The position numbers and the translations under genes are program-made. From assembly GCA_035995165.1 (NCBI GenBank), contig DASYKU010000088.1:1-50742 (forward strand): a DNA stretch of 50,742 bases, read 5' to 3'. Below are positions 1 to 50,742 of the stretch, one piece after another. The notes below the pieces were generated by a model. The model searched no databases and was not told the origin of the DNA. It saw nothing but the letters and a program-made list of their open reading frames with translations. Position 1 is the first letter of the stretch, and each line of letters starts with the position of its first letter. Origin of the DNA: Mycobacteriales bacterium. GTDB taxonomy: Bacteria > Actinomycetota > Actinomycetes > Mycobacteriales > CADCTP01.

Positions 1-1
1 C

Positions 2-151
2 GGCGTGCATCCGAAGGTGGTCCAGGAGCGGCTCGGGCACGCCTCGATCGGCATCACTCTCGACATCTACAGCCACGTTGCGGACGGCCTGCACGCGGCC
101 GCCGCGGCGCTGGTAGCCGACATGATTGGAGGGCAGGCTGACCATGGTTGA
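2..151 (+). CDS. Tyrosine recombinase/integrase, C-terminal end only
   Basis: Only the last 49 codons lie in the window; the gene starts to the left. The visible part has the C-terminal signature of phage-type tyrosine recombinases: VQERLGHASI, with the conserved active-site His in LGH, then LDIYSHV, with the nucleophilic Tyr that forms the 3'-phosphotyrosine link to DNA. Known family role: site-specific integration and excision of mobile elements. Its stop codon overlaps the ATG of the next small gene (ATGGTTGA), so the two are translationally coupled. It points towards the 3' end of a tRNA-Leu gene about 340 bp away, the usual arrangement for an integrase beside its attachment site. Confidence 0.9.
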   Translation, partial: GVHPKVVQERLGHASIGITLDIYSHVADGLHAAAAALVADMIGGQADHG

Positions 152-467
152 TCAACTGCCGTACGAGCACGGCGAGTGGCTGGTTGCGACCGTGAACATC
201 GCGGACCGCGAGGGCCGCACGACCGAGGACTTCGGCGCCGTGCGGATACGCGCGATGGAGGGTCGCGCCGTCGCAATCGAGATCACCGGCGACCTGTCCG
301 GCACTACCGTCGTCGCTGTTCTCGATGAGGGTCGTGGCCGGCGCTCACGAGTCCATCTTCAGACCCGCAGCGTGTGCGCAGCGATCGATGCGGCAGCCGG
401 GGTCGACGGCCTGCCGGTGCCGGTTAGCGGGCCGTTAGCACCGGATAGCGGTGAGGACCGTGGCTAG
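144..467 (+). CDS. Small hypothetical protein coupled to the integrase
   Basis: A 107-residue acidic, soluble protein that I do not recognise. I chose ATG 144 because it overlaps the integrase stop; an in-frame TTG at 126 would add six residues inside the integrase gene. Wobble positions are less strictly G/C than in the genes after 600 (codons such as GTT, CTT, CGA, GCA, TTA occur), which fits recently acquired DNA. It lies between the integrase and the tRNA-Leu, so it is probably the last gene of the integrated element. No membrane segment, cysteine motif or HTH is obvious. Confidence 0.6.
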   Translation: MVDQLPYEHGEWLVATVNIADREGRTTEDFGAVRIRAMEGRAVAIEITGDLSGTTVVAVLDEGRGRRSRVHLQTRSVCAAIDAAAGVDGLPVPVSGPLAPDSGEDRG

Positions 468-490
468 CTCGTTGGCCTGCGACGGAGCTG

Positions 491-535
491 TGCGGGAGGG
501 GGGACTCGAACCCCCACGCCCGAGGGCACCAGAAC
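491..535. other. Probable att site at the tRNA-Leu 3' end
   Basis: Integrative elements with tyrosine integrases commonly recombine in the T-arm/3' end of a tRNA and restore it. Here the integrase end sits on the 3' side of tRNA-Leu, so the att core should include the T arm and part of the variable or anticodon region. The matching direct repeat at the far end of the element lies outside the window, so the exact core cannot be defined. Confidence 0.4.
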
Positions 536-572
536 CTAAATCTGACGCGGCTGCCTGTTACGCCACTCCCGC
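491..572 (-). tRNA. tRNA-Leu (anticodon UAG)
   Basis: Read on the minus strand it folds as an 82-nt class II tRNA. The acceptor stem GCGGGAG pairs with CTCCCGC and the discriminator is A. The T arm GGGGGTTCGAGTCCCCC is perfect. The anticodon stem TCAGA/TCTGG holds the loop TTTAGGT, giving anticodon TAG. There is a long variable arm (TGCCCTCGGGCG), as expected for leucine tRNAs. CCA is not encoded. Its 3' end faces the integrase gene, so it is the likely integration target of the element to the left. Confidence 0.95.
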
Positions 573-597
573 CTGCGGCCCAGCGTAGAGGGTCGGT

Positions 598-1065
598 TCA
601 GACGGAGAGTTTCTTGCGGAGGGCGGCGACGTGGCCGGTGGCCTTGACGTTGTAGAGCGCCTGCTCGATCTTGCCGTCGGCGCCGACGACGAAGGTGGAC
701 CGGATCACGCCGGTGACCTTCTTGCCGTACAGGTTCTTCTCGCCGTACGCCGCGTACGCGTCCAGCACGGTGTGGTCCGGGTCGGACAGCAGCGGGAACG
801 TCAGCTCCTCCGCGTCCCGGAACTTCGCCAGCTTGGCCGGCTTGTCCGGGGAGATGCCGAGCACGTCGATCCCGGCGCCGTCGAGCGAGGCCAGGTTGTC
901 CCGGAAGTCGCAGGCCTCCTTGGTGCAGCCGGGCGTGGAGGCGGCCGGGTAGAAGTAGACGATCACCGTCCGCCCGCGGTAGTCGGCCAGCGCGACCGGC
1001 TTGCCGTCGGCGTCGGGCAGCGTGAAGTCGGGGGCCTGGTCGCCGGGGGACAGTCGCTCCGTCAT
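598..1065 (-). CDS. bcp: Thioredoxin-dependent thiol peroxidase (BCP/PrxQ)
   Basis: A 155-residue peroxiredoxin, the usual length for the BCP/PrxQ class. It reduces H2O2 and organic hydroperoxides in the cytoplasm with electrons from thioredoxin. STPGCTKEACDFR (residues 43-55) carries the peroxidatic Cys47 and a second Cys52 five residues on, the atypical 2-Cys arrangement of E. coli Bcp. The GDQAPDFTLPDADG N-terminus is also typical. The ATG at 1065 is preceded on the minus strand by TACCCT (1073-1078) with a 7-nt gap, so the mRNA is probably leaderless. It is divergent from the iron-uptake genes. Confidence 0.95.
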   Translation of the reverse strand: MTERLSPGDQAPDFTLPDADGKPVALADYRGRTVIVYFYPAASTPGCTKEACDFRDNLASLDGAGIDVLGISPDKPAKLAKFRDAEELTFPLLSDPDHTVLDAYAAYGEKNLYGKKVTGVIRSTFVVGADGKIEQALYNVKATGHVAALRKKLSV

Positions 1066-1116
1066 GCGCGCGAGGGTAGTGCGTGCGGACCCTTGCGGAC
1101 CGACCCGGCCCGGGCG

Positions 1117-1153
1117 TTAAGGTAAGGCTCGCTTAAGTAAGGCGTGCCTAACC
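1117..1153. promoter_or_regulatory. DtxR/IdeR-like iron box (two overlapping half-matching sites)
   Basis: 1118-1136 matches about 14 of 19 positions of the actinobacterial iron-box consensus TTAGGTTAGGCTAACCTAA. An adjoining near-palindrome TAAGGCGTGCCTAA lies at 1138-1151. Both share the repeated string TTAAG(G)TAAGGC. The pair lies 25-60 nt before the EfeO start, where bound repressor would block transcription under iron sufficiency. Regulator identity is inferred from the motif and from the iron-uptake genes downstream. Confidence 0.65.
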
Positions 1154-1177
1154 AGTCCCGTCCCCGAGGAGTCCCCC

Positions 1178-2104
1178 GTGCGCAGGTCCCTGTCCGTCCT
1201 CGCGCTGGCCACAGCGCTCGGCCTGCTCGCGGCGGCGTGCTCCTCCGGTGACGACGACGGTGGCCAGGTCCGCTCCGAGGGTGGCGGCTCGGTCAGCGGT
1301 TCCGGCTCGGGCTCCGGCTCCGGCTCCGGTCTGTCCGGCTCCGACCTCGGGTCGCAGAGCAACGACCAGACCGTCACCCAGGCCGTCACCGACTACAAGA
1401 CCTGGGTCGTCGGCCAGGTCGCCGGGTTGCGGACCGACACCACGAAGTTCACCGACGCCGTCCGGGCCGGCAACGTCGCCCAGGCCAAGGCCACGTACGC
1501 GTCCAGTCGGATCAAGTGGGAGATGATCGAGCCGATCGCCGGGCTCGTCCCGAACATCGACGGTTCGGTCGACTCACGGGTGGATGATTTCGCCGGCGTG
1601 AACGATCCCAAGTGGACAGGGTGGCACAAGCTGGAGTATCTCCTCTGGGAGAGGAACACCACGTCCGGCGGCGCCGCGCTGGCGGACAAACTAGACAAGG
1701 ATCTGGCAACCCTGGACACGCAGATCAAGACCGTCGACATCACCCCGAAGGCTGTTGCCCTCGGGGCCGGCGAGCTGATCGAAGAGGTCTCCGAGGGCAA
1801 GATCAACGGCGAGGAAGACCGTTACTCGCACACCGATCTCTCGGACTTCGACGCGAACCAGCTGGGCGCCAAGCAGGCGTACACGTACTTCCGCGGCATC
1901 ATCATGACCAAGGACAAGGCGCTGGCCACGGCGATCGACAACGGGTTCACGGCCGTCGACGACTCGCTCGGCCCGTACGAGATCAGCGAGGGTGTCTTCA
2001 AGCCGTTCACCGACCTGAAGCCGGCCGACAAGACGAAGATGCAGGCGCAGCTCGCCTCTCTGTCGGAGAATCTGGCCAAGGTGCCGGCGGTGCTGGGGGT
2101 CTGA
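1178..2104 (+). CDS. efeO: EfeO-type imelysin (M75) iron-uptake lipoprotein
   Basis: 308 residues. A lipoprotein signal peptide ends at the lipobox LAAAC (Cys21), so the protein should be anchored outside the membrane. A Gly-Ser linker (about residues 37-52) precedes an imelysin/M75 domain with the HxxE metal motif in GWHKLEYLLW (His150, Glu153). EfeO proteins bind iron for the EfeUOB uptake system. Many EfeO proteins carry an N-terminal cupredoxin domain; this one has none, so it is the short form. GTG start is set by GAGGAG at 1166-1171. It is followed 12 bp later by efeB. Confidence 0.88.
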   Translation: MRRSLSVLALATALGLLAAACSSGDDDGGQVRSEGGGSVSGSGSGSGSGSGLSGSDLGSQSNDQTVTQAVTDYKTWVVGQVAGLRTDTTKFTDAVRAGNVAQAKATYASSRIKWEMIEPIAGLVPNIDGSVDSRVDDFAGVNDPKWTGWHKLEYLLWERNTTSGGAALADKLDKDLATLDTQIKTVDITPKAVALGAGELIEEVSEGKINGEEDRYSHTDLSDFDANQLGAKQAYTYFRGIIMTKDKALATAIDNGFTAVDDSLGPYEISEGVFKPFTDLKPADKTKMQAQLASLSENLAKVPAVLGV

Positions 2105-2116
2105 ATCGGTGATGCG

Positions 2117-3403
2117 GTGATGAGCAACGACGGTGGCCGGGCGCCGCTGTCCCGGAGGGCCTTCCTCGGGACGGCCGCGCTCGGCACGGCCGTGGTCGGC
2201 GGCGCGACGATCGGCGGGATCAAGCTCGCCTCGGACGCGCGCGCCGGGAACGGCGACGACGGGCCCGAGCCCATACCGCCCCGGGGGTTCCGCGGCTACC
2301 ACCAGATCGGGGTGCTGGAGCACCCGGCCGCGCACGGACTGCTGGCCGCGTTCACCTGCGTGGACGAGACCCGCGGCGCGCTGGCCGAGACGTTCCGCAA
2401 CCTCTCCGAGGAGATCGACTCGCTGATCGCCGGCCGGGTGCCGGCCGAGAGCGACCGCGACCTGCCGCCGCCGGACAGCGGCGTGCTCATGGAGGTCACC
2501 GACCCCGGCCTGACGATCACCGTGTCGGTCGGCGCCTCCCTCTTCGACGCCCGGTACGGGCTGGCCGACCGCAAGCCGCGCGAGCTGGTCACGATGCCGT
2601 TCCTGGCCAACGACCGGCTCGACCCGGCCCGCTCGCACGGCGACGTCCTCATCTCCCTGCAGGGCAAGGAGCCGGACGTCTGCATCCACGCGCTGCGCCA
2701 GATCATGCGCCGGACCCGCTCCGGGCTGGTGCTGCACTGGCTGCAGGACACCTTCACCCGGCCCGACGCCGTGCCGAAGCTCGGGCAGACCCAGAGCCGC
2801 AACCTCCTCGGCTTCAAGGACGGCACCGCCAACCCGAACGCCGATGACGAGGACCTGATGAACACCCTCGTCTGGACCTCCACCGCGGACGTCGCGCAGG
2901 ACGCGACGGGCCGCGAGCCGACCTGGACGGTCGGCGGGACGTACCAGGTCGTCCGGGTCATCCGGATGCTGGTCGAGCGCTGGGACCGGGCCGCGCTGGA
3001 GGAGCAGGAGTCGATCTTCGGCCGCCGCAAGGTCAACGGCGCCCCGCTGTCGGGGAAGGCGGAGACCGACATCCCCGACTACGCCGACGACCCGAACGGC
3101 AAGGTCACCCCGATGAGCGCGCACATCCGGCTGGCCAACCCGCGCGACGACCGTACGAAGGACAAGGTGCTGGTCCGGCGGGGGATGAGCTACACGCGCG
3201 GGATGGACTCGGCCGGGCTGCTGGACCAGGGGCTGGCGTTCGTGAGCTACCAGCGCCGGCTCACGCACTTCCTGGAGACCAACGACCGGCTCAAGGGCGA
3301 GCCGCTGGAGGAGTACATCCGCCCCGAGGGCGGCGGCTTCTTCTACGTGCTGCCCGGCGTCGTCGAGATCGGCGACTGGCTCGGCCGGCAGCTGCTGACC
3401 TGA
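2117..3403 (+). CDS. efeB: EfeB-type DyP heme peroxidase, Tat-exported
   Basis: 428 residues. A twin-arginine signal (SRRAFLG followed by a hydrophobic stretch) predicts Tat export of the folded, heme-loaded enzyme. The DyP signature GxxDG is present as GFKDG (residues 232-236), and a likely proximal heme His lies in AHIRLANPR (about His336). EfeB oxidises ferrous iron and/or releases iron from heme for EfeO. Start is GTG 2117 or ATG 2120, adjacent codons in the same frame. It forms an operon with efeO under the iron box. No EfeU/Ftr1 permease gene follows, which is unusual for this locus. Confidence 0.92.
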   Translation: MMSNDGGRAPLSRRAFLGTAALGTAVVGGATIGGIKLASDARAGNGDDGPEPIPPRGFRGYHQIGVLEHPAAHGLLAAFTCVDETRGALAETFRNLSEEIDSLIAGRVPAESDRDLPPPDSGVLMEVTDPGLTITVSVGASLFDARYGLADRKPRELVTMPFLANDRLDPARSHGDVLISLQGKEPDVCIHALRQIMRRTRSGLVLHWLQDTFTRPDAVPKLGQTQSRNLLGFKDGTANPNADDEDLMNTLVWTSTADVAQDATGREPTWTVGGTYQVVRVIRMLVERWDRAALEEQESIFGRRKVNGAPLSGKAETDIPDYADDPNGKVTPMSAHIRLANPRDDRTKDKVLVRRGMSYTRGMDSAGLLDQGLAFVSYQRRLTHFLETNDRLKGEPLEEYIRPEGGGFFYVLPGVVEIGDWLGRQLLT

Positions 3404-3446
3404 GCGCCTGCGGGGCGGGTTGCCCCGTATGCCCTAGGGTGCTCGC

Positions 3447-3674
3447 GTGAGCCCCCGGGACCCCGAGCAGATCCAGCGCGAGATCGAGACCTCCCGCTCG
3501 CAGCTGGCCGGCACCCTCGACCAGCTGACCGAGCGGGTCAGCCCGAAGCGGCTGGCCGGGCAGGCCAAGGACTCCGCGGTCAGCTGGGCCCGGACGCCGG
3601 TCGGGATGGCCGTGGCCGGCGGGGTCGTGCTGCTCGTCGCGCTCGGCATCGCCCGCCGCGTCCGCAACCGCTGA
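3447..3674 (+). CDS. DUF3618 small membrane protein
   Basis: 75 residues. The N-terminal half is a charged helix beginning DPEQIQREIETSRSQLAGTL, typical of DUF3618 proteins. One hydrophobic segment follows (about residues 52-68) and then a basic C-terminal tail, so a single-pass membrane protein is expected. The function is unknown; relatives often sit near other small envelope-stress proteins. The GTG start has TAGGGT (3435-3440) 6 nt upstream, so it is probably transcribed alone as a leaderless mRNA. Confidence 0.85.
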   Translation: MSPRDPEQIQREIETSRSQLAGTLDQLTERVSPKRLAGQAKDSAVSWARTPVGMAVAGGVVLLVALGIARRVRNR

Positions 3675-3720
3675 GTCGCCTCACCGGGCGGGATCTCGCG
3701 CGCCGGGAGACGATTGCGGC

Positions 3721-4209
3721 GTGCGGAGGGAGAAGCCGGGTCCCGGACAGGAATCGGTCTGGGACTACCCGCGGCCGCCGCGGCTGGAGCGATCCGGCCG
3801 CGCGGTCACGGTCACGCTCGGCGGCGTGCTCGTCGCCGCGTCGGACCGGGCCTGGCGGGTGCTGGAGACCAGCCACCCGCCGGTCTGGTACCTCCCCGCC
3901 GACGACGTCACCCCCGGCTGCCTGACCCCCACCGGCCGGACGTCGTACTGCGAGTTCAAGGGCACGGCCGACTACTGGAGCGTCAGCGCCGGCGGGGTCA
4001 GCCGGCCCGACGCGGCCTGGTCGTACCCGCATCCGTCGCCCGGGTACGAGCCGATGACCGGCGCGGTCGCCTTCTATCCCGCGCTGATGGACGGGTGCAC
4101 GGTCGACGGCGAGCCGGTGCAGCCGCAGCCGGGCGGGTTCTACGGCGGCTGGATCACCGCGGACGTGGCCGGCCCGGTCAAGGGCGCGCCCGGCACCGGG
4201 GGCTGGTGA
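3721..4209 (+). CDS. DUF427 domain protein
   Basis: 162 residues. ESVWDYPRPPRLE, VLETSHPPVWYLPADDV and CEFKGTADYWSV are the conserved blocks of DUF427, a compact beta-rich fold of unknown function that is common in actinobacteria. There is no signal peptide, so it is cytoplasmic. GTG 3721 is the first start compatible with the domain. It is convergent with the dehydratase, with only 4 bp between the stops. Confidence 0.88.
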   Translation: MRREKPGPGQESVWDYPRPPRLERSGRAVTVTLGGVLVAASDRAWRVLETSHPPVWYLPADDVTPGCLTPTGRTSYCEFKGTADYWSVSAGGVSRPDAAWSYPHPSPGYEPMTGAVAFYPALMDGCTVDGEPVQPQPGGFYGGWITADVAGPVKGAPGTGGW

Positions 4210-4213
4210 GCCC

Positions 4214-5221
4214 TCAGGCCGGGTCGCGCAGGACCGCGGAGGGGTCGGTGTTGCCGCCGCAGACGATCGCGGCCACCCGTTCGCCCGGCTCCGGCAGGTA
4301 GGCGCCGGTGACCAGGGCGGCCAGCGCGGCCGCCCCGCCGTACTCGGCCAGCACCCGCAACTGCGCCCACAACCGGCCGCGCGCCCGGGCGATCGCCTCG
4401 TCCGGGACCAGCACCGAGGTCATCCCGGTCCGCTGTGCCACCGACCAGCAGACCTCGCCGACCCGGCCGGCCCCGAGCGAGTCGGCCGCGATCCCGCCGA
4501 CCTCGACGTCGACCGGCTTGCCCGCGGCCAGCGCCGCGTGCAGGGTCGGGCAGCGCTCCGGCTCGACCGCGACGACCCGGGCCCGGTCCGCCAGCGCGGC
4601 GCCGATGCCGGCCACCAGCCCGCCGCCGCCGGTCGCGACCAGCACCGTGTCGACCGGGCCGACCTGCTCGACGAGCTCCAGCGCCAGCGTTCCGTTGCCG
4701 GCGCACACCTCGGGCTGGTCGTACGCGTGCACGAGCAGGCCGCCGGTCCGCTCCGCGTGCGCCGCCGCGACCGCGGCCGCCTCGGCGTAGACCGTGCCCT
4801 CCTGGACCACCGCGGCGCCGAGCTCGCGCAGTCGCGTGACCTTCACCGCCGGCGCGGTCACCGGAACCACGATGTGCGCGACCAGGCCGAGCTCGCGGGC
4901 CGCGTACGCCACCGCGAGGCCGGCGTTGCCCCCGGACGCGGCCACCACCCGGCTGCCGGCCGGCAGGTCGGCCGCCAGCAGCCGGTTGAGCATGCCGCGG
5001 GCCTTGAACGAGCCGGTGTGCTGCAGCAGCTCCAGCTTGAGCGCGACCGGCGTGCCGAACGGCCGGGAGTCCAGCACCACCGCCGGCGTACGCCGGACCC
5101 GGTCCCCGAGCCGGTCCGCCGCCGCGACGACGTCGTCCCGATCGATGCCGTGGCCGGTCTCCCCGCCGGCGTCCCGGGCCGGGTCCGGATCGGCGTCCGG
5201 ACCGGGGTCCGGACCGATCAC
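4214..5221 (-). CDS. PLP-dependent threonine/serine dehydratase family protein
   Basis: 335 residues, fold-type II PLP enzyme. TGSFKARG holds the Schiff-base Lys73, SGGNAG (96-101) is the substrate loop, and a GGGG run in ATGGGGLVAG binds the cofactor phosphate. These fit the serine/threonine dehydratase branch (2-oxo acid plus ammonia), although SGGNAG replaces the usual SSGNHG, so the exact substrate is uncertain. No ACT regulatory domain is present, as in catabolic forms. The first 25 residues are Asp/Pro-rich and may not all be translated. The ATG overlaps the stop of the upstream membrane gene by 4 bp, so the pair is cotranscribed. Confidence 0.85.
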   Translation of the reverse strand: MIGPDPGPDADPDPARDAGGETGHGIDRDDVVAAADRLGDRVRRTPAVVLDSRPFGTPVALKLELLQHTGSFKARGMLNRLLAADLPAGSRVVAASGGNAGLAVAYAARELGLVAHIVVPVTAPAVKVTRLRELGAAVVQEGTVYAEAAAVAAAHAERTGGLLVHAYDQPEVCAGNGTLALELVEQVGPVDTVLVATGGGGLVAGIGAALADRARVVAVEPERCPTLHAALAAGKPVDVEVGGIAADSLGAGRVGEVCWSVAQRTGMTSVLVPDEAIARARGRLWAQLRVLAEYGGAAALAALVTGAYLPEPGERVAAIVCGGNTDPSAVLRDPA

Positions 5222-6489
5222 TGCTCCGGGTCCCGGCCGGGATCGCGGAAGGCGCCGAGGTTGCGGCCGGGCTCACGATAGGCGCCGAGGTCGCGGGCCG
5301 GCTCCGGCTCGCGTCCCGGCTCCTGCCCGGGCGCCGGCGCCTGCCCGGGCCAGAACGGCTCGGCGTCCGGCCGGTAGGACGCGGCCGGCGTGAACCCGCC
5401 GGTCGGGTACGGGTCGGTGCCGGGCGTGAAGCTCCCGGTCGAGTACGGATCCCAGAGCTGGGTCTCCGGCCCGGCATCGTCCTCGTCCGGGCGGTCCTCC
5501 GGCGGCGGCGCCTTGGACCCGACCGCCTCGACGATCCGGCCGACCAGCAGCCCGACCACGATCGCGCCGCCGAGCAGCGCCGGACGGGTCCACGGCTGCG
5601 CCTCGACCAGCACCAGCCAGAGCGCGGCCAGCTGCAGGAACCCGGCCGCGAGGACGGTCCCGAACAACCCGCCCCGCCGCCCGTACGCGCTGGTGCCGCC
5701 GAGCAGCGCCGCCCCGGCCGCCTGGGCCAGCAGGGTCAGCCCGTCGTCGGGGACGACCGCCCGCAGCCGCAGCGCGATGATCAGCCCGGCCGCGGCGGCC
5801 AGCAGGCAGGAGCCGACCAGCGCGGCCGTCGCGGAGAACGCGGCCCGGGCGCCCCGGCCGGCGGCCGCGTCCCCGGCCGGCCGGTAGCCGCCGATCCAGG
5901 CCCGGGTCCGCGGGGCCATCGCGAAGCCGCCGCCGAGCAGCGAGAGCACGACCGCGCCGCCGGCCAGCGGCCAGGCCCAGCGGCGCAGGTCCGGGCTGCC
6001 GTCGAGCAGCAGCGAGCGGCCGGCGCTCATCGACAGCAGCGCCGCGTACAGCCCCAGGGCGGCGCCGAGGCCGACGGCCCAGGCCGGCAGCCGGAAGCCG
6101 ACCACGACGATCGCCATCGCCAGCCCGAGCGCGATCGCCGCGCCCAGCGTGACCAGGGCGGCGACGCGCAGCTCGTACCCGTGCTGGGTGCGCAGCCAGG
6201 CGGTCAGCACGCCGGCGATCACCGCGACCGCGCCGACCGCGAGGTTCGGCACGGCCGCGCGCAGGCTCAGCGCGAACGCGCTGCCGAGCAGCACCCCGGC
6301 CGCGAGCAGGATCAGCAGGTCGCGCAGCCCGTTCCCGGACAGCGCGTCGACGTTCTCGTGCCGGACCGCCAGCACGGCGCCGACGACCGCGGCGACGAGC
6401 AGGACCTCCCACACCGCATGCACCCACACCCGGTCCCGCGGCGGCACCGGGCGCCGGTGCGCGGCGGGCTCGACCGCGTCGGGCTCCAT
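5218..6489 (-). CDS. Lone membrane protein resembling ribose/branched-chain ABC permeases
   Basis: 423 residues with roughly nine hydrophobic segments up to about residue 320, then a hydrophilic repetitive tail rich in Pro, Gly, Asp and Glu (PYSTGSFTPG/PYPTGGFTPA, then repeated REPGRNLGAFRDPGRD-like units). VPNLAVGAVAVIAGV and LLGGTSAYGRRGGLFGTVLA echo the conserved blocks of the BPD_transp_2 (RbsC/LivH) permease family. No ATPase or solute-binding gene is nearby, so transport by the normal mechanism is doubtful. TACGGT (6498-6503, minus) sits 8 nt before the ATG, a possible leaderless promoter. It is coupled by overlap to the dehydratase. Confidence 0.7.
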   Translation of the reverse strand: MEPDAVEPAAHRRPVPPRDRVWVHAVWEVLLVAAVVGAVLAVRHENVDALSGNGLRDLLILLAAGVLLGSAFALSLRAAVPNLAVGAVAVIAGVLTAWLRTQHGYELRVAALVTLGAAIALGLAMAIVVVGFRLPAWAVGLGAALGLYAALLSMSAGRSLLLDGSPDLRRWAWPLAGGAVVLSLLGGGFAMAPRTRAWIGGYRPAGDAAAGRGARAAFSATAALVGSCLLAAAAGLIIALRLRAVVPDDGLTLLAQAAGAALLGGTSAYGRRGGLFGTVLAAGFLQLAALWLVLVEAQPWTRPALLGGAIVVGLLVGRIVEAVGSKAPPPEDRPDEDDAGPETQLWDPYSTGSFTPGTDPYPTGGFTPAASYRPDAEPFWPGQAPAPGQEPGREPEPARDLGAYREPGRNLGAFRDPGRDPEQ

Positions 6490-6506
6490 GGCCGGTCACC
6501 GTACCG

Positions 6507-7208
6507 CTAGGAGATGTCTCCCGAGCTGACCGCCAGCCGCTCTTCCAGCTCGGCCAGCAGCTCACGCGTGACGAGGCCGCGCAGCGTGATGTGCCGGTCG
6601 GGCTCCGTGGTCGCCTTGCGCAGCGCGATCCGGGCGTCCCGCTCCGCGGTGAAGGGCTTGCCCCAGCGACCGACCGCCGCGAGCACCAGCCGTTCCGGGG
6701 TCACCCCGAGCCGGCGGGCCGCGTTCCGCTCGGCGTCGCCGATCCCGGCCAGCGCCCGGCTGACCGCGGTCGGGCCCCGGACGCCGAACCGCGCGGCCGC
6801 GTCGACCAGCGCGTCCGGTGGCGGCGGCCGGCCGTGCGAGGCGGGCCGGGTGGCCGGCACGTCCAGCGCGTCCGGCGGCAGCGCGCGCAGCACCTCGCCG
6901 CCGTCGGCCAGCACGGCCCGGACCGCCGCGGCCGGCAGCCGGGCGCCGGCGGCCAGCTCGACCGGGTCCGGGTCGGAGCCGGTCAGCTCGGCCGCGCTCA
7001 CCCCGTACGCGGCGCAGAGCAGCAGCAGCTCCTCCACCGACAGCGGCCGGACGCCCGCCTCGACCTGGGTCAGGGTGCCGGCCTGCCAGCCGACCAGCCC
7101 GTACGAGCGGAGCAGGGCGGCGGCCTCCTCCTCGCCCAGGCCGCGCTCGGCCCGGACCCGGGCCACCCCCACGGCCAGCACCGCGCGCAACGACCGCACC
7201 CGGCTCAC
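6507..7208 (-). CDS. HTH (XRE-like) DNA-binding regulator
   Basis: 233 residues. The N-terminal 70 residues fit an XRE-type helix-turn-helix (EEEAAALLRSYGLVGWQAGTL, then TQVEAGVRPLSVEELLLLCAAYGV). The rest is a helical Ala/Arg-rich region with no domain I can name. GTG 7208 is chosen because GGGAGG lies just before it. The reading frame stays open 300 nt further upstream through an in-phase 18-bp repeat that would encode PPGRDD units, so a longer N-terminus is possible. The next gene on this strand, a membrane protein, starts 17 bp downstream of the stop. Confidence 0.65.
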   Translation of the reverse strand: MSRVRSLRAVLAVGVARVRAERGLGEEEAAALLRSYGLVGWQAGTLTQVEAGVRPLSVEELLLLCAAYGVSAAELTGSDPDPVELAAGARLPAAAVRAVLADGGEVLRALPPDALDVPATRPASHGRPPPPDALVDAAARFGVRGPTAVSRALAGIGDAERNAARRLGVTPERLVLAAVGRWGKPFTAERDARIALRKATTEPDRHITLRGLVTRELLAELEERLAVSSGDIS

Positions 7209-7230
7209 GCTCCGCCTCCCATCCCGGCCC

Positions 7231-7366
7231 GGTGGACCGCCCCGCCTCGGTGGATCGTCCCGGCTCGGTGGATCGTCCCGGCCCGGCGGTCGGTCTCGGC
7301 CCGGTGGATCGTCCCGGCCCGGCGGCCCGGACCGCCTCGGCGATCGGTCTCGGCCCGGTGGCCGGT
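7231..7366. repeat. 18-bp tandem repeat, about 7.5 units
   Basis: Units start at 7231, 7249, 7267, 7285, 7303, 7321 and 7339, each 18 bp, on the pattern GGTGGATCGTCCCGGCYC, with variants GGCGGTCGGTCTCGGCCC. On the minus strand the unit reads PPGRDD in the same frame as the HTH gene that follows, so it is either an N-terminal extension of that protein or non-coding DNA that keeps a period of three. It fills the gap between the oxidoreductase stop and the HTH start. Confidence 0.85.
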
Positions 7367-7377
7367 GTCGCAGCCGC

Positions 7378-8985
7378 TCACGGGGTCCGGCCCCAGACGG
7401 CGCGGCCGGCGGAGCCGATCGCCGCGCGGTAGAGGAGCCCGGTCCCGGCCCGGTCGCGGGCCAGCGCCGCCCGGGCCGCGTTCGCCCCGCAGGCCCCGTG
7501 CACGCCACCACCGGGATGGGCCGACGCCGAAGCGAGGAACAGCCGGTCGATCGGGGTGTCGGCGCGGCCCAGCCCCGGCGTCGGCCGGAGCACCAACTGC
7601 TGGAACAGCGCCGCGGTGCCGCCGGCGATCGCCCCGTCGACGAGGCTGGCGTTCTCCGCCTGCAGGCCGGCCGGCGAGGCCACCGCCCGGCCGACCACGA
7701 GGTCGCCGAACCCGGGCGCGTGCCGCTCGATCGTCGCCTGCATCCGCCCGGCGACCTGCTCGGTCAGCTCCGGCGTCCAGGTCAGCCCGTGCGGCACGTG
7801 CGTGTACGCCCACAGCGACTCGGTGCCCGCGGGCGACCGGGACGGGTCCGCCGTCGTCATCTGGCCGGCCAGGATGAACGGCCGCTCCGGGATCCGCCCG
7901 TCCGCCAGGTCCAGCGCGAACCGGCCGAACAGGTCCAGGTCGAGGTCCAGGTGGACGGTCCCGGCCCGGGCGACGGCCGGATTGCTCCACGGCACCCGCC
8001 CGGACAGCGCCCAGTCGACCTTGACGGTCGCGTCGTCCCAGTGGAACCGGTCCAGGTCGTCCCGGACCCGGGCCGGCAGGTGCTCCGCCCCGACGAGGTC
8101 GAGGTAGAGCGCCGGCGCCGGCACGTCGGCGAGCACCGCCCGGGTCGCGCCGGGCCCGTCCCCGTCCGCCGTCCGTACGCCGACCGCGCGGCCGTCACGC
8201 ACCTCCACCCCGGTCACCCGGACCCCGCAGCGCACCTCGCCGCCGCGGGCCTCCAACCGCCGGACCAGCGCGTCCGCGATGGACTGGGCCCCGCCGGCGG
8301 CGACCGGGTAGCCGACGTCCTGGGCCAGCATCGACAGCAGCCAGCCGAGCAGCGCGCTGCCGGAGGCGTCCAGGGTCAGGTCGGCGTGCATCGCGTTGCC
8401 GGCCACCAGCATCCGGGCGCCCTGGCCGCGGAACGCGTCCTGCCCGTAGCGCCGGGTGGACTGGACGGCGAAGCGGGCGAACCGCATCGTGTCGGCCACC
8501 CCGAGCCGGCGCACCAGCCCGGCCCCGGACCGCACCGGCGGGAAGGGGCTGAGCAGCGCCCCGACCAGGTGCTCCCGCATCCGCCGCCAGCCGGCGAACT
8601 CGGCCTGCCAGCGCTCGCCGTCGCCGGGCGCGAACTCCTCCACCGACGCCGCGGTCTCGGCCGGGTCGCGGGACAGCGTGACGGTCCGGTCGTCGGGCAG
8701 GACGTGCACCAGCGGCACGTGGTGGTCGTGCAGCCAGTGCAACCCGTACTCGTCCAGGCCGAGCTCGTCGATCACCGGCGACACCGCGGTCAGCGGGTAG
8801 AACGCGCTGCACAGGTCGCTGCGGTAGCCGGGCGCGGCGAGTTCGGCCGTTCGCGTTGCGCCGCCCGGTGTCGCGTTGGCCTCGAGCACGAGCACCGACC
8901 AGCCCGCGTCGGCCAACAGGTTGGCGGCGACGAGGCCGTGGTGGCCGGCGCCGACCACCACCGCGTCCCAGCTCATGCCCGGCAT
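7378..8985 (-). CDS. FAD-dependent phytoene dehydrogenase-like oxidoreductase
   Basis: 535 residues. The N-terminal dinucleotide-binding motif VVVGAGHHGLVAANLLADAG and the following EANATPGG are typical of the CrtI/NAD(P)-FAD amine-oxidase-like superfamily. The C-terminal GGGVHGACGANAA is the conserved FAD-closing segment. Actinobacteria carry many such proteins outside carotenoid clusters, and no other carotenoid gene is nearby, so the substrate is unknown. ATG 8985 follows GGGAGGA closely; an in-frame ATG at 8976 (MSWD) is an alternative. The reading frame remains open further upstream but without the fold. Confidence 0.82.
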   Translation of the reverse strand: MPGMSWDAVVVGAGHHGLVAANLLADAGWSVLVLEANATPGGATRTAELAAPGYRSDLCSAFYPLTAVSPVIDELGLDEYGLHWLHDHHVPLVHVLPDDRTVTLSRDPAETAASVEEFAPGDGERWQAEFAGWRRMREHLVGALLSPFPPVRSGAGLVRRLGVADTMRFARFAVQSTRRYGQDAFRGQGARMLVAGNAMHADLTLDASGSALLGWLLSMLAQDVGYPVAAGGAQSIADALVRRLEARGGEVRCGVRVTGVEVRDGRAVGVRTADGDGPGATRAVLADVPAPALYLDLVGAEHLPARVRDDLDRFHWDDATVKVDWALSGRVPWSNPAVARAGTVHLDLDLDLFGRFALDLADGRIPERPFILAGQMTTADPSRSPAGTESLWAYTHVPHGLTWTPELTEQVAGRMQATIERHAPGFGDLVVGRAVASPAGLQAENASLVDGAIAGGTAALFQQLVLRPTPGLGRADTPIDRLFLASASAHPGGGVHGACGANAARAALARDRAGTGLLYRAAIGSAGRAVWGRTP

Positions 8986-9023
8986 CGTCCTCCCGGGCGG
9001 ACGTCTACCCGACTCCGGGTCGG

Positions 9024-9473
9024 TCAGTCCTCCCCTTCCTCGCGCAGCGTCGCGACGTCGACCTGGCGGCCGAGCTCCTCGACGCTGCGGAAGTCCCCGA
9101 CGAACACGCCGTGCCGTTTCAGCCGCAGCACCCGGTGGGTGTGGCCGATCTTGTCCCTGTAGGTGACGTGTTCCACGGTCACGCCCCCCGGCCCCGTGAG
9201 TCTCACGTCGCCCAGTGTCACCCGAAAGGCTGAATGCAGCAGCCTGACCTGCAGAGATCGGGGCGGCCACTCGACCTCCGCCGACGGGACCGCGGCGATC
9301 CGGTCCCGGACCCGCTTGGTCAGCTCGGGCCGGCAGGGCGCGACCAGGGCGAGCACCGCGACCGCGTGCGGCCGGGTGGTGGCGCCACGGGTCACCGCGC
9401 TGGCCAGCGTCCCGGCGCGGGTGTGCAGCCGCACCTCCAGGGAACGATCGGCGGACAGCGGTCGACTCGGCAC
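9024..9473 (-). CDS. Unknown 149-residue protein, probably SOS-regulated
   Basis: I do not recognise this protein. It is soluble and basic, with a mixed alpha/beta composition and no signal peptide or cysteines apart from one near the middle. The end (HRVLRLKRHGVFVGDFRSVEELGRQVD) looks like a compact beta-alpha domain. GTG 9473 is preceded by TAGGGT (9480-9485, minus strand) with a 6-nt gap, indicating a leaderless mRNA. A perfect SOS box covers the region just upstream of that -10 element, so LexA should repress it. This makes a DNA-damage role worth testing, but that is inference from the promoter alone. Confidence 0.6.
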   Translation of the reverse strand: MPSRPLSADRSLEVRLHTRAGTLASAVTRGATTRPHAVAVLALVAPCRPELTKRVRDRIAAVPSAEVEWPPRSLQVRLLHSAFRVTLGDVRLTGPGGVTVEHVTYRDKIGHTHRVLRLKRHGVFVGDFRSVEELGRQVDVATLREEGED

Positions 9474-9485
9474 CGCCTTACCCTA

Positions 9486-9501
9486 TCGAACGTACGTTCG
9501 A
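9486..9501. promoter_or_regulatory. Perfect actinobacterial SOS (LexA) box between divergent genes
   Basis: TCGAACGTACGTTCGA is a perfect 16-bp palindrome that fits the actinobacterial LexA consensus TCGAAC-N4-GTTCGA at every fixed position. It lies in the 45-bp gap between two divergent GTG starts. On the minus strand TAGGGT (9480-9485) and on the plus strand TACGCT (9506-9511) flank it as -10 elements, each 6-7 nt from its start codon. One LexA dimer could therefore block both leaderless promoters. Confidence 0.85.
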
Positions 9502-9518
9502 GTCGTACGCTGCCTGCC

Positions 9519-10442
9519 GTGCCCCGGCCGCGTCCCGACCTGCTGGTGGCGGCGTCGATCCCGGTGCTGCTGGTGGCCGGCGTGCTGCCCTGGCAGCGGG
9601 ACCGGATGTGCACCGAGGGCGGCTGCGGCACGGTGCTGGCCTCGGCCTGGGGCGGGTCGCTCGCCTGGACGCTGGTGCTGCTGGCCGGGCTGGCGACCGC
9701 CGGGGCCTGGGTGCTGCTGCTCCCGGTCCGCGGGCGGGCGCCGATCGGGCTGGCCGCGCTGACCGTGACGATCGCGGTGCTCGCGGCCGCGGTCGTGGTG
9801 GTCAGTGCGGACGCGCTGGTCTTCGGGCACGCCGGGGTGATCCCGTTCTCGCTGCCGGTCACCGAGACGTTCCCGGTCCTGTCCGTGCACCCCGGCGAAG
9901 GTCACGCTCTCGCGCTCGTCGGCCTCCTCCTCCAGGCGTACGCCGGCTGGACCACCCTCCGCCTTCGCTCCGCCGCCGGCCGTCCGGCCGCGGCCCCGTT
10001 CGCCTCCGGCCCGGCTCCGGTCGGCTACCCAACCGGCCCGCATCCGGGCCTGGCATATAGCGGCCCCGGTGCGGCCCCGGCATATCCCGGCCCCGGTCCC
10101 GCCCCGACGGCCCCGTCGTTCGCCTCGGGTCCACTCCCGGACCCCCGCTCCGCGTACGGGCAGAACCCGGCGGAGACCGCGGTCCACCACCCGGACCCGG
10201 CGCCCTACGGTCCGGGCGGCGGCGCTTACGGTCCGGGCGGCGGGGCCTACGGGCCCGACCCGGCTGCTTACGGTCCGGGCGGTGGGGCTCACGGGCCGGA
10301 CCCGATGGCCTACGGATCGGGCGGCGGGGCTCACGGGCCGGACCCGATGGCCCCCGGTCCGGGCGCCGGGGCCGTTCCGTACGAGGAGACAGCCGTGTTC
10401 GGGCAGGGTCCGCCGGCGCCGCGCCGGCATCGCCGCGGATGA
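9519..10442 (+). CDS. Four-TM membrane protein with Gly/Pro/Tyr repeat tail, SOS-box promoter
   Basis: 307 residues. Four hydrophobic segments (about residues 5-22, 42-65, 73-100, 122-140) are followed by a disordered tail of repeats such as AYGPGGG and GAHGPDPMA. WQRDRMCTEGGCGT after the first segment contains two cysteines likely to lie outside. I do not recognise the family. GTG 9519 is preceded by TACGCT with a 7-nt gap and by the SOS box, so leaderless and possibly damage-inducible expression is inferred. Its stop overlaps the ATG of the hydrolase gene (ATGA), so the two are coupled. Confidence 0.7.
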   Translation: MPRPRPDLLVAASIPVLLVAGVLPWQRDRMCTEGGCGTVLASAWGGSLAWTLVLLAGLATAGAWVLLLPVRGRAPIGLAALTVTIAVLAAAVVVVSADALVFGHAGVIPFSLPVTETFPVLSVHPGEGHALALVGLLLQAYAGWTTLRLRSAAGRPAAAPFASGPAPVGYPTGPHPGLAYSGPGAAPAYPGPGPAPTAPSFASGPLPDPRSAYGQNPAETAVHHPDPAPYGPGGGAYGPGGGAYGPDPAAYGPGGGAHGPDPMAYGSGGGAHGPDPMAPGPGAGAVPYEETAVFGQGPPAPRRHRRG

Positions 10443-11104
10443 CCGCGTTCCTGCTTCTGCACCCGCCGCTGCTCGGCCCGGCGGTCTGGGCTCCCTGCGC
10501 CGAGGTCCTGCGCGCTGCCGGCCATCAGGTCGCGGTGCCCGATCTCCGCCCGGCCGTCGAGCCGCCCACCCACTGGTACGACCGCGCCACCACCCTCGCC
10601 GCGTCGGCCGCGCGCTCGGCTCCGGACGGTGCGCTCGTCGTCGCCGCGCACTCCGGTGCGGGTCTCCTCCTGCCGCTCGTGGTCGACCGGGTCGGCGCCG
10701 CCACGGCCGTGTTCGTGGACGCGCTGATGCCGGGCCGGCCGACCTCCGACCGGTTCGCGGACTTCCTGGCCGGTCTCCCCGTCACCGACGGCCGCCTGCC
10801 GCGCTGGTCGGAGTGGTGGGGTCCGCAGGAGATGGCCGAGCTGATCCCCGACGCGGAGCTGCTGGCCCGGATCGAGGCCGACCAGCCCCGCCTGCCGGTC
10901 GCCTTCTACGCCGAGCAGGTCCCGGTCCCGTCGTCCTGGCCGCCGCCGAGGGTCGGTTACCTCCAGCTCAGCCCCGCGTACGAGGCCGACGCGGCCGAGG
11001 CCCGCGAGCACGGCTGGCCGGTCCGGACCCGGCCCGGGATGCACCTCGACCTCGCCACCAGCCCGGCCGAGGTCGCCGCGGAGATCCTCATCCTGGCGAC
11101 ATGA
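10439..11104 (+). CDS. Small alpha/beta-hydrolase fold protein
   Basis: 221 residues. It begins with the hydrolase-like FLLLHPPLLGPAVWAP (HG-type oxyanion strand). AHSGAG is the nucleophile elbow with the predicted catalytic Ser, and GMHLDLATSP near the end carries the likely catalytic His. It is cytoplasmic and its substrate is unknown. It starts inside the stop of the preceding membrane protein gene, so it probably shares that SOS-box promoter. Confidence 0.75.
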   Translation: MTAFLLLHPPLLGPAVWAPCAEVLRAAGHQVAVPDLRPAVEPPTHWYDRATTLAASAARSAPDGALVVAAHSGAGLLLPLVVDRVGAATAVFVDALMPGRPTSDRFADFLAGLPVTDGRLPRWSEWWGPQEMAELIPDAELLARIEADQPRLPVAFYAEQVPVPSSWPPPRVGYLQLSPAYEADAAEAREHGWPVRTRPGMHLDLATSPAEVAAEILILAT

Positions 11105-11115
11105 GAGAAGGAACA

Positions 11116-11145
11116 TCAGCGAGTTATATAAGCCGCTGATATAGT
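11116..11145 (+). promoter_or_regulatory. Leaderless promoter and palindromic operator of the MarR gene
   Basis: TCAGCG (11116-11121) and CGCTGA (11134-11139) form a 24-bp inverted repeat around an AT-rich centre, a usual size for MarR dimers. TATAGT (11140-11145) follows immediately and lies 6 nt before the GTG start. A repressor bound here would cover the -35 to -10 interval, so autoregulation is likely. Confidence 0.6.
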
Positions 11146-11151
11146 TGCGGG

Positions 11152-11589
11152 GTGATCACCGAGACGCAGCCCGGCCTGGAAGAGCTCGCCGGCTGCGTCG
11201 AACGGCTGGTCGGCTGGCTGCGCCGCAGCACCGCGGTCCCCGGCTACAGCGTCACCAGCAAGCTGACGCTGTCCCGGTTGCAGGCCGACGGGCCGGCCCG
11301 GATCTCCGACCTGGCCCGGCTCGAGGGCGTCACCCAGCCCGCGATGACCTCCTTGATCAACCGGCTCGAGGGCGAGGCGATGGTGCGCCGCGGCGCCGAC
11401 CCGACCGACGCCCGCGCCGCCCTGGTCGAGCTCACCGCCTCCGGGCACGCGTTCGTCGACGCCCGCCGGGCGGAGCGGATCCGGGTCCTGTCCGGACGGA
11501 TGGAGCTGCTCTCCGCCGCCGACCGCAAGGCCCTGCTCGACGCGCTGCCCGCGCTCGACCGGCTGTCCAACCCGCCTGACCCGGCCTGA
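11152..11589 (+). CDS. MarR-family transcriptional regulator
   Basis: 145 residues, normal for MarR. The winged HTH runs from KLTLSRLQADGPARISDLAR through VTQPAMTSLINRLEGEAMV to the wing DPTDARAALVELTASG. It probably represses itself and the MFS exporter gene starting 37 bp downstream, releasing DNA when it binds a small lipophilic ligand. The operator-like palindrome upstream supports this. Confidence 0.9.
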   Translation: MITETQPGLEELAGCVERLVGWLRRSTAVPGYSVTSKLTLSRLQADGPARISDLARLEGVTQPAMTSLINRLEGEAMVRRGADPTDARAALVELTASGHAFVDARRAERIRVLSGRMELLSAADRKALLDALPALDRLSNPPDPA

Positions 11590-11626
11590 GGCCGGCCCCA
11601 CCCCCGTCGTACCTGGAGCCAGTGAG

Positions 11627-12934
11627 ATGTCCGCTGCGCACGCAACCCCCGTGAGCCCGTTCCGGCAGCCCCGCGCCGTCTGGGCCGTCGCCTTCGCCTG
11701 CGTCGTGTCCTTCATGGGCATCGGCCTGGTGGACCCGATCCTGCCGGCACTGGCCCAGCAGCTGGACGCCTCCCGGTCCCAGGTCTCACTGCTGTTCACC
11801 AGCTACCTGGTCGTCACCGCGGTCGCGATGCTGGTGACCGGCTGGGTGTCGAGTCGCATCGGGGCCAAGCGCACGCTGATCGTCGGCCTGGTCCTCATCG
11901 TGGCGTTCTCGCTGGCCGCGGCCAGCTCGGACACGATCAACCAGATCGTCGGCTTCCGGGCCGGCTGGGGCCTGGGCAACGCGCTGTTCATCGCGACCTC
12001 GCTGGCCGTGATCGTCGCGTCCTCCAGCGGCGGGTTCGCCGGCGCGATCGTGCTGTACGAGACCTCCCTCGGGGTCGGCATCGCGGCCGGCCCGCTGGTC
12101 GGCGGCCTGCTCGGCAGCATCACCTGGCGCGGCCCGTTCTTCGGGGTGGCGTTCCTCATGACGGTCGCGCTGGTCGCGACCCTGATCCTGCTGCCGGCGA
12201 CCCCGCGCCCGACCCACCACTCCTCGATCGTGGCGCCGCTGGCGGCGCTGAAGCACCGGTCGCTGGCGACGATGGGCCTGACCGGGCTGTTCTACAACTG
12301 GGGCTTCTTCACTCTGCTGGCGTACTCGCCCTTCCTCATGAACCTGGACGCGATCAAGCTCGGCCTGGTCTTCTGCGGCTGGGGCATGATGGTCGCGCTC
12401 TTCTCGGTGTTCGGGGCGCCGCGGCTGCAGGCCCGCTTCGGCACCGCCCGCACGCTCTACGCGAACTTCCTGCTGCTGGCCGTCGACCTCGCCGTCATCG
12501 CCACGTTCACCACGAACCGGGTGGTCGTGATCGCCGCGGTGATCGTGGCCGGCATGTTCCTCGGCATCAACAACACCCTGGTCACGCAGGCGGTCATGAT
12601 GGTCGCGCCGGTGGAGCGGCCGGTCGCCTCGGCGACGTACGGGTTCGTCCGGTTCATCGGCGGCGGCATCGCGCCGTACGTGGCCGGCAAGCTGGCCGAG
12701 CGCTACACCGACTCGGTGCCGTTCTACGTCGGCGCCGGGGCGATGCTCATCGCGCTGGCGATCTTCTTCACCGGCCGCAAGATGATCGACGCGGCCGACC
12801 GGCAGATGGTCGCGGACGCGACCGGCGAGACCCCGGCCGAGACGGCCCAGGAGCGGGAGCTGGAGAGCGCCGACGGGCTGGAGTCCTTCGGTGGCGGCGA
12901 GACCGCCGGATCCCGCGAACCCGCCCGCAACTGA
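11627..12934 (+). CDS. MFS drug exporter, 12-TM DHA1 type
   Basis: 435 residues with 12 predicted membrane segments. MFS motif A is visible as GWVSSRIGAKRTLIVG between TM2 and TM3, and DPILPALAQQL after TM1 is typical of DHA1 multidrug proton antiporters. A charged C-terminal tail of about 40 residues follows the last segment. It is paired with the MarR gene, so it is likely an inducible efflux pump; the substrate is unknown. Confidence 0.88.
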   Translation: MSAAHATPVSPFRQPRAVWAVAFACVVSFMGIGLVDPILPALAQQLDASRSQVSLLFTSYLVVTAVAMLVTGWVSSRIGAKRTLIVGLVLIVAFSLAAASSDTINQIVGFRAGWGLGNALFIATSLAVIVASSSGGFAGAIVLYETSLGVGIAAGPLVGGLLGSITWRGPFFGVAFLMTVALVATLILLPATPRPTHHSSIVAPLAALKHRSLATMGLTGLFYNWGFFTLLAYSPFLMNLDAIKLGLVFCGWGMMVALFSVFGAPRLQARFGTARTLYANFLLLAVDLAVIATFTTNRVVVIAAVIVAGMFLGINNTLVTQAVMMVAPVERPVASATYGFVRFIGGGIAPYVAGKLAERYTDSVPFYVGAGAMLIALAIFFTGRKMIDAADRQMVADATGETPAETAQERELESADGLESFGGGETAGSREPARN

Positions 12935-12959
12935 CCCCCGCGCCGAGCGCCCACCGCAG

Positions 12960-13107
12960 ACCGCCCGCCGTCCGCGGCCGCCCGCCCCGCCGTCCGGGAC
13001 CGCCCGCCCCGCCGTCCAGGACCGGCCGCCCGCCGTCCGGGACCGACCGCCCGCCGTCCGGGACCGCGCGGCTGTCGTCCCGGGACCGCGCGGCTGTCGT
13101 CCGGGAT
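12960..13107. repeat. GC-rich 21-22-bp imperfect tandem repeat in intergenic DNA
   Basis: About six units of the type GGACCGCCCGCCCCGCCGTCC, drifting to GGACCGCGCGGCTGTCGTCC at the right end, where the last two units are nearly identical. They lie in the roughly 300-bp gap between the convergent MFS and ferredoxin-reductase genes. No CDS is supported here. The rest of the gap holds the terminator at 13155-13197 and nothing else that I can identify. Confidence 0.8.
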
Positions 13108-13154
13108 GTGCTGCCGCGGCCGGCGGACCCGCTCGGCCGACCCAGGGAGCGTTG

Positions 13155-13197
13155 CGTGCGGCCGGCGGTCCTCCTTCCAAGGCCCGCCGGCCGCACG
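13155..13197. terminator. Bidirectional terminator hairpin
   Basis: A perfect 14-bp stem (13155-13168 with 13184-13197, CGTGCGGCCGGCGG) closes a 15-nt loop between two convergent genes. There is no T-tract, which is common for actinobacterial terminators. Confidence 0.7.
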
Positions 13198-13242
13198 TCG
13201 GACGGGACCGGCCGCGGCCGCTGCCCCGTGGCCGGTCCCAGC

Positions 13243-14553
13243 TCAGCGCACCAGCCGCAACCGGTGCTCCTCGACCATCGGCTCCGGGATCACCACCGGA
13301 GCCGGCATCGGCACCGGCGCCGGCTCGGCCAGCAACGTCCGGCAGGCGACCGTGAACGCCCGCGGCGCGTTGACCGCCGCGACCCCGGCCAGCCGGCCGT
13401 CCTCGACGTAGTGCGCGACCACGCCGGCCCGGGCGGTGTCGCGCCGGCGCGGTCGCAGCTCGGTCAGGTGCACGTCGGCGCGGTCCGAGAGCCGGCCGCA
13501 GACCTGGATGCGCAGCCCGTTCTGGTCCGACCAGAACCGCGGCAGCAGCGAGACCGGCGGCGCCCCGGAGTGGCCGGCGAGCAGCGTCGCCGCCGCCGCC
13601 CGGCCCTGCTCCACCGCCATGATCCACTGCCCGACCCGGTGCGCGCCCGGCCTGCGGTGCCGCGGATCCGGCCAGCGGGCCAGCGCGCCCGCGGCGACCA
13701 CCCCGTCCAGTCCGACCACCCGCAGCGACTCGTCGCAGAGCAGCCCGTCGGAGCGGTCGGTCGGCGTGCCCTCCAGCCAGTCCAGCTCCGGCTTCTCGCC
13801 CGCGGCCACCACGACCAGGTCGGCCGACACGGTCTCGCCTGAGTCCAGCAGCAGCCGCCAGCCGTGCCGGCGTCGCTCGGCGTCGGCGACCTTGCGGCCG
13901 AGCCGCAGCTCCAGCCCGGCGGCCCGGTGCGAGGCGGTGACCAGCGCGCCGAGCTGCTCGCCGATCGAGCGCGGCATGAGGTGCGGCTGGGAGTTCACCA
14001 GCACCGCCCGCCGCGCCATCGCGGTCACCGCGCAGGCGACCTCGCAGCCGGTCAGCCCGCCGCCGACGACCGCGACGCTGCCGGCCCGGGTCAGCGCGGA
14101 CCGCAGGGCCAGCGCGTCGGCCAGGTCGTGCAGCAGGTGCAGGCCCGGTCCGGCCGGCCAGGCCGGCGGCAGCGTGGGCTTGGTGCCGGTCGCGACGACC
14201 AGCCCGTCGTACGCCAGGGACTCGCCGGTGGCGAACAGCAGCCGCCGGGCCTCCGGATCCAGGCCCGCCACCCGGGCGCCGACGTGCCAGCGCACGTCCG
14301 GGTGCCCGCGCAGGTCCAGCGCGATGTCGCGGGGCCGCTGGTGCCCGTCGAGCAGGCCCTTCGAGCAGGCCGTCCGGTCGTACGGGCCGAGCGGCTCGGC
14401 GCCGACGGCCATGATCTCGCCGGCGAACCCGAGCCGGCGCAGCTCGGCGGCGGCGCTCCACCCGGCCGCGCCGGTGCCGACGACGACGATCCGGTCGCGG
14501 GGTCCGTAGGCGGGGCGGCCGTCCCGGCTGACCCGCAGCTGGTGCACGCTCAT
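13243..14553 (-). CDS. FAD/NAD(P)-dependent ferredoxin reductase-type protein
   Basis: 436 residues with two Rossmann motifs: GTGAAG (26-31) for FAD and GGGLTG (164-169) for NAD(P)H. GPYDRTACSKGLLDG and ATGTKPTLPP match the Pyr_redox_2 family of ferredoxin and rubredoxin reductases, and a C-terminal reductase-like domain follows (residues about 330-410). It should pass electrons from NAD(P)H to an iron-sulfur protein. Its ATG overlaps the stop of the upstream gene, which encodes a ferredoxin domain fused to a heme-binding-type membrane domain, so that protein is the obvious partner. Confidence 0.85.
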   Translation of the reverse strand: MSVHQLRVSRDGRPAYGPRDRIVVVGTGAAGWSAAAELRRLGFAGEIMAVGAEPLGPYDRTACSKGLLDGHQRPRDIALDLRGHPDVRWHVGARVAGLDPEARRLLFATGESLAYDGLVVATGTKPTLPPAWPAGPGLHLLHDLADALALRSALTRAGSVAVVGGGLTGCEVACAVTAMARRAVLVNSQPHLMPRSIGEQLGALVTASHRAAGLELRLGRKVADAERRRHGWRLLLDSGETVSADLVVVAAGEKPELDWLEGTPTDRSDGLLCDESLRVVGLDGVVAAGALARWPDPRHRRPGAHRVGQWIMAVEQGRAAAATLLAGHSGAPPVSLLPRFWSDQNGLRIQVCGRLSDRADVHLTELRPRRRDTARAGVVAHYVEDGRLAGVAAVNAPRAFTVACRTLLAEPAPVPMPAPVVIPEPMVEEHRLRLVR

Positions 14554-16169
14554 CGGCCCGCTCCCGACCGGCCGCCGGGGATCCCCCGCAGCGGCGGCAG
14601 ATGATGTCGCCCGGTGTCCTGCATGTCCGACGGCGGCGGCAACGCCTCCGCCGGCCGCGCTGCCCGCGCCCCCGGCCGCGGTGCACCCACTGCCCGCGGC
14701 CCGGGCGGCGCCCCGACCCGCGGCAGCGACCCGGTCCCCGGGTCGCCCGAGACCCGTGGCAACGACCCGGTCCCCGGGCCCGAGACTCGCGGCAGCGACC
14801 CGGTCCCCGGGTCGCCCGAGACCCGCGGCAACGACCCGTTCCCCGAGTCGTTCGCGGTCCGGGGGAGGGACCCGGGGCCGGTCGCGATCGGCGGCAGCGA
14901 CCCCGTTCCCGGACCGCCGGCGACGCGCGGCAGGGAACCGGTTCCAGGGCCGGAAGCGACCCGCGGCAGGGAACCGGTTCCAGGGCCGGAAGCGACCCGC
15001 GGCAGGGAACCGGTTCCAGGGCCGGAAGCGACCCGGGGAAGGGAGCCTGTCCCGGGCCCGGCGGCGACTCGGGGGAGGGGGCCGGTGCCGGGGTCGGCGA
15101 CCGGGGCCAGGCGGGCCACCGGGACCGGTGCGGCGCGCCGGGGTGCGGGCTCGGGCTCAGGGGAGGGGGTGGGGGTGGAGGACCGGAGGGCGACCGGCTC
15201 GGCGGCCGGGGTCCGGTGCGCGACCGGCTCCGCGGCCCGCCGTACGGGGTCGGCGGCCGCCCGCCGGGGTACGGGCTCCGGCGACCGGCGCGGCACCGCG
15301 GCCGGCCGGAACGCCGGAGCCAGGGACTCTGCCACCGGAGCCGCCTCGGCCGGGACCAGCTCCTGCTCGCCGGTCTGCGCCAGCACCACCGACGTGGGCA
15401 GCCGCCCGATCGCGATCGCCCGCGCCGGGCATACCACCGCCGCCCGCATCGCCACGTCGGCCTGGTCACTGGAGACCACCGACCGGTACGCGAGCCGCCG
15501 GTCGCTGCGCAGCGAGAAGATCGCCGGCGCCTCCTGCTCGCAGAACCCGAACGACTTGCACCGCACCGCGTCCACCGCGACCGTGATCTCCTCCGCCCGC
15601 TGCTGCCGGGCGACCCGCTCCAGCAGGCTGCGCGGCAGCCGCGCCACCGGCGCGATCGTCGCGGCCCCGGCCAGCACGACCGTGCCCCAGGCCAGCGCGA
15701 CCGCCGCCCGGACCGGCGCCGCCGCGACCTCCGACCCGGAGATCATCAGGTGCGCGGCGACCATCGTGAACGAGAGGTAGCCGAGCGAGTGCAACGCCCG
15801 CCACCGCTGCCAGCCGAGCTTGCGCTGCACCAGCACCGACAGCGCGGTGGCGATCATCAGTTCCAGCGCGAGCACGCCGAGCCCGACCCCGAGCGGGTCG
15901 GCCCGGTCGGTGAACGGGATGACGACGTCGATCCCCCGGACCCTGCCGCCGGGCGCGGCCAGCTGGACCAGCCCGTGCACGACGCCGAGGCAGAGCCCGA
16001 GCAGGATCAGGTGCATGTGGATGCCGTGCACGGTGTGGTGCCGGAGCCGGGCCGAGGCCCAGCCGCTGCGGAGCACGGTGCCCATCAGCGTGCCGGCCCA
16101 CAGGGCGCCGAACGAGACGAAGCCGATCGTGGCGGCAACGAGGTGCACGCTCTCGATTGCGGTCGGCAT
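14550..16169 (-). CDS. Fused heme-b-type membrane domain, ferredoxin domain and 12-residue repeat tail
   Basis: 539 residues from ATG 16169, chosen because GGAG precedes it and the hydrophobic domain begins there. Residues 1-175 hold about five membrane segments with histidines spaced as in ferric reductase-like bis-heme domains (His51/53 with His65; His127 with His140, 13 apart). Residues 195-255 are a ferredoxin: VRCKSFGFCEQEAP and VCPARAIAI give Cys204, Cys210 and Cys247-Pro, the three-cysteine pattern of actinobacterial [3Fe-4S] ferredoxins. Residues about 270-520 are Pro/Ala/Arg-rich and include many copies of GPGTGSLPRVAS-like units. Overlap with the reductase gene suggests an NAD(P)H to FAD to Fe-S to heme chain at the membrane. 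The acceptor is unknown. Confidence 0.8.
   Translation of the reverse strand: MPTAIESVHLVAATIGFVSFGALWAGTLMGTVLRSGWASARLRHHTVHGIHMHLILLGLCLGVVHGLVQLAAPGGRVRGIDVVIPFTDRADPLGVGLGVLALELMIATALSVLVQRKLGWQRWRALHSLGYLSFTMVAAHLMISGSEVAAAPVRAAVALAWGTVVLAGAATIAPVARLPRSLLERVARQQRAEEITVAVDAVRCKSFGFCEQEAPAIFSLRSDRRLAYRSVVSSDQADVAMRAAVVCPARAIAIGRLPTSVVLAQTGEQELVPAEAAPVAESLAPAFRPAAVPRRSPEPVPRRAAADPVRRAAEPVAHRTPAAEPVALRSSTPTPSPEPEPAPRRAAPVPVARLAPVADPGTGPLPRVAAGPGTGSLPRVASGPGTGSLPRVASGPGTGSLPRVASGPGTGSLPRVAGGPGTGSLPPIATGPGSLPRTANDSGNGSLPRVSGDPGTGSLPRVSGPGTGSLPRVSGDPGTGSLPRVGAPPGPRAVGAPRPGARAARPAEALPPPSDMQDTGRHHLPPLRGIPGGRSGAGR
14700..15105. repeat. 36-bp coding tandem repeat
   Basis: The tail of the heme/ferredoxin protein is built from 36-bp (sometimes 33-bp) units encoding GPGTGSLPRVAS or close variants, about ten in all. 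Three consecutive units between about 14930 and 15037 are almost identical at the DNA level, so the array has expanded recently. Spacing is always a multiple of three, so the frame is kept. Confidence 0.9.
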
Positions 16170-16205
16170 GAAAGCGGCTATCTCCAAGTCGCAGGTCGGG
16201 AAATG

Positions 16206-16220
16206 AATTCGAGTCGAATT
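16206..16220. promoter_or_regulatory. 15-bp palindrome upstream of the heme/ferredoxin gene
   Basis: AATTCGAGTCGAATT is a perfect inverted repeat (7-bp arms, 1-bp centre) 37-51 bp upstream of ATG 16169. It is AT-rich against a very GC-rich background and lies where a -35 region or operator would be expected. No regulator is identified. Confidence 0.5.
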
Positions 16221-16221
16221 A

Positions 16222-16257
16222 CGGCGTACCACCGCGGGCGCCCGCGGTGGTACGCCG
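16222..16257 (-). terminator. Very strong palindromic terminator after the DUF1996 gene
   Basis: 36 nt form a perfect self-complementary sequence (arms beginning CGGCGTACCACCGCGGGC) located 43 bp after the DUF1996 stop on the minus strand, followed by TAATTC. It separates the DUF1996/DUF4142 unit from the redox genes and, lacking a loop, may form either a hairpin or a cruciform. Confidence 0.7.
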
Positions 16258-16300
16258 CCTGCGCCGCGACGCACCGCGACACAAGTTCCGGACGGACCGC

Positions 16301-17359
16301 CTAGCAGCGCATCCCGTTGTTGATGCAGCCGACGGCGACCCGCATGAGCCGGTCCGACATGACGTTCTCGAAGTCGTTGTGGTCGGTCACGGCCTTACGC
16401 AGCTGCTCCGGGAACGTGTCCACCGCGAACGAGGCGCCGGGGGCGACCCGATAGCCGAGAATGATGCGCAGCTGCGGGATGGCCTTGAAGCCCTCGGGGC
16501 AGGCGCCGGTCGTGGGGTCGGCGAACGCGACGTGCGACCGGTGCGTCGCGCTGTCCAGGTCGGTGCCGTTCCAGCAGCCCGGGAAGTCGTTCACGCGCTG
16601 CACGAGCTGGCCGCGCGGGCAGATCGGGTACTGGGTCGAGCTGGCCTTGTCGTGCGTACCGGAGCAGGTCCAGTGGGCCCTGGCCAGCGGGTCGTTCGGC
16701 CCATTGGTCACGGCCTTCGCGTCGCCGGTGACGATGCGCAGGAAGCGCGGCATCGCGGCGACGCGGCCCTGGGCGTTGCCGAGGAACTGGATGGAGACCT
16801 GGGCCGGCGTGAGGATCGTGCCCATGTTGCCGTCCGCGCCGCCGCCGGGGGCGCCCGCGTCGTCGCCGGCCGTACGGATGTCGCGCAGCACCGGCCAGAA
16901 GTACGTCGACAGGTCACCGCCGCGGCAGGTCGTCCCGGCCGCCGCCAGCGACTCGTCGGTCGCGTTGCCGTCCGTGGACAGGTTGCCGACGTAGTCGTGG
17001 GTGTGGTGGGCGCCGTTGCTCACGCCCGGCGAGGTGATGAAGTTGTCGGAGTTGCGGTGCGCGTTGGTGTTGCGCCCGCACTGGGCGGTGAACGTGCCCC
17101 GGGAAGCGCCGCGGACCGGTCGGGGGGCCGGCGTCGCCGCCGGCGCGTCCTGGATCCGTACGTAGTCCTCGGGCACGGTCACCGGGTGGTTGTGCCCGTC
17201 GACCGACTCCAGCGTCGACTGGATCTCCGGCGCCGCGGCCGGGCTCTCGGCCGCGGCGGCCCAGCGGACGCCGACGCCCGCCGCGCTGCCGATGGCCACC
17301 ACTGCGAACACGGCGGCCATCCGGCGTCTTCGGCTGCCTCGCTGTTCCAAGTACGGCAA
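16301..17359 (-). CDS. Secreted DUF1996 protein
   Basis: 352 residues with an N-terminal basic region and one hydrophobic segment (about residues 13-36) that acts as signal peptide or anchor. The body shows DUF1996 features: FTAQCGRNTNAHRNSDNFI, GAHHTHDYVGN, SSTQYPICPRGQLVQRVNDFPGCWNG and HRSHVAFAD. It is His- and Cys-rich. The family occurs in fungi and actinobacteria as secreted proteins of unknown function. It lies 49 bp downstream of the DUF4142 gene on the same strand and is followed by a strong terminator, so the two form one unit. Confidence 0.88.
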   Translation of the reverse strand: MPYLEQRGSRRRRMAAVFAVVAIGSAAGVGVRWAAAAESPAAAPEIQSTLESVDGHNHPVTVPEDYVRIQDAPAATPAPRPVRGASRGTFTAQCGRNTNAHRNSDNFITSPGVSNGAHHTHDYVGNLSTDGNATDESLAAAGTTCRGGDLSTYFWPVLRDIRTAGDDAGAPGGGADGNMGTILTPAQVSIQFLGNAQGRVAAMPRFLRIVTGDAKAVTNGPNDPLARAHWTCSGTHDKASSTQYPICPRGQLVQRVNDFPGCWNGTDLDSATHRSHVAFADPTTGACPEGFKAIPQLRIILGYRVAPGASFAVDTFPEQLRKAVTDHNDFENVMSDRLMRVAVGCINNGMRC

Positions 17360-17408
17360 GGGGAACTCCTCTCGATCGGACTTTCTGATGGGGGTGGAGC
17401 AGCGGGTC

Positions 17409-18215
17409 TCAGGCCCAGGAGCGGCGCGCGGCCAGGGCGAGGTTGGCGACGGCGACGAGGACCACGGCCACGATCACCAGCGGGGTGGTGATCGGCCCGT
17501 GCGGCGCCGGCGGAGCGAGCACGTCGGCCTCGACCGGCGCGACCAGCCCGGTGCTCTCGAGCAGGCTCATGTGCTTCATCACCACGTCGGTGGCCTCCGC
17601 GGCGAAGGCCCGCACGAGCGTGTTGCGGGTGCTGGCCCGGACGTCCGCGACGATCGCGAACACCTGACCGTGCGCGGTCCGCAGTCGGTTGGCGAAGGTC
17701 TCGTCGAACGCGTGTCCGCGCTCCGGCGTCATCTCGGCCAGCCAGTTCCGCTGGTTGAGGTTCGGCTGGTCCGGCAGTTGCACCTGGAGCTTGCGGGCGG
17801 CCGCACCGACCTCCTCGTCCAACCGGCGGTGGTCGGCGGCGAGCACCCGGCCCACCGCCTGCACCCGCTGGTCGGAGGAGTGGGTCTGGGCCATGTCGCC
17901 GGCCGGGACCTCCCATGACCCGGCGAGCTTGACCCGGACCAGGAGGTCCTTGTCGGTGGCCGTGAGCGGGCCCCAGGAGGTGTCGACCGAGGGTCCGTCC
18001 TCGGCCGCGGCGACGCCGGCGGCCAGCGGTGCGGGCATGCCGAGGTGTCCGGACGGGTGCGCCTGCGAGGCGCTCGTCGCCGGGCCGGACCACCAGCCGA
18101 CGGCGAGCACGGCGAGGACGCCGACGGCCAGGACCGTCCCCGGCCGTCGCCATCGTCCGTCCCCGGCCAGGGCCGGGCGCCGCCTCGCGCAGGCAGCGGT
18201 CGATCTTCGGTGCAT
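17409..18215 (-). CDS. DUF4142 exported protein with C-terminal membrane anchor
   Basis: 268 residues. There is an N-terminal signal-type segment (about 26-46) and a C-terminal hydrophobic helix (about 241-262). The central part, PLTATDKDLLVRVKLAGSWEVPAG through SSDQRVQAVGRVLAADHRRLDEEV, is the DUF4142 helical domain (ferritin-like bundle; function unknown). ATG 18215 is fixed by GGAGGA 4 nt upstream. It probably starts the unit with DUF1996. Its promoter must lie in the AT-richer stretch at 18230-18500. Confidence 0.85.
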   Translation of the reverse strand: MHRRSTAACARRRPALAGDGRWRRPGTVLAVGVLAVLAVGWWSGPATSASQAHPSGHLGMPAPLAAGVAAAEDGPSVDTSWGPLTATDKDLLVRVKLAGSWEVPAGDMAQTHSSDQRVQAVGRVLAADHRRLDEEVGAAARKLQVQLPDQPNLNQRNWLAEMTPERGHAFDETFANRLRTAHGQVFAIVADVRASTRNTLVRAFAAEATDVVMKHMSLLESTGLVAPVEADVLAPPAPHGPITTPLVIVAVVLVAVANLALAARRSWA

Positions 18216-18527
18216 CCGTCCTCCGGGTGCATCACAGGAGCGAGCAGTACAGGGAAGTCGTCACCGAAGAAGGCGACAACGGATTGCTCGGGCGCCGGCG
18301 CGTCGGCACCCGTGGGGCATGTCGGAGCGAATAGCGCCCGGCACGGTGCGTCGCACACGGGAAACCGCCACCCAGCCCGACGGAATCGAATCCGTCCCCC
18401 CTGAGCAGCGAACAACTTGGCAGGTGGCGGTGAAGGAATCAATACCCTTCACCAAATTAGTAATGGGCAACCTCGGAACGTTACTTAGCCCATCAGGGTG
18501 ACGTAGCGTGTCCGATCGCGGGGGCCG
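18216..18527. other. AT-richer intergenic region with inverted repeats
   Basis: About 310 bp between the DUF4142 start and the recQ terminator. GGTGAAGG (18429-18436) and CCTTCACC (18446-18453) form a perfect inverted repeat around AATCAATAC. TGGGC and GCCCA around 18464-18492 form a looser one. A plus-strand ORF of 60 codons (ATG 18319 to 18501) crosses both, but it has no clear ribosome site and poor codon bias, so I do not call it a gene. The region presumably contains the DUF4142 promoter and operator. Confidence 0.5.
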
Positions 18528-18550
18528 GGCGACCCTCCGTTAGGGTCGCC
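18528..18550 (-). terminator. recQ terminator overlapping its stop codon
   Basis: GGCGACCCT (18528-18536) and AGGGTCGCC (18542-18550) form a perfect 9-bp stem with a 5-nt loop. The recQ stop codon (18540-18542) lies within the hairpin. Confidence 0.65.
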
Positions 18551-20666
18551 GGTGCGCCACCAGGGGCAGCACGGGACCGGTGCCGGCATCGTGCAGCAAT
18601 GCCGCGCAAGCGGTGATCGTCCAGGTGGAGCGGGCAAGATCGTCGACGAGCAGCACCGGCCCGGGCGGGAGCGCGATCCCGTCCAGCAGGCGCAGCCCGT
18701 CGAACAGCTGCCGGACCCGGACGCCGGAGGACACCTCGTCGGCCGGGGCGGTGCCGGTGACCGAGATCGCATCGACCAGCGGCAGCCGGCCGATGGTCGC
18801 GATGTGCTCGGCCATGCCCTGGACGCGCCGCGGCCGGGACCGGCTCGGCACCGGGATGACCGCCAGCGGCCGCTCGTCCCACTCCCGCGACCACCGGGAC
18901 AGCACGTCCACCAGCGCGGCGCGCAGCTCGTCCGACGGCTCGCCGTCGGGGCCGCCGACCTCGGCGATGAGGTCCCGCCAGGCCGGGTCGTCGGCGAACG
19001 CGATCGCACGGCCGGGCGCCAGTCCGACGATGCGGCCCTTGCGGCCGCCGCCCGAGGGCCAGAGCTTGCGCGGCTCCAGCACGTGCCGCCGGCCGCGCAG
19101 GTGCCGCCGGGCCGCCAGCACCCGCTCCGGGGCCGGCCGGGCGCCGGGCGCGGGCAGCACCCCGGTGCAGACCGAGCAGCGGCCGCAGGGGCCGGCGGTC
19201 GGGTCGTCCAGCGCCTCGGTGAGCACCTGCATGAGGCAGCGGGCACCGGCCGCGTACTCCCGCATGAGGTCGGCCTCGGCCCGCCGGGCGGCGACGACCC
19301 GGCCGTACTTGTCCGCGTCGTACTGCCAGGGCTCGCCGGTGGCGACCCAGCCGGTGCCGACCCGGTCGACCGCGCCGTCCACCCGCAGCGTCTTCAGCAG
19401 CGCGTCGAGCCGGCCGCGGCGCAGGCCGGTCTCGGCCTCGATCGCCGGCACCGACATCGCGGCGCCGTCCGGGCCGGGCAGCACCCGCAGCACCCGGGCG
19501 GCCGCGTCCGGGTCGGGGATCGTCGCGGTGGCGAACCACTCCCAGATCCGCGGGTCGCTCTCCGCGGCCGGCAGCAGCACGCCGACGGCCTCGTCCAGGG
19601 CCCGCCCGGCCCGCCCGACCTGCTGGTAGTACGCCACCGGGGAGTCGGGCGAGCCGACGTGCACGCAGAAGCCGAGGTCGGGCTTGTCGTAGCCCATGCC
19701 GAGGGCGGAGGTCGCGACGACGGCCTTGAGCTCGTTCGCGCGCAGGGCGGCCTCGATCCGGGCCCGCTCGTCCGGCTCGGTCTGCCCGGTGTACGCGGCC
19801 ACCGGGTGGCCCTGGGCGGCCAGGAACCCGGCCAGCGACTCGGTCTGGTCGACGGTCAGCGCGTAGACGATGCCGGAGCCGGGCAGGGTGTCCAGCGCGT
19901 CGGCGACCCAGGCGAACCGCTCGACCCCGTCCAGGCCGGGCGCGACGGCCAGTCGCAGCGAGGCCCGGGCCAGCGGGCCGCGCAGGACCAGCGTGTCGTC
20001 CCCGAGCTGGGCCGCGACGTCGGCGGTGACCCGGGCGTTGGCGGTCGCCGTCGTCGCGAGCACCGGGCTGCCGGGCGTGGTCGCGGCCAGCAGGTGGGTC
20101 AGCCGCTGGTAGTCGGGGCGGAAGTCGAAGCCCCAGTCCGAGATGCAGTGCGCCTCGTCGACGACGAGCAGGCCGGTCTTGGCCAGCAGCGGCAGCGCCC
20201 GGTCGGCGAACTTCGGGTTGGCCAGCCGCTCCGGCGAGACCAGCAGCACGTCGACCTCGTCCGCGCCGAGCGCGTCGAAGACGACCTGCCAGTCCTCGAC
20301 GTTGGCCGAGTTGACCGTGGCCGCGCGCAGGCCGGCCTTCCCCGCGGCGGTGACCTGGTCGCGCATGAGCGCGAGCAGCGGCGAGATGACCAGGGTCGGG
20401 CCGTGGCCGGCCTCGCGCAGGGCGGCGGTGGCGGCCCAGTAGGCCGCTGACTTGCCCCAGCCGGTCGCCTGGACCAGCAGGACCCGGCGGCCGGCCGCGA
20501 GCGCGGCGACCGCCTCGACCTGGTCCGGGCGCGGCACCGCGCCGGGTCCCGCCATCCCGGCGAGGACCCCGGTCAGATGCCGCTCGGCGACCTCGTTCGC
20601 GTCCACGCCGGCCACTCTGCCATTGCCCGCCGACGAAATCCGGGCCCGGCCGCCTCCTGTGGACAT
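18540..20666 (-). CDS. recQ: RecQ-family DNA helicase with C-terminal PRTase-like domain
   Basis: 708 residues. Walker A is ATGWGKS (67-73) and the DEAH box VVDEAHCISDWGFDFRPDY starts at about 170. LGMGYDKPDLGFCVH and QQVGRAGRALDEAVG are helicase motifs V and VI, and a Cys cluster (CLMQ, CGRCSVC) at about 480-505 is the RecQ zinc site. The last 150 residues resemble a phosphoribosyltransferase fold, with VLLVDDLARSTWT as a PRPP-loop-like motif, a fusion seen in actinobacterial RecQ proteins. It is a 3'-5' helicase for replication-fork and recombination repair. The ATG at 20666 may be early; GTG at 20615 or 20606 are alternatives. No SOS box was seen upstream. Confidence 0.9.
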   Translation of the reverse strand: MSTGGGRARISSAGNGRVAGVDANEVAERHLTGVLAGMAGPGAVPRPDQVEAVAALAAGRRVLLVQATGWGKSAAYWAATAALREAGHGPTLVISPLLALMRDQVTAAGKAGLRAATVNSANVEDWQVVFDALGADEVDVLLVSPERLANPKFADRALPLLAKTGLLVVDEAHCISDWGFDFRPDYQRLTHLLAATTPGSPVLATTATANARVTADVAAQLGDDTLVLRGPLARASLRLAVAPGLDGVERFAWVADALDTLPGSGIVYALTVDQTESLAGFLAAQGHPVAAYTGQTEPDERARIEAALRANELKAVVATSALGMGYDKPDLGFCVHVGSPDSPVAYYQQVGRAGRALDEAVGVLLPAAESDPRIWEWFATATIPDPDAAARVLRVLPGPDGAAMSVPAIEAETGLRRGRLDALLKTLRVDGAVDRVGTGWVATGEPWQYDADKYGRVVAARRAEADLMREYAAGARCLMQVLTEALDDPTAGPCGRCSVCTGVLPAPGARPAPERVLAARRHLRGRRHVLEPRKLWPSGGGRKGRIVGLAPGRAIAFADDPAWRDLIAEVGGPDGEPSDELRAALVDVLSRWSREWDERPLAVIPVPSRSRPRRVQGMAEHIATIGRLPLVDAISVTGTAPADEVSSGVRVRQLFDGLRLLDGIALPPGPVLLVDDLARSTWTITACAALLHDAGTGPVLPLVAHRRP

Positions 20667-20708
20667 CGGCGACCGGCGCGGCTCAGAGACAGCGGCGAGC
20701 GATCCCGC

Positions 20709-21728
20709 TCAGAGGTCGGCGACGTGGACGAGCACGCGGCCGGTGGGGGCGGTCTCCAGCTCGGCGTGCGCCTTGGCCGCGTCGGCCAGCGGGAAGACGT
20801 GCAGCGGCAGGCCGTGCTCGGTGCCGACCTTGACCGCGCCGTCGGCGACGGCCGCGTTGGTGTCCTCGATGCCGGCGCCCTTGGCGTCGTTCGGCTCGGT
20901 GTAGACGAGTACGAACTGCCAGCGCGCGTTCGGCCCCATCATCGCCCGGATCGGGATCGTCACGCTGTCGCCGCCGTCGTCGGAGTAGATCCCGACCGCG
21001 CCGTGCAGGCCGAGCACCTGCGCGTCCACCGACGCGTTGCGGGCGACCGAGACCTCGACGATCGCGTCCACCCCGTGCGGCGCGACCTTCCGTACCTCGG
21101 CCACGACGTCCTGGGTCTTGTAGTCGATGATCTCGTCCGCCCCGGCCGCGGCCGCGAGCTGGGCCTTGGCCGGGCTGCTCACGGTCGTGATGATCCGGGC
21201 GTCGGCCCACCGGGCCAGCTGGATCGCGGCGTTGCCGACCCCGCCCGCCCCACCCTGGACCAGGACGGTCTTGCCGGCCAGCGCGCCCGGGTCGAGCCGG
21301 TCCGGCATGCTCTCGCCCAGCGTGAGGCAGCGGTGCGCGGTGAGGAACGGCACGCCGAGGCACGCGCCCAGCTCCAGCGAGGCCCCGGCCGGCAGCAGCA
21401 CCGCCTGGCGCTGCGGCACCACCGTGAACTGCGCGGCCGTACCCCAGGGTCGTCCCTGGGCCGCCTCCCAGATCCAGACCGGCTGGCCGACGACGGCAGC
21501 GTCGACGCCGTTGCCGACCGCGTCGACGATGCCCGCGCCGTCCTGGTTCGGGATCTGGAAACCGGCGTCGCCGATCGGCCGGCTCCGCCGCGCCTTCCAG
21601 TCCGTCGGGTTGATCCCGGACACCCCGACCCGGACCCGGAGCTCGCCCGGGCCCGGTTCGGGCACGTCCCGGTCGGTCAGCTGAAGGACGTCCGGGTCAC
21701 CGTTGCTCGTGTACACGATCGCCTGCAT
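20709..21728 (-). CDS. Zeta-crystallin-type NADPH:quinone reductase/zinc-less alcohol dehydrogenase
   Basis: 339 residues, medium-chain dehydrogenase superfamily. MQAIVYTSNGDPDVLQL, GINPTDWKARR and the nucleotide loop VQGGAGGVGNAAIQLAR are typical of quinone oxidoreductases. The catalytic and structural zinc cysteines are absent. The likely reaction is NADPH-dependent reduction of quinones or activated alkenes. ATG 21728 is chosen because AGAGG precedes it and the family N-terminus starts there; an upstream in-frame start would add 11 unrelated residues. Confidence 0.88.
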   Translation of the reverse strand: MQAIVYTSNGDPDVLQLTDRDVPEPGPGELRVRVGVSGINPTDWKARRSRPIGDAGFQIPNQDGAGIVDAVGNGVDAAVVGQPVWIWEAAQGRPWGTAAQFTVVPQRQAVLLPAGASLELGACLGVPFLTAHRCLTLGESMPDRLDPGALAGKTVLVQGGAGGVGNAAIQLARWADARIITTVSSPAKAQLAAAAGADEIIDYKTQDVVAEVRKVAPHGVDAIVEVSVARNASVDAQVLGLHGAVGIYSDDGGDSVTIPIRAMMGPNARWQFVLVYTEPNDAKGAGIEDTNAAVADGAVKVGTEHGLPLHVFPLADAAKAHAELETAPTGRVLVHVADL

Positions 21729-21780
21729 GAGCCTCTGTCTACCCCACCCCATCCGGGGCACGCGCTGGGGGGAACGCTCG

Positions 21781-22269
21781 TCACACCATGTACTGGTCGT
21801 GCCTGCGGAGGAACTCGGTCGTCTCCTCCGGACCCGGCGTCCGGCCGGAGGCGGCGATCTCGGCCAGCCCCTCGAAGTAGGCCTCGCGCGGGGCTCCCGG
21901 CGTGAACAGCAGCAGCATCGAGGCCGGGGCGCCGGACTCGTTGCGGAACGCGTGGATCCCGCCGGGCGGTACGAAGTGGAAGTCGCCGGGCACGGCGTCG
22001 ACCCACTGCGTCCCGTCGTACAGGCGCACGGTGCCGGTCAGGACGTAGAACGACTCGGTGATCGTCCGGTGGAAGTGCGGCTCGGGGCCGCTGCGCGGGC
22101 CGGTCATCTCCCAGCGGTAGAGGCCGAAGTCGCCGCCGGTGCTCGCGCCGGTGGCGAGGTAGTGCACGTCGACGGCGGACAACACCAGGTCGGGCTCGGC
22201 GGCCGCGGCGCGCGCGGTCGCCGAGGTCGCACCGCCGTCGCCGAGGTATCGGGGTTCGGGGTACGACAT
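21781..22269 (-). CDS. Cupin-domain protein
   Basis: 162 residues, single-domain cupin. Motif 1 is PHFHRTITESFYVLTG (two His and a Glu as metal ligands) and motif 2 is PGDFHFVPPGGIHAF (third His). Metal-dependent isomerase, dioxygenase or sensor roles are all known for such small cupins, so the function is open. ATG 22269 is preceded on the minus strand by TAGGGT (22276-22281) with a 6-nt gap, indicating a leaderless mRNA. A 17-bp palindrome sits in its -35 region. Confidence 0.85.
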   Translation of the reverse strand: MSYPEPRYLGDGGATSATARAAAAEPDLVLSAVDVHYLATGASTGGDFGLYRWEMTGPRSGPEPHFHRTITESFYVLTGTVRLYDGTQWVDAVPGDFHFVPPGGIHAFRNESGAPASMLLLFTPGAPREAYFEGLAEIAASGRTPGPEETTEFLRRHDQYMV

Positions 22270-22307
22270 CGCCCGACCCTAGAGGGTGTGCGCGAGGACC
22301 GGGCCGC

Positions 22308-22324
22308 ATTACCTGTCAGGTAAT
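22308..22324. promoter_or_regulatory. 17-bp palindromic operator between cupin and NTF2-like genes
   Basis: ATTACCTGTCAGGTAAT is a perfect inverted repeat (8-bp arms, 1-bp centre). It is centred about 35 bp upstream of the predicted cupin transcription start and 68-84 bp before the NTF2-like ATG, so one dimeric regulator could control both divergent genes. The candidate regulator is the MmyB-type HTH protein at 22916, which is inference only. Confidence 0.65.
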
Positions 22325-22391
22325 CGCGCCGCCGCACCGCACCGTCCACAGTGGTCTGCGTCAAGGACGTACGACGACGGAGGAGATCGCG

Positions 22392-22757
22392 ATGAGCGAC
22401 GTGACGACGACGGTGGACACCTACCTGTCGGCCTGGAACGAGACCGACCCGGCCCGGCGGGCGACGCTGGTGGAGCAGGTCTGGGCCCCGGAAGGCACGC
22501 TGACCGACCCGCCGATGGCGGCCGAGGGGTACGCCGGGATCAGCGACCTGCACGCGGCCCTGCAGGGACAGTTCCCCGGGCACCGGTTCCGCCGGTCGAG
22601 CGCGGTGGACACCCACCACGACCGGTTCCGGGTCGGCTGGGAGCTGGTCGGCCCGGACGGTGCGGTCGCGCTGGCCGGCCTGGACGTCGGCGAGCTCGCC
22701 GCCGACGGCCGGCTGCGGGCCATCACCGGCTTCTTCGGCGACCTCCCCACACCGTGA
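22392..22757 (+). CDS. NTF2/SnoaL-like small protein
   Basis: 121 residues. VDTYLSAWNETDPARRATLVEQVWAPEG is the usual start of SnoaL-like/NTF2-fold proteins, which bind small hydrophobic molecules or act as isomerases and cyclases. GGAGGAG precedes the ATG. It is divergent from the cupin, sharing the palindrome, and is followed by a MmyB-type regulator. Confidence 0.85.
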   Translation: MSDVTTTVDTYLSAWNETDPARRATLVEQVWAPEGTLTDPPMAAEGYAGISDLHAALQGQFPGHRFRRSSAVDTHHDRFRVGWELVGPDGAVALAGLDVGELAADGRLRAITGFFGDLPTP

Positions 22758-22762
22758 TCCCC

Positions 22763-22894
22763 ACCGCGGCCGGCCGCGCCCGTCCCGCGGCGGCCGGCCG
22801 CGCCGCCCTTGCGACGGCCGGGCGCCCGCCCGTGACGGCCGGCCGGGTCACCGCGACGGCCGGTCGGCCGCCCGCGACGGCCGGTGGGCCGGCG
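22763..22894. repeat. 21-bp tandem repeat upstream of the MmyB-type regulator
   Basis: Four units of exactly 21 bp begin at 22811, 22832, 22853 and 22874 (GCGACGGCCGGTCGGCCGCCC and variants), with more degenerate copies to the left. The unit reads ATAGRPP in the frame of the following regulator gene, but a good leaderless promoter lies between repeat and start codon, so it is probably untranslated. There is no separate gene here. Confidence 0.8.
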
Positions 22895-22915
22895 CTGGGG
22901 GATAGCCTGCGGCGG

Positions 22916-23701
22916 GTGGGGACGGAGACCGCGGACCGCACGGGATTCGGCGCGTTGCTGCGCCAGTGGCGACAGCGCCGCCGGGTGAGCCAGCTCGATC
23001 TCGCCCTGGCCGCGGACGTCTCCGCCCGGCACGTCAGCTTCCTGGAGACCGGCCGGTCCCGGCCCAGTCGGGAGATGGTGCTCCGGCTGGCCGAGCGGCT
23101 GGACGTGCCGCTGCGGGACCGCAACCCGCTGCTGCTCGCGGCCGGGTTCGCGCCGTCCTACCCGCAGCGGGCGTTCGAGGACCCGGTGATGTCGCCGGTG
23201 CGGGACGCGGTCGGCGCGATCCTGGCCGGCTACGAGCCGTACCCGGCTCTCGCGGTCGACCGCGGCTGGGACCTGGTCGCGGCCAACGCCGGCGTCGCCG
23301 TGCTCACCGTGCCGGCGGCGCCGGAGCTGCTCGCCCCGCCGGTGAACGTGCTGCGGCTGTCCCTGCACCCGGACGGCATGGCCGGCCGGATCGTGAACCT
23401 GGCCCAGTGGCGGCACCATGTGCTCGGCCGGCTGGCCCGGGAGGCCGCCGCGAGCGCCGACGACGGGCTGGCCGAGCTGCACCGCGAGCTCGCCGCCTAC
23501 CCCGGCGGCAGCGAGGCCGGCGGGCCCGAGCAGTCGGTCGCGGTGCCGCTGCGGTTACGGGTGGACGGTCGCGAGCTGAGCTTCCTCAGCACGGTCACCA
23601 CGTTCGGCACCGCCCTGGACATCACCGCGGCGGAGCTCAGCATCGAGGCGTTCCTCCCGGCGGACGAGGCGACCGCCGAAGCCCTGCGACGAACCCTCTA
23701 G
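22916..23701 (+). CDS. XRE regulator with MmyB-like ligand-binding domain
   Basis: 261 residues. The N-terminal HTH is GFGALLRQWRQRRRVSQLDL through ADVSARHVSFLETGRSRPS. The following domain (about residues 95-260, with VDRGWDLVAANAGVAVL and NVLRLSLHPDG) is the MmyB-like PAS-type fold that binds fatty-acid-like ligands. GTG 22916 has TAGCCT (22903-22908) 7 nt upstream, so a leaderless mRNA is likely. Such regulators usually control a neighbouring oxidoreductase or NTF2-like gene, which fits the cupin/NTF2 pair. Its stop overlaps the kinase stop by 4 bp. Confidence 0.88.
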   Translation: MGTETADRTGFGALLRQWRQRRRVSQLDLALAADVSARHVSFLETGRSRPSREMVLRLAERLDVPLRDRNPLLLAAGFAPSYPQRAFEDPVMSPVRDAVGAILAGYEPYPALAVDRGWDLVAANAGVAVLTVPAAPELLAPPVNVLRLSLHPDGMAGRIVNLAQWRHHVLGRLAREAAASADDGLAELHRELAAYPGGSEAGGPEQSVAVPLRLRVDGRELSFLSTVTTFGTALDITAAELSIEAFLPADEATAEALRRTL

Positions 23702-25206
23702 TCCAGCGGCAGCTGCGGCGCCAACCGCCGCAGCGACCGGTACGTCGGCACCAGTGCGTCGTACAGCTCGGCGAAGACCGGCCGCAGCGACGCGTAGACC
23801 CCGCTGGCGGACGCGTCCGGCCGGACCGTGTCCTCGATCCGGACCAGGTCCGCGGCGACGTCGATCGAGTCGACCAGCCCGAGCGCCTGCATGCCGAGCA
23901 GCGCCGCGCCGAAGCCGGACCCCTCGTGCCCGGCCGGGAACTGGACGTCCATGCCGAGGGTGTCGGCCAGGATCTGCCGCCACAGCGGGCTGCGGGCGAA
24001 CCCGCCGGTGGCCCGAATGGACCGGACCTCGTTGCCGGCCGCCCGCATCGACTGCAGCACCAGGGCGAGCTGCTGGCAGACCCCCTCGATCGCGGCCCGG
24101 AGCAGGTGCTCGCGCCGGTGCTCCCGGGTCAGCCCGATGTACGCCCCGCGCGGCAGCGCGCTCCAGTGCGGCGCCCGCTCGCTCAGCAGGTACGGCAGCA
24201 TGATCAGCCCGCCGCACCCGGCCGGGACCCGGCCCGCCAGTTCGAGCAGGGCGGAAGGATCGGCGCCGATGTCCGGCGCCAGCGCGGACCCGGCCCAGTC
24301 CAGCACGATCCCGCCGTTGTTGATCGCGCCGCCGACGACCCAGCGGTCCGCGGTGAGGGCGTAGCAGAACACGCCGCCGAGCGGGTCGACCGCCGGCTTC
24401 TCGACCATCACCCGCAGCGCGCCGCTGGTGCCGATCGAGCAGGCGGCCACGCCCGGGTCGACGGCGCCGAGACCGAGGTTGGCCAGCGGGCCGTCACCGG
24501 CTCCGACCACCACCGGGGTCGCCGCCGGCAACCCGAGCCGGTCGGCGACCGAAGTGGACAGTCCCGGCAGGACCGTCGTGGTCGGCACCAGCTCCGGCAG
24601 CTGCTCGGCCGTGATGCCGGCCAGCTGCAGCGCCTCGGAGTCCCAGGACAACGTCGAGATGTCCATCAGCCCGGTCCCGGACGCCAGCGAGTGGTCGGTC
24701 ACCAGCGCGTCGCACATCCGGGACAGCACGAAGTCCTTGATCCCGACCCAGGACGCGACCTGCTCGTGCAGCTTGGGCTGCTGCTCGCGGAACCACATCA
24801 GCTTCGGTAGCGGCGCCATCGGGTGCACCGGCGTCCCGGTCCGGCGGTGCAGTGCCAGCCCGCCCGGCGTCGCCCGCAGTCGCTCCGCCTGCGCCGACGC
24901 CCGCGAGTCCGCCCAGGACAGCGACGGCGTCAGCGGCGCGCCGTCGGCGTCCAGCCCGATCAGCGTGTGCATGGCCGAGCTGAACGACAGCCCGGCCACC
25001 GGACCGTCCACTTCGGACACCACTTCCCGCACCGACGTGACCACCGCCTCCAGGATCAGGGCCGGGTCCTGCTCGGCCCAGCCCGGGTGCGGCTCGTCCA
25101 GCGGATAACCGGCCGAGGCGCTGGCGACCTCGGTCCCGCCGGTGTCGTACGCGACCGCCTTGGTGCTCGTGGTCCCGAGATCGACCCCGATCACCACGCC
25201 GGTCAT
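23698..25206 (-). CDS. FGGY-family sugar kinase, probably gluconokinase
   Basis: 502 residues, full-length FGGY kinase. GVDLGTTSTKAVAYD is the phosphate-1 motif, SIGTSGALRV and ATGGFARSPLWRQILAD are conserved ATP-site blocks. FGGY members phosphorylate many sugars and polyols. Gluconate is favoured because the start codon overlaps the stop of a GntP-type gluconate permease gene (4 bp) and the GxSFSSAMHTLIGLD region resembles Bacillus-type GntK. The product would be 6-phosphogluconate for the pentose phosphate pathway. Confidence 0.85.
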   Translation of the reverse strand: MTGVVIGVDLGTTSTKAVAYDTGGTEVASASAGYPLDEPHPGWAEQDPALILEAVVTSVREVVSEVDGPVAGLSFSSAMHTLIGLDADGAPLTPSLSWADSRASAQAERLRATPGGLALHRRTGTPVHPMAPLPKLMWFREQQPKLHEQVASWVGIKDFVLSRMCDALVTDHSLASGTGLMDISTLSWDSEALQLAGITAEQLPELVPTTTVLPGLSTSVADRLGLPAATPVVVGAGDGPLANLGLGAVDPGVAACSIGTSGALRVMVEKPAVDPLGGVFCYALTADRWVVGGAINNGGIVLDWAGSALAPDIGADPSALLELAGRVPAGCGGLIMLPYLLSERAPHWSALPRGAYIGLTREHRREHLLRAAIEGVCQQLALVLQSMRAAGNEVRSIRATGGFARSPLWRQILADTLGMDVQFPAGHEGSGFGAALLGMQALGLVDSIDVAADLVRIEDTVRPDASASGVYASLRPVFAELYDALVPTYRSLRRLAPQLPLD

Positions 25207-26702
25207 ATGACGAGGTTGAGCAGCAGGACACAGATCAGGCCGACGACCGAGATCAGCGTCTCCATCACCGACCAGGTCTTGATGGTCTGCCCGACTGTCA
25301 GCCCGAAGTACTCCTTGACCAGCCAGAAGCCGGCGTCGTTGACGTGGGAGAAGAACAGCGAGCCGGCGCCGATGGCGAGCACCAGCAGCGCGACCTCGGG
25401 CTTGTCCATGCCCGCGGCCAGCGGGGTGACGATGCCGGCGGCGGTGATGGTGGCGACGGTGGCCGAGCCGGTCGCGAGCCGGATCCCGACCGCGACCAGC
25501 CAGGCCAGCAGCAGCGCGGAAATGTTGGCATCCTTGGCCCAGTCGGCGATCACGTCCCCGACCCCGGCGTCGACCAGGGTCTGCTTGAACCCGCCGCCGG
25601 CCGCGACGATGAGCAGGATGCCGGCGATCGCGGGCAGCGCGCCCCCGACGGTGCCGGAGATCCGGGCCTTGTCCATGCCGGAGCCGAGACCCAGGGTGAC
25701 CATCCCGAACAGCACGCCGGCCAGCAGCGCGACCACCGGGTTGCCGATGACCTCGAGGAACTGCCGCGGCTCGGTGCCCTCGTCCAGGGCGATCTCGCCG
25801 ACCGCGCGCAGCAGCATCAGCAGCACCGGCAGCAGCACGGTCGCCACCGTCGCCCCGAACCGGGGCCGCCGGCGCGGACCGCCGACGTCGGTCGTGTCCG
25901 GGCCGCCGGTGCCCGCGTCGGTCCCGGTCACGTCGGCCTCGGGATGGGTGATGTCACCGGCGCCGGTGCGGGCGGAGCCGCCGGTCCGGGAACCGGCGGA
26001 CCCGACCGCGGCTGGCGTACGGTCTGCCGCGTCGAGCAGGGCCGGCGCGTGCACCGGGACGTACTTGGTGATGAACGTGCCGAACAGCGGCCCGGCCACG
26101 ATCACGCACGGAATGGCGATCAGCAGACCGAGCGCCAGGGTGGTGCCGAGGTCGGCGTTCAGGACGCCGATCGCGGCCAGCGGCCCGGGGTGCGGCGGGA
26201 TGAACCCGTGCAGCACGGACAGGCCGGCCAGCGCCGGGATGCCCACCCGCATCAGCGGTTGATCGGTCCGGCGGGCGACCAGCAGCACGATCGGGATCAG
26301 CAGCACGACACCGACCTCGAAGAACAGCGGGATGCCGATGAGGGCGGCGGCACCGGCCATCGCCCACGGCAACGCCCCGCCCGACACCTTGTCGGTGATG
26401 GTCTGCACGATCCGTTCGGCCCCGCCCGAGTCGGCCAGCAGGCCGCCGATCATGGCCCCGAGCGCGATCAGCAACCCGACGCTGCCGACGGTGGAGCCCA
26501 GCCCGGCCACGAAGCTGTCGACGGTGGGCGTCGGCCCGAGCCCGGCCACCAGGCCGAGCACCGCCGAACCGAGGATCAGGGCCAGGAAGGGGTGCATCTT
26601 GGCCCAGGTGATCAGCACCACCACCGTCGCGATGCCCAGCAGCGCCGCGAGCAGCAGCACGCTGTTGTTGGTGGAATGGGCCGCGGCCGCCGCGAGTGTC
26701 AT
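25203..26702 (-). CDS. GntP-family gluconate:H+ symporter with a hydrophilic loop insert
   Basis: 499 residues with about 12-14 membrane segments. MHPFLALILGSAVLGLVAG, the GIPLFFEVGVVLLIPI helix and FIPPHPGPLAAIG are typical of GntP. It imports gluconate or related sugar acids with protons. An unusual Gly/Thr/Asp-rich stretch (about residues 222-275, AGSRTGGSARTGAGD and later) enlarges the central loop. GAGGAG precedes the ATG. It is translationally coupled to the kinase and lies 69 bp after bioY on the same strand. Confidence 0.9.
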   Translation of the reverse strand: MTLAAAAAHSTNNSVLLLAALLGIATVVVLITWAKMHPFLALILGSAVLGLVAGLGPTPTVDSFVAGLGSTVGSVGLLIALGAMIGGLLADSGGAERIVQTITDKVSGGALPWAMAGAAALIGIPLFFEVGVVLLIPIVLLVARRTDQPLMRVGIPALAGLSVLHGFIPPHPGPLAAIGVLNADLGTTLALGLLIAIPCVIVAGPLFGTFITKYVPVHAPALLDAADRTPAAVGSAGSRTGGSARTGAGDITHPEADVTGTDAGTGGPDTTDVGGPRRRPRFGATVATVLLPVLLMLLRAVGEIALDEGTEPRQFLEVIGNPVVALLAGVLFGMVTLGLGSGMDKARISGTVGGALPAIAGILLIVAAGGGFKQTLVDAGVGDVIADWAKDANISALLLAWLVAVGIRLATGSATVATITAAGIVTPLAAGMDKPEVALLVLAIGAGSLFFSHVNDAGFWLVKEYFGLTVGQTIKTWSVMETLISVVGLICVLLLNLVI

Positions 26703-26771
26703 CCGCGTCTCCTCGTCGTCGGGGGACGCTTCTGGTCTGCCCGCTGTGCCGGCGCGACACTCACTCCCCGG

Positions 26772-27386
26772 TCAGCCGAGGCGGTCGGCCTTGCGGACTA
26801 CCCACCAGGCGCCGGGCAGCGCGACCCCGGCGATCGCGGCCTTGACGATGCCGCCGACGATGAACGGGGTGAACCCCGCGCTGACGGCCTGGGACGCGCT
26901 CAGGTGCGCCGCGACCGCCAGCCACGGCACGCCGATCGCGAAGATGACCAGCTGGCCGAGCGCGAACAGCGGCAGCGCCCGGGTGATGCGCCGGTCCTGG
27001 CCCTGCCGGGCCGCCAGCCCGATCAGGTACGCCGCGGGCAGGAACCCGATGATGTAACCGCCGGTGGCGCCGAAGACCACGTGCAGCCCGCTCGCGGCGT
27101 CGGAGTAGAACGGCAGCCCGACCGCGCCGAGCACCAGGTAGAGCGCCTGACCGGCGAAGCCGCGGGCCGGGCCGAGCGCCGCCGCGGTGAGCACGACCGC
27201 GAGCGTCTGCCCGGTGATCGGCACCGGCGAGCCGGCGACCGGGATCGCGACCTGGGCCAGCAGCGCGGTGAGCAGCGCGGCGCCGGTGACCAGGATCGCG
27301 TCGCGGACGCGGGCTCCCGGGATCACATCGGCGAGCACGAGCGTGCGGGCGGGTCCACGGGCAGGCAGGGACGCGGCGGTCGCCAT
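26772..27386 (-). CDS. bioY: BioY biotin transporter S component
   Basis: 204 residues with about six hydrophobic segments. PVPITGQTLAVVLTAAALGP, GATGGYIIGFLPAAYLIG and the GF.PFIVGGIVKA segment are BioY hallmarks. BioY binds biotin in the membrane and works alone or with an ECF module; no EcfA/T gene is nearby. ATG 27386 is chosen from GGAGGATTTG before it. It is upstream of gntP on the same strand, but a functional link between biotin and gluconate is not evident. Confidence 0.9.
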   Translation of the reverse strand: MATAASLPARGPARTLVLADVIPGARVRDAILVTGAALLTALLAQVAIPVAGSPVPITGQTLAVVLTAAALGPARGFAGQALYLVLGAVGLPFYSDAASGLHVVFGATGGYIIGFLPAAYLIGLAARQGQDRRITRALPLFALGQLVIFAIGVPWLAVAAHLSASQAVSAGFTPFIVGGIVKAAIAGVALPGAWWVVRKADRLG

Positions 27387-27511
27387 CAAATCCTCCGGTA
27401 CGTCTGGGTGCGAGGCCTCCCGATCCTGCCCGATCACCGCTGTGCAGCGCTGGCGGGGACTTCCTTTGCCCAACTATGGTGTTCGTACGGGTTCCTGCCC
27501 GAGGAGTACCG

Positions 27512-28147
27512 ATGGTCCGGTTCCGTTGCGCGTCCGTGCTCGTCGCGTTCGTGCTCGCAGTGAGCGGGATCGCACTCCCGGCATCGGCCGCCGGCGTCAC
27601 GGTGGCCGGCGGGGACGTGCTCGCCCGGGCCGGCGGCAGCCGCTGCACGCTCGGCTTCACCGTCACCGGCCGCGGCATCCTGGCCGGCCGCTGCGGCCCG
27701 GTCGGCACCCGGTGGTCGGCCGGGACCACCTCGGTCGGCGTGGTCAGCACGGTGTTCGCGAGCACCGGGCTCACGCTGATCAGCATCGACAACCCGGCCG
27801 TCGTCCAGCTGCACGGGGTCCGCAACGGCGCCGCGCTGATCCCGATCAGCGCGGCCGGGACGTCGTTCGTCGGCCAGTCGGTGAAGGAGCTGTCGCCGGT
27901 CACCGGGCTGCACTCGGGCACGGTCACCGCGCTCAACGCGACCGTGACGTTCCCCGAGGGCACGATGACCGGCCTGGTCCGCAGCACGCTCTGCCCGGAC
28001 ACCGGCGGCACCGGGACGCCCGTCTTCAGCGGCTCGACCGGCCTGTCGATGGTGGTCGGCGGCGCCGGCAACTGCACCTCCGGCGGCACCACCTACAGCC
28101 AGCCGATCGCCCCGCTCCTGGCCCAGACCGGCCGCGCCATCTTCTAG
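27512..28147 (+). CDS. Secreted streptogrisin-like S1 protein with no catalytic triad
   Basis: 211 residues: Sec signal (1-27, ending ASA), then a chymotrypsin-fold domain like Streptomyces streptogrisins (CTLGFTV, THSGTVTALNATV-like GLHSGTVTALNATV, GAGNCTSGGTTYSQP). Three catalytic positions are changed: TAGHC becomes LAGRC (Arg60), the Asp of NDYG becomes Gly86 by alignment, and GDSGGP becomes GGTGTP (Thr167). The Cys pairs 45/61 and 161/188 are kept, so the fold should be stable. There is no pro-region between signal and domain. It cannot be a normal serine protease and is more likely a binding protein or inhibitor. TATGGT (27475-27480) and GAGGAG (27501) support the start. Confidence 0.85.
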   Translation: MVRFRCASVLVAFVLAVSGIALPASAAGVTVAGGDVLARAGGSRCTLGFTVTGRGILAGRCGPVGTRWSAGTTSVGVVSTVFASTGLTLISIDNPAVVQLHGVRNGAALIPISAAGTSFVGQSVKELSPVTGLHSGTVTALNATVTFPEGTMTGLVRSTLCPDTGGTGTPVFSGSTGLSMVVGGAGNCTSGGTTYSQPIAPLLAQTGRAIF

Positions 28148-28791
28148 CCGCCGGGCCGCACCAGGCCGGTCTCGTACGCGTGGACGACCGCCTGGGCGCG
28201 GTCGCGCAGCCCGAGCTTGGCCAGGACGTGGCTGACGTGGGTCTTCACGGTCTGCTCGGCCACCACGAGCCGGTCGGCGATCTCGGCGTTGGACAGCCCG
28301 CGGGCCAGCAGGAGGAGCACCTCGCGCTCCCGCGCGGTCAGCTCCGGGGTGCCGCGGGGCGACATCGACGGGGTCAGCCCGGCCGAGACGACCTGCTCGA
28401 CCAGCCGCCGGGTCACCGAGGGCGCCAGCAGCGCGTCGCCGGCGGCGACGATCCGGACCGCCTCGGCCAGCTCGGCCGGGCGGGCGCCCTTGAGCAGGAA
28501 GCCGCTCGCTCCCGCACGCAGCGCGCGGTAGACGTACTCGTCCGCGTCGAAGGTGGTCAGGACGAGAACCCGCGGGCCGGTCATCTTCTCGGTCGCGGTC
28601 AGGCCGTCCATACCCGGCATCCGGATGTCCATCACGACCACGTCGGGGGTGGTCCGGTCGGCCTCGGCCAGCGCGGCGGCGCCGTCCGCGGCCTCGCCGA
28701 CGACCTCGATGTCCGGCTGCGCGCCGAGCAGGGCCGCGATCCCGGCCCGCACCATCTCCTGGTCGTCGACCACGACCACCCGAATAGTCAC
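28144..28791 (-). CDS. NarL/FixJ-family response regulator
   Basis: 215 residues. The receiver domain has the acidic pair DD (9-10), phospho-acceptor Asp55 (VVVMDIRMPG) and Lys in FLLKG. The LuxR-type HTH near the end is LTAREREVLLLLARGLSNAEIA. GTG 28791 overlaps the kinase stop (GTGA). It is the last gene of a sensor/kinase/regulator operon. Its stop overlaps that of the S1-like gene by 4 bp, so the two converge without a gap. Confidence 0.92.
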   Translation of the reverse strand: MTIRVVVVDDQEMVRAGIAALLGAQPDIEVVGEAADGAAALAEADRTTPDVVVMDIRMPGMDGLTATEKMTGPRVLVLTTFDADEYVYRALRAGASGFLLKGARPAELAEAVRIVAAGDALLAPSVTRRLVEQVVSAGLTPSMSPRGTPELTAREREVLLLLARGLSNAEIADRLVVAEQTVKTHVSHVLAKLGLRDRAQAVVHAYETGLVRPGG

Positions 28792-29945
28792 CCGTCCCCC
28801 TGCCCCCGCGACACCCCGGACGGGTCCGGCCCCGCGCCGGACGGGCCCGGCTGGTCCAGGGGCAGGGCGGCGTCGACGCGCCAGCCGCCGTCGGGTCGCG
28901 GTCCGGCGTCCAGCCGGCCGCCGACCAGGGCGACGCGCTCGCGCATGCCGGCCAGACCGTACCCGCGACCCGGGACACCGTCGCCCCCGGCGGAGTTCAC
29001 GACCGTGACCCGCAGCGAGCCCGGCTCGGTGCCGACGGTGACCGAGGCCGACGCCGACGGCGCGTGCCGGCGGACGTTGCTCAACGCCTCCTGCACCAGC
29101 CGGTACGCGGTGAGCTGCACCGCCGCCGGCACCTCCCGGTCCGTCCCGGTCACCGTCAACGGCACCCCCCCGACGAGCGCGGGCAGGTCGGCCAGCCCCG
29201 GCAGCGGCGCGGTGCCGGAGCCCGCGCCGGGATCGCGCAGCACGCCCAGCACGTGCCGCAGCTCGGTCAGCGACTGCCGCGCCGCCTCCGCGATCGCGTC
29301 GAACTCGGCCGCGACGGCGGGGGAGACGTCCGGCAGCCGGTGCGGCGCGCTGTCGGCCCGGACCGTCACCACCGACAGCCCGTGCGCGATGACGTCGTGC
29401 AGCTCGCGGGCGATCCGGGCCCGCTCCCGCAGCACCTCCCGCTCGGCCTCGGAGTGGAGCACGTTCTGCCGCGCGTCGGCCCGGCCGCGGACCAGGTACC
29501 CGCCGGCCAGCGCGGCCGCCGTCAGCGCCAGCGCCGGCAGCAGTCCGGCCCACCGGCCCCGGTCCGGCGCGACCAGCAGCGGGACCGCGCCGGTCGCGAC
29601 CACCGACGCCCACACGCCCGCCAGGGCCGGCGGCGACATCCGGGCGCCGAGCACGGCCAGCACCGGCAGCGCCGCCAGCATGCTGGTCACCGCCCAGGGC
29701 CAGGGCTCGTCGGCGCTCACCGGCCGGGTCGCGACCGCGGTCAGCACGGTCGCCGCCAGCGTCCCGGCCCAGGCGACCAGCGGCCGGGACCGCGCCAGGG
29801 CCAGCGGCGCCGCCCGCAGCAGGCTCAGCCCGAGCGCGGCGACCAGGCCCAGCCGGTAGTGCTGGTGCAGGTCGAGCGAGCCGAGGCCGAGCACGGCAGC
29901 GGCCAGCAGCGCGAGCAGCGTGATCGGGTTCCGCACGGGGGACAC
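28788..29945 (-). CDS. NarX/DesK-type sensor histidine kinase
   Basis: 385 residues. Five to six N-terminal membrane segments (to about residue 150) lead to a HisKA_3 domain with ARIARELHDVIAHGL (His183) and a HATPase_c domain containing GYGLAGMRERV. There is a short Pro/Gly-rich end. It phosphorylates the response regulator whose GTG overlaps its stop. GTG start at 29945 is 4 bp after the small sensor gene, so the three genes are cotranscribed. Confidence 0.9.
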   Translation of the reverse strand: MSPVRNPITLLALLAAAVLGLGSLDLHQHYRLGLVAALGLSLLRAAPLALARSRPLVAWAGTLAATVLTAVATRPVSADEPWPWAVTSMLAALPVLAVLGARMSPPALAGVWASVVATGAVPLLVAPDRGRWAGLLPALALTAAALAGGYLVRGRADARQNVLHSEAEREVLRERARIARELHDVIAHGLSVVTVRADSAPHRLPDVSPAVAAEFDAIAEAARQSLTELRHVLGVLRDPGAGSGTAPLPGLADLPALVGGVPLTVTGTDREVPAAVQLTAYRLVQEALSNVRRHAPSASASVTVGTEPGSLRVTVVNSAGGDGVPGRGYGLAGMRERVALVGGRLDAGPRPDGGWRVDAALPLDQPGPSGAGPDPSGVSRGQGDG

Positions 29946-29949
29946 GGTC

Positions 29950-30498
29950 TCAGACCTGGTGGACCCAGAGGTCCAGGAACACCGCGCCGGCCAGCACGAC
30001 GACCGCGCTGGTGACGCCGACGGGGACGCCGACCCGGCCGCCGCCGAGCAGCGCGCCGGCCAGCCGCCGCTGCAGTGCGGTCAGCCCGCGGACCAGCCAG
30101 AGCCCGACCGGCACCAGCGCGAGCGCGAGGACCGCGTGCACGGTCCAGGCGCCGGCCAGCGTCGGCCCGCCCCAGGCGTCGGTGTAGCCGTCGCCGACGA
30201 CGAACCCGTAGAGCAGGTTGCGGATCGTGTTGGGCACCAGCAGGAGCGCGAGCCAGAGGCCGACCACGCCCAGCGGGATGCTCAGCAGTGCGTACGCGAT
30301 CGTGCCGCTCAGCCGGGCGCGATTCCCGACCGGAGCGCCGAGCAGGCGTTGGACGACCCGCTGCTGCAGCCGGGCCGACCGGCCCGGCTGGCCGGTGAGA
30401 GTGAGCCCCAGCGCGGCCAGGCCGACCGGCGCCGACACCGCCCCGTACGCGACCCGTCGCCAGGTCTCCGCCCCGAACGTCCTGCGCAGGATCTCCAT
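29950..30498 (-). CDS. Putative sensor membrane protein of the two-component operon
   Basis: 182 residues with four hydrophobic segments: about 21-37, 66-88, 116-137 and 157-176. RRVAYGAVSAPVGLAALGLT and LSGTIAYALLSIPLGVVGLWLALLL resemble the Sensor domain (PF13796) found at the N-terminus of many actinobacterial histidine kinases. Here it is a separate gene immediately before the kinase, so sensing may be split between two membrane proteins. The ligand is unknown. Confidence 0.75.
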   Translation of the reverse strand: MEILRRTFGAETWRRVAYGAVSAPVGLAALGLTLTGQPGRSARLQQRVVQRLLGAPVGNRARLSGTIAYALLSIPLGVVGLWLALLLVPNTIRNLLYGFVVGDGYTDAWGGPTLAGAWTVHAVLALALVPVGLWLVRGLTALQRRLAGALLGGGRVGVPVGVTSAVVVLAGAVFLDLWVHQV

Positions 30499-30532
30499 GC
30501 CCCGACGCTAGGAAGAAGTGCGCCGGGAAGCG

Positions 30533-32047
30533 TCACCCCGCGGAGCCGTCCGCATCCCCTACCGGAGAGCTAGGAAGCCGTACGGTGAAGGCGGTCCCGG
30601 CCGGCGAGCTGTCCACGGCGACCGTCCCGCCGTGGGCGTCGGTCACGGCCGAGACGATGGCCAGCCCGAGCCCGGTCGAGCCGGCCGCGCGGGACCGTGA
30701 CCCGTCCCCGCGGGCGAACCGCTCGAACACCCGCGGCAGCAGCTCGGGCGGGATTCCCGGTCCGTCGTCGGTCACTCGCAAGAGGACGGATCCGTCCTCA
30801 ATGGACAGTCCGACCGTGACGGTCGACCCGGCCGGCGTGTGCGTGCGGGCATTGCCGAGCAGGTTGGCCACCACCTGGTGCAGCCGGTCGCCGTCACCGC
30901 GGACCTCGACCGGGTCCGGCGGCAGCTCCAACGCCCAGTCGTGGTCGGCCCCGGCGACCCGGGCGTCGCTGACCGCGTCGACCACCAGCCGGCTCAGGTC
31001 GACCGGCTCGTGCGCGACCGCGGGACCGCCGTCGTGGGCGTTGTCGAGGCGGGCCAGCAGCAGCAGGTCCTCGACCAGTCCGGTCATCCGGGTGCTCTCG
31101 GACTCGACCCGCCCCAGCGCGTACGCCACGTCCGGCGGCACCGGGTCCCGCCCGCGCCGGGTCAGCTCGGCGTAGCCGCGGATCGAGGCCAGCGGCGTCC
31201 GCAGCTCGTGGCTGGCGTCGGCGACGAACTGGCGGACCCGGGTCTCGCTCTCCTGCCGGGCGGTCAGTGCGTTCGAGACGTGCCCGAGCATCCGGTTCAG
31301 CGCGGCGCCGACCTGGCCGACCTCGGTCCGCGGGTCGGTGTCGGCCTCGGCGACCCGTTCGGACAGGTCGACGGCCCCGCGGGCCAGCGGCAGCTCGGAG
31401 ACGCGGGTCGCGGTCGCGGCGACCCGGCGCAGCGGGCGCAGCGTGAGCCGGACGATGACCGCGCCGGCGAACCCGGCCAGCAGCAGGCCGGACGCGGCCA
31501 CCGCGGCGATGACGATCGAGAGGCGGGTCACGGTGTCGTGCACGCCCGACAGCGGCAGGCCGGCCACGAACTCGCCGCCGTCCGGGCCCGTGACAGCCCG
31601 CAGCCGGTAGTCGCCCAGGTCCCCGCCCAGGCCCCGCTCGTACGAACGCCCGTCGGCGGGCAGCACCAGCAGCACCTGCTCCTGCGCCGTGGTCAGCGAG
31701 GTACCGCCGCCGGCGGAGTTGACGACGGCGGCCGAGCTGACCTGGCCGCCGGAGATGAGCGCGCCCAGCGTGCCCTCGGCCTGACCGGCCACCAGCAGCC
31801 CGGGCGGTCCGCCGCCGAAGCCGCCGCCGTCTCCGGGCGCGGTCGACCCCGACGCGCCGGGGGACGGGGTCGGCCGGGACGGTCCGGGACCGCCGTCCTG
31901 GATCCGGCCGACCGCGGCGGCGAGCTGGCTGTCCAGCCGGCCGACGAGGAACGAGTTCAGCGCGAGCACGCTGACCACGCCGACGATCAGGCTCACCGCC
32001 GCCAGCAGGGCGAGCAGCGCGGCGAGCAGCCGGGCGCGAAGGGTCAC
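30533..32047 (-). CDS. OmpR-type sensor histidine kinase
   Basis: 504 residues. TM1 (about 8-33), an extracytoplasmic sensor domain with a Pro/Gly/Ser-rich stretch (52-83), TM2 (176-200), HAMP (201-255), dimerisation helix with H-box DASHELRTPLASIRGYAEL (His280) and HATPase_c with N box, DDGPGIPPELL and GLGLAIV. The organisation matches actinobacterial TrcS/TcrY kinases. GTG 32047 is 15 bp after the regulator stop, so both are in one operon. Confidence 0.92.
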   Translation of the reverse strand: MTLRARLLAALLALLAAVSLIVGVVSVLALNSFLVGRLDSQLAAAVGRIQDGGPGPSRPTPSPGASGSTAPGDGGGFGGGPPGLLVAGQAEGTLGALISGGQVSSAAVVNSAGGGTSLTTAQEQVLLVLPADGRSYERGLGGDLGDYRLRAVTGPDGGEFVAGLPLSGVHDTVTRLSIVIAAVAASGLLLAGFAGAVIVRLTLRPLRRVAATATRVSELPLARGAVDLSERVAEADTDPRTEVGQVGAALNRMLGHVSNALTARQESETRVRQFVADASHELRTPLASIRGYAELTRRGRDPVPPDVAYALGRVESESTRMTGLVEDLLLLARLDNAHDGGPAVAHEPVDLSRLVVDAVSDARVAGADHDWALELPPDPVEVRGDGDRLHQVVANLLGNARTHTPAGSTVTVGLSIEDGSVLLRVTDDGPGIPPELLPRVFERFARGDGSRSRAAGSTGLGLAIVSAVTDAHGGTVAVDSSPAGTAFTVRLPSSPVGDADGSAG

Positions 32048-32062
32048 CTGCGCATGGTGCCG

Positions 32063-32800
32063 TCAGCCGGCGGGACGGAGCACGTAGCCCACGCCGCGAA
32101 CGGTGTGGATCATCGGCTCCCGACCGGCGTCGATCTTCTTGCGCAGGTACGAGACGTACAGCTCGACCACGTTGGCCTGGCCGCCGAAGTCGTAGGACCA
32201 GACCCGGTCCAGGATCTGGGCCTTGGACAGCACCCGGCGCGGGTTGCGCATGAGGAAGCGCAGCAGCTCGAACTCGGTCGCGGTCAGGGCGATCGGCACG
32301 CCGGCCCGGGTCACCTCGCGCCCGTCCTCGTCCATGACCAGGTCGCCGACGACCAGCTCGCCGGACGAGCGGACCGCGGTCGCGCCGGAGCGGCGCAGCA
32401 GCGCGCGCAGCCGGGCCACGACCTCCTCCAGGCTGAACGGCTTGATCACGTAGTCGTCGGCGCCGACGGTCAGCCCGGCGACCCGGTCGTCCACCGCGTC
32501 CTTGGCGGTCAGGAACACCACCGGTACGTCGTGGTCGTCGGCTCGGATCCGGCGCAGCACGGCCAGGCCGTCCAGGTCCGGCAGCATCACGTCCAGCAGG
32601 ACCACGTCCGGCTTGAACTGCCGGGCCATGGTCACCGCGGTCGCCCCGTCCGCGGCCGTGCGCACGTCCCAGCCCTCGTAGCGCAGCGCCATCGAGAGCA
32701 GGTCGGTCAGCGCCGGCTCGTCGTCCACGACGAGCGCGCGAATGGGCGTCCCGTCCGGCCGGCGCAGGGCCGGGCGGGCGGTCTCGCTGGTCGTCGTCAT
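32063..32800 (-). CDS. OmpR/PhoB-family response regulator
   Basis: 245 residues. Receiver with DDE (26-28), Asp70 in VVLLDVMLPDLDG, and VIKPF. The winged-helix output domain contains LTATEFELLRFLMRNPRRVLS and VELYVSYLRKKID, close to TrcR/TcrX-type regulators. ATG 32800 is the start consistent with the domain; the reading frame extends upstream without homology. It is divergent from the DUF5666 gene, a likely target. Confidence 0.92.
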   Translation of the reverse strand: MTTTSETARPALRRPDGTPIRALVVDDEPALTDLLSMALRYEGWDVRTAADGATAVTMARQFKPDVVLLDVMLPDLDGLAVLRRIRADDHDVPVVFLTAKDAVDDRVAGLTVGADDYVIKPFSLEEVVARLRALLRRSGATAVRSSGELVVGDLVMDEDGREVTRAGVPIALTATEFELLRFLMRNPRRVLSKAQILDRVWSYDFGGQANVVELYVSYLRKKIDAGREPMIHTVRGVGYVLRPAG

Positions 32801-32976
32801 GGCACTGACGATCGGGCCCGCTCCTGTACGCGGGCTGTGGGCTCCCTGTGCGGGACTGATGGACGCATCTCGTGGCCCGTTCCCAGGCCGGACACAGCGT
32901 CCTGACAGGCATCGGGCCGAGCGTCGTCGGCACACCGGCACCGAGCCGGCGCGCCGGCACCACCCAAGGAGATCCG

Positions 32977-33852
32977 ATGGAACGCCAGGACCACCCCACC
33001 GGCACCGTACCGCCCGGCGAGGCGCCTGAGTACCCGGCCCAGCAGCCGTACCAGCGGTACGGCACCGAGCCGGCCGGCGCCGAGCCGCCCGCGTACGTCA
33101 CCGGGAACGCGCCCGACGGCACGCCCCGCTACTCCGACGGAACCCCCCGCCAGGGCGACGACATCCCGCGCTACAGCGACGGGACCCCGGCGTACGGCGC
33201 CCCCGCCTACGGGCCCGGGGTCCGGCCCGCCGGCACGCCGCCGCCGGCCGTGCCCCCGTACGGGACGCAGCCGCCGGCCGAGCCGGAGCGGCCGAAGTGG
33301 TCGACCCGCAAGACCGCCACCGTGACCGCGGTCGCCGCCGCGGCCGTGATCGCGATCGGCGGCGTGGCCGTCGCGCACTCCGGCTCCAGCAGCTCGACCG
33401 GCACCGCCCAGGGTGGTGCCGGCGGCACCGGACAGGGCGGTCCCGGCGGCGGCGGGTTCCCGGGCGGCGGCACGGCGGCCACCGGGCTGACCGGCGCGCT
33501 GCACGGCACGTTCGTCACCGCGGCCGGCGACGGCACGTACGTCACCCGGATCATGCAGACCGGGCAGGTGACCGCGGCCGGCGCGACCAGCGTCACGGTG
33601 AAGAGCACCGACGGCTACGCGAAGACGTACACGCTGTCCGGCGCGACGAGCGTCGACGGCGGGCAGGCCGCGGTGACCGACATCGCCACCGGCAACACCG
33701 TCACGGTGGTCGCCTCCGAGGCCGGCGCCGCGACCACGGTCCTGGACCAGTCGCTGGCGACCACCGGCACCGGCCCGGGCGGGTTCCCCGGCGGCGGCAC
33801 CGGCCAGCAGGGCGGCACGACGGGCCAGGGCACGACGGGCACCACCAGCTGA
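32977..33852 (+). CDS. Single-TM protein with Pro-rich N-terminus and DUF5666-like domain
   Basis: 291 residues. A cytoplasmic Pro/Tyr/Gly-rich region (1-105, repeats such as YSDGTP and AYGPG) is followed by one membrane helix (about 112-132), a Gly-rich spacer and a small beta domain (about 165-255, GQVTAAGATSVTVKSTDGYAKTY) typical of DUF5666. It ends with another Gly/Thr-rich stretch. AAGGAG precedes ATG 32977. It is divergent from the OmpR-type regulator, an arrangement often seen when such proteins are regulated by that system. Confidence 0.8.
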   Translation: MERQDHPTGTVPPGEAPEYPAQQPYQRYGTEPAGAEPPAYVTGNAPDGTPRYSDGTPRQGDDIPRYSDGTPAYGAPAYGPGVRPAGTPPPAVPPYGTQPPAEPERPKWSTRKTATVTAVAAAAVIAIGGVAVAHSGSSSSTGTAQGGAGGTGQGGPGGGGFPGGGTAATGLTGALHGTFVTAAGDGTYVTRIMQTGQVTAAGATSVTVKSTDGYAKTYTLSGATSVDGGQAAVTDIATGNTVTVVASEAGAATTVLDQSLATTGTGPGGFPGGGTGQQGGTTGQGTTGTTS

Positions 33853-33861
33853 CCCCCGTAC

Positions 33862-33898
33862 GGCGGCTCGGCCCGGCTCACCCACGGGCCGGGCCGCC
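33862..33898 (+). terminator. Terminator after the DUF5666 gene
   Basis: A 14-bp stem with one T-G wobble (33862-33875 with 33885-33898, GGCGGCTCGGCCCG) and a 9-nt loop begins 10 bp after the stop codon. No T-tract. Confidence 0.65.
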
Positions 33899-33938
33899 CC
33901 GTCGAGCCACCCCGACGCAGACCTGGCAGGGTGTGGGA

Positions 33939-35546
33939 ATGGCCGACACCGCCGCCCGATTCCATGCGCTCGCCGAGGACGCGGTCAACGATCTGCTCCG
34001 GCTCGAGCCGGAGCGCGCCACCGACCTCGGCGACCACCGGTACGACGACCGGCTGACCGACCTGTCCGAGTCCGGGCTGGCCCAGGCCGTGGCCGCGTTC
34101 GCCGACCACCGCGACGAGCTCGACAGCCTGGACACCGACGAGCTGGAGCCGGCCGACGCCGTCGACGCCGAGATCCTGCGGGCCGGGCTGGACCGCCGGG
34201 TGTTCGCGATCGAGCAGCTGCGCGAGCACACCTGGAACCCGCTGTTCTGGCTGCCCGGCGACGCGCTCTACCTGCTGCTGTCCCGGGACACCGTCGCGGT
34301 GGAGGACCGGCTGCGGGCGCTGGGCGGCCGGCTGCGGGCCGTGCCGGAGCGCCTGGCCACCGCCCGGACGACGCTGGAGAACATGCCGCGGGTGCACGTG
34401 GAGACCGCGCTGACCCAGATCTCCGGCCTGATCACGATGCTGCGGGAGGAGATCCCGCCGCTGGCCGGCACGGCGCCGCGGACGTTCCTCTCGGTCGAGC
34501 CGATGCGGACCGCGGCCGAGGACGCGCTGGTCGAGCACCGGGACTGGCTGCTGGAGCAGCTCGAGGACGCCGACGCCGACCCCCGGCTGGGCGCCCAGCT
34601 CTACGCGGCCAAGCTGCACCTGACCCTGGACGCCGACCTGTCGGCCGAGCAGATCGCCGCGGCCGCCCGCGAGCACCTGGACGCCGTCACCGCCGAGCTG
34701 ATCGAGGCCGCGACCGACTGGGTCGGGGCCGGCGAGGACCCGGTCCGGCGGGCGTTCGAGCGGGCCGCGGCCGAGGCTCCGGACGACGCCACGATCGTGG
34801 CGCTGGCCGGGCAGGCCCTGACCGAGACGACCGAGCTGGTCACCAGCAGCGGCATCGTGCGGGTGCCGGGCGACCCGGTCGAGGTCGAGGTGATGCCGGA
34901 GCTGCGGCGCGGCATCGCGGTCGCGTACTGCGACGCGCCCGGCGCGCTGGAGGAGGGCGGCCTCACCCGGTTCGCGATCAGCCCGACCCCGTCGGGGTGG
35001 GCGCCGGACCGGGTCGCCTCGTTCTACCGCGAGTACAACACCGCGATGGTGCGGAACCTGACCGTGCACGAGGCGATGCCCGGGCACGTCCTGCAGCTCG
35101 CGCTGGCCCGCCGCTACCGCGGCAACACGCCGGTCCGGCAGGTGCTGGCCAGCGGCTCGTTCATCGAGGGCTGGGCCGTGCACGCCGAGGAGATCATGGC
35201 CCACCTCGGGTACGGCGGCGTGCCGGTCCGCCTGCAGCAGCTGAAGATGCAGCTGCGCACGACGATCAACGCGATGCTCGACGCCGGCGTGCACGCCGGC
35301 GGCATGTCCGAGGCCGAGGCCCGCGAGCTGATGACCACGCGGGGCTTCCAGGAGGAGGGCGAGGCCGTCGGCAAGTGGCGGCGGGCGCTGCTGACCAGCG
35401 CGCAGCTGTCCACGTACTTCGTCGGCTACACGGAGCTGGCCCCGACCGTGGCCGGCCGGGACCGGTACGACGAGGTGCTCGCGCACGGCAGCCCGCCACC
35501 GCGGCATCTGCCGACGCTGCTCGGCGCGGCCGGGAACCCGGCGTAG
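33939..35546 (+). CDS. DUF885 zinc-metallopeptidase-like protein
   Basis: 535 residues. The zinc motif HEAMPGH (377-383) and the later EGWAVHAEE supply the expected metal ligands of DUF885 proteins, which are related to the M32/M3-like gluzincins. A role as a cytoplasmic peptidase is inferred; few members are characterised. There is no signal peptide. ATG 33939 has CAGGGT 6 nt upstream, a weak leaderless -10. The next gene, a lipoprotein, begins 5 bp after its stop and is probably cotranscribed. Confidence 0.85.
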   Translation: MADTAARFHALAEDAVNDLLRLEPERATDLGDHRYDDRLTDLSESGLAQAVAAFADHRDELDSLDTDELEPADAVDAEILRAGLDRRVFAIEQLREHTWNPLFWLPGDALYLLLSRDTVAVEDRLRALGGRLRAVPERLATARTTLENMPRVHVETALTQISGLITMLREEIPPLAGTAPRTFLSVEPMRTAAEDALVEHRDWLLEQLEDADADPRLGAQLYAAKLHLTLDADLSAEQIAAAAREHLDAVTAELIEAATDWVGAGEDPVRRAFERAAAEAPDDATIVALAGQALTETTELVTSSGIVRVPGDPVEVEVMPELRRGIAVAYCDAPGALEEGGLTRFAISPTPSGWAPDRVASFYREYNTAMVRNLTVHEAMPGHVLQLALARRYRGNTPVRQVLASGSFIEGWAVHAEEIMAHLGYGGVPVRLQQLKMQLRTTINAMLDAGVHAGGMSEAEARELMTTRGFQEEGEAVGKWRRALLTSAQLSTYFVGYTELAPTVAGRDRYDEVLAHGSPPPRHLPTLLGAAGNPA

Positions 35547-35551
35547 CGCCG

Positions 35552-36031
35552 ATGCGTCGCACCCGCATGCGCCGCCTCGCCGCCACCCTGCTGCTGGCCG
35601 CCCTGCCGCTCGCCGCCTGCGGTGGCGGCGGGAGCACCGACTCCGGTCCCGGGACGGGCACCGGGGTCTCGGGCGACGGCGGGTCGGCCGCGCAGACCGT
35701 GCTGCTGCAGCGCTTCGGCGGTATCGGCGGCAACCAGGACAAGATCACCGTGCAGCCGGACGGCCGCTGGGACCGGGCCGGGAAGGCCGGCGCCGACAGG
35801 ACCGGCAGGCTGGCCGCCGACCAGCGGGAGAAGCTCACGCGGATGGCGGCCGATCCGGCGCTGGCCGCGGAGGCCAAGCGGACGGTGCCCGAGTCCGACT
35901 GTTCGGACGCCTTCGACTACGCCCTGACGGTCGGGTCCACGAAGGTCGCATGGCGGGACTGCGGCTCGGCCACGAAAGCCCCGGCTACTGCCAATGGCGT
36001 AGCCCAGTTCATCCTGGATAGCACCAAATAG
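35552..36031 (+). CDS. Lipoprotein resembling emfourin (M4 protease inhibitor)
   Basis: 159 residues. A lipoprotein signal ends at LPLAAC (Cys23), so the protein is membrane-anchored outside the cell. After a Gly/Ser linker, the domain starts VLLQRFGGIGGNQDKITVQPDG, which resembles the SGGFAG-type start of emfourin-family inhibitors, and continues with helix and strand elements including DAFDYALTV. Two cysteines (SDC and RDCGS) may form a disulfide. The next gene, 163 bp on, encodes an M4 metalloprotease, the known target class of emfourin. The family call is inference from a short motif and gene order. It could instead be an unrelated small lipoprotein. Confidence 0.55.
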   Translation: MRRTRMRRLAATLLLAALPLAACGGGGSTDSGPGTGTGVSGDGGSAAQTVLLQRFGGIGGNQDKITVQPDGRWDRAGKAGADRTGRLAADQREKLTRMAADPALAAEAKRTVPESDCSDAFDYALTVGSTKVAWRDCGSATKAPATANGVAQFILDSTK

Positions 36032-36105
36032 CGGCAATCACTCAGTGAATTCGTAGCCACCGCCTGTCACCCACTCAGCCTCATTTCGCGCGCAGGTGAT
36101 GACGT

Positions 36106-36187
36106 GCGTCCATGTGGCCTGCCACATTGACGCCACCGCATCCCTCGTAGCTCGGCCGAAAGGCCGAGCTGGCTCCCGGGAAGGGAG
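36106..36187 (+). promoter_or_regulatory. Structured leader of the M4 protease gene with sequestered ribosome site
   Basis: Three hairpins lie in a row. 36106-36133: GCGTC, then ATGTGGC-CT-GCCACAT, then GACGC. 36149-36170: AGCTCGGCC-GAAA-GGCCGAGCT, a perfect 9-bp stem with a GNRA tetraloop. 36173-36187: CTCCC-GGGAA-GGGAG, in which the strand GGGAG is the ribosome binding site 7 nt before the GTG start. It does not match riboswitch classes that I can recall in detail. A thermosensor, a protein-binding leader or simple attenuation of translation are possible. Confidence 0.55.
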
Positions 36188-36194
36188 TACCGCA

Positions 36195-38471
36195 GTGAGA
36201 CGTGCCATCACCCTGGGCGCGGTGGCCGCGGTCGTCGTCGCCGTATCCGCAGGCGTCGTGACCGGTACAGCGCAAGCCGCACCCTCGGCCTCAGCGCTCG
36301 CCGCCCCGTCCACCCTCGCCGCCAACGGTGCCGCGGCGATGGTCGCCGCACGCCCCGCACAGCTGCACGCCGCCGTCGGCGACAGCTTCGCGGCCAGCCC
36401 CGTCATCCAGTCCAAGCAGGGCCTGCAGTACGTCCCGTACCAGCGGACGTACCAGGGCCTGCGGACGTACGGCGGCGACTTCGTCGTCGTCACGAACTCG
36501 TCCGGTCAGGTGCTGTCCACCGAGGTGGCGCAGACCAGGACCATCGCGCTCTCGACGCTGACCCCGGCGGTCAGCGCCGCGGCCGCGAGCGCCACCGCGC
36601 GGGCACAGTCCAAGGCCACCACCGTCGACGGCGTGAAGTCGATCGAGAAGATGGTGTACGCGCTGGACACCCCGCGGCTGGCGTACGAGGCCGTGGTGGC
36701 CGGGCACTCCGGTCAGGTCCCGAGCGCCCTGCACGTCTTCGTGGACGCGATGACCGGCAAGGTCATCTACTCCTACGACCAGGTCGCCGACGGCACCGGT
36801 AACGGTGCCATCTACGGCGCGGTCAGCATCGCCACCAGCGGCGCGGGCACGTCGTTCTCGATGACCGACCCGACCCGGCCCGGCATCGCCTGCCGCAACT
36901 TCACCACCGGCGCCGTGATGACCGGCACCGACGACGTCTGGGGCAACGGCGTCGGCACCAACCTCGAGACCGGCTGCGTGGACGCGCTGTTCACCGTCCA
37001 GCGCGAGTGGGACATGTTCGGCGCGCTGTTCGGCCGCAACGGCATCACCGGCACCGGCCGCGGGTTCCCCCTCGACGTCGGCCTCAACGACCTGAACGCC
37101 TTCTGGGACGGCTCCCGCGTCGCCGTCGGCCACAACCAGGCCGGCGCCTGGATCGGCTCCTTCGACGTGGTCGGCCACGAGTTCGGGCACGCGCTGGACT
37201 CCAACACCCCGGGCGGCCAGTCCGGCAACGGCGTCTCCGAGGCGACCGGCGACGTCATGGGCACGTCGGTGGAGTTCTTCGCCAACAATCCCAACGACCC
37301 GCCGGACTACAGCATCGGCGAGGAGATCAACCTCGTCGGCAGCGGTCCGATCCGGCAGATGTACAACCCGTCGCTCGTCGGCGACCCGAACTGCTACTCG
37401 GCCTCGATCCCGACCGCCGAGACGCACGCCGCCGCCGGTCCGTTCGACCACTGGTTCGCCCTCGCCTCCAAGGGCAGCGCGGCCGCCGGTGGCCAGCCGG
37501 CCAGCCCGACCTGCAACGGCTCGGTCGTCACCGGCATCGGCGAGCAGGTCGCCGCGAACATCTTCTACAACGCGATGCTCAGCAAGACCGCGGGCATGAC
37601 CTACCTGCGGTACCGCACCGCGACGCTGAACGCGGCGAAGAACCTGACCCCGGGCAACTGCACCAACTTCAACACGATCAAGGCGGCCTGGGACGCGGTC
37701 TCGGTGCCGGCCCAGGCGGCCGACCCGACGTGCGCCGTCGGTGGGGCCGTGACCGTGACGAACCCGGGTGCGAAGTCCGGCACCGCCGGCACCGCGATCA
37801 CGCCGTTCACGCTGACCGCCTCGCCGGCCGGGACGTACACCTGGTCCGCGAGCGGGCTGCCGACCGGCCTGACCATCGGCGCCACCACCGGCACCGTGTC
37901 GGGTACCCCGACCGCGGCCGGCACGTTCACGGTGACCGCCACCGCCACCAGCGCGGCGGGCTCCGGGAGCACCTCGTTCACGTTCACCATCGCCGGGGTG
38001 GGCGGCGCCTGCGCCAGCCCGGGCCAGAAGTTCGGCAACCCGGGCTTCGAGACGGCGTCCGCACCCTGGACGGCGACGGCCGGCGTGATCGGCGCGAACA
38101 CCGGCACCGGGGCCCCGCGCACCGGCACCCGGGACGCGTGGCTCGACGGCTACGGGACCACCCACACGGACACGTTGTCCCAGACGGTGACCATCCCGGC
38201 CGGCTGCACGGCCTCCACGCTGACGTTCTTCCTCAAGATCGTCAGTTCGGAGACCACGACCACCACCGCCTTCGACACGCTGTCGGTGCGGGTCGGCACC
38301 ACCACGGTGGGCACGTTCTCCAACCTCAACAAGGGGACGACGTACGTGGCCCGGTCCTTCCCGGTCGGCTCCTTCGCCGGCCAGTCGGTCGCGGTGACCT
38401 TCACCGGGACGGAGGACGCCAGCCTGCAGACGTCGTTCGTCATCGACGACACCGGGCTGAACGCGGCCTGA
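36195..38471 (+). CDS. Secreted M4 (thermolysin-like) metalloprotease with Ig-like and C-terminal domains
   Basis: 758 residues. Sec signal (1-29), FTP/PepSY-type propeptide (about 60-200, ending LHVFVDAMTGKVIYSY), then the catalytic domain: HEFGH (His328, Glu329, His332) with the third zinc ligand Glu349 in GVSEATGD, and a likely catalytic His in AAGPFDHWFALAS. A putative Ig-like (He_PIG) domain (about 520-625, GTVSGTPTAAGTFTVTATAT) and a C-terminal beta-sandwich (635-758) follow, probably for substrate or surface binding. GTG 36195 is chosen from the signal peptide and GGGAG. It is preceded by a probable inhibitor gene and followed by a strong terminator. Confidence 0.93.
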   Translation: MRRAITLGAVAAVVVAVSAGVVTGTAQAAPSASALAAPSTLAANGAAAMVAARPAQLHAAVGDSFAASPVIQSKQGLQYVPYQRTYQGLRTYGGDFVVVTNSSGQVLSTEVAQTRTIALSTLTPAVSAAAASATARAQSKATTVDGVKSIEKMVYALDTPRLAYEAVVAGHSGQVPSALHVFVDAMTGKVIYSYDQVADGTGNGAIYGAVSIATSGAGTSFSMTDPTRPGIACRNFTTGAVMTGTDDVWGNGVGTNLETGCVDALFTVQREWDMFGALFGRNGITGTGRGFPLDVGLNDLNAFWDGSRVAVGHNQAGAWIGSFDVVGHEFGHALDSNTPGGQSGNGVSEATGDVMGTSVEFFANNPNDPPDYSIGEEINLVGSGPIRQMYNPSLVGDPNCYSASIPTAETHAAAGPFDHWFALASKGSAAAGGQPASPTCNGSVVTGIGEQVAANIFYNAMLSKTAGMTYLRYRTATLNAAKNLTPGNCTNFNTIKAAWDAVSVPAQAADPTCAVGGAVTVTNPGAKSGTAGTAITPFTLTASPAGTYTWSASGLPTGLTIGATTGTVSGTPTAAGTFTVTATATSAAGSGSTSFTFTIAGVGGACASPGQKFGNPGFETASAPWTATAGVIGANTGTGAPRTGTRDAWLDGYGTTHTDTLSQTVTIPAGCTASTLTFFLKIVSSETTTTTAFDTLSVRVGTTTVGTFSNLNKGTTYVARSFPVGSFAGQSVAVTFTGTEDASLQTSFVIDDTGLNAA

Positions 38472-38486
38472 CCTGATCGCTCCGCG

Positions 38487-38517
38487 GGGGCGCCGGTCCA
38501 CAGTGGACCGGCGCCCC
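38487..38517. terminator. Bidirectional terminator between M4 protease and hydroxy-acid oxidase genes
   Basis: A perfect 14-bp stem (38487-38500 with 38504-38517, GGGGCGCCGGTCCA) with a 3-nt loop lies between two convergent stop codons. Confidence 0.85.
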
Positions 38518-38524
38518 TCGGGGG

Positions 38525-39673
38525 TCAGGGGCCGGACCGTACGGTGACCGCGCTCCGGTCGAGGGCGGCGATCGTCGGCCGCCCGGCCAGCATCAGGCAC
38601 TCCTCGAGCTGGTCGCGCAGCTGCTGCAGCACGCCGGTCACGGCCTCCCGGCCGCCGGCGGCGAGACCCCAGAGCACCGGGCGCCCGATCAGCACCGCGC
38701 TCGCGCCCAGCGCCAGCGCGACGACGATGTCCGAGCCGCGCCGGACCCCGCCGTCCAGCAGCACCGGCATCGAGCCCGGCACCGCGTCCACGATCTCCGG
38801 CAGCGCGTCCAGGCTCGGCACGGCCGCGTCCAGCTGCCGGCCGCCGTGGTTGGACACGATCAGCCCGTCCACGCCATGCTCCACGGCCAGCCGGGCGTCC
38901 TCGGCGGTCAGGACCCCCTTGAGCAGCAGCGGCAGGCTGGTCCGGGCCCGCAGCCAGGGCAGGTCGCGCCACGTCACCGCCGGGTCGAAGCGCTCGGCCG
39001 AGTGCCGCTGGATCGCCGACGTGCCCGGCGTCGCCGCGTGCGCGGAGCCCATCACGGCCGGGTCCACGTTCACCGCCCGGACGTCGTCGGGCAGCGTGAA
39101 GGACGAGCCGAGGTCCCGGGGCCGGCTGGCGACCCGGGGCGCGTCCACGGTGAGCACCAGCGCCCCCGCGCCGGCCTCCTCGGCCCGCGCGACCACCTCG
39201 GCGAACGCGTCCCGGTTGCGCAGCCAGTAGAGCTGCTGCCAGCGCGGGCCGTCGGTGGCCGCGGCGACCTCGGCGAAGGTCCGGCTGGCGAAGATGCTGG
39301 ACACGAACGCACCCCCGACCGCGCCGGCCGCCGCGGCCGAGGCGACCTCGCCGTCGGGGTGGGCCAGCCGGTGGTACGCCATCGGCGCGACCCCGAACGG
39401 CACCCCCCACTCGACCCCGAACAGGCTCGTACGCAAGGAGATCTCGGAGACGTCGACCAGCACCCGCGGCCGCAGCGCGACCCGCTCGAACGCGGCCCGG
39501 TTCGCCCGCAGGGTCCGCTCGGCGCCGGAGCCGCCGGCCAGGAAGCCGTACACGTCCGGGGGGAGGGCCGCGCGGGCGGTCTCGGCGACGGCCCGCAGGT
39601 CGCCCTCGTCCGGCGCCTCCGGCTCTGCGGCCGGACCCGCGTTCGCGCCGCGCTCGACCCACACCACCGCCAT
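38525..39673 (-). CDS. FMN-dependent alpha-hydroxy-acid oxidase/dehydrogenase
   Basis: 382 residues, the normal length of the LldD/glycolate oxidase family. SNHGGRQLD carries the catalytic His-Gly-Gly-Arg, GVPFGVAPMAYHRLAHPDGE is the FMN-proximal N-terminal block, and LLDGGVRRGSDIVVALALGA binds the FMN phosphate. It oxidises an L-2-hydroxy acid (lactate, glycolate or similar) to the 2-oxo acid; the substrate and acceptor cannot be assigned. ATG 39673 has GGAGGAG upstream. It is monocistronic, with a terminator after it. Confidence 0.88.
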   Translation of the reverse strand: MAVVWVERGANAGPAAEPEAPDEGDLRAVAETARAALPPDVYGFLAGGSGAERTLRANRAAFERVALRPRVLVDVSEISLRTSLFGVEWGVPFGVAPMAYHRLAHPDGEVASAAAAGAVGGAFVSSIFASRTFAEVAAATDGPRWQQLYWLRNRDAFAEVVARAEEAGAGALVLTVDAPRVASRPRDLGSSFTLPDDVRAVNVDPAVMGSAHAATPGTSAIQRHSAERFDPAVTWRDLPWLRARTSLPLLLKGVLTAEDARLAVEHGVDGLIVSNHGGRQLDAAVPSLDALPEIVDAVPGSMPVLLDGGVRRGSDIVVALALGASAVLIGRPVLWGLAAGGREAVTGVLQQLRDQLEECLMLAGRPTIAALDRSAVTVRSGP

Positions 39674-39772
39674 GCCCGGGCCCTCCTCCGTCGACCGTCC
39701 CCTGCCCACCATGCCCCATCCCGGGGCGCGCGGGAGTGGCCGGGTCCGGGCCGGTTTGGGACAATGAGGGGG

Positions 39773-40246
39773 ATGACGATGCCACCCCAGTTCCGGTCCG
39801 TGGTCGACGCGCAGCTCCGTGCCGCCGAGGCGCGGGGTGCGTTCCAGAACCTGCCCGGGTCGGGCAAGCCGATCCCGGGGCTGCTGGATCCCGACGATCC
39901 GGAGTGGTGGATCAAGGGGTTCATCAAGCGGGAGAAGGTGCCGGCGGAGGCGATGCTGCCGCCGGCGCTGGCGCTGCGCCGGGAGATCGAGAGGCTGCCC
40001 GGGACCGTGGCCAAGCTCCGGTCGGAACGGGCGGTCCGGGACCACGTCGAGGACCTCAACCACCGCATCCGGCGCTGGATCCAGATCCCGATCGGGCCGC
40101 AGCTGCCGGTGCAGGTCGTCGACGTGGACGCGGTCGTCGCCGCCTGGACCGAGGCCCGGCGCCCGGCGCCGGCTCCGGAGCCGCCGGTTACGGCCGCCCG
40201 GGCGCCGCGCCGCCGCTGGTGGCACCGCCGCCGCCCGGTCGACTAG
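39773..40246 (+). CDS. DUF1992 (DnaJC28-like) protein
   Basis: 157 residues. AAEARGAFQNLPGSGKPI and EWWIKGFIKREKV are conserved in DUF1992, the domain shared with eukaryotic DnaJC28 (no J domain here). The C-terminal 30 residues are Pro/Arg-rich. The function in bacteria is unknown. ATG 39773 follows AGGGGG closely. It is convergent with the DksA/TraR gene 15 bp downstream. Confidence 0.88.
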   Translation: MTMPPQFRSVVDAQLRAAEARGAFQNLPGSGKPIPGLLDPDDPEWWIKGFIKREKVPAEAMLPPALALRREIERLPGTVAKLRSERAVRDHVEDLNHRIRRWIQIPIGPQLPVQVVDVDAVVAAWTEARRPAPAPEPPVTAARAPRRRWWHRRRPVD

Positions 40247-40261
40247 GCGGCGGCCGCCCGC

Positions 40262-40633
40262 TCAGGCGGGGTCTTCGGCGCGGGGCTGGCAGGTCATGCA
40301 GAGGGCGACGGCCGGCAGGATCTCCAGCCGCTCCACCGGGATCGGCGTCGCGCACTCGACGCACGTCCCGTACCGCCCGGAGGACATCCGGGCGAGCGCC
40401 GCCTCGATACCGTCCAGCGCGATCCGGGCGCCGCGGCGCAGCGTCGCCGCGACCTCGGCCTGGCCCGGGTCGGCAGTCGGGTCGGCCGGCACCCGGGCCC
40501 CGAGCTCGGCCAGCTGGTCGATCCGGAACCGCCGCTGTTGCAGCAGTGCCGCCCGCAGCGCAGGAAGGTGTCTGCGCAGGTCGGACGTCGGATCAGGGCT
40601 TGCGGCGGACTCGGCGGGGATCGAGGAGCGCAC
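40262..40633 (-). CDS. TraR/DksA-type zinc-finger protein
   Basis: 123 residues. An N-terminal coiled-coil-like region is followed by a C4 zinc finger YGTCVECATPIPVERLEILP through LCMTCQ, the DksA/TraR signature. Related proteins bind the RNA polymerase secondary channel or act in stress response, but many short actinobacterial members are uncharacterised. GTG 40633 is the best start. It lies 69 bp downstream of the GntR gene on the same strand. Confidence 0.85.
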   Translation of the reverse strand: MRSSIPAESAASPDPTSDLRRHLPALRAALLQQRRFRIDQLAELGARVPADPTADPGQAEVAATLRRGARIALDGIEAALARMSSGRYGTCVECATPIPVERLEILPAVALCMTCQPRAEDPA

Positions 40634-40702
40634 ATCTGGTCAACGCGGTGAACGGGCCGCCAGGTTCCAGTTCACAGCGGCTTCTCAAGCAGCGGACGGC
40701 CC

Positions 40703-41521
40703 TCAGCGCGTGACCGCCGCGGCCGCCGAGTACGTGAACTCGAACCGGTCGCTGCGGTAGAGCTCCCGGGTGACCTCGATCAGGTGACCCTCCTCGGTCC
40801 GCATGTGGCTGCGGATGCAGACGAACGACGCGCCCTCCGGCACCTCCAGCAGCAGGCTCTCCTCCGCGCTGGCGAACGCCACCGCCATCACGACCTCGGC
40901 CTGGTGCGGCACCCGGCCGTGGTCGGCCAGCGCCTGGTGCACCCCGATGGTGGTGATCGCGTGCCGGTTGAGCACCCGGGAGACCGAGGTCGGGTACGCC
41001 CCGGTCAGCAGCGCGACCGGCTCCCCGTCCAGCCGGCCGACGGCCCGGACGTGGTGCACCCGCGGCCGGCTGCGGCGGGCCGCCAGCTCGGCCTCCTCGT
41101 CGTCCAGCGCGGGCCCGGGGCCGACCTCGACCAGGTCGACCGAGAACGGCTCGCGGGTCGCGGCCAGATCCGCGGTCAGGCTGGAGACGACCGGCAGGTG
41201 CTTGGCCACCCGGCGCCGGTTGACGAAGTAGCCCGCACCCTTGCGGACGGACAGCCGCCCCTCCAGCACGAGCTGGTTCAGGGCCTGCCGGACCACGTGC
41301 CGGCTGACCCCGTAGTGCCGCATCAACTGGCTCTCCGACCACAACCGCTCGCCGTGGGCCAGCCCGGAGGAGTCGATGGCGGCGTCAAGCACGCTGCGCA
41401 GCTGGAGGTGGAGCGGGGTCAGGTCGGCGGGGGACAGCGCCGTGAGGGCACCGAGCAGGTCACCGCGGCGCAAGGCCGGCAACTCGACTGCGACATCCGG
41501 CCGGGTCTGCATCGTCGTCAT
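40703..41521 (-). CDS. GntR/HutC-family transcriptional regulator
   Basis: 272 residues. The GntR HTH LHLQLRSVLDAAIDSSGL through QLMRHYGVSRHVVRQALNQLVLEGRLSVRKGAG is clear. The C-terminal UTRA-type effector domain follows (about 125-265). Ligands of this class are often sugars or amino-acid derivatives. ATG 41521 is chosen over an upstream in-frame start because the family N-terminus is short and GAGAGG precedes it. It lies 178 bp downstream of the PfkB kinase gene, its likely target. Confidence 0.88.
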   Translation of the reverse strand: MTTMQTRPDVAVELPALRRGDLLGALTALSPADLTPLHLQLRSVLDAAIDSSGLAHGERLWSESQLMRHYGVSRHVVRQALNQLVLEGRLSVRKGAGYFVNRRRVAKHLPVVSSLTADLAATREPFSVDLVEVGPGPALDDEEAELAARRSRPRVHHVRAVGRLDGEPVALLTGAYPTSVSRVLNRHAITTIGVHQALADHGRVPHQAEVVMAVAFASAEESLLLEVPEGASFVCIRSHMRTEEGHLIEVTRELYRSDRFEFTYSAAAAVTR

Positions 41522-41630
41522 CGGCGCGGCACCTCTCTCGGTCAGGGCGTGCGAAACAGCGCGCATGGGCGCGCATGTCTTGCCACGAGCAGTTCGCCGC
41601 AGTTGTTCACCCGGGCACCCAGAAACACCG

Positions 41631-41646
41631 CTGGCATACCAAGTCT
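41631..41646. promoter_or_regulatory. Possible GntR operator upstream of the regulator gene
   Basis: CTGGCATACCAAG, an imperfect palindrome (CTTGG..CCAG on the other strand), is followed by a second CTGGCA at 41645. It lies about 110 bp upstream of the GntR start, between the PfkB stop and the regulator. Assignment rests on symmetry and context only. The rest of the 177-bp gap shows a direct repeat of GCGCGCATG near 41560 and nothing else. Confidence 0.3.
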
Positions 41647-41698
41647 GGCACGATCGGGCCTTGACCGACCCGGCCGGACCGGGCTGTACCGACTCAGA

Positions 41699-42547
41699 TC
41701 AGGCCGGGCTGACCTCGACGACCGTGCCGAGGACGTGCGCGAGCCGGCGGCGGGCCTCGCCGCGGTCGGCGTCGAAGACGGTGAGCGGGTCGCTGCGCTC
41801 GATCACGTACGAGGCGGCGACCGCGCCGTACGCGGCCGCCCGGACGGGGTCGCCGGACAGGGCCATCCCGACGCAGACACCGCCGCAGAACGCGTCGCCG
41901 GCGCCGCGGGGGTCCACCACGGACACCGGCACGGTGCCGACCCGGGTCGGCCGGGCGCCGCGGCTCAGCACCAGGCAGCCGGCGGGGCCCTGCCGGACGA
42001 TGACGGCCGGGACGTCGGCGCCGAGCCGGGCGGCCAGCTCCCAGGGATCGTCCTCGCGGGCCTGCCGGACCAGCTCGTCGATGCCGGGCACCAGCGCCGC
42101 CAGCGTGCGCAGGGCCGGGGTGAGCAGCCCGCCGGCGCCGTCCCACCAGGGCCGGTCCAGCGTGGTCACCCGGGTCTGGTAGCCGAGCGCGTCGACGAGG
42201 TCGGCGACCTGCCGGACCGGGCCGGGGGCGACGTGCGCGCCGGCGAAGTCGGCCGGGGGCAGCCGCTGCACCGAGGGGGAGTAGAGCGGCCAGACCGCGG
42301 GGTCCGGCGGCCCGGAGCGCAGCGCGTGCGGCTCGCCGGTGGACCAGACCCACGAGGTGTCGATGCCCGCGGCGGTCAGCCGGTCCGACCATTGAGCCGG
42401 GAAGTCGGTGCCGATCCCGGCCAGCAGCGTGGTCGGTTCGTCCCAGAGCCACATGCCGAGAGCCGTGTAGAGCGCGTTGCCACCACACTGTCCGATCGCG
42501 ACAGTGCTGTCGTCGATCGTGAGGTTACCGGCCGCGAGAAAGGCCAT
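41699..42547 (-). CDS. PfkB-family carbohydrate kinase
   Basis: 282 residues. GQCGGNALYTALG is the N-terminal PfkB motif and VVDPRGAGDAFCGGVCVG the C-terminal one with the catalytic Asp. These enzymes phosphorylate sugars or nucleosides with ATP; the substrate is unknown. ATG 42547 is the only good start. The neighbouring GntR gene downstream probably regulates it. The gap to the acetoacetyl-CoA synthetase gene (42548-42737, 190 bp) shows only weak small hairpins. Confidence 0.85.
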   Translation of the reverse strand: MAFLAAGNLTIDDSTVAIGQCGGNALYTALGMWLWDEPTTLLAGIGTDFPAQWSDRLTAAGIDTSWVWSTGEPHALRSGPPDPAVWPLYSPSVQRLPPADFAGAHVAPGPVRQVADLVDALGYQTRVTTLDRPWWDGAGGLLTPALRTLAALVPGIDELVRQAREDDPWELAARLGADVPAVIVRQGPAGCLVLSRGARPTRVGTVPVSVVDPRGAGDAFCGGVCVGMALSGDPVRAAAYGAVAASYVIERSDPLTVFDADRGEARRRLAHVLGTVVEVSPA

Positions 42548-42737
42548 TCATGCCGCCTTGATCACATGTCCGGACAGCCCCACGGATGCGTACGGTAGGT
42601 TTTCCGCCCGGGGGTGTCAACGCCGAACAGGCTCCATCACCTGCGGGTTTCCCGTCCGGCGACGGCTCCGGGAAGAGTCGGGCCGGGGAACGCAGCACTC
42701 CGGTCGCCGCGGCGGCGCCGGAAGCCGGCTCGTCCAC

Positions 42738-44741
42738 TCAGGACAGTCGCGTGCCGCGGGCCGGCGTCTGCTGCTTGTGCTCGCGGCCCCAGGTGGCGAA
42801 CCAGTCGAGCATGTCGTAGTCGGAGACCGCGCCCGGGGACGCGACCGCCGACGCGGTCGCGCCCTGCAGGATCCGCTTCACCGGCACTTCGAGCTTCTTG
42901 CCGGTCAGCGTCCGCGGGATCGCCGGCACCCCGACGATCTCGTCCGGCACGTGCCGCGGGGAGAGCTCCGAACGCAGCGCCGCCTTGATCTTCGCCCGCA
43001 GCGCGTCGTCCACTTCGGACCCCTCGGTGGCCACCACGAACAACGGCATCAGGTACGTCCCGTCGCTGCGGTCGACCCCGATCACGAGGCTGTCGGAGAC
43101 CTCCGGCAGCTGCTCGACGACCGCGTAGATCTCGGCCGACCCCATTCGTACGCCCATCCGGTTGAGGGTGGAGTCGGACCGGCCGGACACCGAGATCGAC
43201 CGGTCACTGTGGACGGTGATCCAGTCGCCGTGCCGCCAGACGCCGGGGAACGTGGCGAAGTAGCTGTCGTGGTAGCGGGTTCCGTCCGGGTCGGCGAGGA
43301 AGTACAGCGGCATCGAGGGCAGCGGCCTGAGCACGACCAGCTCGCCCTCCTGCTCGACGACCGGCTTGCCGTCGGGATCCCAGGCCTCCAGCGCGACGCC
43401 GAGCTCGGCGGCCGGGATCCGGCCGACGTGCACCGGGTCCATCGGGTTGGCGCCGGCCAGCGCCGAGCACACGTCCGTACCGCCGGAGATCGAGTTGAGC
43501 TGGGCCGTGCGGGAGACGTGCTCGCTGGTCCAGACCCAGGCGTGGTCGGGCAGGGTCGAGCCGGTCTGCAGGATCGTCCGGATCCGGGACAGGTCGAGGG
43601 TCTCGCCGGGGGAGGAGCCGGCGTTGCTGCCGGCCATCAGGTAGCCGGCGCCGCAGCCGACCGCGTCGGCCCGGGTCAGCTCCGCGACCCGCCAGGCCCC
43701 GTCCACGTCCGGCCAGGTCGGGCTGCCGTCATGAAGCACCGCGGCAGCGCCGACGAGCAGGCCGCCGACCATGAAGTTCCAGATCATCCAGCTGGTCGAG
43801 GTGACGAAGAAGAACCGGTCGCCGCGCTGCACGTCCGACTGCAGCCCGACCGCCTTGAGCAGCTCCAGGACGATGCCGCCGTGCGAGTGCACGATGCCCT
43901 TGGGGGCGCCGGTCGTGCCGGAGGACCAGAGGATCCAGAGCGGGTCGGAGAAGTCGGTGTCGGCGAACTCCGGCTCGGCGTCGCCGGCGACCGCGTCGGT
44001 CCAGGCCACTGTGGACACCGGCAGGTCCCAGTCCGCGGAGACGGTCAGGTTGTCGACGGTGACGACGGTCCGGATCGAGGGCAGCCCGGCGACGAGCTCG
44101 GCCACGGTGTCCCGGCGGTCGTAGGTCTTGCCGCCGAAGCGGTAGCCGTCCGCGGCCAGCAGGACGACCGGCTCGGCCTGGTCCAGCCGGGCCAGCACGC
44201 TCGGGGTGCCGAAGTCGGGGGAGGCGACCGTCCACACGGCACCGACCGCGGCCGTGGCGAGCAGGCCGATCACGGCCGCGTCGATGTTGGGCAGGTAGCC
44301 GGCCACCCGGTCGCCGGGCCCGACCCCCAGCCCGCGCAGGGTGGCGGCGACCGCGGCGACCTGCCGGCGCAGCTCCCCGTACGTCACCTCGACCGGGGTG
44401 TTCAGGCCGTCCGGGCCCTCGCCGACGAGGACCAGCGCGACGTCATCGGGGTCGCCGGGGGCCAGGCAGCGCTCGGCGAAGTTGACCCGGGCGCCGGGGA
44501 ACCAGACCGCGCCCGGCATCCGGTCGTCGGCCAGCACCGACTCGTACGAGGAGACCTCGTCCAGTCCGTAGTGCGTCCAGACGGCGCCCCAGAAACCGGG
44601 CAGGTCCTCGATGCTCCAGTGCCAGAGGGCGTCGTAGGTGTCGAAGGTGCGGCCGGTGCGCTCGGCCAGCCCGCGCCGGAAGCGGGTCAGCTCCGCCCGC
44701 TCGAGGGTCTCGTCCGTCGGCACCCACAACGCCTCGCTCAT
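42738..44741 (-). CDS. aacS: Acetoacetyl-CoA synthetase
   Basis: 667 residues, ANL superfamily. The P-loop-like motif is LWSSGTTGAPKGIVHSHGG, the aryl/acyl motif SISGGTDVCSALAGANP, and RTLTGKKLEVPVKRIL holds the catalytic C-terminal Lys. The length and the GFWGAVWTHYGL start fit acetoacetyl-CoA synthetase (acetoacetate plus ATP plus CoA), used in ketone-body or leucine-derived carbon use. MSEALWVP at 44741 matches the usual N-terminus; ATG 44753 is an alternative. Confidence 0.92.
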   Translation of the reverse strand: MSEALWVPTDETLERAELTRFRRGLAERTGRTFDTYDALWHWSIEDLPGFWGAVWTHYGLDEVSSYESVLADDRMPGAVWFPGARVNFAERCLAPGDPDDVALVLVGEGPDGLNTPVEVTYGELRRQVAAVAATLRGLGVGPGDRVAGYLPNIDAAVIGLLATAAVGAVWTVASPDFGTPSVLARLDQAEPVVLLAADGYRFGGKTYDRRDTVAELVAGLPSIRTVVTVDNLTVSADWDLPVSTVAWTDAVAGDAEPEFADTDFSDPLWILWSSGTTGAPKGIVHSHGGIVLELLKAVGLQSDVQRGDRFFFVTSTSWMIWNFMVGGLLVGAAAVLHDGSPTWPDVDGAWRVAELTRADAVGCGAGYLMAGSNAGSSPGETLDLSRIRTILQTGSTLPDHAWVWTSEHVSRTAQLNSISGGTDVCSALAGANPMDPVHVGRIPAAELGVALEAWDPDGKPVVEQEGELVVLRPLPSMPLYFLADPDGTRYHDSYFATFPGVWRHGDWITVHSDRSISVSGRSDSTLNRMGVRMGSAEIYAVVEQLPEVSDSLVIGVDRSDGTYLMPLFVVATEGSEVDDALRAKIKAALRSELSPRHVPDEIVGVPAIPRTLTGKKLEVPVKRILQGATASAVASPGAVSDYDMLDWFATWGREHKQQTPARGTRLS

Positions 44742-44760
44742 GCCGTCATTCATACCGTGC

Positions 44761-44775
44761 GTCCCGAGTCGGGAC
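44761..44775. promoter_or_regulatory. Palindrome upstream of aacS
   Basis: GTCCCGAGTCGGGAC is a perfect inverted repeat with a 1-bp centre, 20-34 bp upstream of the aacS start. It may be an operator, or a second hairpin of the adjoining terminator. Confidence 0.45.
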
Positions 44776-44778
44776 ACG

Positions 44779-44814
44779 GAACCGCCCCGGGTCCGTGGGG
44801 GCCCGGGGCGGTTC
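44779..44814 (-). terminator. Terminator after the DHA2 transporter gene
   Basis: A perfect 13-bp stem (44779-44791 with 44802-44814, GAACCGCCCCGGG) with a 10-nt loop lies 14 bp beyond the transporter stop on the minus strand and before aacS. Confidence 0.8.
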
Positions 44815-44827
44815 GTGCGGTGGTGGG

Positions 44828-46837
44828 TCAGCCGGCGGAGGGGCGGCCGCGGACGGGCTCGCCCTCGGCGTACGCGTCGGGCTCGGCCTCGTGCCGGCCC
44901 TCGCCGGTGTGCTCGTCGATCGGGACCCGCAGTTCGTCCGGGTCGCCTCCGGCCGCGTGCCGGCCGCTGCCGTCGGTGTCGACGTCGGCCGTACCGTCCA
45001 GCGCGCGGGCCGGGACGAGTGTCCCGTCCGCCGCCGCGCCGGTGGAGCCGGTCGCGCCGTCAGAGCCGGTGTGGCCGGTCGCGCCGGTGGAGCCGGTCGC
45101 GCCGGCGGAGCGGGCGCCGGCCGGGGCGAGGGCGTCGGCCGAGCCACCGGAGTGGACGTCGGCCGGGGCCGCGCCGTCCGGCGGGATCGCGGCCGTCTCG
45201 GCCGGGGTGTCCTCCGCCGCGCGGGCCTGCGAGGCGGACCGGTCGGCCAGCGCGATCTCGGGCAGGAACAGCACCACGATCAGCCCGATCACCATCACCC
45301 CGACCGCGATGAGGAACACCACGCTGGTCGAGTCGGCGAAGCCGACCTTGAACGGGTGCGCGAGCACCGGGTCGAGCCGGGAGATGAACGAGGTGTCGTT
45401 CAGGTCGGCGTTGCCGCCGGTCGCGCTCTGCAGGGTCGAGGCCTGGTCCGGGTGCGCCGCCAGGGCCGCGAGGAACTGCGGGGTGTTGCGGACCGCCCCG
45501 AACGCGTCGGCGATCTTGCCGGGCAGGTTGGTGAGCAGGATCGACAGGAAGACCGCGGTGCCGAGCGTGCCGCCCATCTGCCGGAAGAACGTCACCGAGG
45601 AGGTGGCGACGCCGATCTCCCGCGGCGAGACCGCGTTCTGGGTGGCCAGGATGATCGGCTGCATGTTGCCGCCGAGGCCGACGATCGGCATGATCAGCAT
45701 CGTCTGCCAGAGCGGGGTGTCGGCGCCGATCAGCGTGAACAGGAACAGGCCGATGACCATGAGCCCGGTGCCGATGATCGGGAAGATCCGGTAGCGCCCG
45801 GTCCGGGAGATCACCTGACCGGAGATCACCGACCCGACCATGATGCCGAGCACCAGCGGGATCGTGCTCAGCCCGGCCTTGGTCGGCGAGTAGCCCTTCA
45901 CGATCTGCAGGTAGAGCGGCAGCACCAGGATGGCGCCGAACATGCCCATGCCGATGATCGTGCTGCTGATGCTGGCGATCGCGAACGTGCGGATGCGGAA
46001 CAGCCGCAGCGGCAGCAGCGCATCGTCCTTGTACGCCCGTTCGGCCAGGTAGAACAGGACCAGCCCGACGGCGCCGATCACGTAGCAGAGCAGCGAGCGC
46101 CCCGAGTCCCAGCCCCAGGTCCGGCCCTGCTCGGCCACGGTCAGCAGCGGCACCAGGCCGACGATCAGCGCGACCGCGCCGGGCCAGTCGATGCGGTGCT
46201 CGCGCCGCTCGTGCGGGATGTGCAGCACCCGCTGGACCACGACCAGCGCGGCCAGCCCGATCGGCACGTTGATGTAGAAGATCCAGCGCCAGCCGGAGAC
46301 GCCGAGGATGCTGTCGGCGCCGGCGAACAGGCCGCCGAGCACCGGGCCGAGCACGCTGGACGTACCGAAGACGGCGAGGAAGTAGCCCTGGTAGCGGGCC
46401 CGCTGCCGCGGCGGCACGATGTCGCCGATGATCGCCAGCGCCATCGAGAACAGGCCGCCGGCGCCGATGCCCTGGATCGCCCGGAAGCCGGCCAGCTCGT
46501 ACATCGAGCGGGACAGGCCGCAGAGCGCGGAGCCGGCGATGAAGATCGCGATCGCGAACAGGAAGAACTGCTTGCGCCCGTAGATGTCGGACAGCTTCCC
46601 GTACAGCGGGGTGGAGATGGTCGAGGTGATGAGGAACGCGGTGGTCGCCCACGCCTGCAGCGAGAAGCCGTTCAGGTCGTCGGCGATGGTCCGGATCGCG
46701 GTGGAGACCACGGTCTGGTCCAGCGCGGCGAGGAACATCCCCATCATCAGGCCGACGAGGATCATCAGGATCTGGCGGTGGGTGAAGCCTCCGTCGGTCT
46801 GCTCCTGCGGAGCGTTCCGGGTGGCCGGGGTTGTCAT
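44828..46837 (-). CDS. MFS drug exporter, 14-TM DHA2 (EmrB/QacA) type with collagen-like tail
   Basis: 669 residues. About 14 membrane segments up to residue 535; LDQTVVSTAIRTIADDL is the DHA2 motif in TM1, LYGKLSDIYGRKQ motif A, and VLGPVLGGLF motif C of antiporters. A 130-residue hydrophilic tail follows, with Gly-X-Y triplets (GATGSTGATGHTGSDGATG) that look collagen-like and then an acidic end. The ATG overlaps the MarR stop (ATGA), so the regulator and pump are cotranscribed. Substrate unknown. Confidence 0.9.
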   Translation of the reverse strand: MTTPATRNAPQEQTDGGFTHRQILMILVGLMMGMFLAALDQTVVSTAIRTIADDLNGFSLQAWATTAFLITSTISTPLYGKLSDIYGRKQFFLFAIAIFIAGSALCGLSRSMYELAGFRAIQGIGAGGLFSMALAIIGDIVPPRQRARYQGYFLAVFGTSSVLGPVLGGLFAGADSILGVSGWRWIFYINVPIGLAALVVVQRVLHIPHERREHRIDWPGAVALIVGLVPLLTVAEQGRTWGWDSGRSLLCYVIGAVGLVLFYLAERAYKDDALLPLRLFRIRTFAIASISSTIIGMGMFGAILVLPLYLQIVKGYSPTKAGLSTIPLVLGIMVGSVISGQVISRTGRYRIFPIIGTGLMVIGLFLFTLIGADTPLWQTMLIMPIVGLGGNMQPIILATQNAVSPREIGVATSSVTFFRQMGGTLGTAVFLSILLTNLPGKIADAFGAVRNTPQFLAALAAHPDQASTLQSATGGNADLNDTSFISRLDPVLAHPFKVGFADSTSVVFLIAVGVMVIGLIVVLFLPEIALADRSASQARAAEDTPAETAAIPPDGAAPADVHSGGSADALAPAGARSAGATGSTGATGHTGSDGATGSTGAAADGTLVPARALDGTADVDTDGSGRHAAGGDPDELRVPIDEHTGEGRHEAEPDAYAEGEPVRGRPSAG

Positions 46838-47343
46838 GCGAGCTCCTGCTCTGCTTCTGCGGGTGTGACCGGGGTGACGAATCGGGGCACCGGCGGGCAG
46901 TACGCCTCGCCGAGCGCGCCGTTGAACCTGTTCAGCAGCTCTCCGAAGGTGGCCAGCTCGGTGTCGGTCCACCCGGCCACGGCGGCCGCGAGCAGGTCCC
47001 GGCGCAGCCGCTTGACCTGCGCGCAGACCTCGCGGCCGGAGTCGGTGATGGCCAGCAGGCTGGCCCGGCCGTCGGACGGGTCGGGCTCCCGCCGGACCAG
47101 CCCGCGCCGGACCAGCTCGGCGACCTGCCGGCTGATCGTGGACGGGTCGGCGTGGGCGAGCTCGGCCAGGGCGCCGGGACGCTGTGGTGCCTGCATCAAC
47201 GGGAACAGCAGCAGCATCGCCGACCGGTCGTGACCGACCACGGAGCTGCCCTCGCGGGCGGCCGCGGCCTTCAGCGGATGGATGAGCCGCAGCAGCGTGC
47301 TCACCTCGGTGGCGAGCTGCTCCTCGGAAGCGGCTCGGTCCAT
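46834..47343 (-). CDS. MarR-family transcriptional regulator
   Basis: 169 residues. The winged HTH is RPGALAELAHADPSTISRQV, LVRRGLVRREPDPSDGRAS, then LLAITDSG. ATG 47343 has TACCCT (47352-47357, minus) 8 nt upstream. It probably represses itself and the coupled DHA2 exporter through the palindrome at 47362-47380. Confidence 0.9.
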   Translation of the reverse strand: MDRAASEEQLATEVSTLLRLIHPLKAAAAREGSSVVGHDRSAMLLLFPLMQAPQRPGALAELAHADPSTISRQVAELVRRGLVRREPDPSDGRASLLAITDSGREVCAQVKRLRRDLLAAAVAGWTDTELATFGELLNRFNGALGEAYCPPVPRFVTPVTPAEAEQELA

Positions 47344-47361
47344 GGTTACCCAGGGTAGAAC

Positions 47362-47380
47362 TGGTTGCATGGATCAACCA
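47362..47380. promoter_or_regulatory. MarR operator candidate
   Basis: TGGTTG (47362-47367) and CAACCA (47375-47380) form an inverted repeat with a 7-bp spacer, immediately upstream of the -10 TACCCT of the MarR gene. Size and place fit a MarR dimer site. Confidence 0.6.
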
Positions 47381-47500
47381 ACTAAAATGTGTCCCAAGGC
47401 GACGGAGGCGGTTCCAGGGGACCTTCTCCGCGGGATCGCCGCAACTGCTGGGCACGAGCCACCGGGCGGGAGCGGCGCGGTCGCAGTAGGGTCTGCCGCC

Positions 47501-48007
47501 GTGACGAGTGCTGACCTTCTCGCGGACGCGTTCGGACGGATCCAGAGCGTCGTCGGCCGGGCGCTGGACGGCCTGACCGACGAGCAGCTCGCCCAGCAGG
47601 TGGGGCCGGGCGCCAACTCGGTCGCCTGGCTGGTCTGGCACCTGACCCGCATCCAGGACGACCACGTGGCCGGGGTGGCCGGCACCACCCAGGCCTGGAC
47701 CGACGCCGGCTGGTACGACCGCTTCGGCCTCCCGTTCGACCCCGCCGACCACGGCTACGGCCACGAGCCGGCCCAGGTCGAGGCGGTCACGGTCCCGGGC
47801 GAGCTGCTGCGGGCGTACCACGACGCGGTCTACCAGCGGACCCTCGACTACGTCCGGACGCTGTCCGACCAGGATCTGGACCGGGTCGTCGACACCCACT
47901 GGGACCCGCCGGTGACCCTGGGCGTGCGGCTGGTCAGCGTGATCTCCGACGACCTCCAGCACGCCGGGCAGGCCGCGTACGTCAAGGGCCTCCTCCTCAA
48001 CTCCTGA
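47501..48007 (+). CDS. DinB-like (mycothiol transferase type) protein
   Basis: 168 residues, four-helix DinB fold. WHLTRIQDDHVAGV and DDLQHAGQAAYVKG supply the His residues of the metal site. Actinobacterial members include mycothiol-dependent S-transferases; the substrate here is unknown. GTG 47501 has TAGGGT (47487-47492) 8 nt upstream, so it is probably leaderless. The HAD gene follows by 41 bp. Confidence 0.85.
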   Translation: MTSADLLADAFGRIQSVVGRALDGLTDEQLAQQVGPGANSVAWLVWHLTRIQDDHVAGVAGTTQAWTDAGWYDRFGLPFDPADHGYGHEPAQVEAVTVPGELLRAYHDAVYQRTLDYVRTLSDQDLDRVVDTHWDPPVTLGVRLVSVISDDLQHAGQAAYVKGLLLNS

Positions 48008-48048
48008 TCGTTGCGCTGACCGCGGCGGCGCCGGGGAGGATGGGCGTC

Positions 48049-48678
48049 ATGGCGGTGTACGTGTTCGACGTCAACGAGACGTTGTCGGACCTGGGCCCGA
48101 TGGGCACCCGGTTCGCCGAGGTCGGATTGCCGCCGACGACGGCGCAACTCTGGTTCGCGACCGTGCTGCGGGACGGGATCGCGGTCGCGGCCGCGGGCGG
48201 GCTGGCCCGGTTCGCCGACGTGGCCCGGGGCGTGCTGGCGCCGCTGCTGGCCGGCGACCCGGACGCGGTCGAGCACGTGCTGGCCGGCTTCCTCGACCTG
48301 CCGGTGCACCCGGACGTGGTCGGCGGGGTCCGGGCGCTGCGGGCGGCCGGGCACCGGCTGCTGACCCTGAGCAACGGCGCGGCCGAGGTCGCGGACGGGC
48401 TGCTGACCCGGGCCGGCATCCGGGCCGAGTTCGAGCTGCTGCTCTCGGTCGAGTACGTCGGGCACTGGAAGCCGACCCGGGATGCGTACCTGTTCGCGGC
48501 CCAGGCCTGCCGGCTGCCACCGGGCGCGCTGACCCTGGTCGCCGTGCACCCGTGGGACATCGACGGCGCGGCCCGGGCCGGGCTGCGGACGGCCTGGCTC
48601 AACCGCACCGGCGCGACCTACCCGCCGCACTTCACCCCGCCGCAGCGGACGGTCACGACGGTGGCGGAGCTGGCCTGA
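48049..48678 (+). CDS. HAD-superfamily hydrolase (haloacid dehalogenase type II-like)
   Basis: 209 residues. Motif I is YVFDVNETLSDL (nucleophilic Asp), motif II LLTLSNGAAEV, the Lys of motif III is in GHWKPTRDAY and motif IV is HPWDIDGAARAG. These match the 2-haloacid dehalogenase branch, but the true substrate may be a phosphate ester. ATG 48049 has GGAGG 9 nt upstream; ATG 48040 is an alternative. Confidence 0.85.
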   Translation: MAVYVFDVNETLSDLGPMGTRFAEVGLPPTTAQLWFATVLRDGIAVAAAGGLARFADVARGVLAPLLAGDPDAVEHVLAGFLDLPVHPDVVGGVRALRAAGHRLLTLSNGAAEVADGLLTRAGIRAEFELLLSVEYVGHWKPTRDAYLFAAQACRLPPGALTLVAVHPWDIDGAARAGLRTAWLNRTGATYPPHFTPPQRTVTTVAELA

Positions 48679-48687
48679 GCCGACCGG

Positions 48688-49071
48688 TCAGGTCAGCCAG
48701 GACTCCGGGTCGACGTCGGCGATCGTCTGGGAGAACGTCCAGGTGTGCCCGACCGGGTCGAGCGCCGTGTACTGCCGCTCCCCGTACGGCTGGTCGGCCG
48801 GCTCGGCCACGATCCGGGCGCCCGCGGCCCGGGCCCGGGCGCAGTGCGCGTCGGCGTCCTCGACCCGGACCATCACCGTGGCCGGCTCGGCCGGGCCGGC
48901 GGCGAGCACCAGCGAGCCCGACCCGTACGACAGCTGGATGCGGTGCTCGCCGATCGCGAGCCGCTCCAGGAAGCCGAACGCCTGCCGCAGCCAGGCGCTG
49001 GCGCCGGCCACGTCCGGGCAGCTGAGCACGGGGATGACCGCGGACGGCGGCATCGAACGGTTGTCCAGCAT
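48688..49071 (-). CDS. VOC (glyoxalase/bleomycin resistance-like) protein
   Basis: 127 residues with the paired beta-alpha-beta-beta-beta units of the VOC fold: VIPVLSCPDVAGASAWLRQAF at the start and PYGERQYTALDPVGHTWTFSQ at the end. Enzyme or drug-binding roles are both possible. ATG 49071 or ATG 49053 can start it; neither has a clear ribosome site. It is divergent from the LigD polymerase gene across 51 bp. Confidence 0.82.
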   Translation of the reverse strand: MLDNRSMPPSAVIPVLSCPDVAGASAWLRQAFGFLERLAIGEHRIQLSYGSGSLVLAAGPAEPATVMVRVEDADAHCARARAAGARIVAEPADQPYGERQYTALDPVGHTWTFSQTIADVDPESWLT

Positions 49072-49122
49072 CCGGACATCCTGGCGTACGTCCCTGACCG
49101 TCCGGTCTGACAGGGTGGTCGC

Positions 49123-50073
49123 ATGGCCGACACCGTGGAGATCACGCACCCGGACGAGGAGCTGTTCGACGAGGCGGGCGCGACCAAGCGGGACCTGATC
49201 GACTACCTGGAGGCGATCGCCGACCGGATGGTGCCGGAGCTGGCCGGGCGGCCGCTGTCGGTGATCCGGGTCCGGGCCGGCCAGGACCCGTTCATGCAGA
49301 AGAACCTGCCCAAGTACGCGCCGGACTGGATCGCGACCGCGAAGGTCTGGGCCGAGCGGTCCCGCCGCGAGGTCACGTACGGGGTGTGCGACGACGAGCG
49401 GACGCTGATCTGGTTCGGCAACCAGCGGGCCGTGGAGTACCACCCCACGCTGGTGCGGTACGAGGACCCGGACTCGCCGATCACCATGGTGATGGACCTC
49501 GACCCGCCCGAGGGCAGCGGCTTCGAGGTCGTCACCGCGGTCGCGCACCTGGTCCACCGGGCGCTGGACGAGATCGGCATGGCCGGCGCGGTGAAGACCA
49601 GCGGCTCCAAGGGCGTCCACGTGATCATCCCGGTCCGGGCCGGGACGTCGATCGAGGAGGTCGCGGCGGCGACCCGGGCGCTGGCCGCGCGGGCCGAGCG
49701 GCTCGACCCGGAGCTGGCCACCACCGAGTTCGTCAAGGACCGCCGGGAGGGGAAGGTGTTCCTGGACTCGACCCGCGCCGGCGGCGCGACCGTGGTCGCC
49801 GCGTACAGCCCGCGGATCCGGCCGGGTGTCCCGGTGTCGTTCCCGGTGGCCTGGGACGAGCTCGACGGAATCGTTCCGGGGGACTTCACGGTTGGCACCG
49901 CCGTCGAGGCGTTGCGGGTACGGCCGGACTGGGCATCGTTGCTGCCGGAGCCGCAGCCCCTCGACGCCGGGCTGGTCGAGGAGGGTCGGGGGATCCCGAT
50001 CGCCCGGGTGCAGGCGATGCACGAGGGCAAGCGCCGGGCACGGGCCCGGCGCGCCGATTCGGAGGGAACGTAG
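49123..50073 (+). CDS. Standalone LigD-type polymerase/primase (NHEJ)
   Basis: 316 residues. VMDLDPPEGSGF carries the catalytic aspartates and KTSGSKGVHVIIPV is the nucleotide-binding block of the AEP-type polymerase domain of LigD. It fills gaps with ribonucleotides at double-strand breaks during non-homologous end joining. No ligase or nuclease domain is attached and no Ku gene is in the window, so it is one of the split actinobacterial forms. ATG 49123 has CAGGGT 6 nt upstream. Confidence 0.9.
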   Translation: MADTVEITHPDEELFDEAGATKRDLIDYLEAIADRMVPELAGRPLSVIRVRAGQDPFMQKNLPKYAPDWIATAKVWAERSRREVTYGVCDDERTLIWFGNQRAVEYHPTLVRYEDPDSPITMVMDLDPPEGSGFEVVTAVAHLVHRALDEIGMAGAVKTSGSKGVHVIIPVRAGTSIEEVAAATRALAARAERLDPELATTEFVKDRREGKVFLDSTRAGGATVVAAYSPRIRPGVPVSFPVAWDELDGIVPGDFTVGTAVEALRVRPDWASLLPEPQPLDAGLVEEGRGIPIARVQAMHEGKRRARARRADSEGT

Positions 50074-50074
50074 G

Positions 50075-50742
50075 TTGTCGAAGGTCTGGTTCATCACCGG
50101 GACGTCGAAGGGCTTCGGCCGGGAGTGGGCGATCGCCGCGCTGGAGCGCGGCGACCAGGTGGCCGCCACCGCCCGCGACACCAACTCGCTCCAGGACCTG
50201 GTGGACGAGTACGGGGACGCGATCCTGCCGATCCGGCTCGACGTCACCGACCGGGCGGCGGACTTCGCCGCGGTCGCGCAGGCGCACGAGCGGTTCGGCC
50301 GGCTCGACGTCGTGATCAACAACGCCGGGTACGGGCACTTCGGGTTCGTCGAGGAGATCACCGAGGCGGAGGCCCGGGCCCAGCTGGAGACGAACCTGTT
50401 CGGGGCGCTCTGGGTGACCCAGGCGGCGCTGCCGTACCTGCGGGAGCAGGGCAGCGGGCACATCCTGCAGGTGTCCTCGATCGGCGGGATCTCGGCGTTC
50501 CCGTGGGTCGGGATCTACCACGCGTCCAAGTGGGCGCTGGAGGGGATCACCCAGTCGCTGGCCCAGGAGGTCGAGCAGTGGGGGATCAACGTCACCTCGA
50601 TCGAGCCCGGCGGGTACGCGACCGACTGGTCGGGGCCGTCCGGTGGGTTCTCCGACCGGCTGCCGGCGTACGAGGAGTTCTTCGCGCAGGTCATGGAGGC
50701 GCGCAAGCAGCGGGTGGGGACGCCCGGGGACCCGGTCGCGAC
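50075..50742 (+). CDS. Short-chain dehydrogenase/reductase, C-terminus beyond window
   Basis: At least 222 residues; the gene runs off the end. TGTSKGFG is the cofactor-binding glycine motif, NNAGYG the NNAG motif, and YHASK the catalytic Tyr and Lys with the Ser in QVSSIGG. It belongs to the classical SDR group. TTG 50075 is the only start compatible with the beginning of the fold and has GGAGGG 8 nt upstream. It begins 2 bp after the LigD polymerase stop, so the two are in one operon although no functional link is known. Confidence 0.88.
   Translation, partial: MSKVWFITGTSKGFGREWAIAALERGDQVAATARDTNSLQDLVDEYGDAILPIRLDVTDRAADFAAVAQAHERFGRLDVVINNAGYGHFGFVEEITEAEARAQLETNLFGALWVTQAALPYLREQGSGHILQVSSIGGISAFPWVGIYHASKWALEGITQSLAQEVEQWGINVTSIEPGGYATDWSGPSGGFSDRLPAYEEFFAQVMEARKQRVGTPGDPVA

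Follow-up and report, generated by a model that had tools for sequence, protein, structure and literature searches.

A predicted ferredoxin-fed membrane heme protein and its reductase in an actinobacterial gene module with DUF4142

The window analysed here is a stretch of 50,742 nucleotides from a Mycobacteriales bacterium (contig DASYKU010000088.1), and within it the two open reading frames at 13243-16169 have exactly the boundaries given in the original prediction; both lie on the minus strand, which had been left unstated. The upstream gene (14550..16169) encodes a 539-residue fusion of a predicted membrane heme domain (residues 1-176), a ferredoxin domain (195-257) and a disordered repeat tail (261-539). 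It overlaps by 4 bp (ATGA, 14550-14553), as had been described, with a gene for a 436-residue FAD/NAD(P)H ferredoxin reductase (13243..14553). Two further minus-strand genes lie upstream, one encoding a DUF1996 extracytoplasmic protein (16301..17359) and the other a DUF4142 protein (17409..18215) that we regard as a module partner. The earlier description did not include these conserved partners, nor the SigL/RslA pair and lipoprotein that accompany the genes in relatives. Promoter and terminator scans and an Rfam search of the region gave no matches.

The membrane domain of the fusion (15642..16169, minus strand) is of the ferric-reductase/NOX type, an assignment drawn from an AlphaFold2 model, VIA-align comparisons and its invariant histidines. 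The model, built from 34 homologues, has five predicted helices (residues 2-35, 44-71, 92-111, 129-144 and 151-176), whereas NOX and STEAP proteins have six; there is no sixth helix, nor any hydrophobic segment upstream in the longer open reading frame. H51, H65, H127 and H140 sit in the predicted membrane helices and are invariant in all 34 homologues. The spacing of 13 residues proposed for both histidine pairs holds for H127-H140, but H51 and H65 are 14 apart, and the resulting 14/13 pattern is identical to that of SpNOX (H69/H83 and H129/H142; PMC11564096) and of NOX2 (101/115 and 209/222; PMC3591440). The window protein scores 12.5 bits against Pfam Ferric_reduct (PF01794), below the cut-off of 28, which is passed by four homologues (L048, L056, L075 and L082) and by a plasmid-encoded relative. 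Foldseek alone, with the long tail included, returned no match with E < 0.001. VIA-align aligns residues 7-173 with SpNOX (8qt6) at Z 16.0 (149 residues, rmsd 2.9) and residues 1-177 with STEAP1, STEAP2 and STEAP4 at Z of about 14.5 (14.6 for STEAP1); because cytochrome b561 and Dcytb score at nearly the STEAP level (Z 14.4-14.5), the fold alone cannot single out one function. The NCBIfam MsrQ model (NF003831) gives 13.7 bits against a cut-off of 130 (E 0.03). The modelled fold and the spacing of the heme-ligand-type histidines thus support placement in the FRD superfamily and suggest that the domain binds heme.

The ferredoxin domain (15399..15587, minus strand) carries the motif C204-x5-C210-x36-C247-P248. 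The positions proposed for the three cysteines are correct, and the only other cysteine in the fusion is Cys60. Their conservation had been named beforehand as a test that could refute the original prediction, and all three are kept in 34/34 homologues, as is the Cys-Pro pair; residue 207, where a fourth ligand would be expected, is F or Y and never C in the 34 sequences. The motif resembles the CXXHXXC(X)nCP of the M. tuberculosis ferredoxins Fdx and FdxE (PMC9868604). Against Fer4_15 the window protein scores 21.7 bits, just below the cut-off of 22.4, which its homologues exceed. A ferredoxin fold is present at residues 195-256 of the AlphaFold2 model, and VIA-align matches residues 194-257 to solved 3Fe-4S ferredoxins at Z 10.8-11.8 (11.8 for M. 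tuberculosis Fdx, 8amp; 10.8 for 1siz). By motif and modelled fold this is a single-cluster ferredoxin of the [3Fe-4S] type, and it would be expected to carry such a cluster.

The assignment of the downstream gene as a ferredoxin reductase is borne out by both of its domains (Pyr_redox_2, E 4e-47; Reductase_C, E 2e-10) and by a full-length relative of the BphA4/putidaredoxin-reductase type. Its best solved match is the ferredoxin reductase 1d7y (E 7e-43 over residues 21-412), and the matches that follow carry the name biphenyl dioxygenase ferredoxin reductase. At the residue closing the second strand of the NAD fold, which may bear on a preference for NADH or NADPH, most relatives in the clade have D and the window reductase has N. 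In most loci the reductase gene lies 3' of the fusion gene, frequently overlapping it.

The distribution of positive charge, found in loops 34-46, 114-126 and 175-194 both in the window protein and in the mean over 34 homologues, supports an N-out, C-in orientation. The ferredoxin would then lie beside the inner heme, and the tail would be cytoplasmic, which makes a role at the cell surface unlikely for it. The suggestion that it serves as a surface spacer or binding platform is not upheld, since the predicted topology is cytoplasmic, the tail is disordered (pLDDT < 60 in the AlphaFold2 model) and the tails of homologues are short and unrelated; surface display was rejected on the charge-derived topology.

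The tail is rich in Pro, Gly, Ala and Arg, and its lag-12 self-identity is 99, compared with 31 +/- 5 in shuffled versions (maximum 47 across 2000). The repeat array first reported as about ten units of 12 residues is real, but comprises 11 units (SLPRVxxGPGTG; residues 364-492; 14694..15080, minus strand), nine of 12 residues and two shorter ones of 10 and 11. It was not seen in any homologue, their tails being variable as well as short, and this absence, the modelled disorder, the GC-rich DNA and the further tandem repeats elsewhere in the window would all suit a neutral minisatellite expansion that gives the tail no function of its own, a reading that concerns the tail only and is compatible with electron export by the remainder of the protein. 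Set against it, most differences between units leave the amino acid unchanged when read in the coding frame (pN/pS 0.38 over complete units, 0.20 over the SLPRV core), the frame in which the synonymous excess is strongest; in the other five frames pN/pS exceeds 1 in four and is 0.50 in one antisense frame. The coding-frame ratios indicate that the array is conserved as protein, and we consider neutrality a serious prospect that falls somewhat short of even.

A ferredoxin peptide pattern run once over 84,980 genomes, a form of sampling that is biased to fusions, recovered 38 loci, with hosts in Asanoa, Planosporangium, Catellatospora, Dactylosporangium, Virgisporangium, Kineosporia, Umezawaea, Amycolatopsis and Saccharothrix as well as MAGs. 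A tree of 48 sequences, from the pattern loci and other genomes, contains two strongly separated groups, one entirely fused (32/32, window included) and the other with nine fused members and seven split as adjacent genes, and it requires 3-5 fusion or fission events. In a phylum sample of 198 genomes only the window's own copy was found at E 1e-30, and the distribution of the module is therefore patchy. A further split set lies on the M. abscessus plasmid pGD22-1, where its members are annotated as 'ferric reductase-like transmembrane domain-containing protein', 'ferredoxin' and 'NAD(P)/FAD-dependent oxidoreductase'; the parts have thus already been annotated singly in public records, and the system is apparently undescribed. 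Literature searches found no description of the combination, although these covered openly licensed papers only and the absence is weak evidence.

Neighbouring families were scored in 49 loci with HMMs built from the loci themselves. DUF4142 is present in 28/49, a SigL-like ECF factor with a zinc anti-sigma factor in 17, a lipoprotein in 15 and DUF1996 in eight including the window. At 27/47 loci, window included, a DUF4142 gene is found no more than 2.5 kb from the gene for the membrane protein, and the other 20 have none in this interval; in many cases the gene overlaps or adjoins on the same strand, and in some it is divergent. Genomes contain only 0-5 copies of the family. The fusion and reductase genes thus belong to a larger module of soil actinobacteria that includes DUF4142 and, in many loci, an SCO0930-type lipoprotein together with a SigL/RslA-type pair. 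This lipoprotein was not found in the window's genome by a search that was positive in two other genomes.

The window DUF4142 protein (PF13628, 74 bits against a cut-off of 27) has an N-terminal hydrophobic signal-like stretch and a C-terminal membrane helix (244-267). The model is a four-helix bundle whose matches score Z 17.1 (a DUF305 protein), 15.9 (CopM) and 14-15 (Dps and ferritins); since four-helix bundles generally score high, the rank of these matches outweighs their Z values. Each helix contributes one conserved residue (E102, H129, H182 or H215, each kept in 16-17 of 17 sequences), and the four could form a site. The DUF1996 gene sits between the fusion and DUF4142 genes and adjoins the module in seven other loci; fungal DUF1996 proteins influence stress and metal tolerance (PMC4738358).

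We also note that direct metal context is limited to one plasmid, pGD22-1, where the split set has a heavy-metal P-type ATPase and a MerR regulator encoded a few genes away. Elsewhere there are weaker hints, namely, in locus L041, a CsoR-type repressor some 1.8 kb downstream and, in Asanoa, Met/His-rich N-termini of the DUF4142 proteins.

The ECF factors encoded in the module match M. tuberculosis SigL (6dv9) at E 6e-52, the next different family following at 5e-21, and the anti-sigma factors match RslA, with HxxxCxxC present in 17/17. In M. tuberculosis, oxidation lowers the affinity of RslA for SigL (PMC2877774), and SigL-type regulation has been tied to low-iron growth (PMC10449499). The sequence TGAAC-N16-18-CGT, with a spacer of nearly always 17, occurs near the start of every module gene in four related genomes, five genes in each (20/20, with 1.8 expected), these 20 sites not being 20 independent events because the genomes are related; elsewhere it is found at 12/95 genes (expected 2.4). 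In genome G012, 4 of the 20 genome-wide sites of the form TGAACYGG-N14-CGT fall within 5.5 kb at the module, and outside the module (G012, G000) such sites are mostly within genes or before unrelated genes, with the exception of sigL in the window's genome. That genome carries sigL/rslA on another contig with a promoter-like site ahead of sigL, and a SigL-type site is absent upstream of the window operon. From these sequence patterns, a SigL/RslA-type pair probably controls the module in relatives.

Onto these components, whose types, conservation, topology, operon coupling, partner association and (in relatives) promoter-like sites were computed directly, we place the following electron path. 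The soluble flavoprotein (13243-14553) would take hydride from NAD(P)H and hand electrons one at a time to the cytoplasmic ferredoxin domain of the [3Fe-4S] type; from there they would pass to an inner heme b (H51/H127), to an outer heme b (H65/H140) and on to an extracytoplasmic acceptor. The likeliest acceptor, or handler of the acceptor, would be the membrane-tethered ferritin/CopM-like DUF4142 protein or its bound metal (Fe3+ or Cu2+), and the setting may be an envelope metal or redox-stress response, in relatives probably under the SigL/RslA-type pair. The domain calls of the original prediction and its order of NAD(P)H to FAD to Fe-S to heme agree with motif conservation, fold matches, operon structure and independent homologues. 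We are largely confident of the chain up to the outer heme, with cofactor loading and the direction of flow, from NAD(P)H to the outside, being what we infer. That the whole is a transmembrane electron exporter of NOX/STEAP-like design, with a ferredoxin and a separate reductase in place of the usual flavin/NADPH domain, we judge somewhat more probable than its negation, and metal or DUF4142 as the acceptor is a tentative proposal whose chances lie a little below even. More tentative again is the broadest form of the idea, an undescribed actinobacterial SigL/RslA-type regulon in which a ferredoxin-driven NOX-like heme protein would charge or reduce metal by way of a membrane-tethered ferritin/CopM-like protein. 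Among roles we favour metal reduction or loading with DUF4142, then envelope oxidant defence, and to a lesser degree superoxide production.

The second of these roles corresponds to an arrangement like that of MsrQ, in which the outer heme would supply a repair or scavenging protein outside the cytoplasm, with the lipoprotein or DUF4142 as the oxidisable partner, in response to oxidant damage. The redox-sensing HxxxCxxC of the SigL/RslA-type control, with its loss of affinity on oxidation, would fit such a role, as would the conservation of extracytoplasmic partner genes and the faint resemblance of the membrane domain to MsrQ (NF003831, E 0.03). However, the fold matches of DUF4142 are metal-handling proteins, the electron source would be NAD(P)H and ferredoxin instead of quinol, and the recurring neighbour families included none that resembled MsrP, which counts against repair through MsrP itself; we regard this arrangement as unlikely. 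A flavinylation system was also discarded, ApbE being found in 0/49 loci with a one-sequence model, its source sequence having been verified as ApbE at another FRD locus. Reduction of O2 to superoxide by the outer heme, for signalling or defence as in a bacterial NADPH oxidase, would suit the two-heme pattern of four histidines and the best fold match of the membrane domain, SpNOX, which reduces O2 in vitro; but SpNOX is promiscuous and its physiological acceptor uncertain (PMC11564096), and a dedicated ferritin-like partner with metal or stress regulators would not be expected for an oxidase, so that we hold this improbable. The notion that the ferredoxin and reductase, which are of the types used by cytochromes P450 (PMC9868604), serve a P450 with the membrane part as a mere anchor is very improbable, as four heme-ligand-type histidines invariant in 34 sequences are unexpected of an anchor, and it was rejected because no P450 family recurs among the neighbours.

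In the published work consulted, the electron sources of FRD-family proteins are a fused FAD/NADPH domain, quinol or flavinylated partners. A feed by a ferredoxin and separate reductase would be another solution, which other redox systems could share and which could be tuned. The close association with DUF4142, together with the SigL/RslA-type pair and SCO0930-type lipoprotein of relatives, offers a testable role for several proteins of unknown function, and SigL-type regulation gains a concrete candidate membrane redox effector.

The fusion shares with SpNOX and the NOX family the membrane fold associated with heme binding, the four histidines and a likely two-heme path from cytosol to outside, but NOX proteins and long-form FREs carry a C-terminal FAD/NADPH domain where the fusion has a three-cysteine ferredoxin and a separate reductase of the BphA4 type, and its five predicted helices compare with six in NOX. 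STEAP metalloreductases match in fold and have in common a proposed role in electron export to metals, but they have reduced histidine sets (PMC3591440) and an N-terminal F420/NADPH domain, whereas the fusion has four histidines and lacks that domain. MsrQ of MsrPQ and the actinobacterial flavinylated MsrQ-like systems (PMC8238504) likewise use a Ferric_reduct-family protein to feed an extracytoplasmic partner; these are quinol- or FMN-linked, however, whereas the window module is ferredoxin-linked, with no ApbE and no recurring MsrP family seen nearby. By the defining features tested, this is an FRD-fold protein that would work in the manner of NOX, STEAP and MsrQ and yet belongs to none of them. 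The M. tuberculosis SigL/RslA pair is of the same type as that encoded in the module of relatives, where it is tied to electron-export genes; the window itself has none. The BphA4/putidaredoxin reductase family has the same domain order as the window reductase and matches it over its full length, but serves the ferredoxins of dioxygenases and P450s, whereas the window enzyme would serve a membrane-bound ferredoxin domain. Finally, CYP51-Fd of M. capsulatus (6mcw) has the same type of ferredoxin fused to its heme-protein acceptor and still needs a separate reductase; its acceptor is a P450, whereas that of the window fusion would be a membrane heme-b domain. The ferredoxin and the reductase are ordinary members of their families, and the novelty lies in their combination with the membrane heme domain.

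Among the relatives, several fusion proteins (e.g. at loci L056 and L060) terminate in a short ANVTGLxxRGGK-like motif, and many of the reductases (e.g. L056 and L064) have an RRLAAV-like C-terminus; the window reductase ends in EEHRLRLVR. These are candidate docking motifs. No reductase was found within the retrieved flanks of the fusion genes of L058, L062, L065 and L066, and these fusions may use a shared reductase encoded elsewhere.

A secreted protein family without a Pfam match adjoins the module in seven loci, with members at L051:3612-4718, L053:8680-9726 and L071:18-770. The DUF4142 proteins of Asanoa (L051:4774-5787 and L054:4780-5787) have an additional N-terminal Met/His-rich stretch (HMAGMSHTEHMAAM...), a composition suggestive of copper binding. 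On another contig of the window genome (L158), a TGAACCGG-N14-CGT site precedes the paired sigL-like (8194-8700) and zinc anti-sigma (7499-8479) genes.

Approximately 10 kb from the module, the window encodes an Imelysin (Peptidase_M75, EfeO-like; 1178-2104, forward strand) followed by a Dyp-type peroxidase (EfeB-like; 2117-3403, forward strand), a pair that forms part of an iron-uptake type locus.

Separate Ferric_reduct proteins lacking a ferredoxin are encoded on another contig of the window genome (L002) and at L043, where the gene adjoins ApbE; the L043 pair is of the flavinylated MsrQ-like type.
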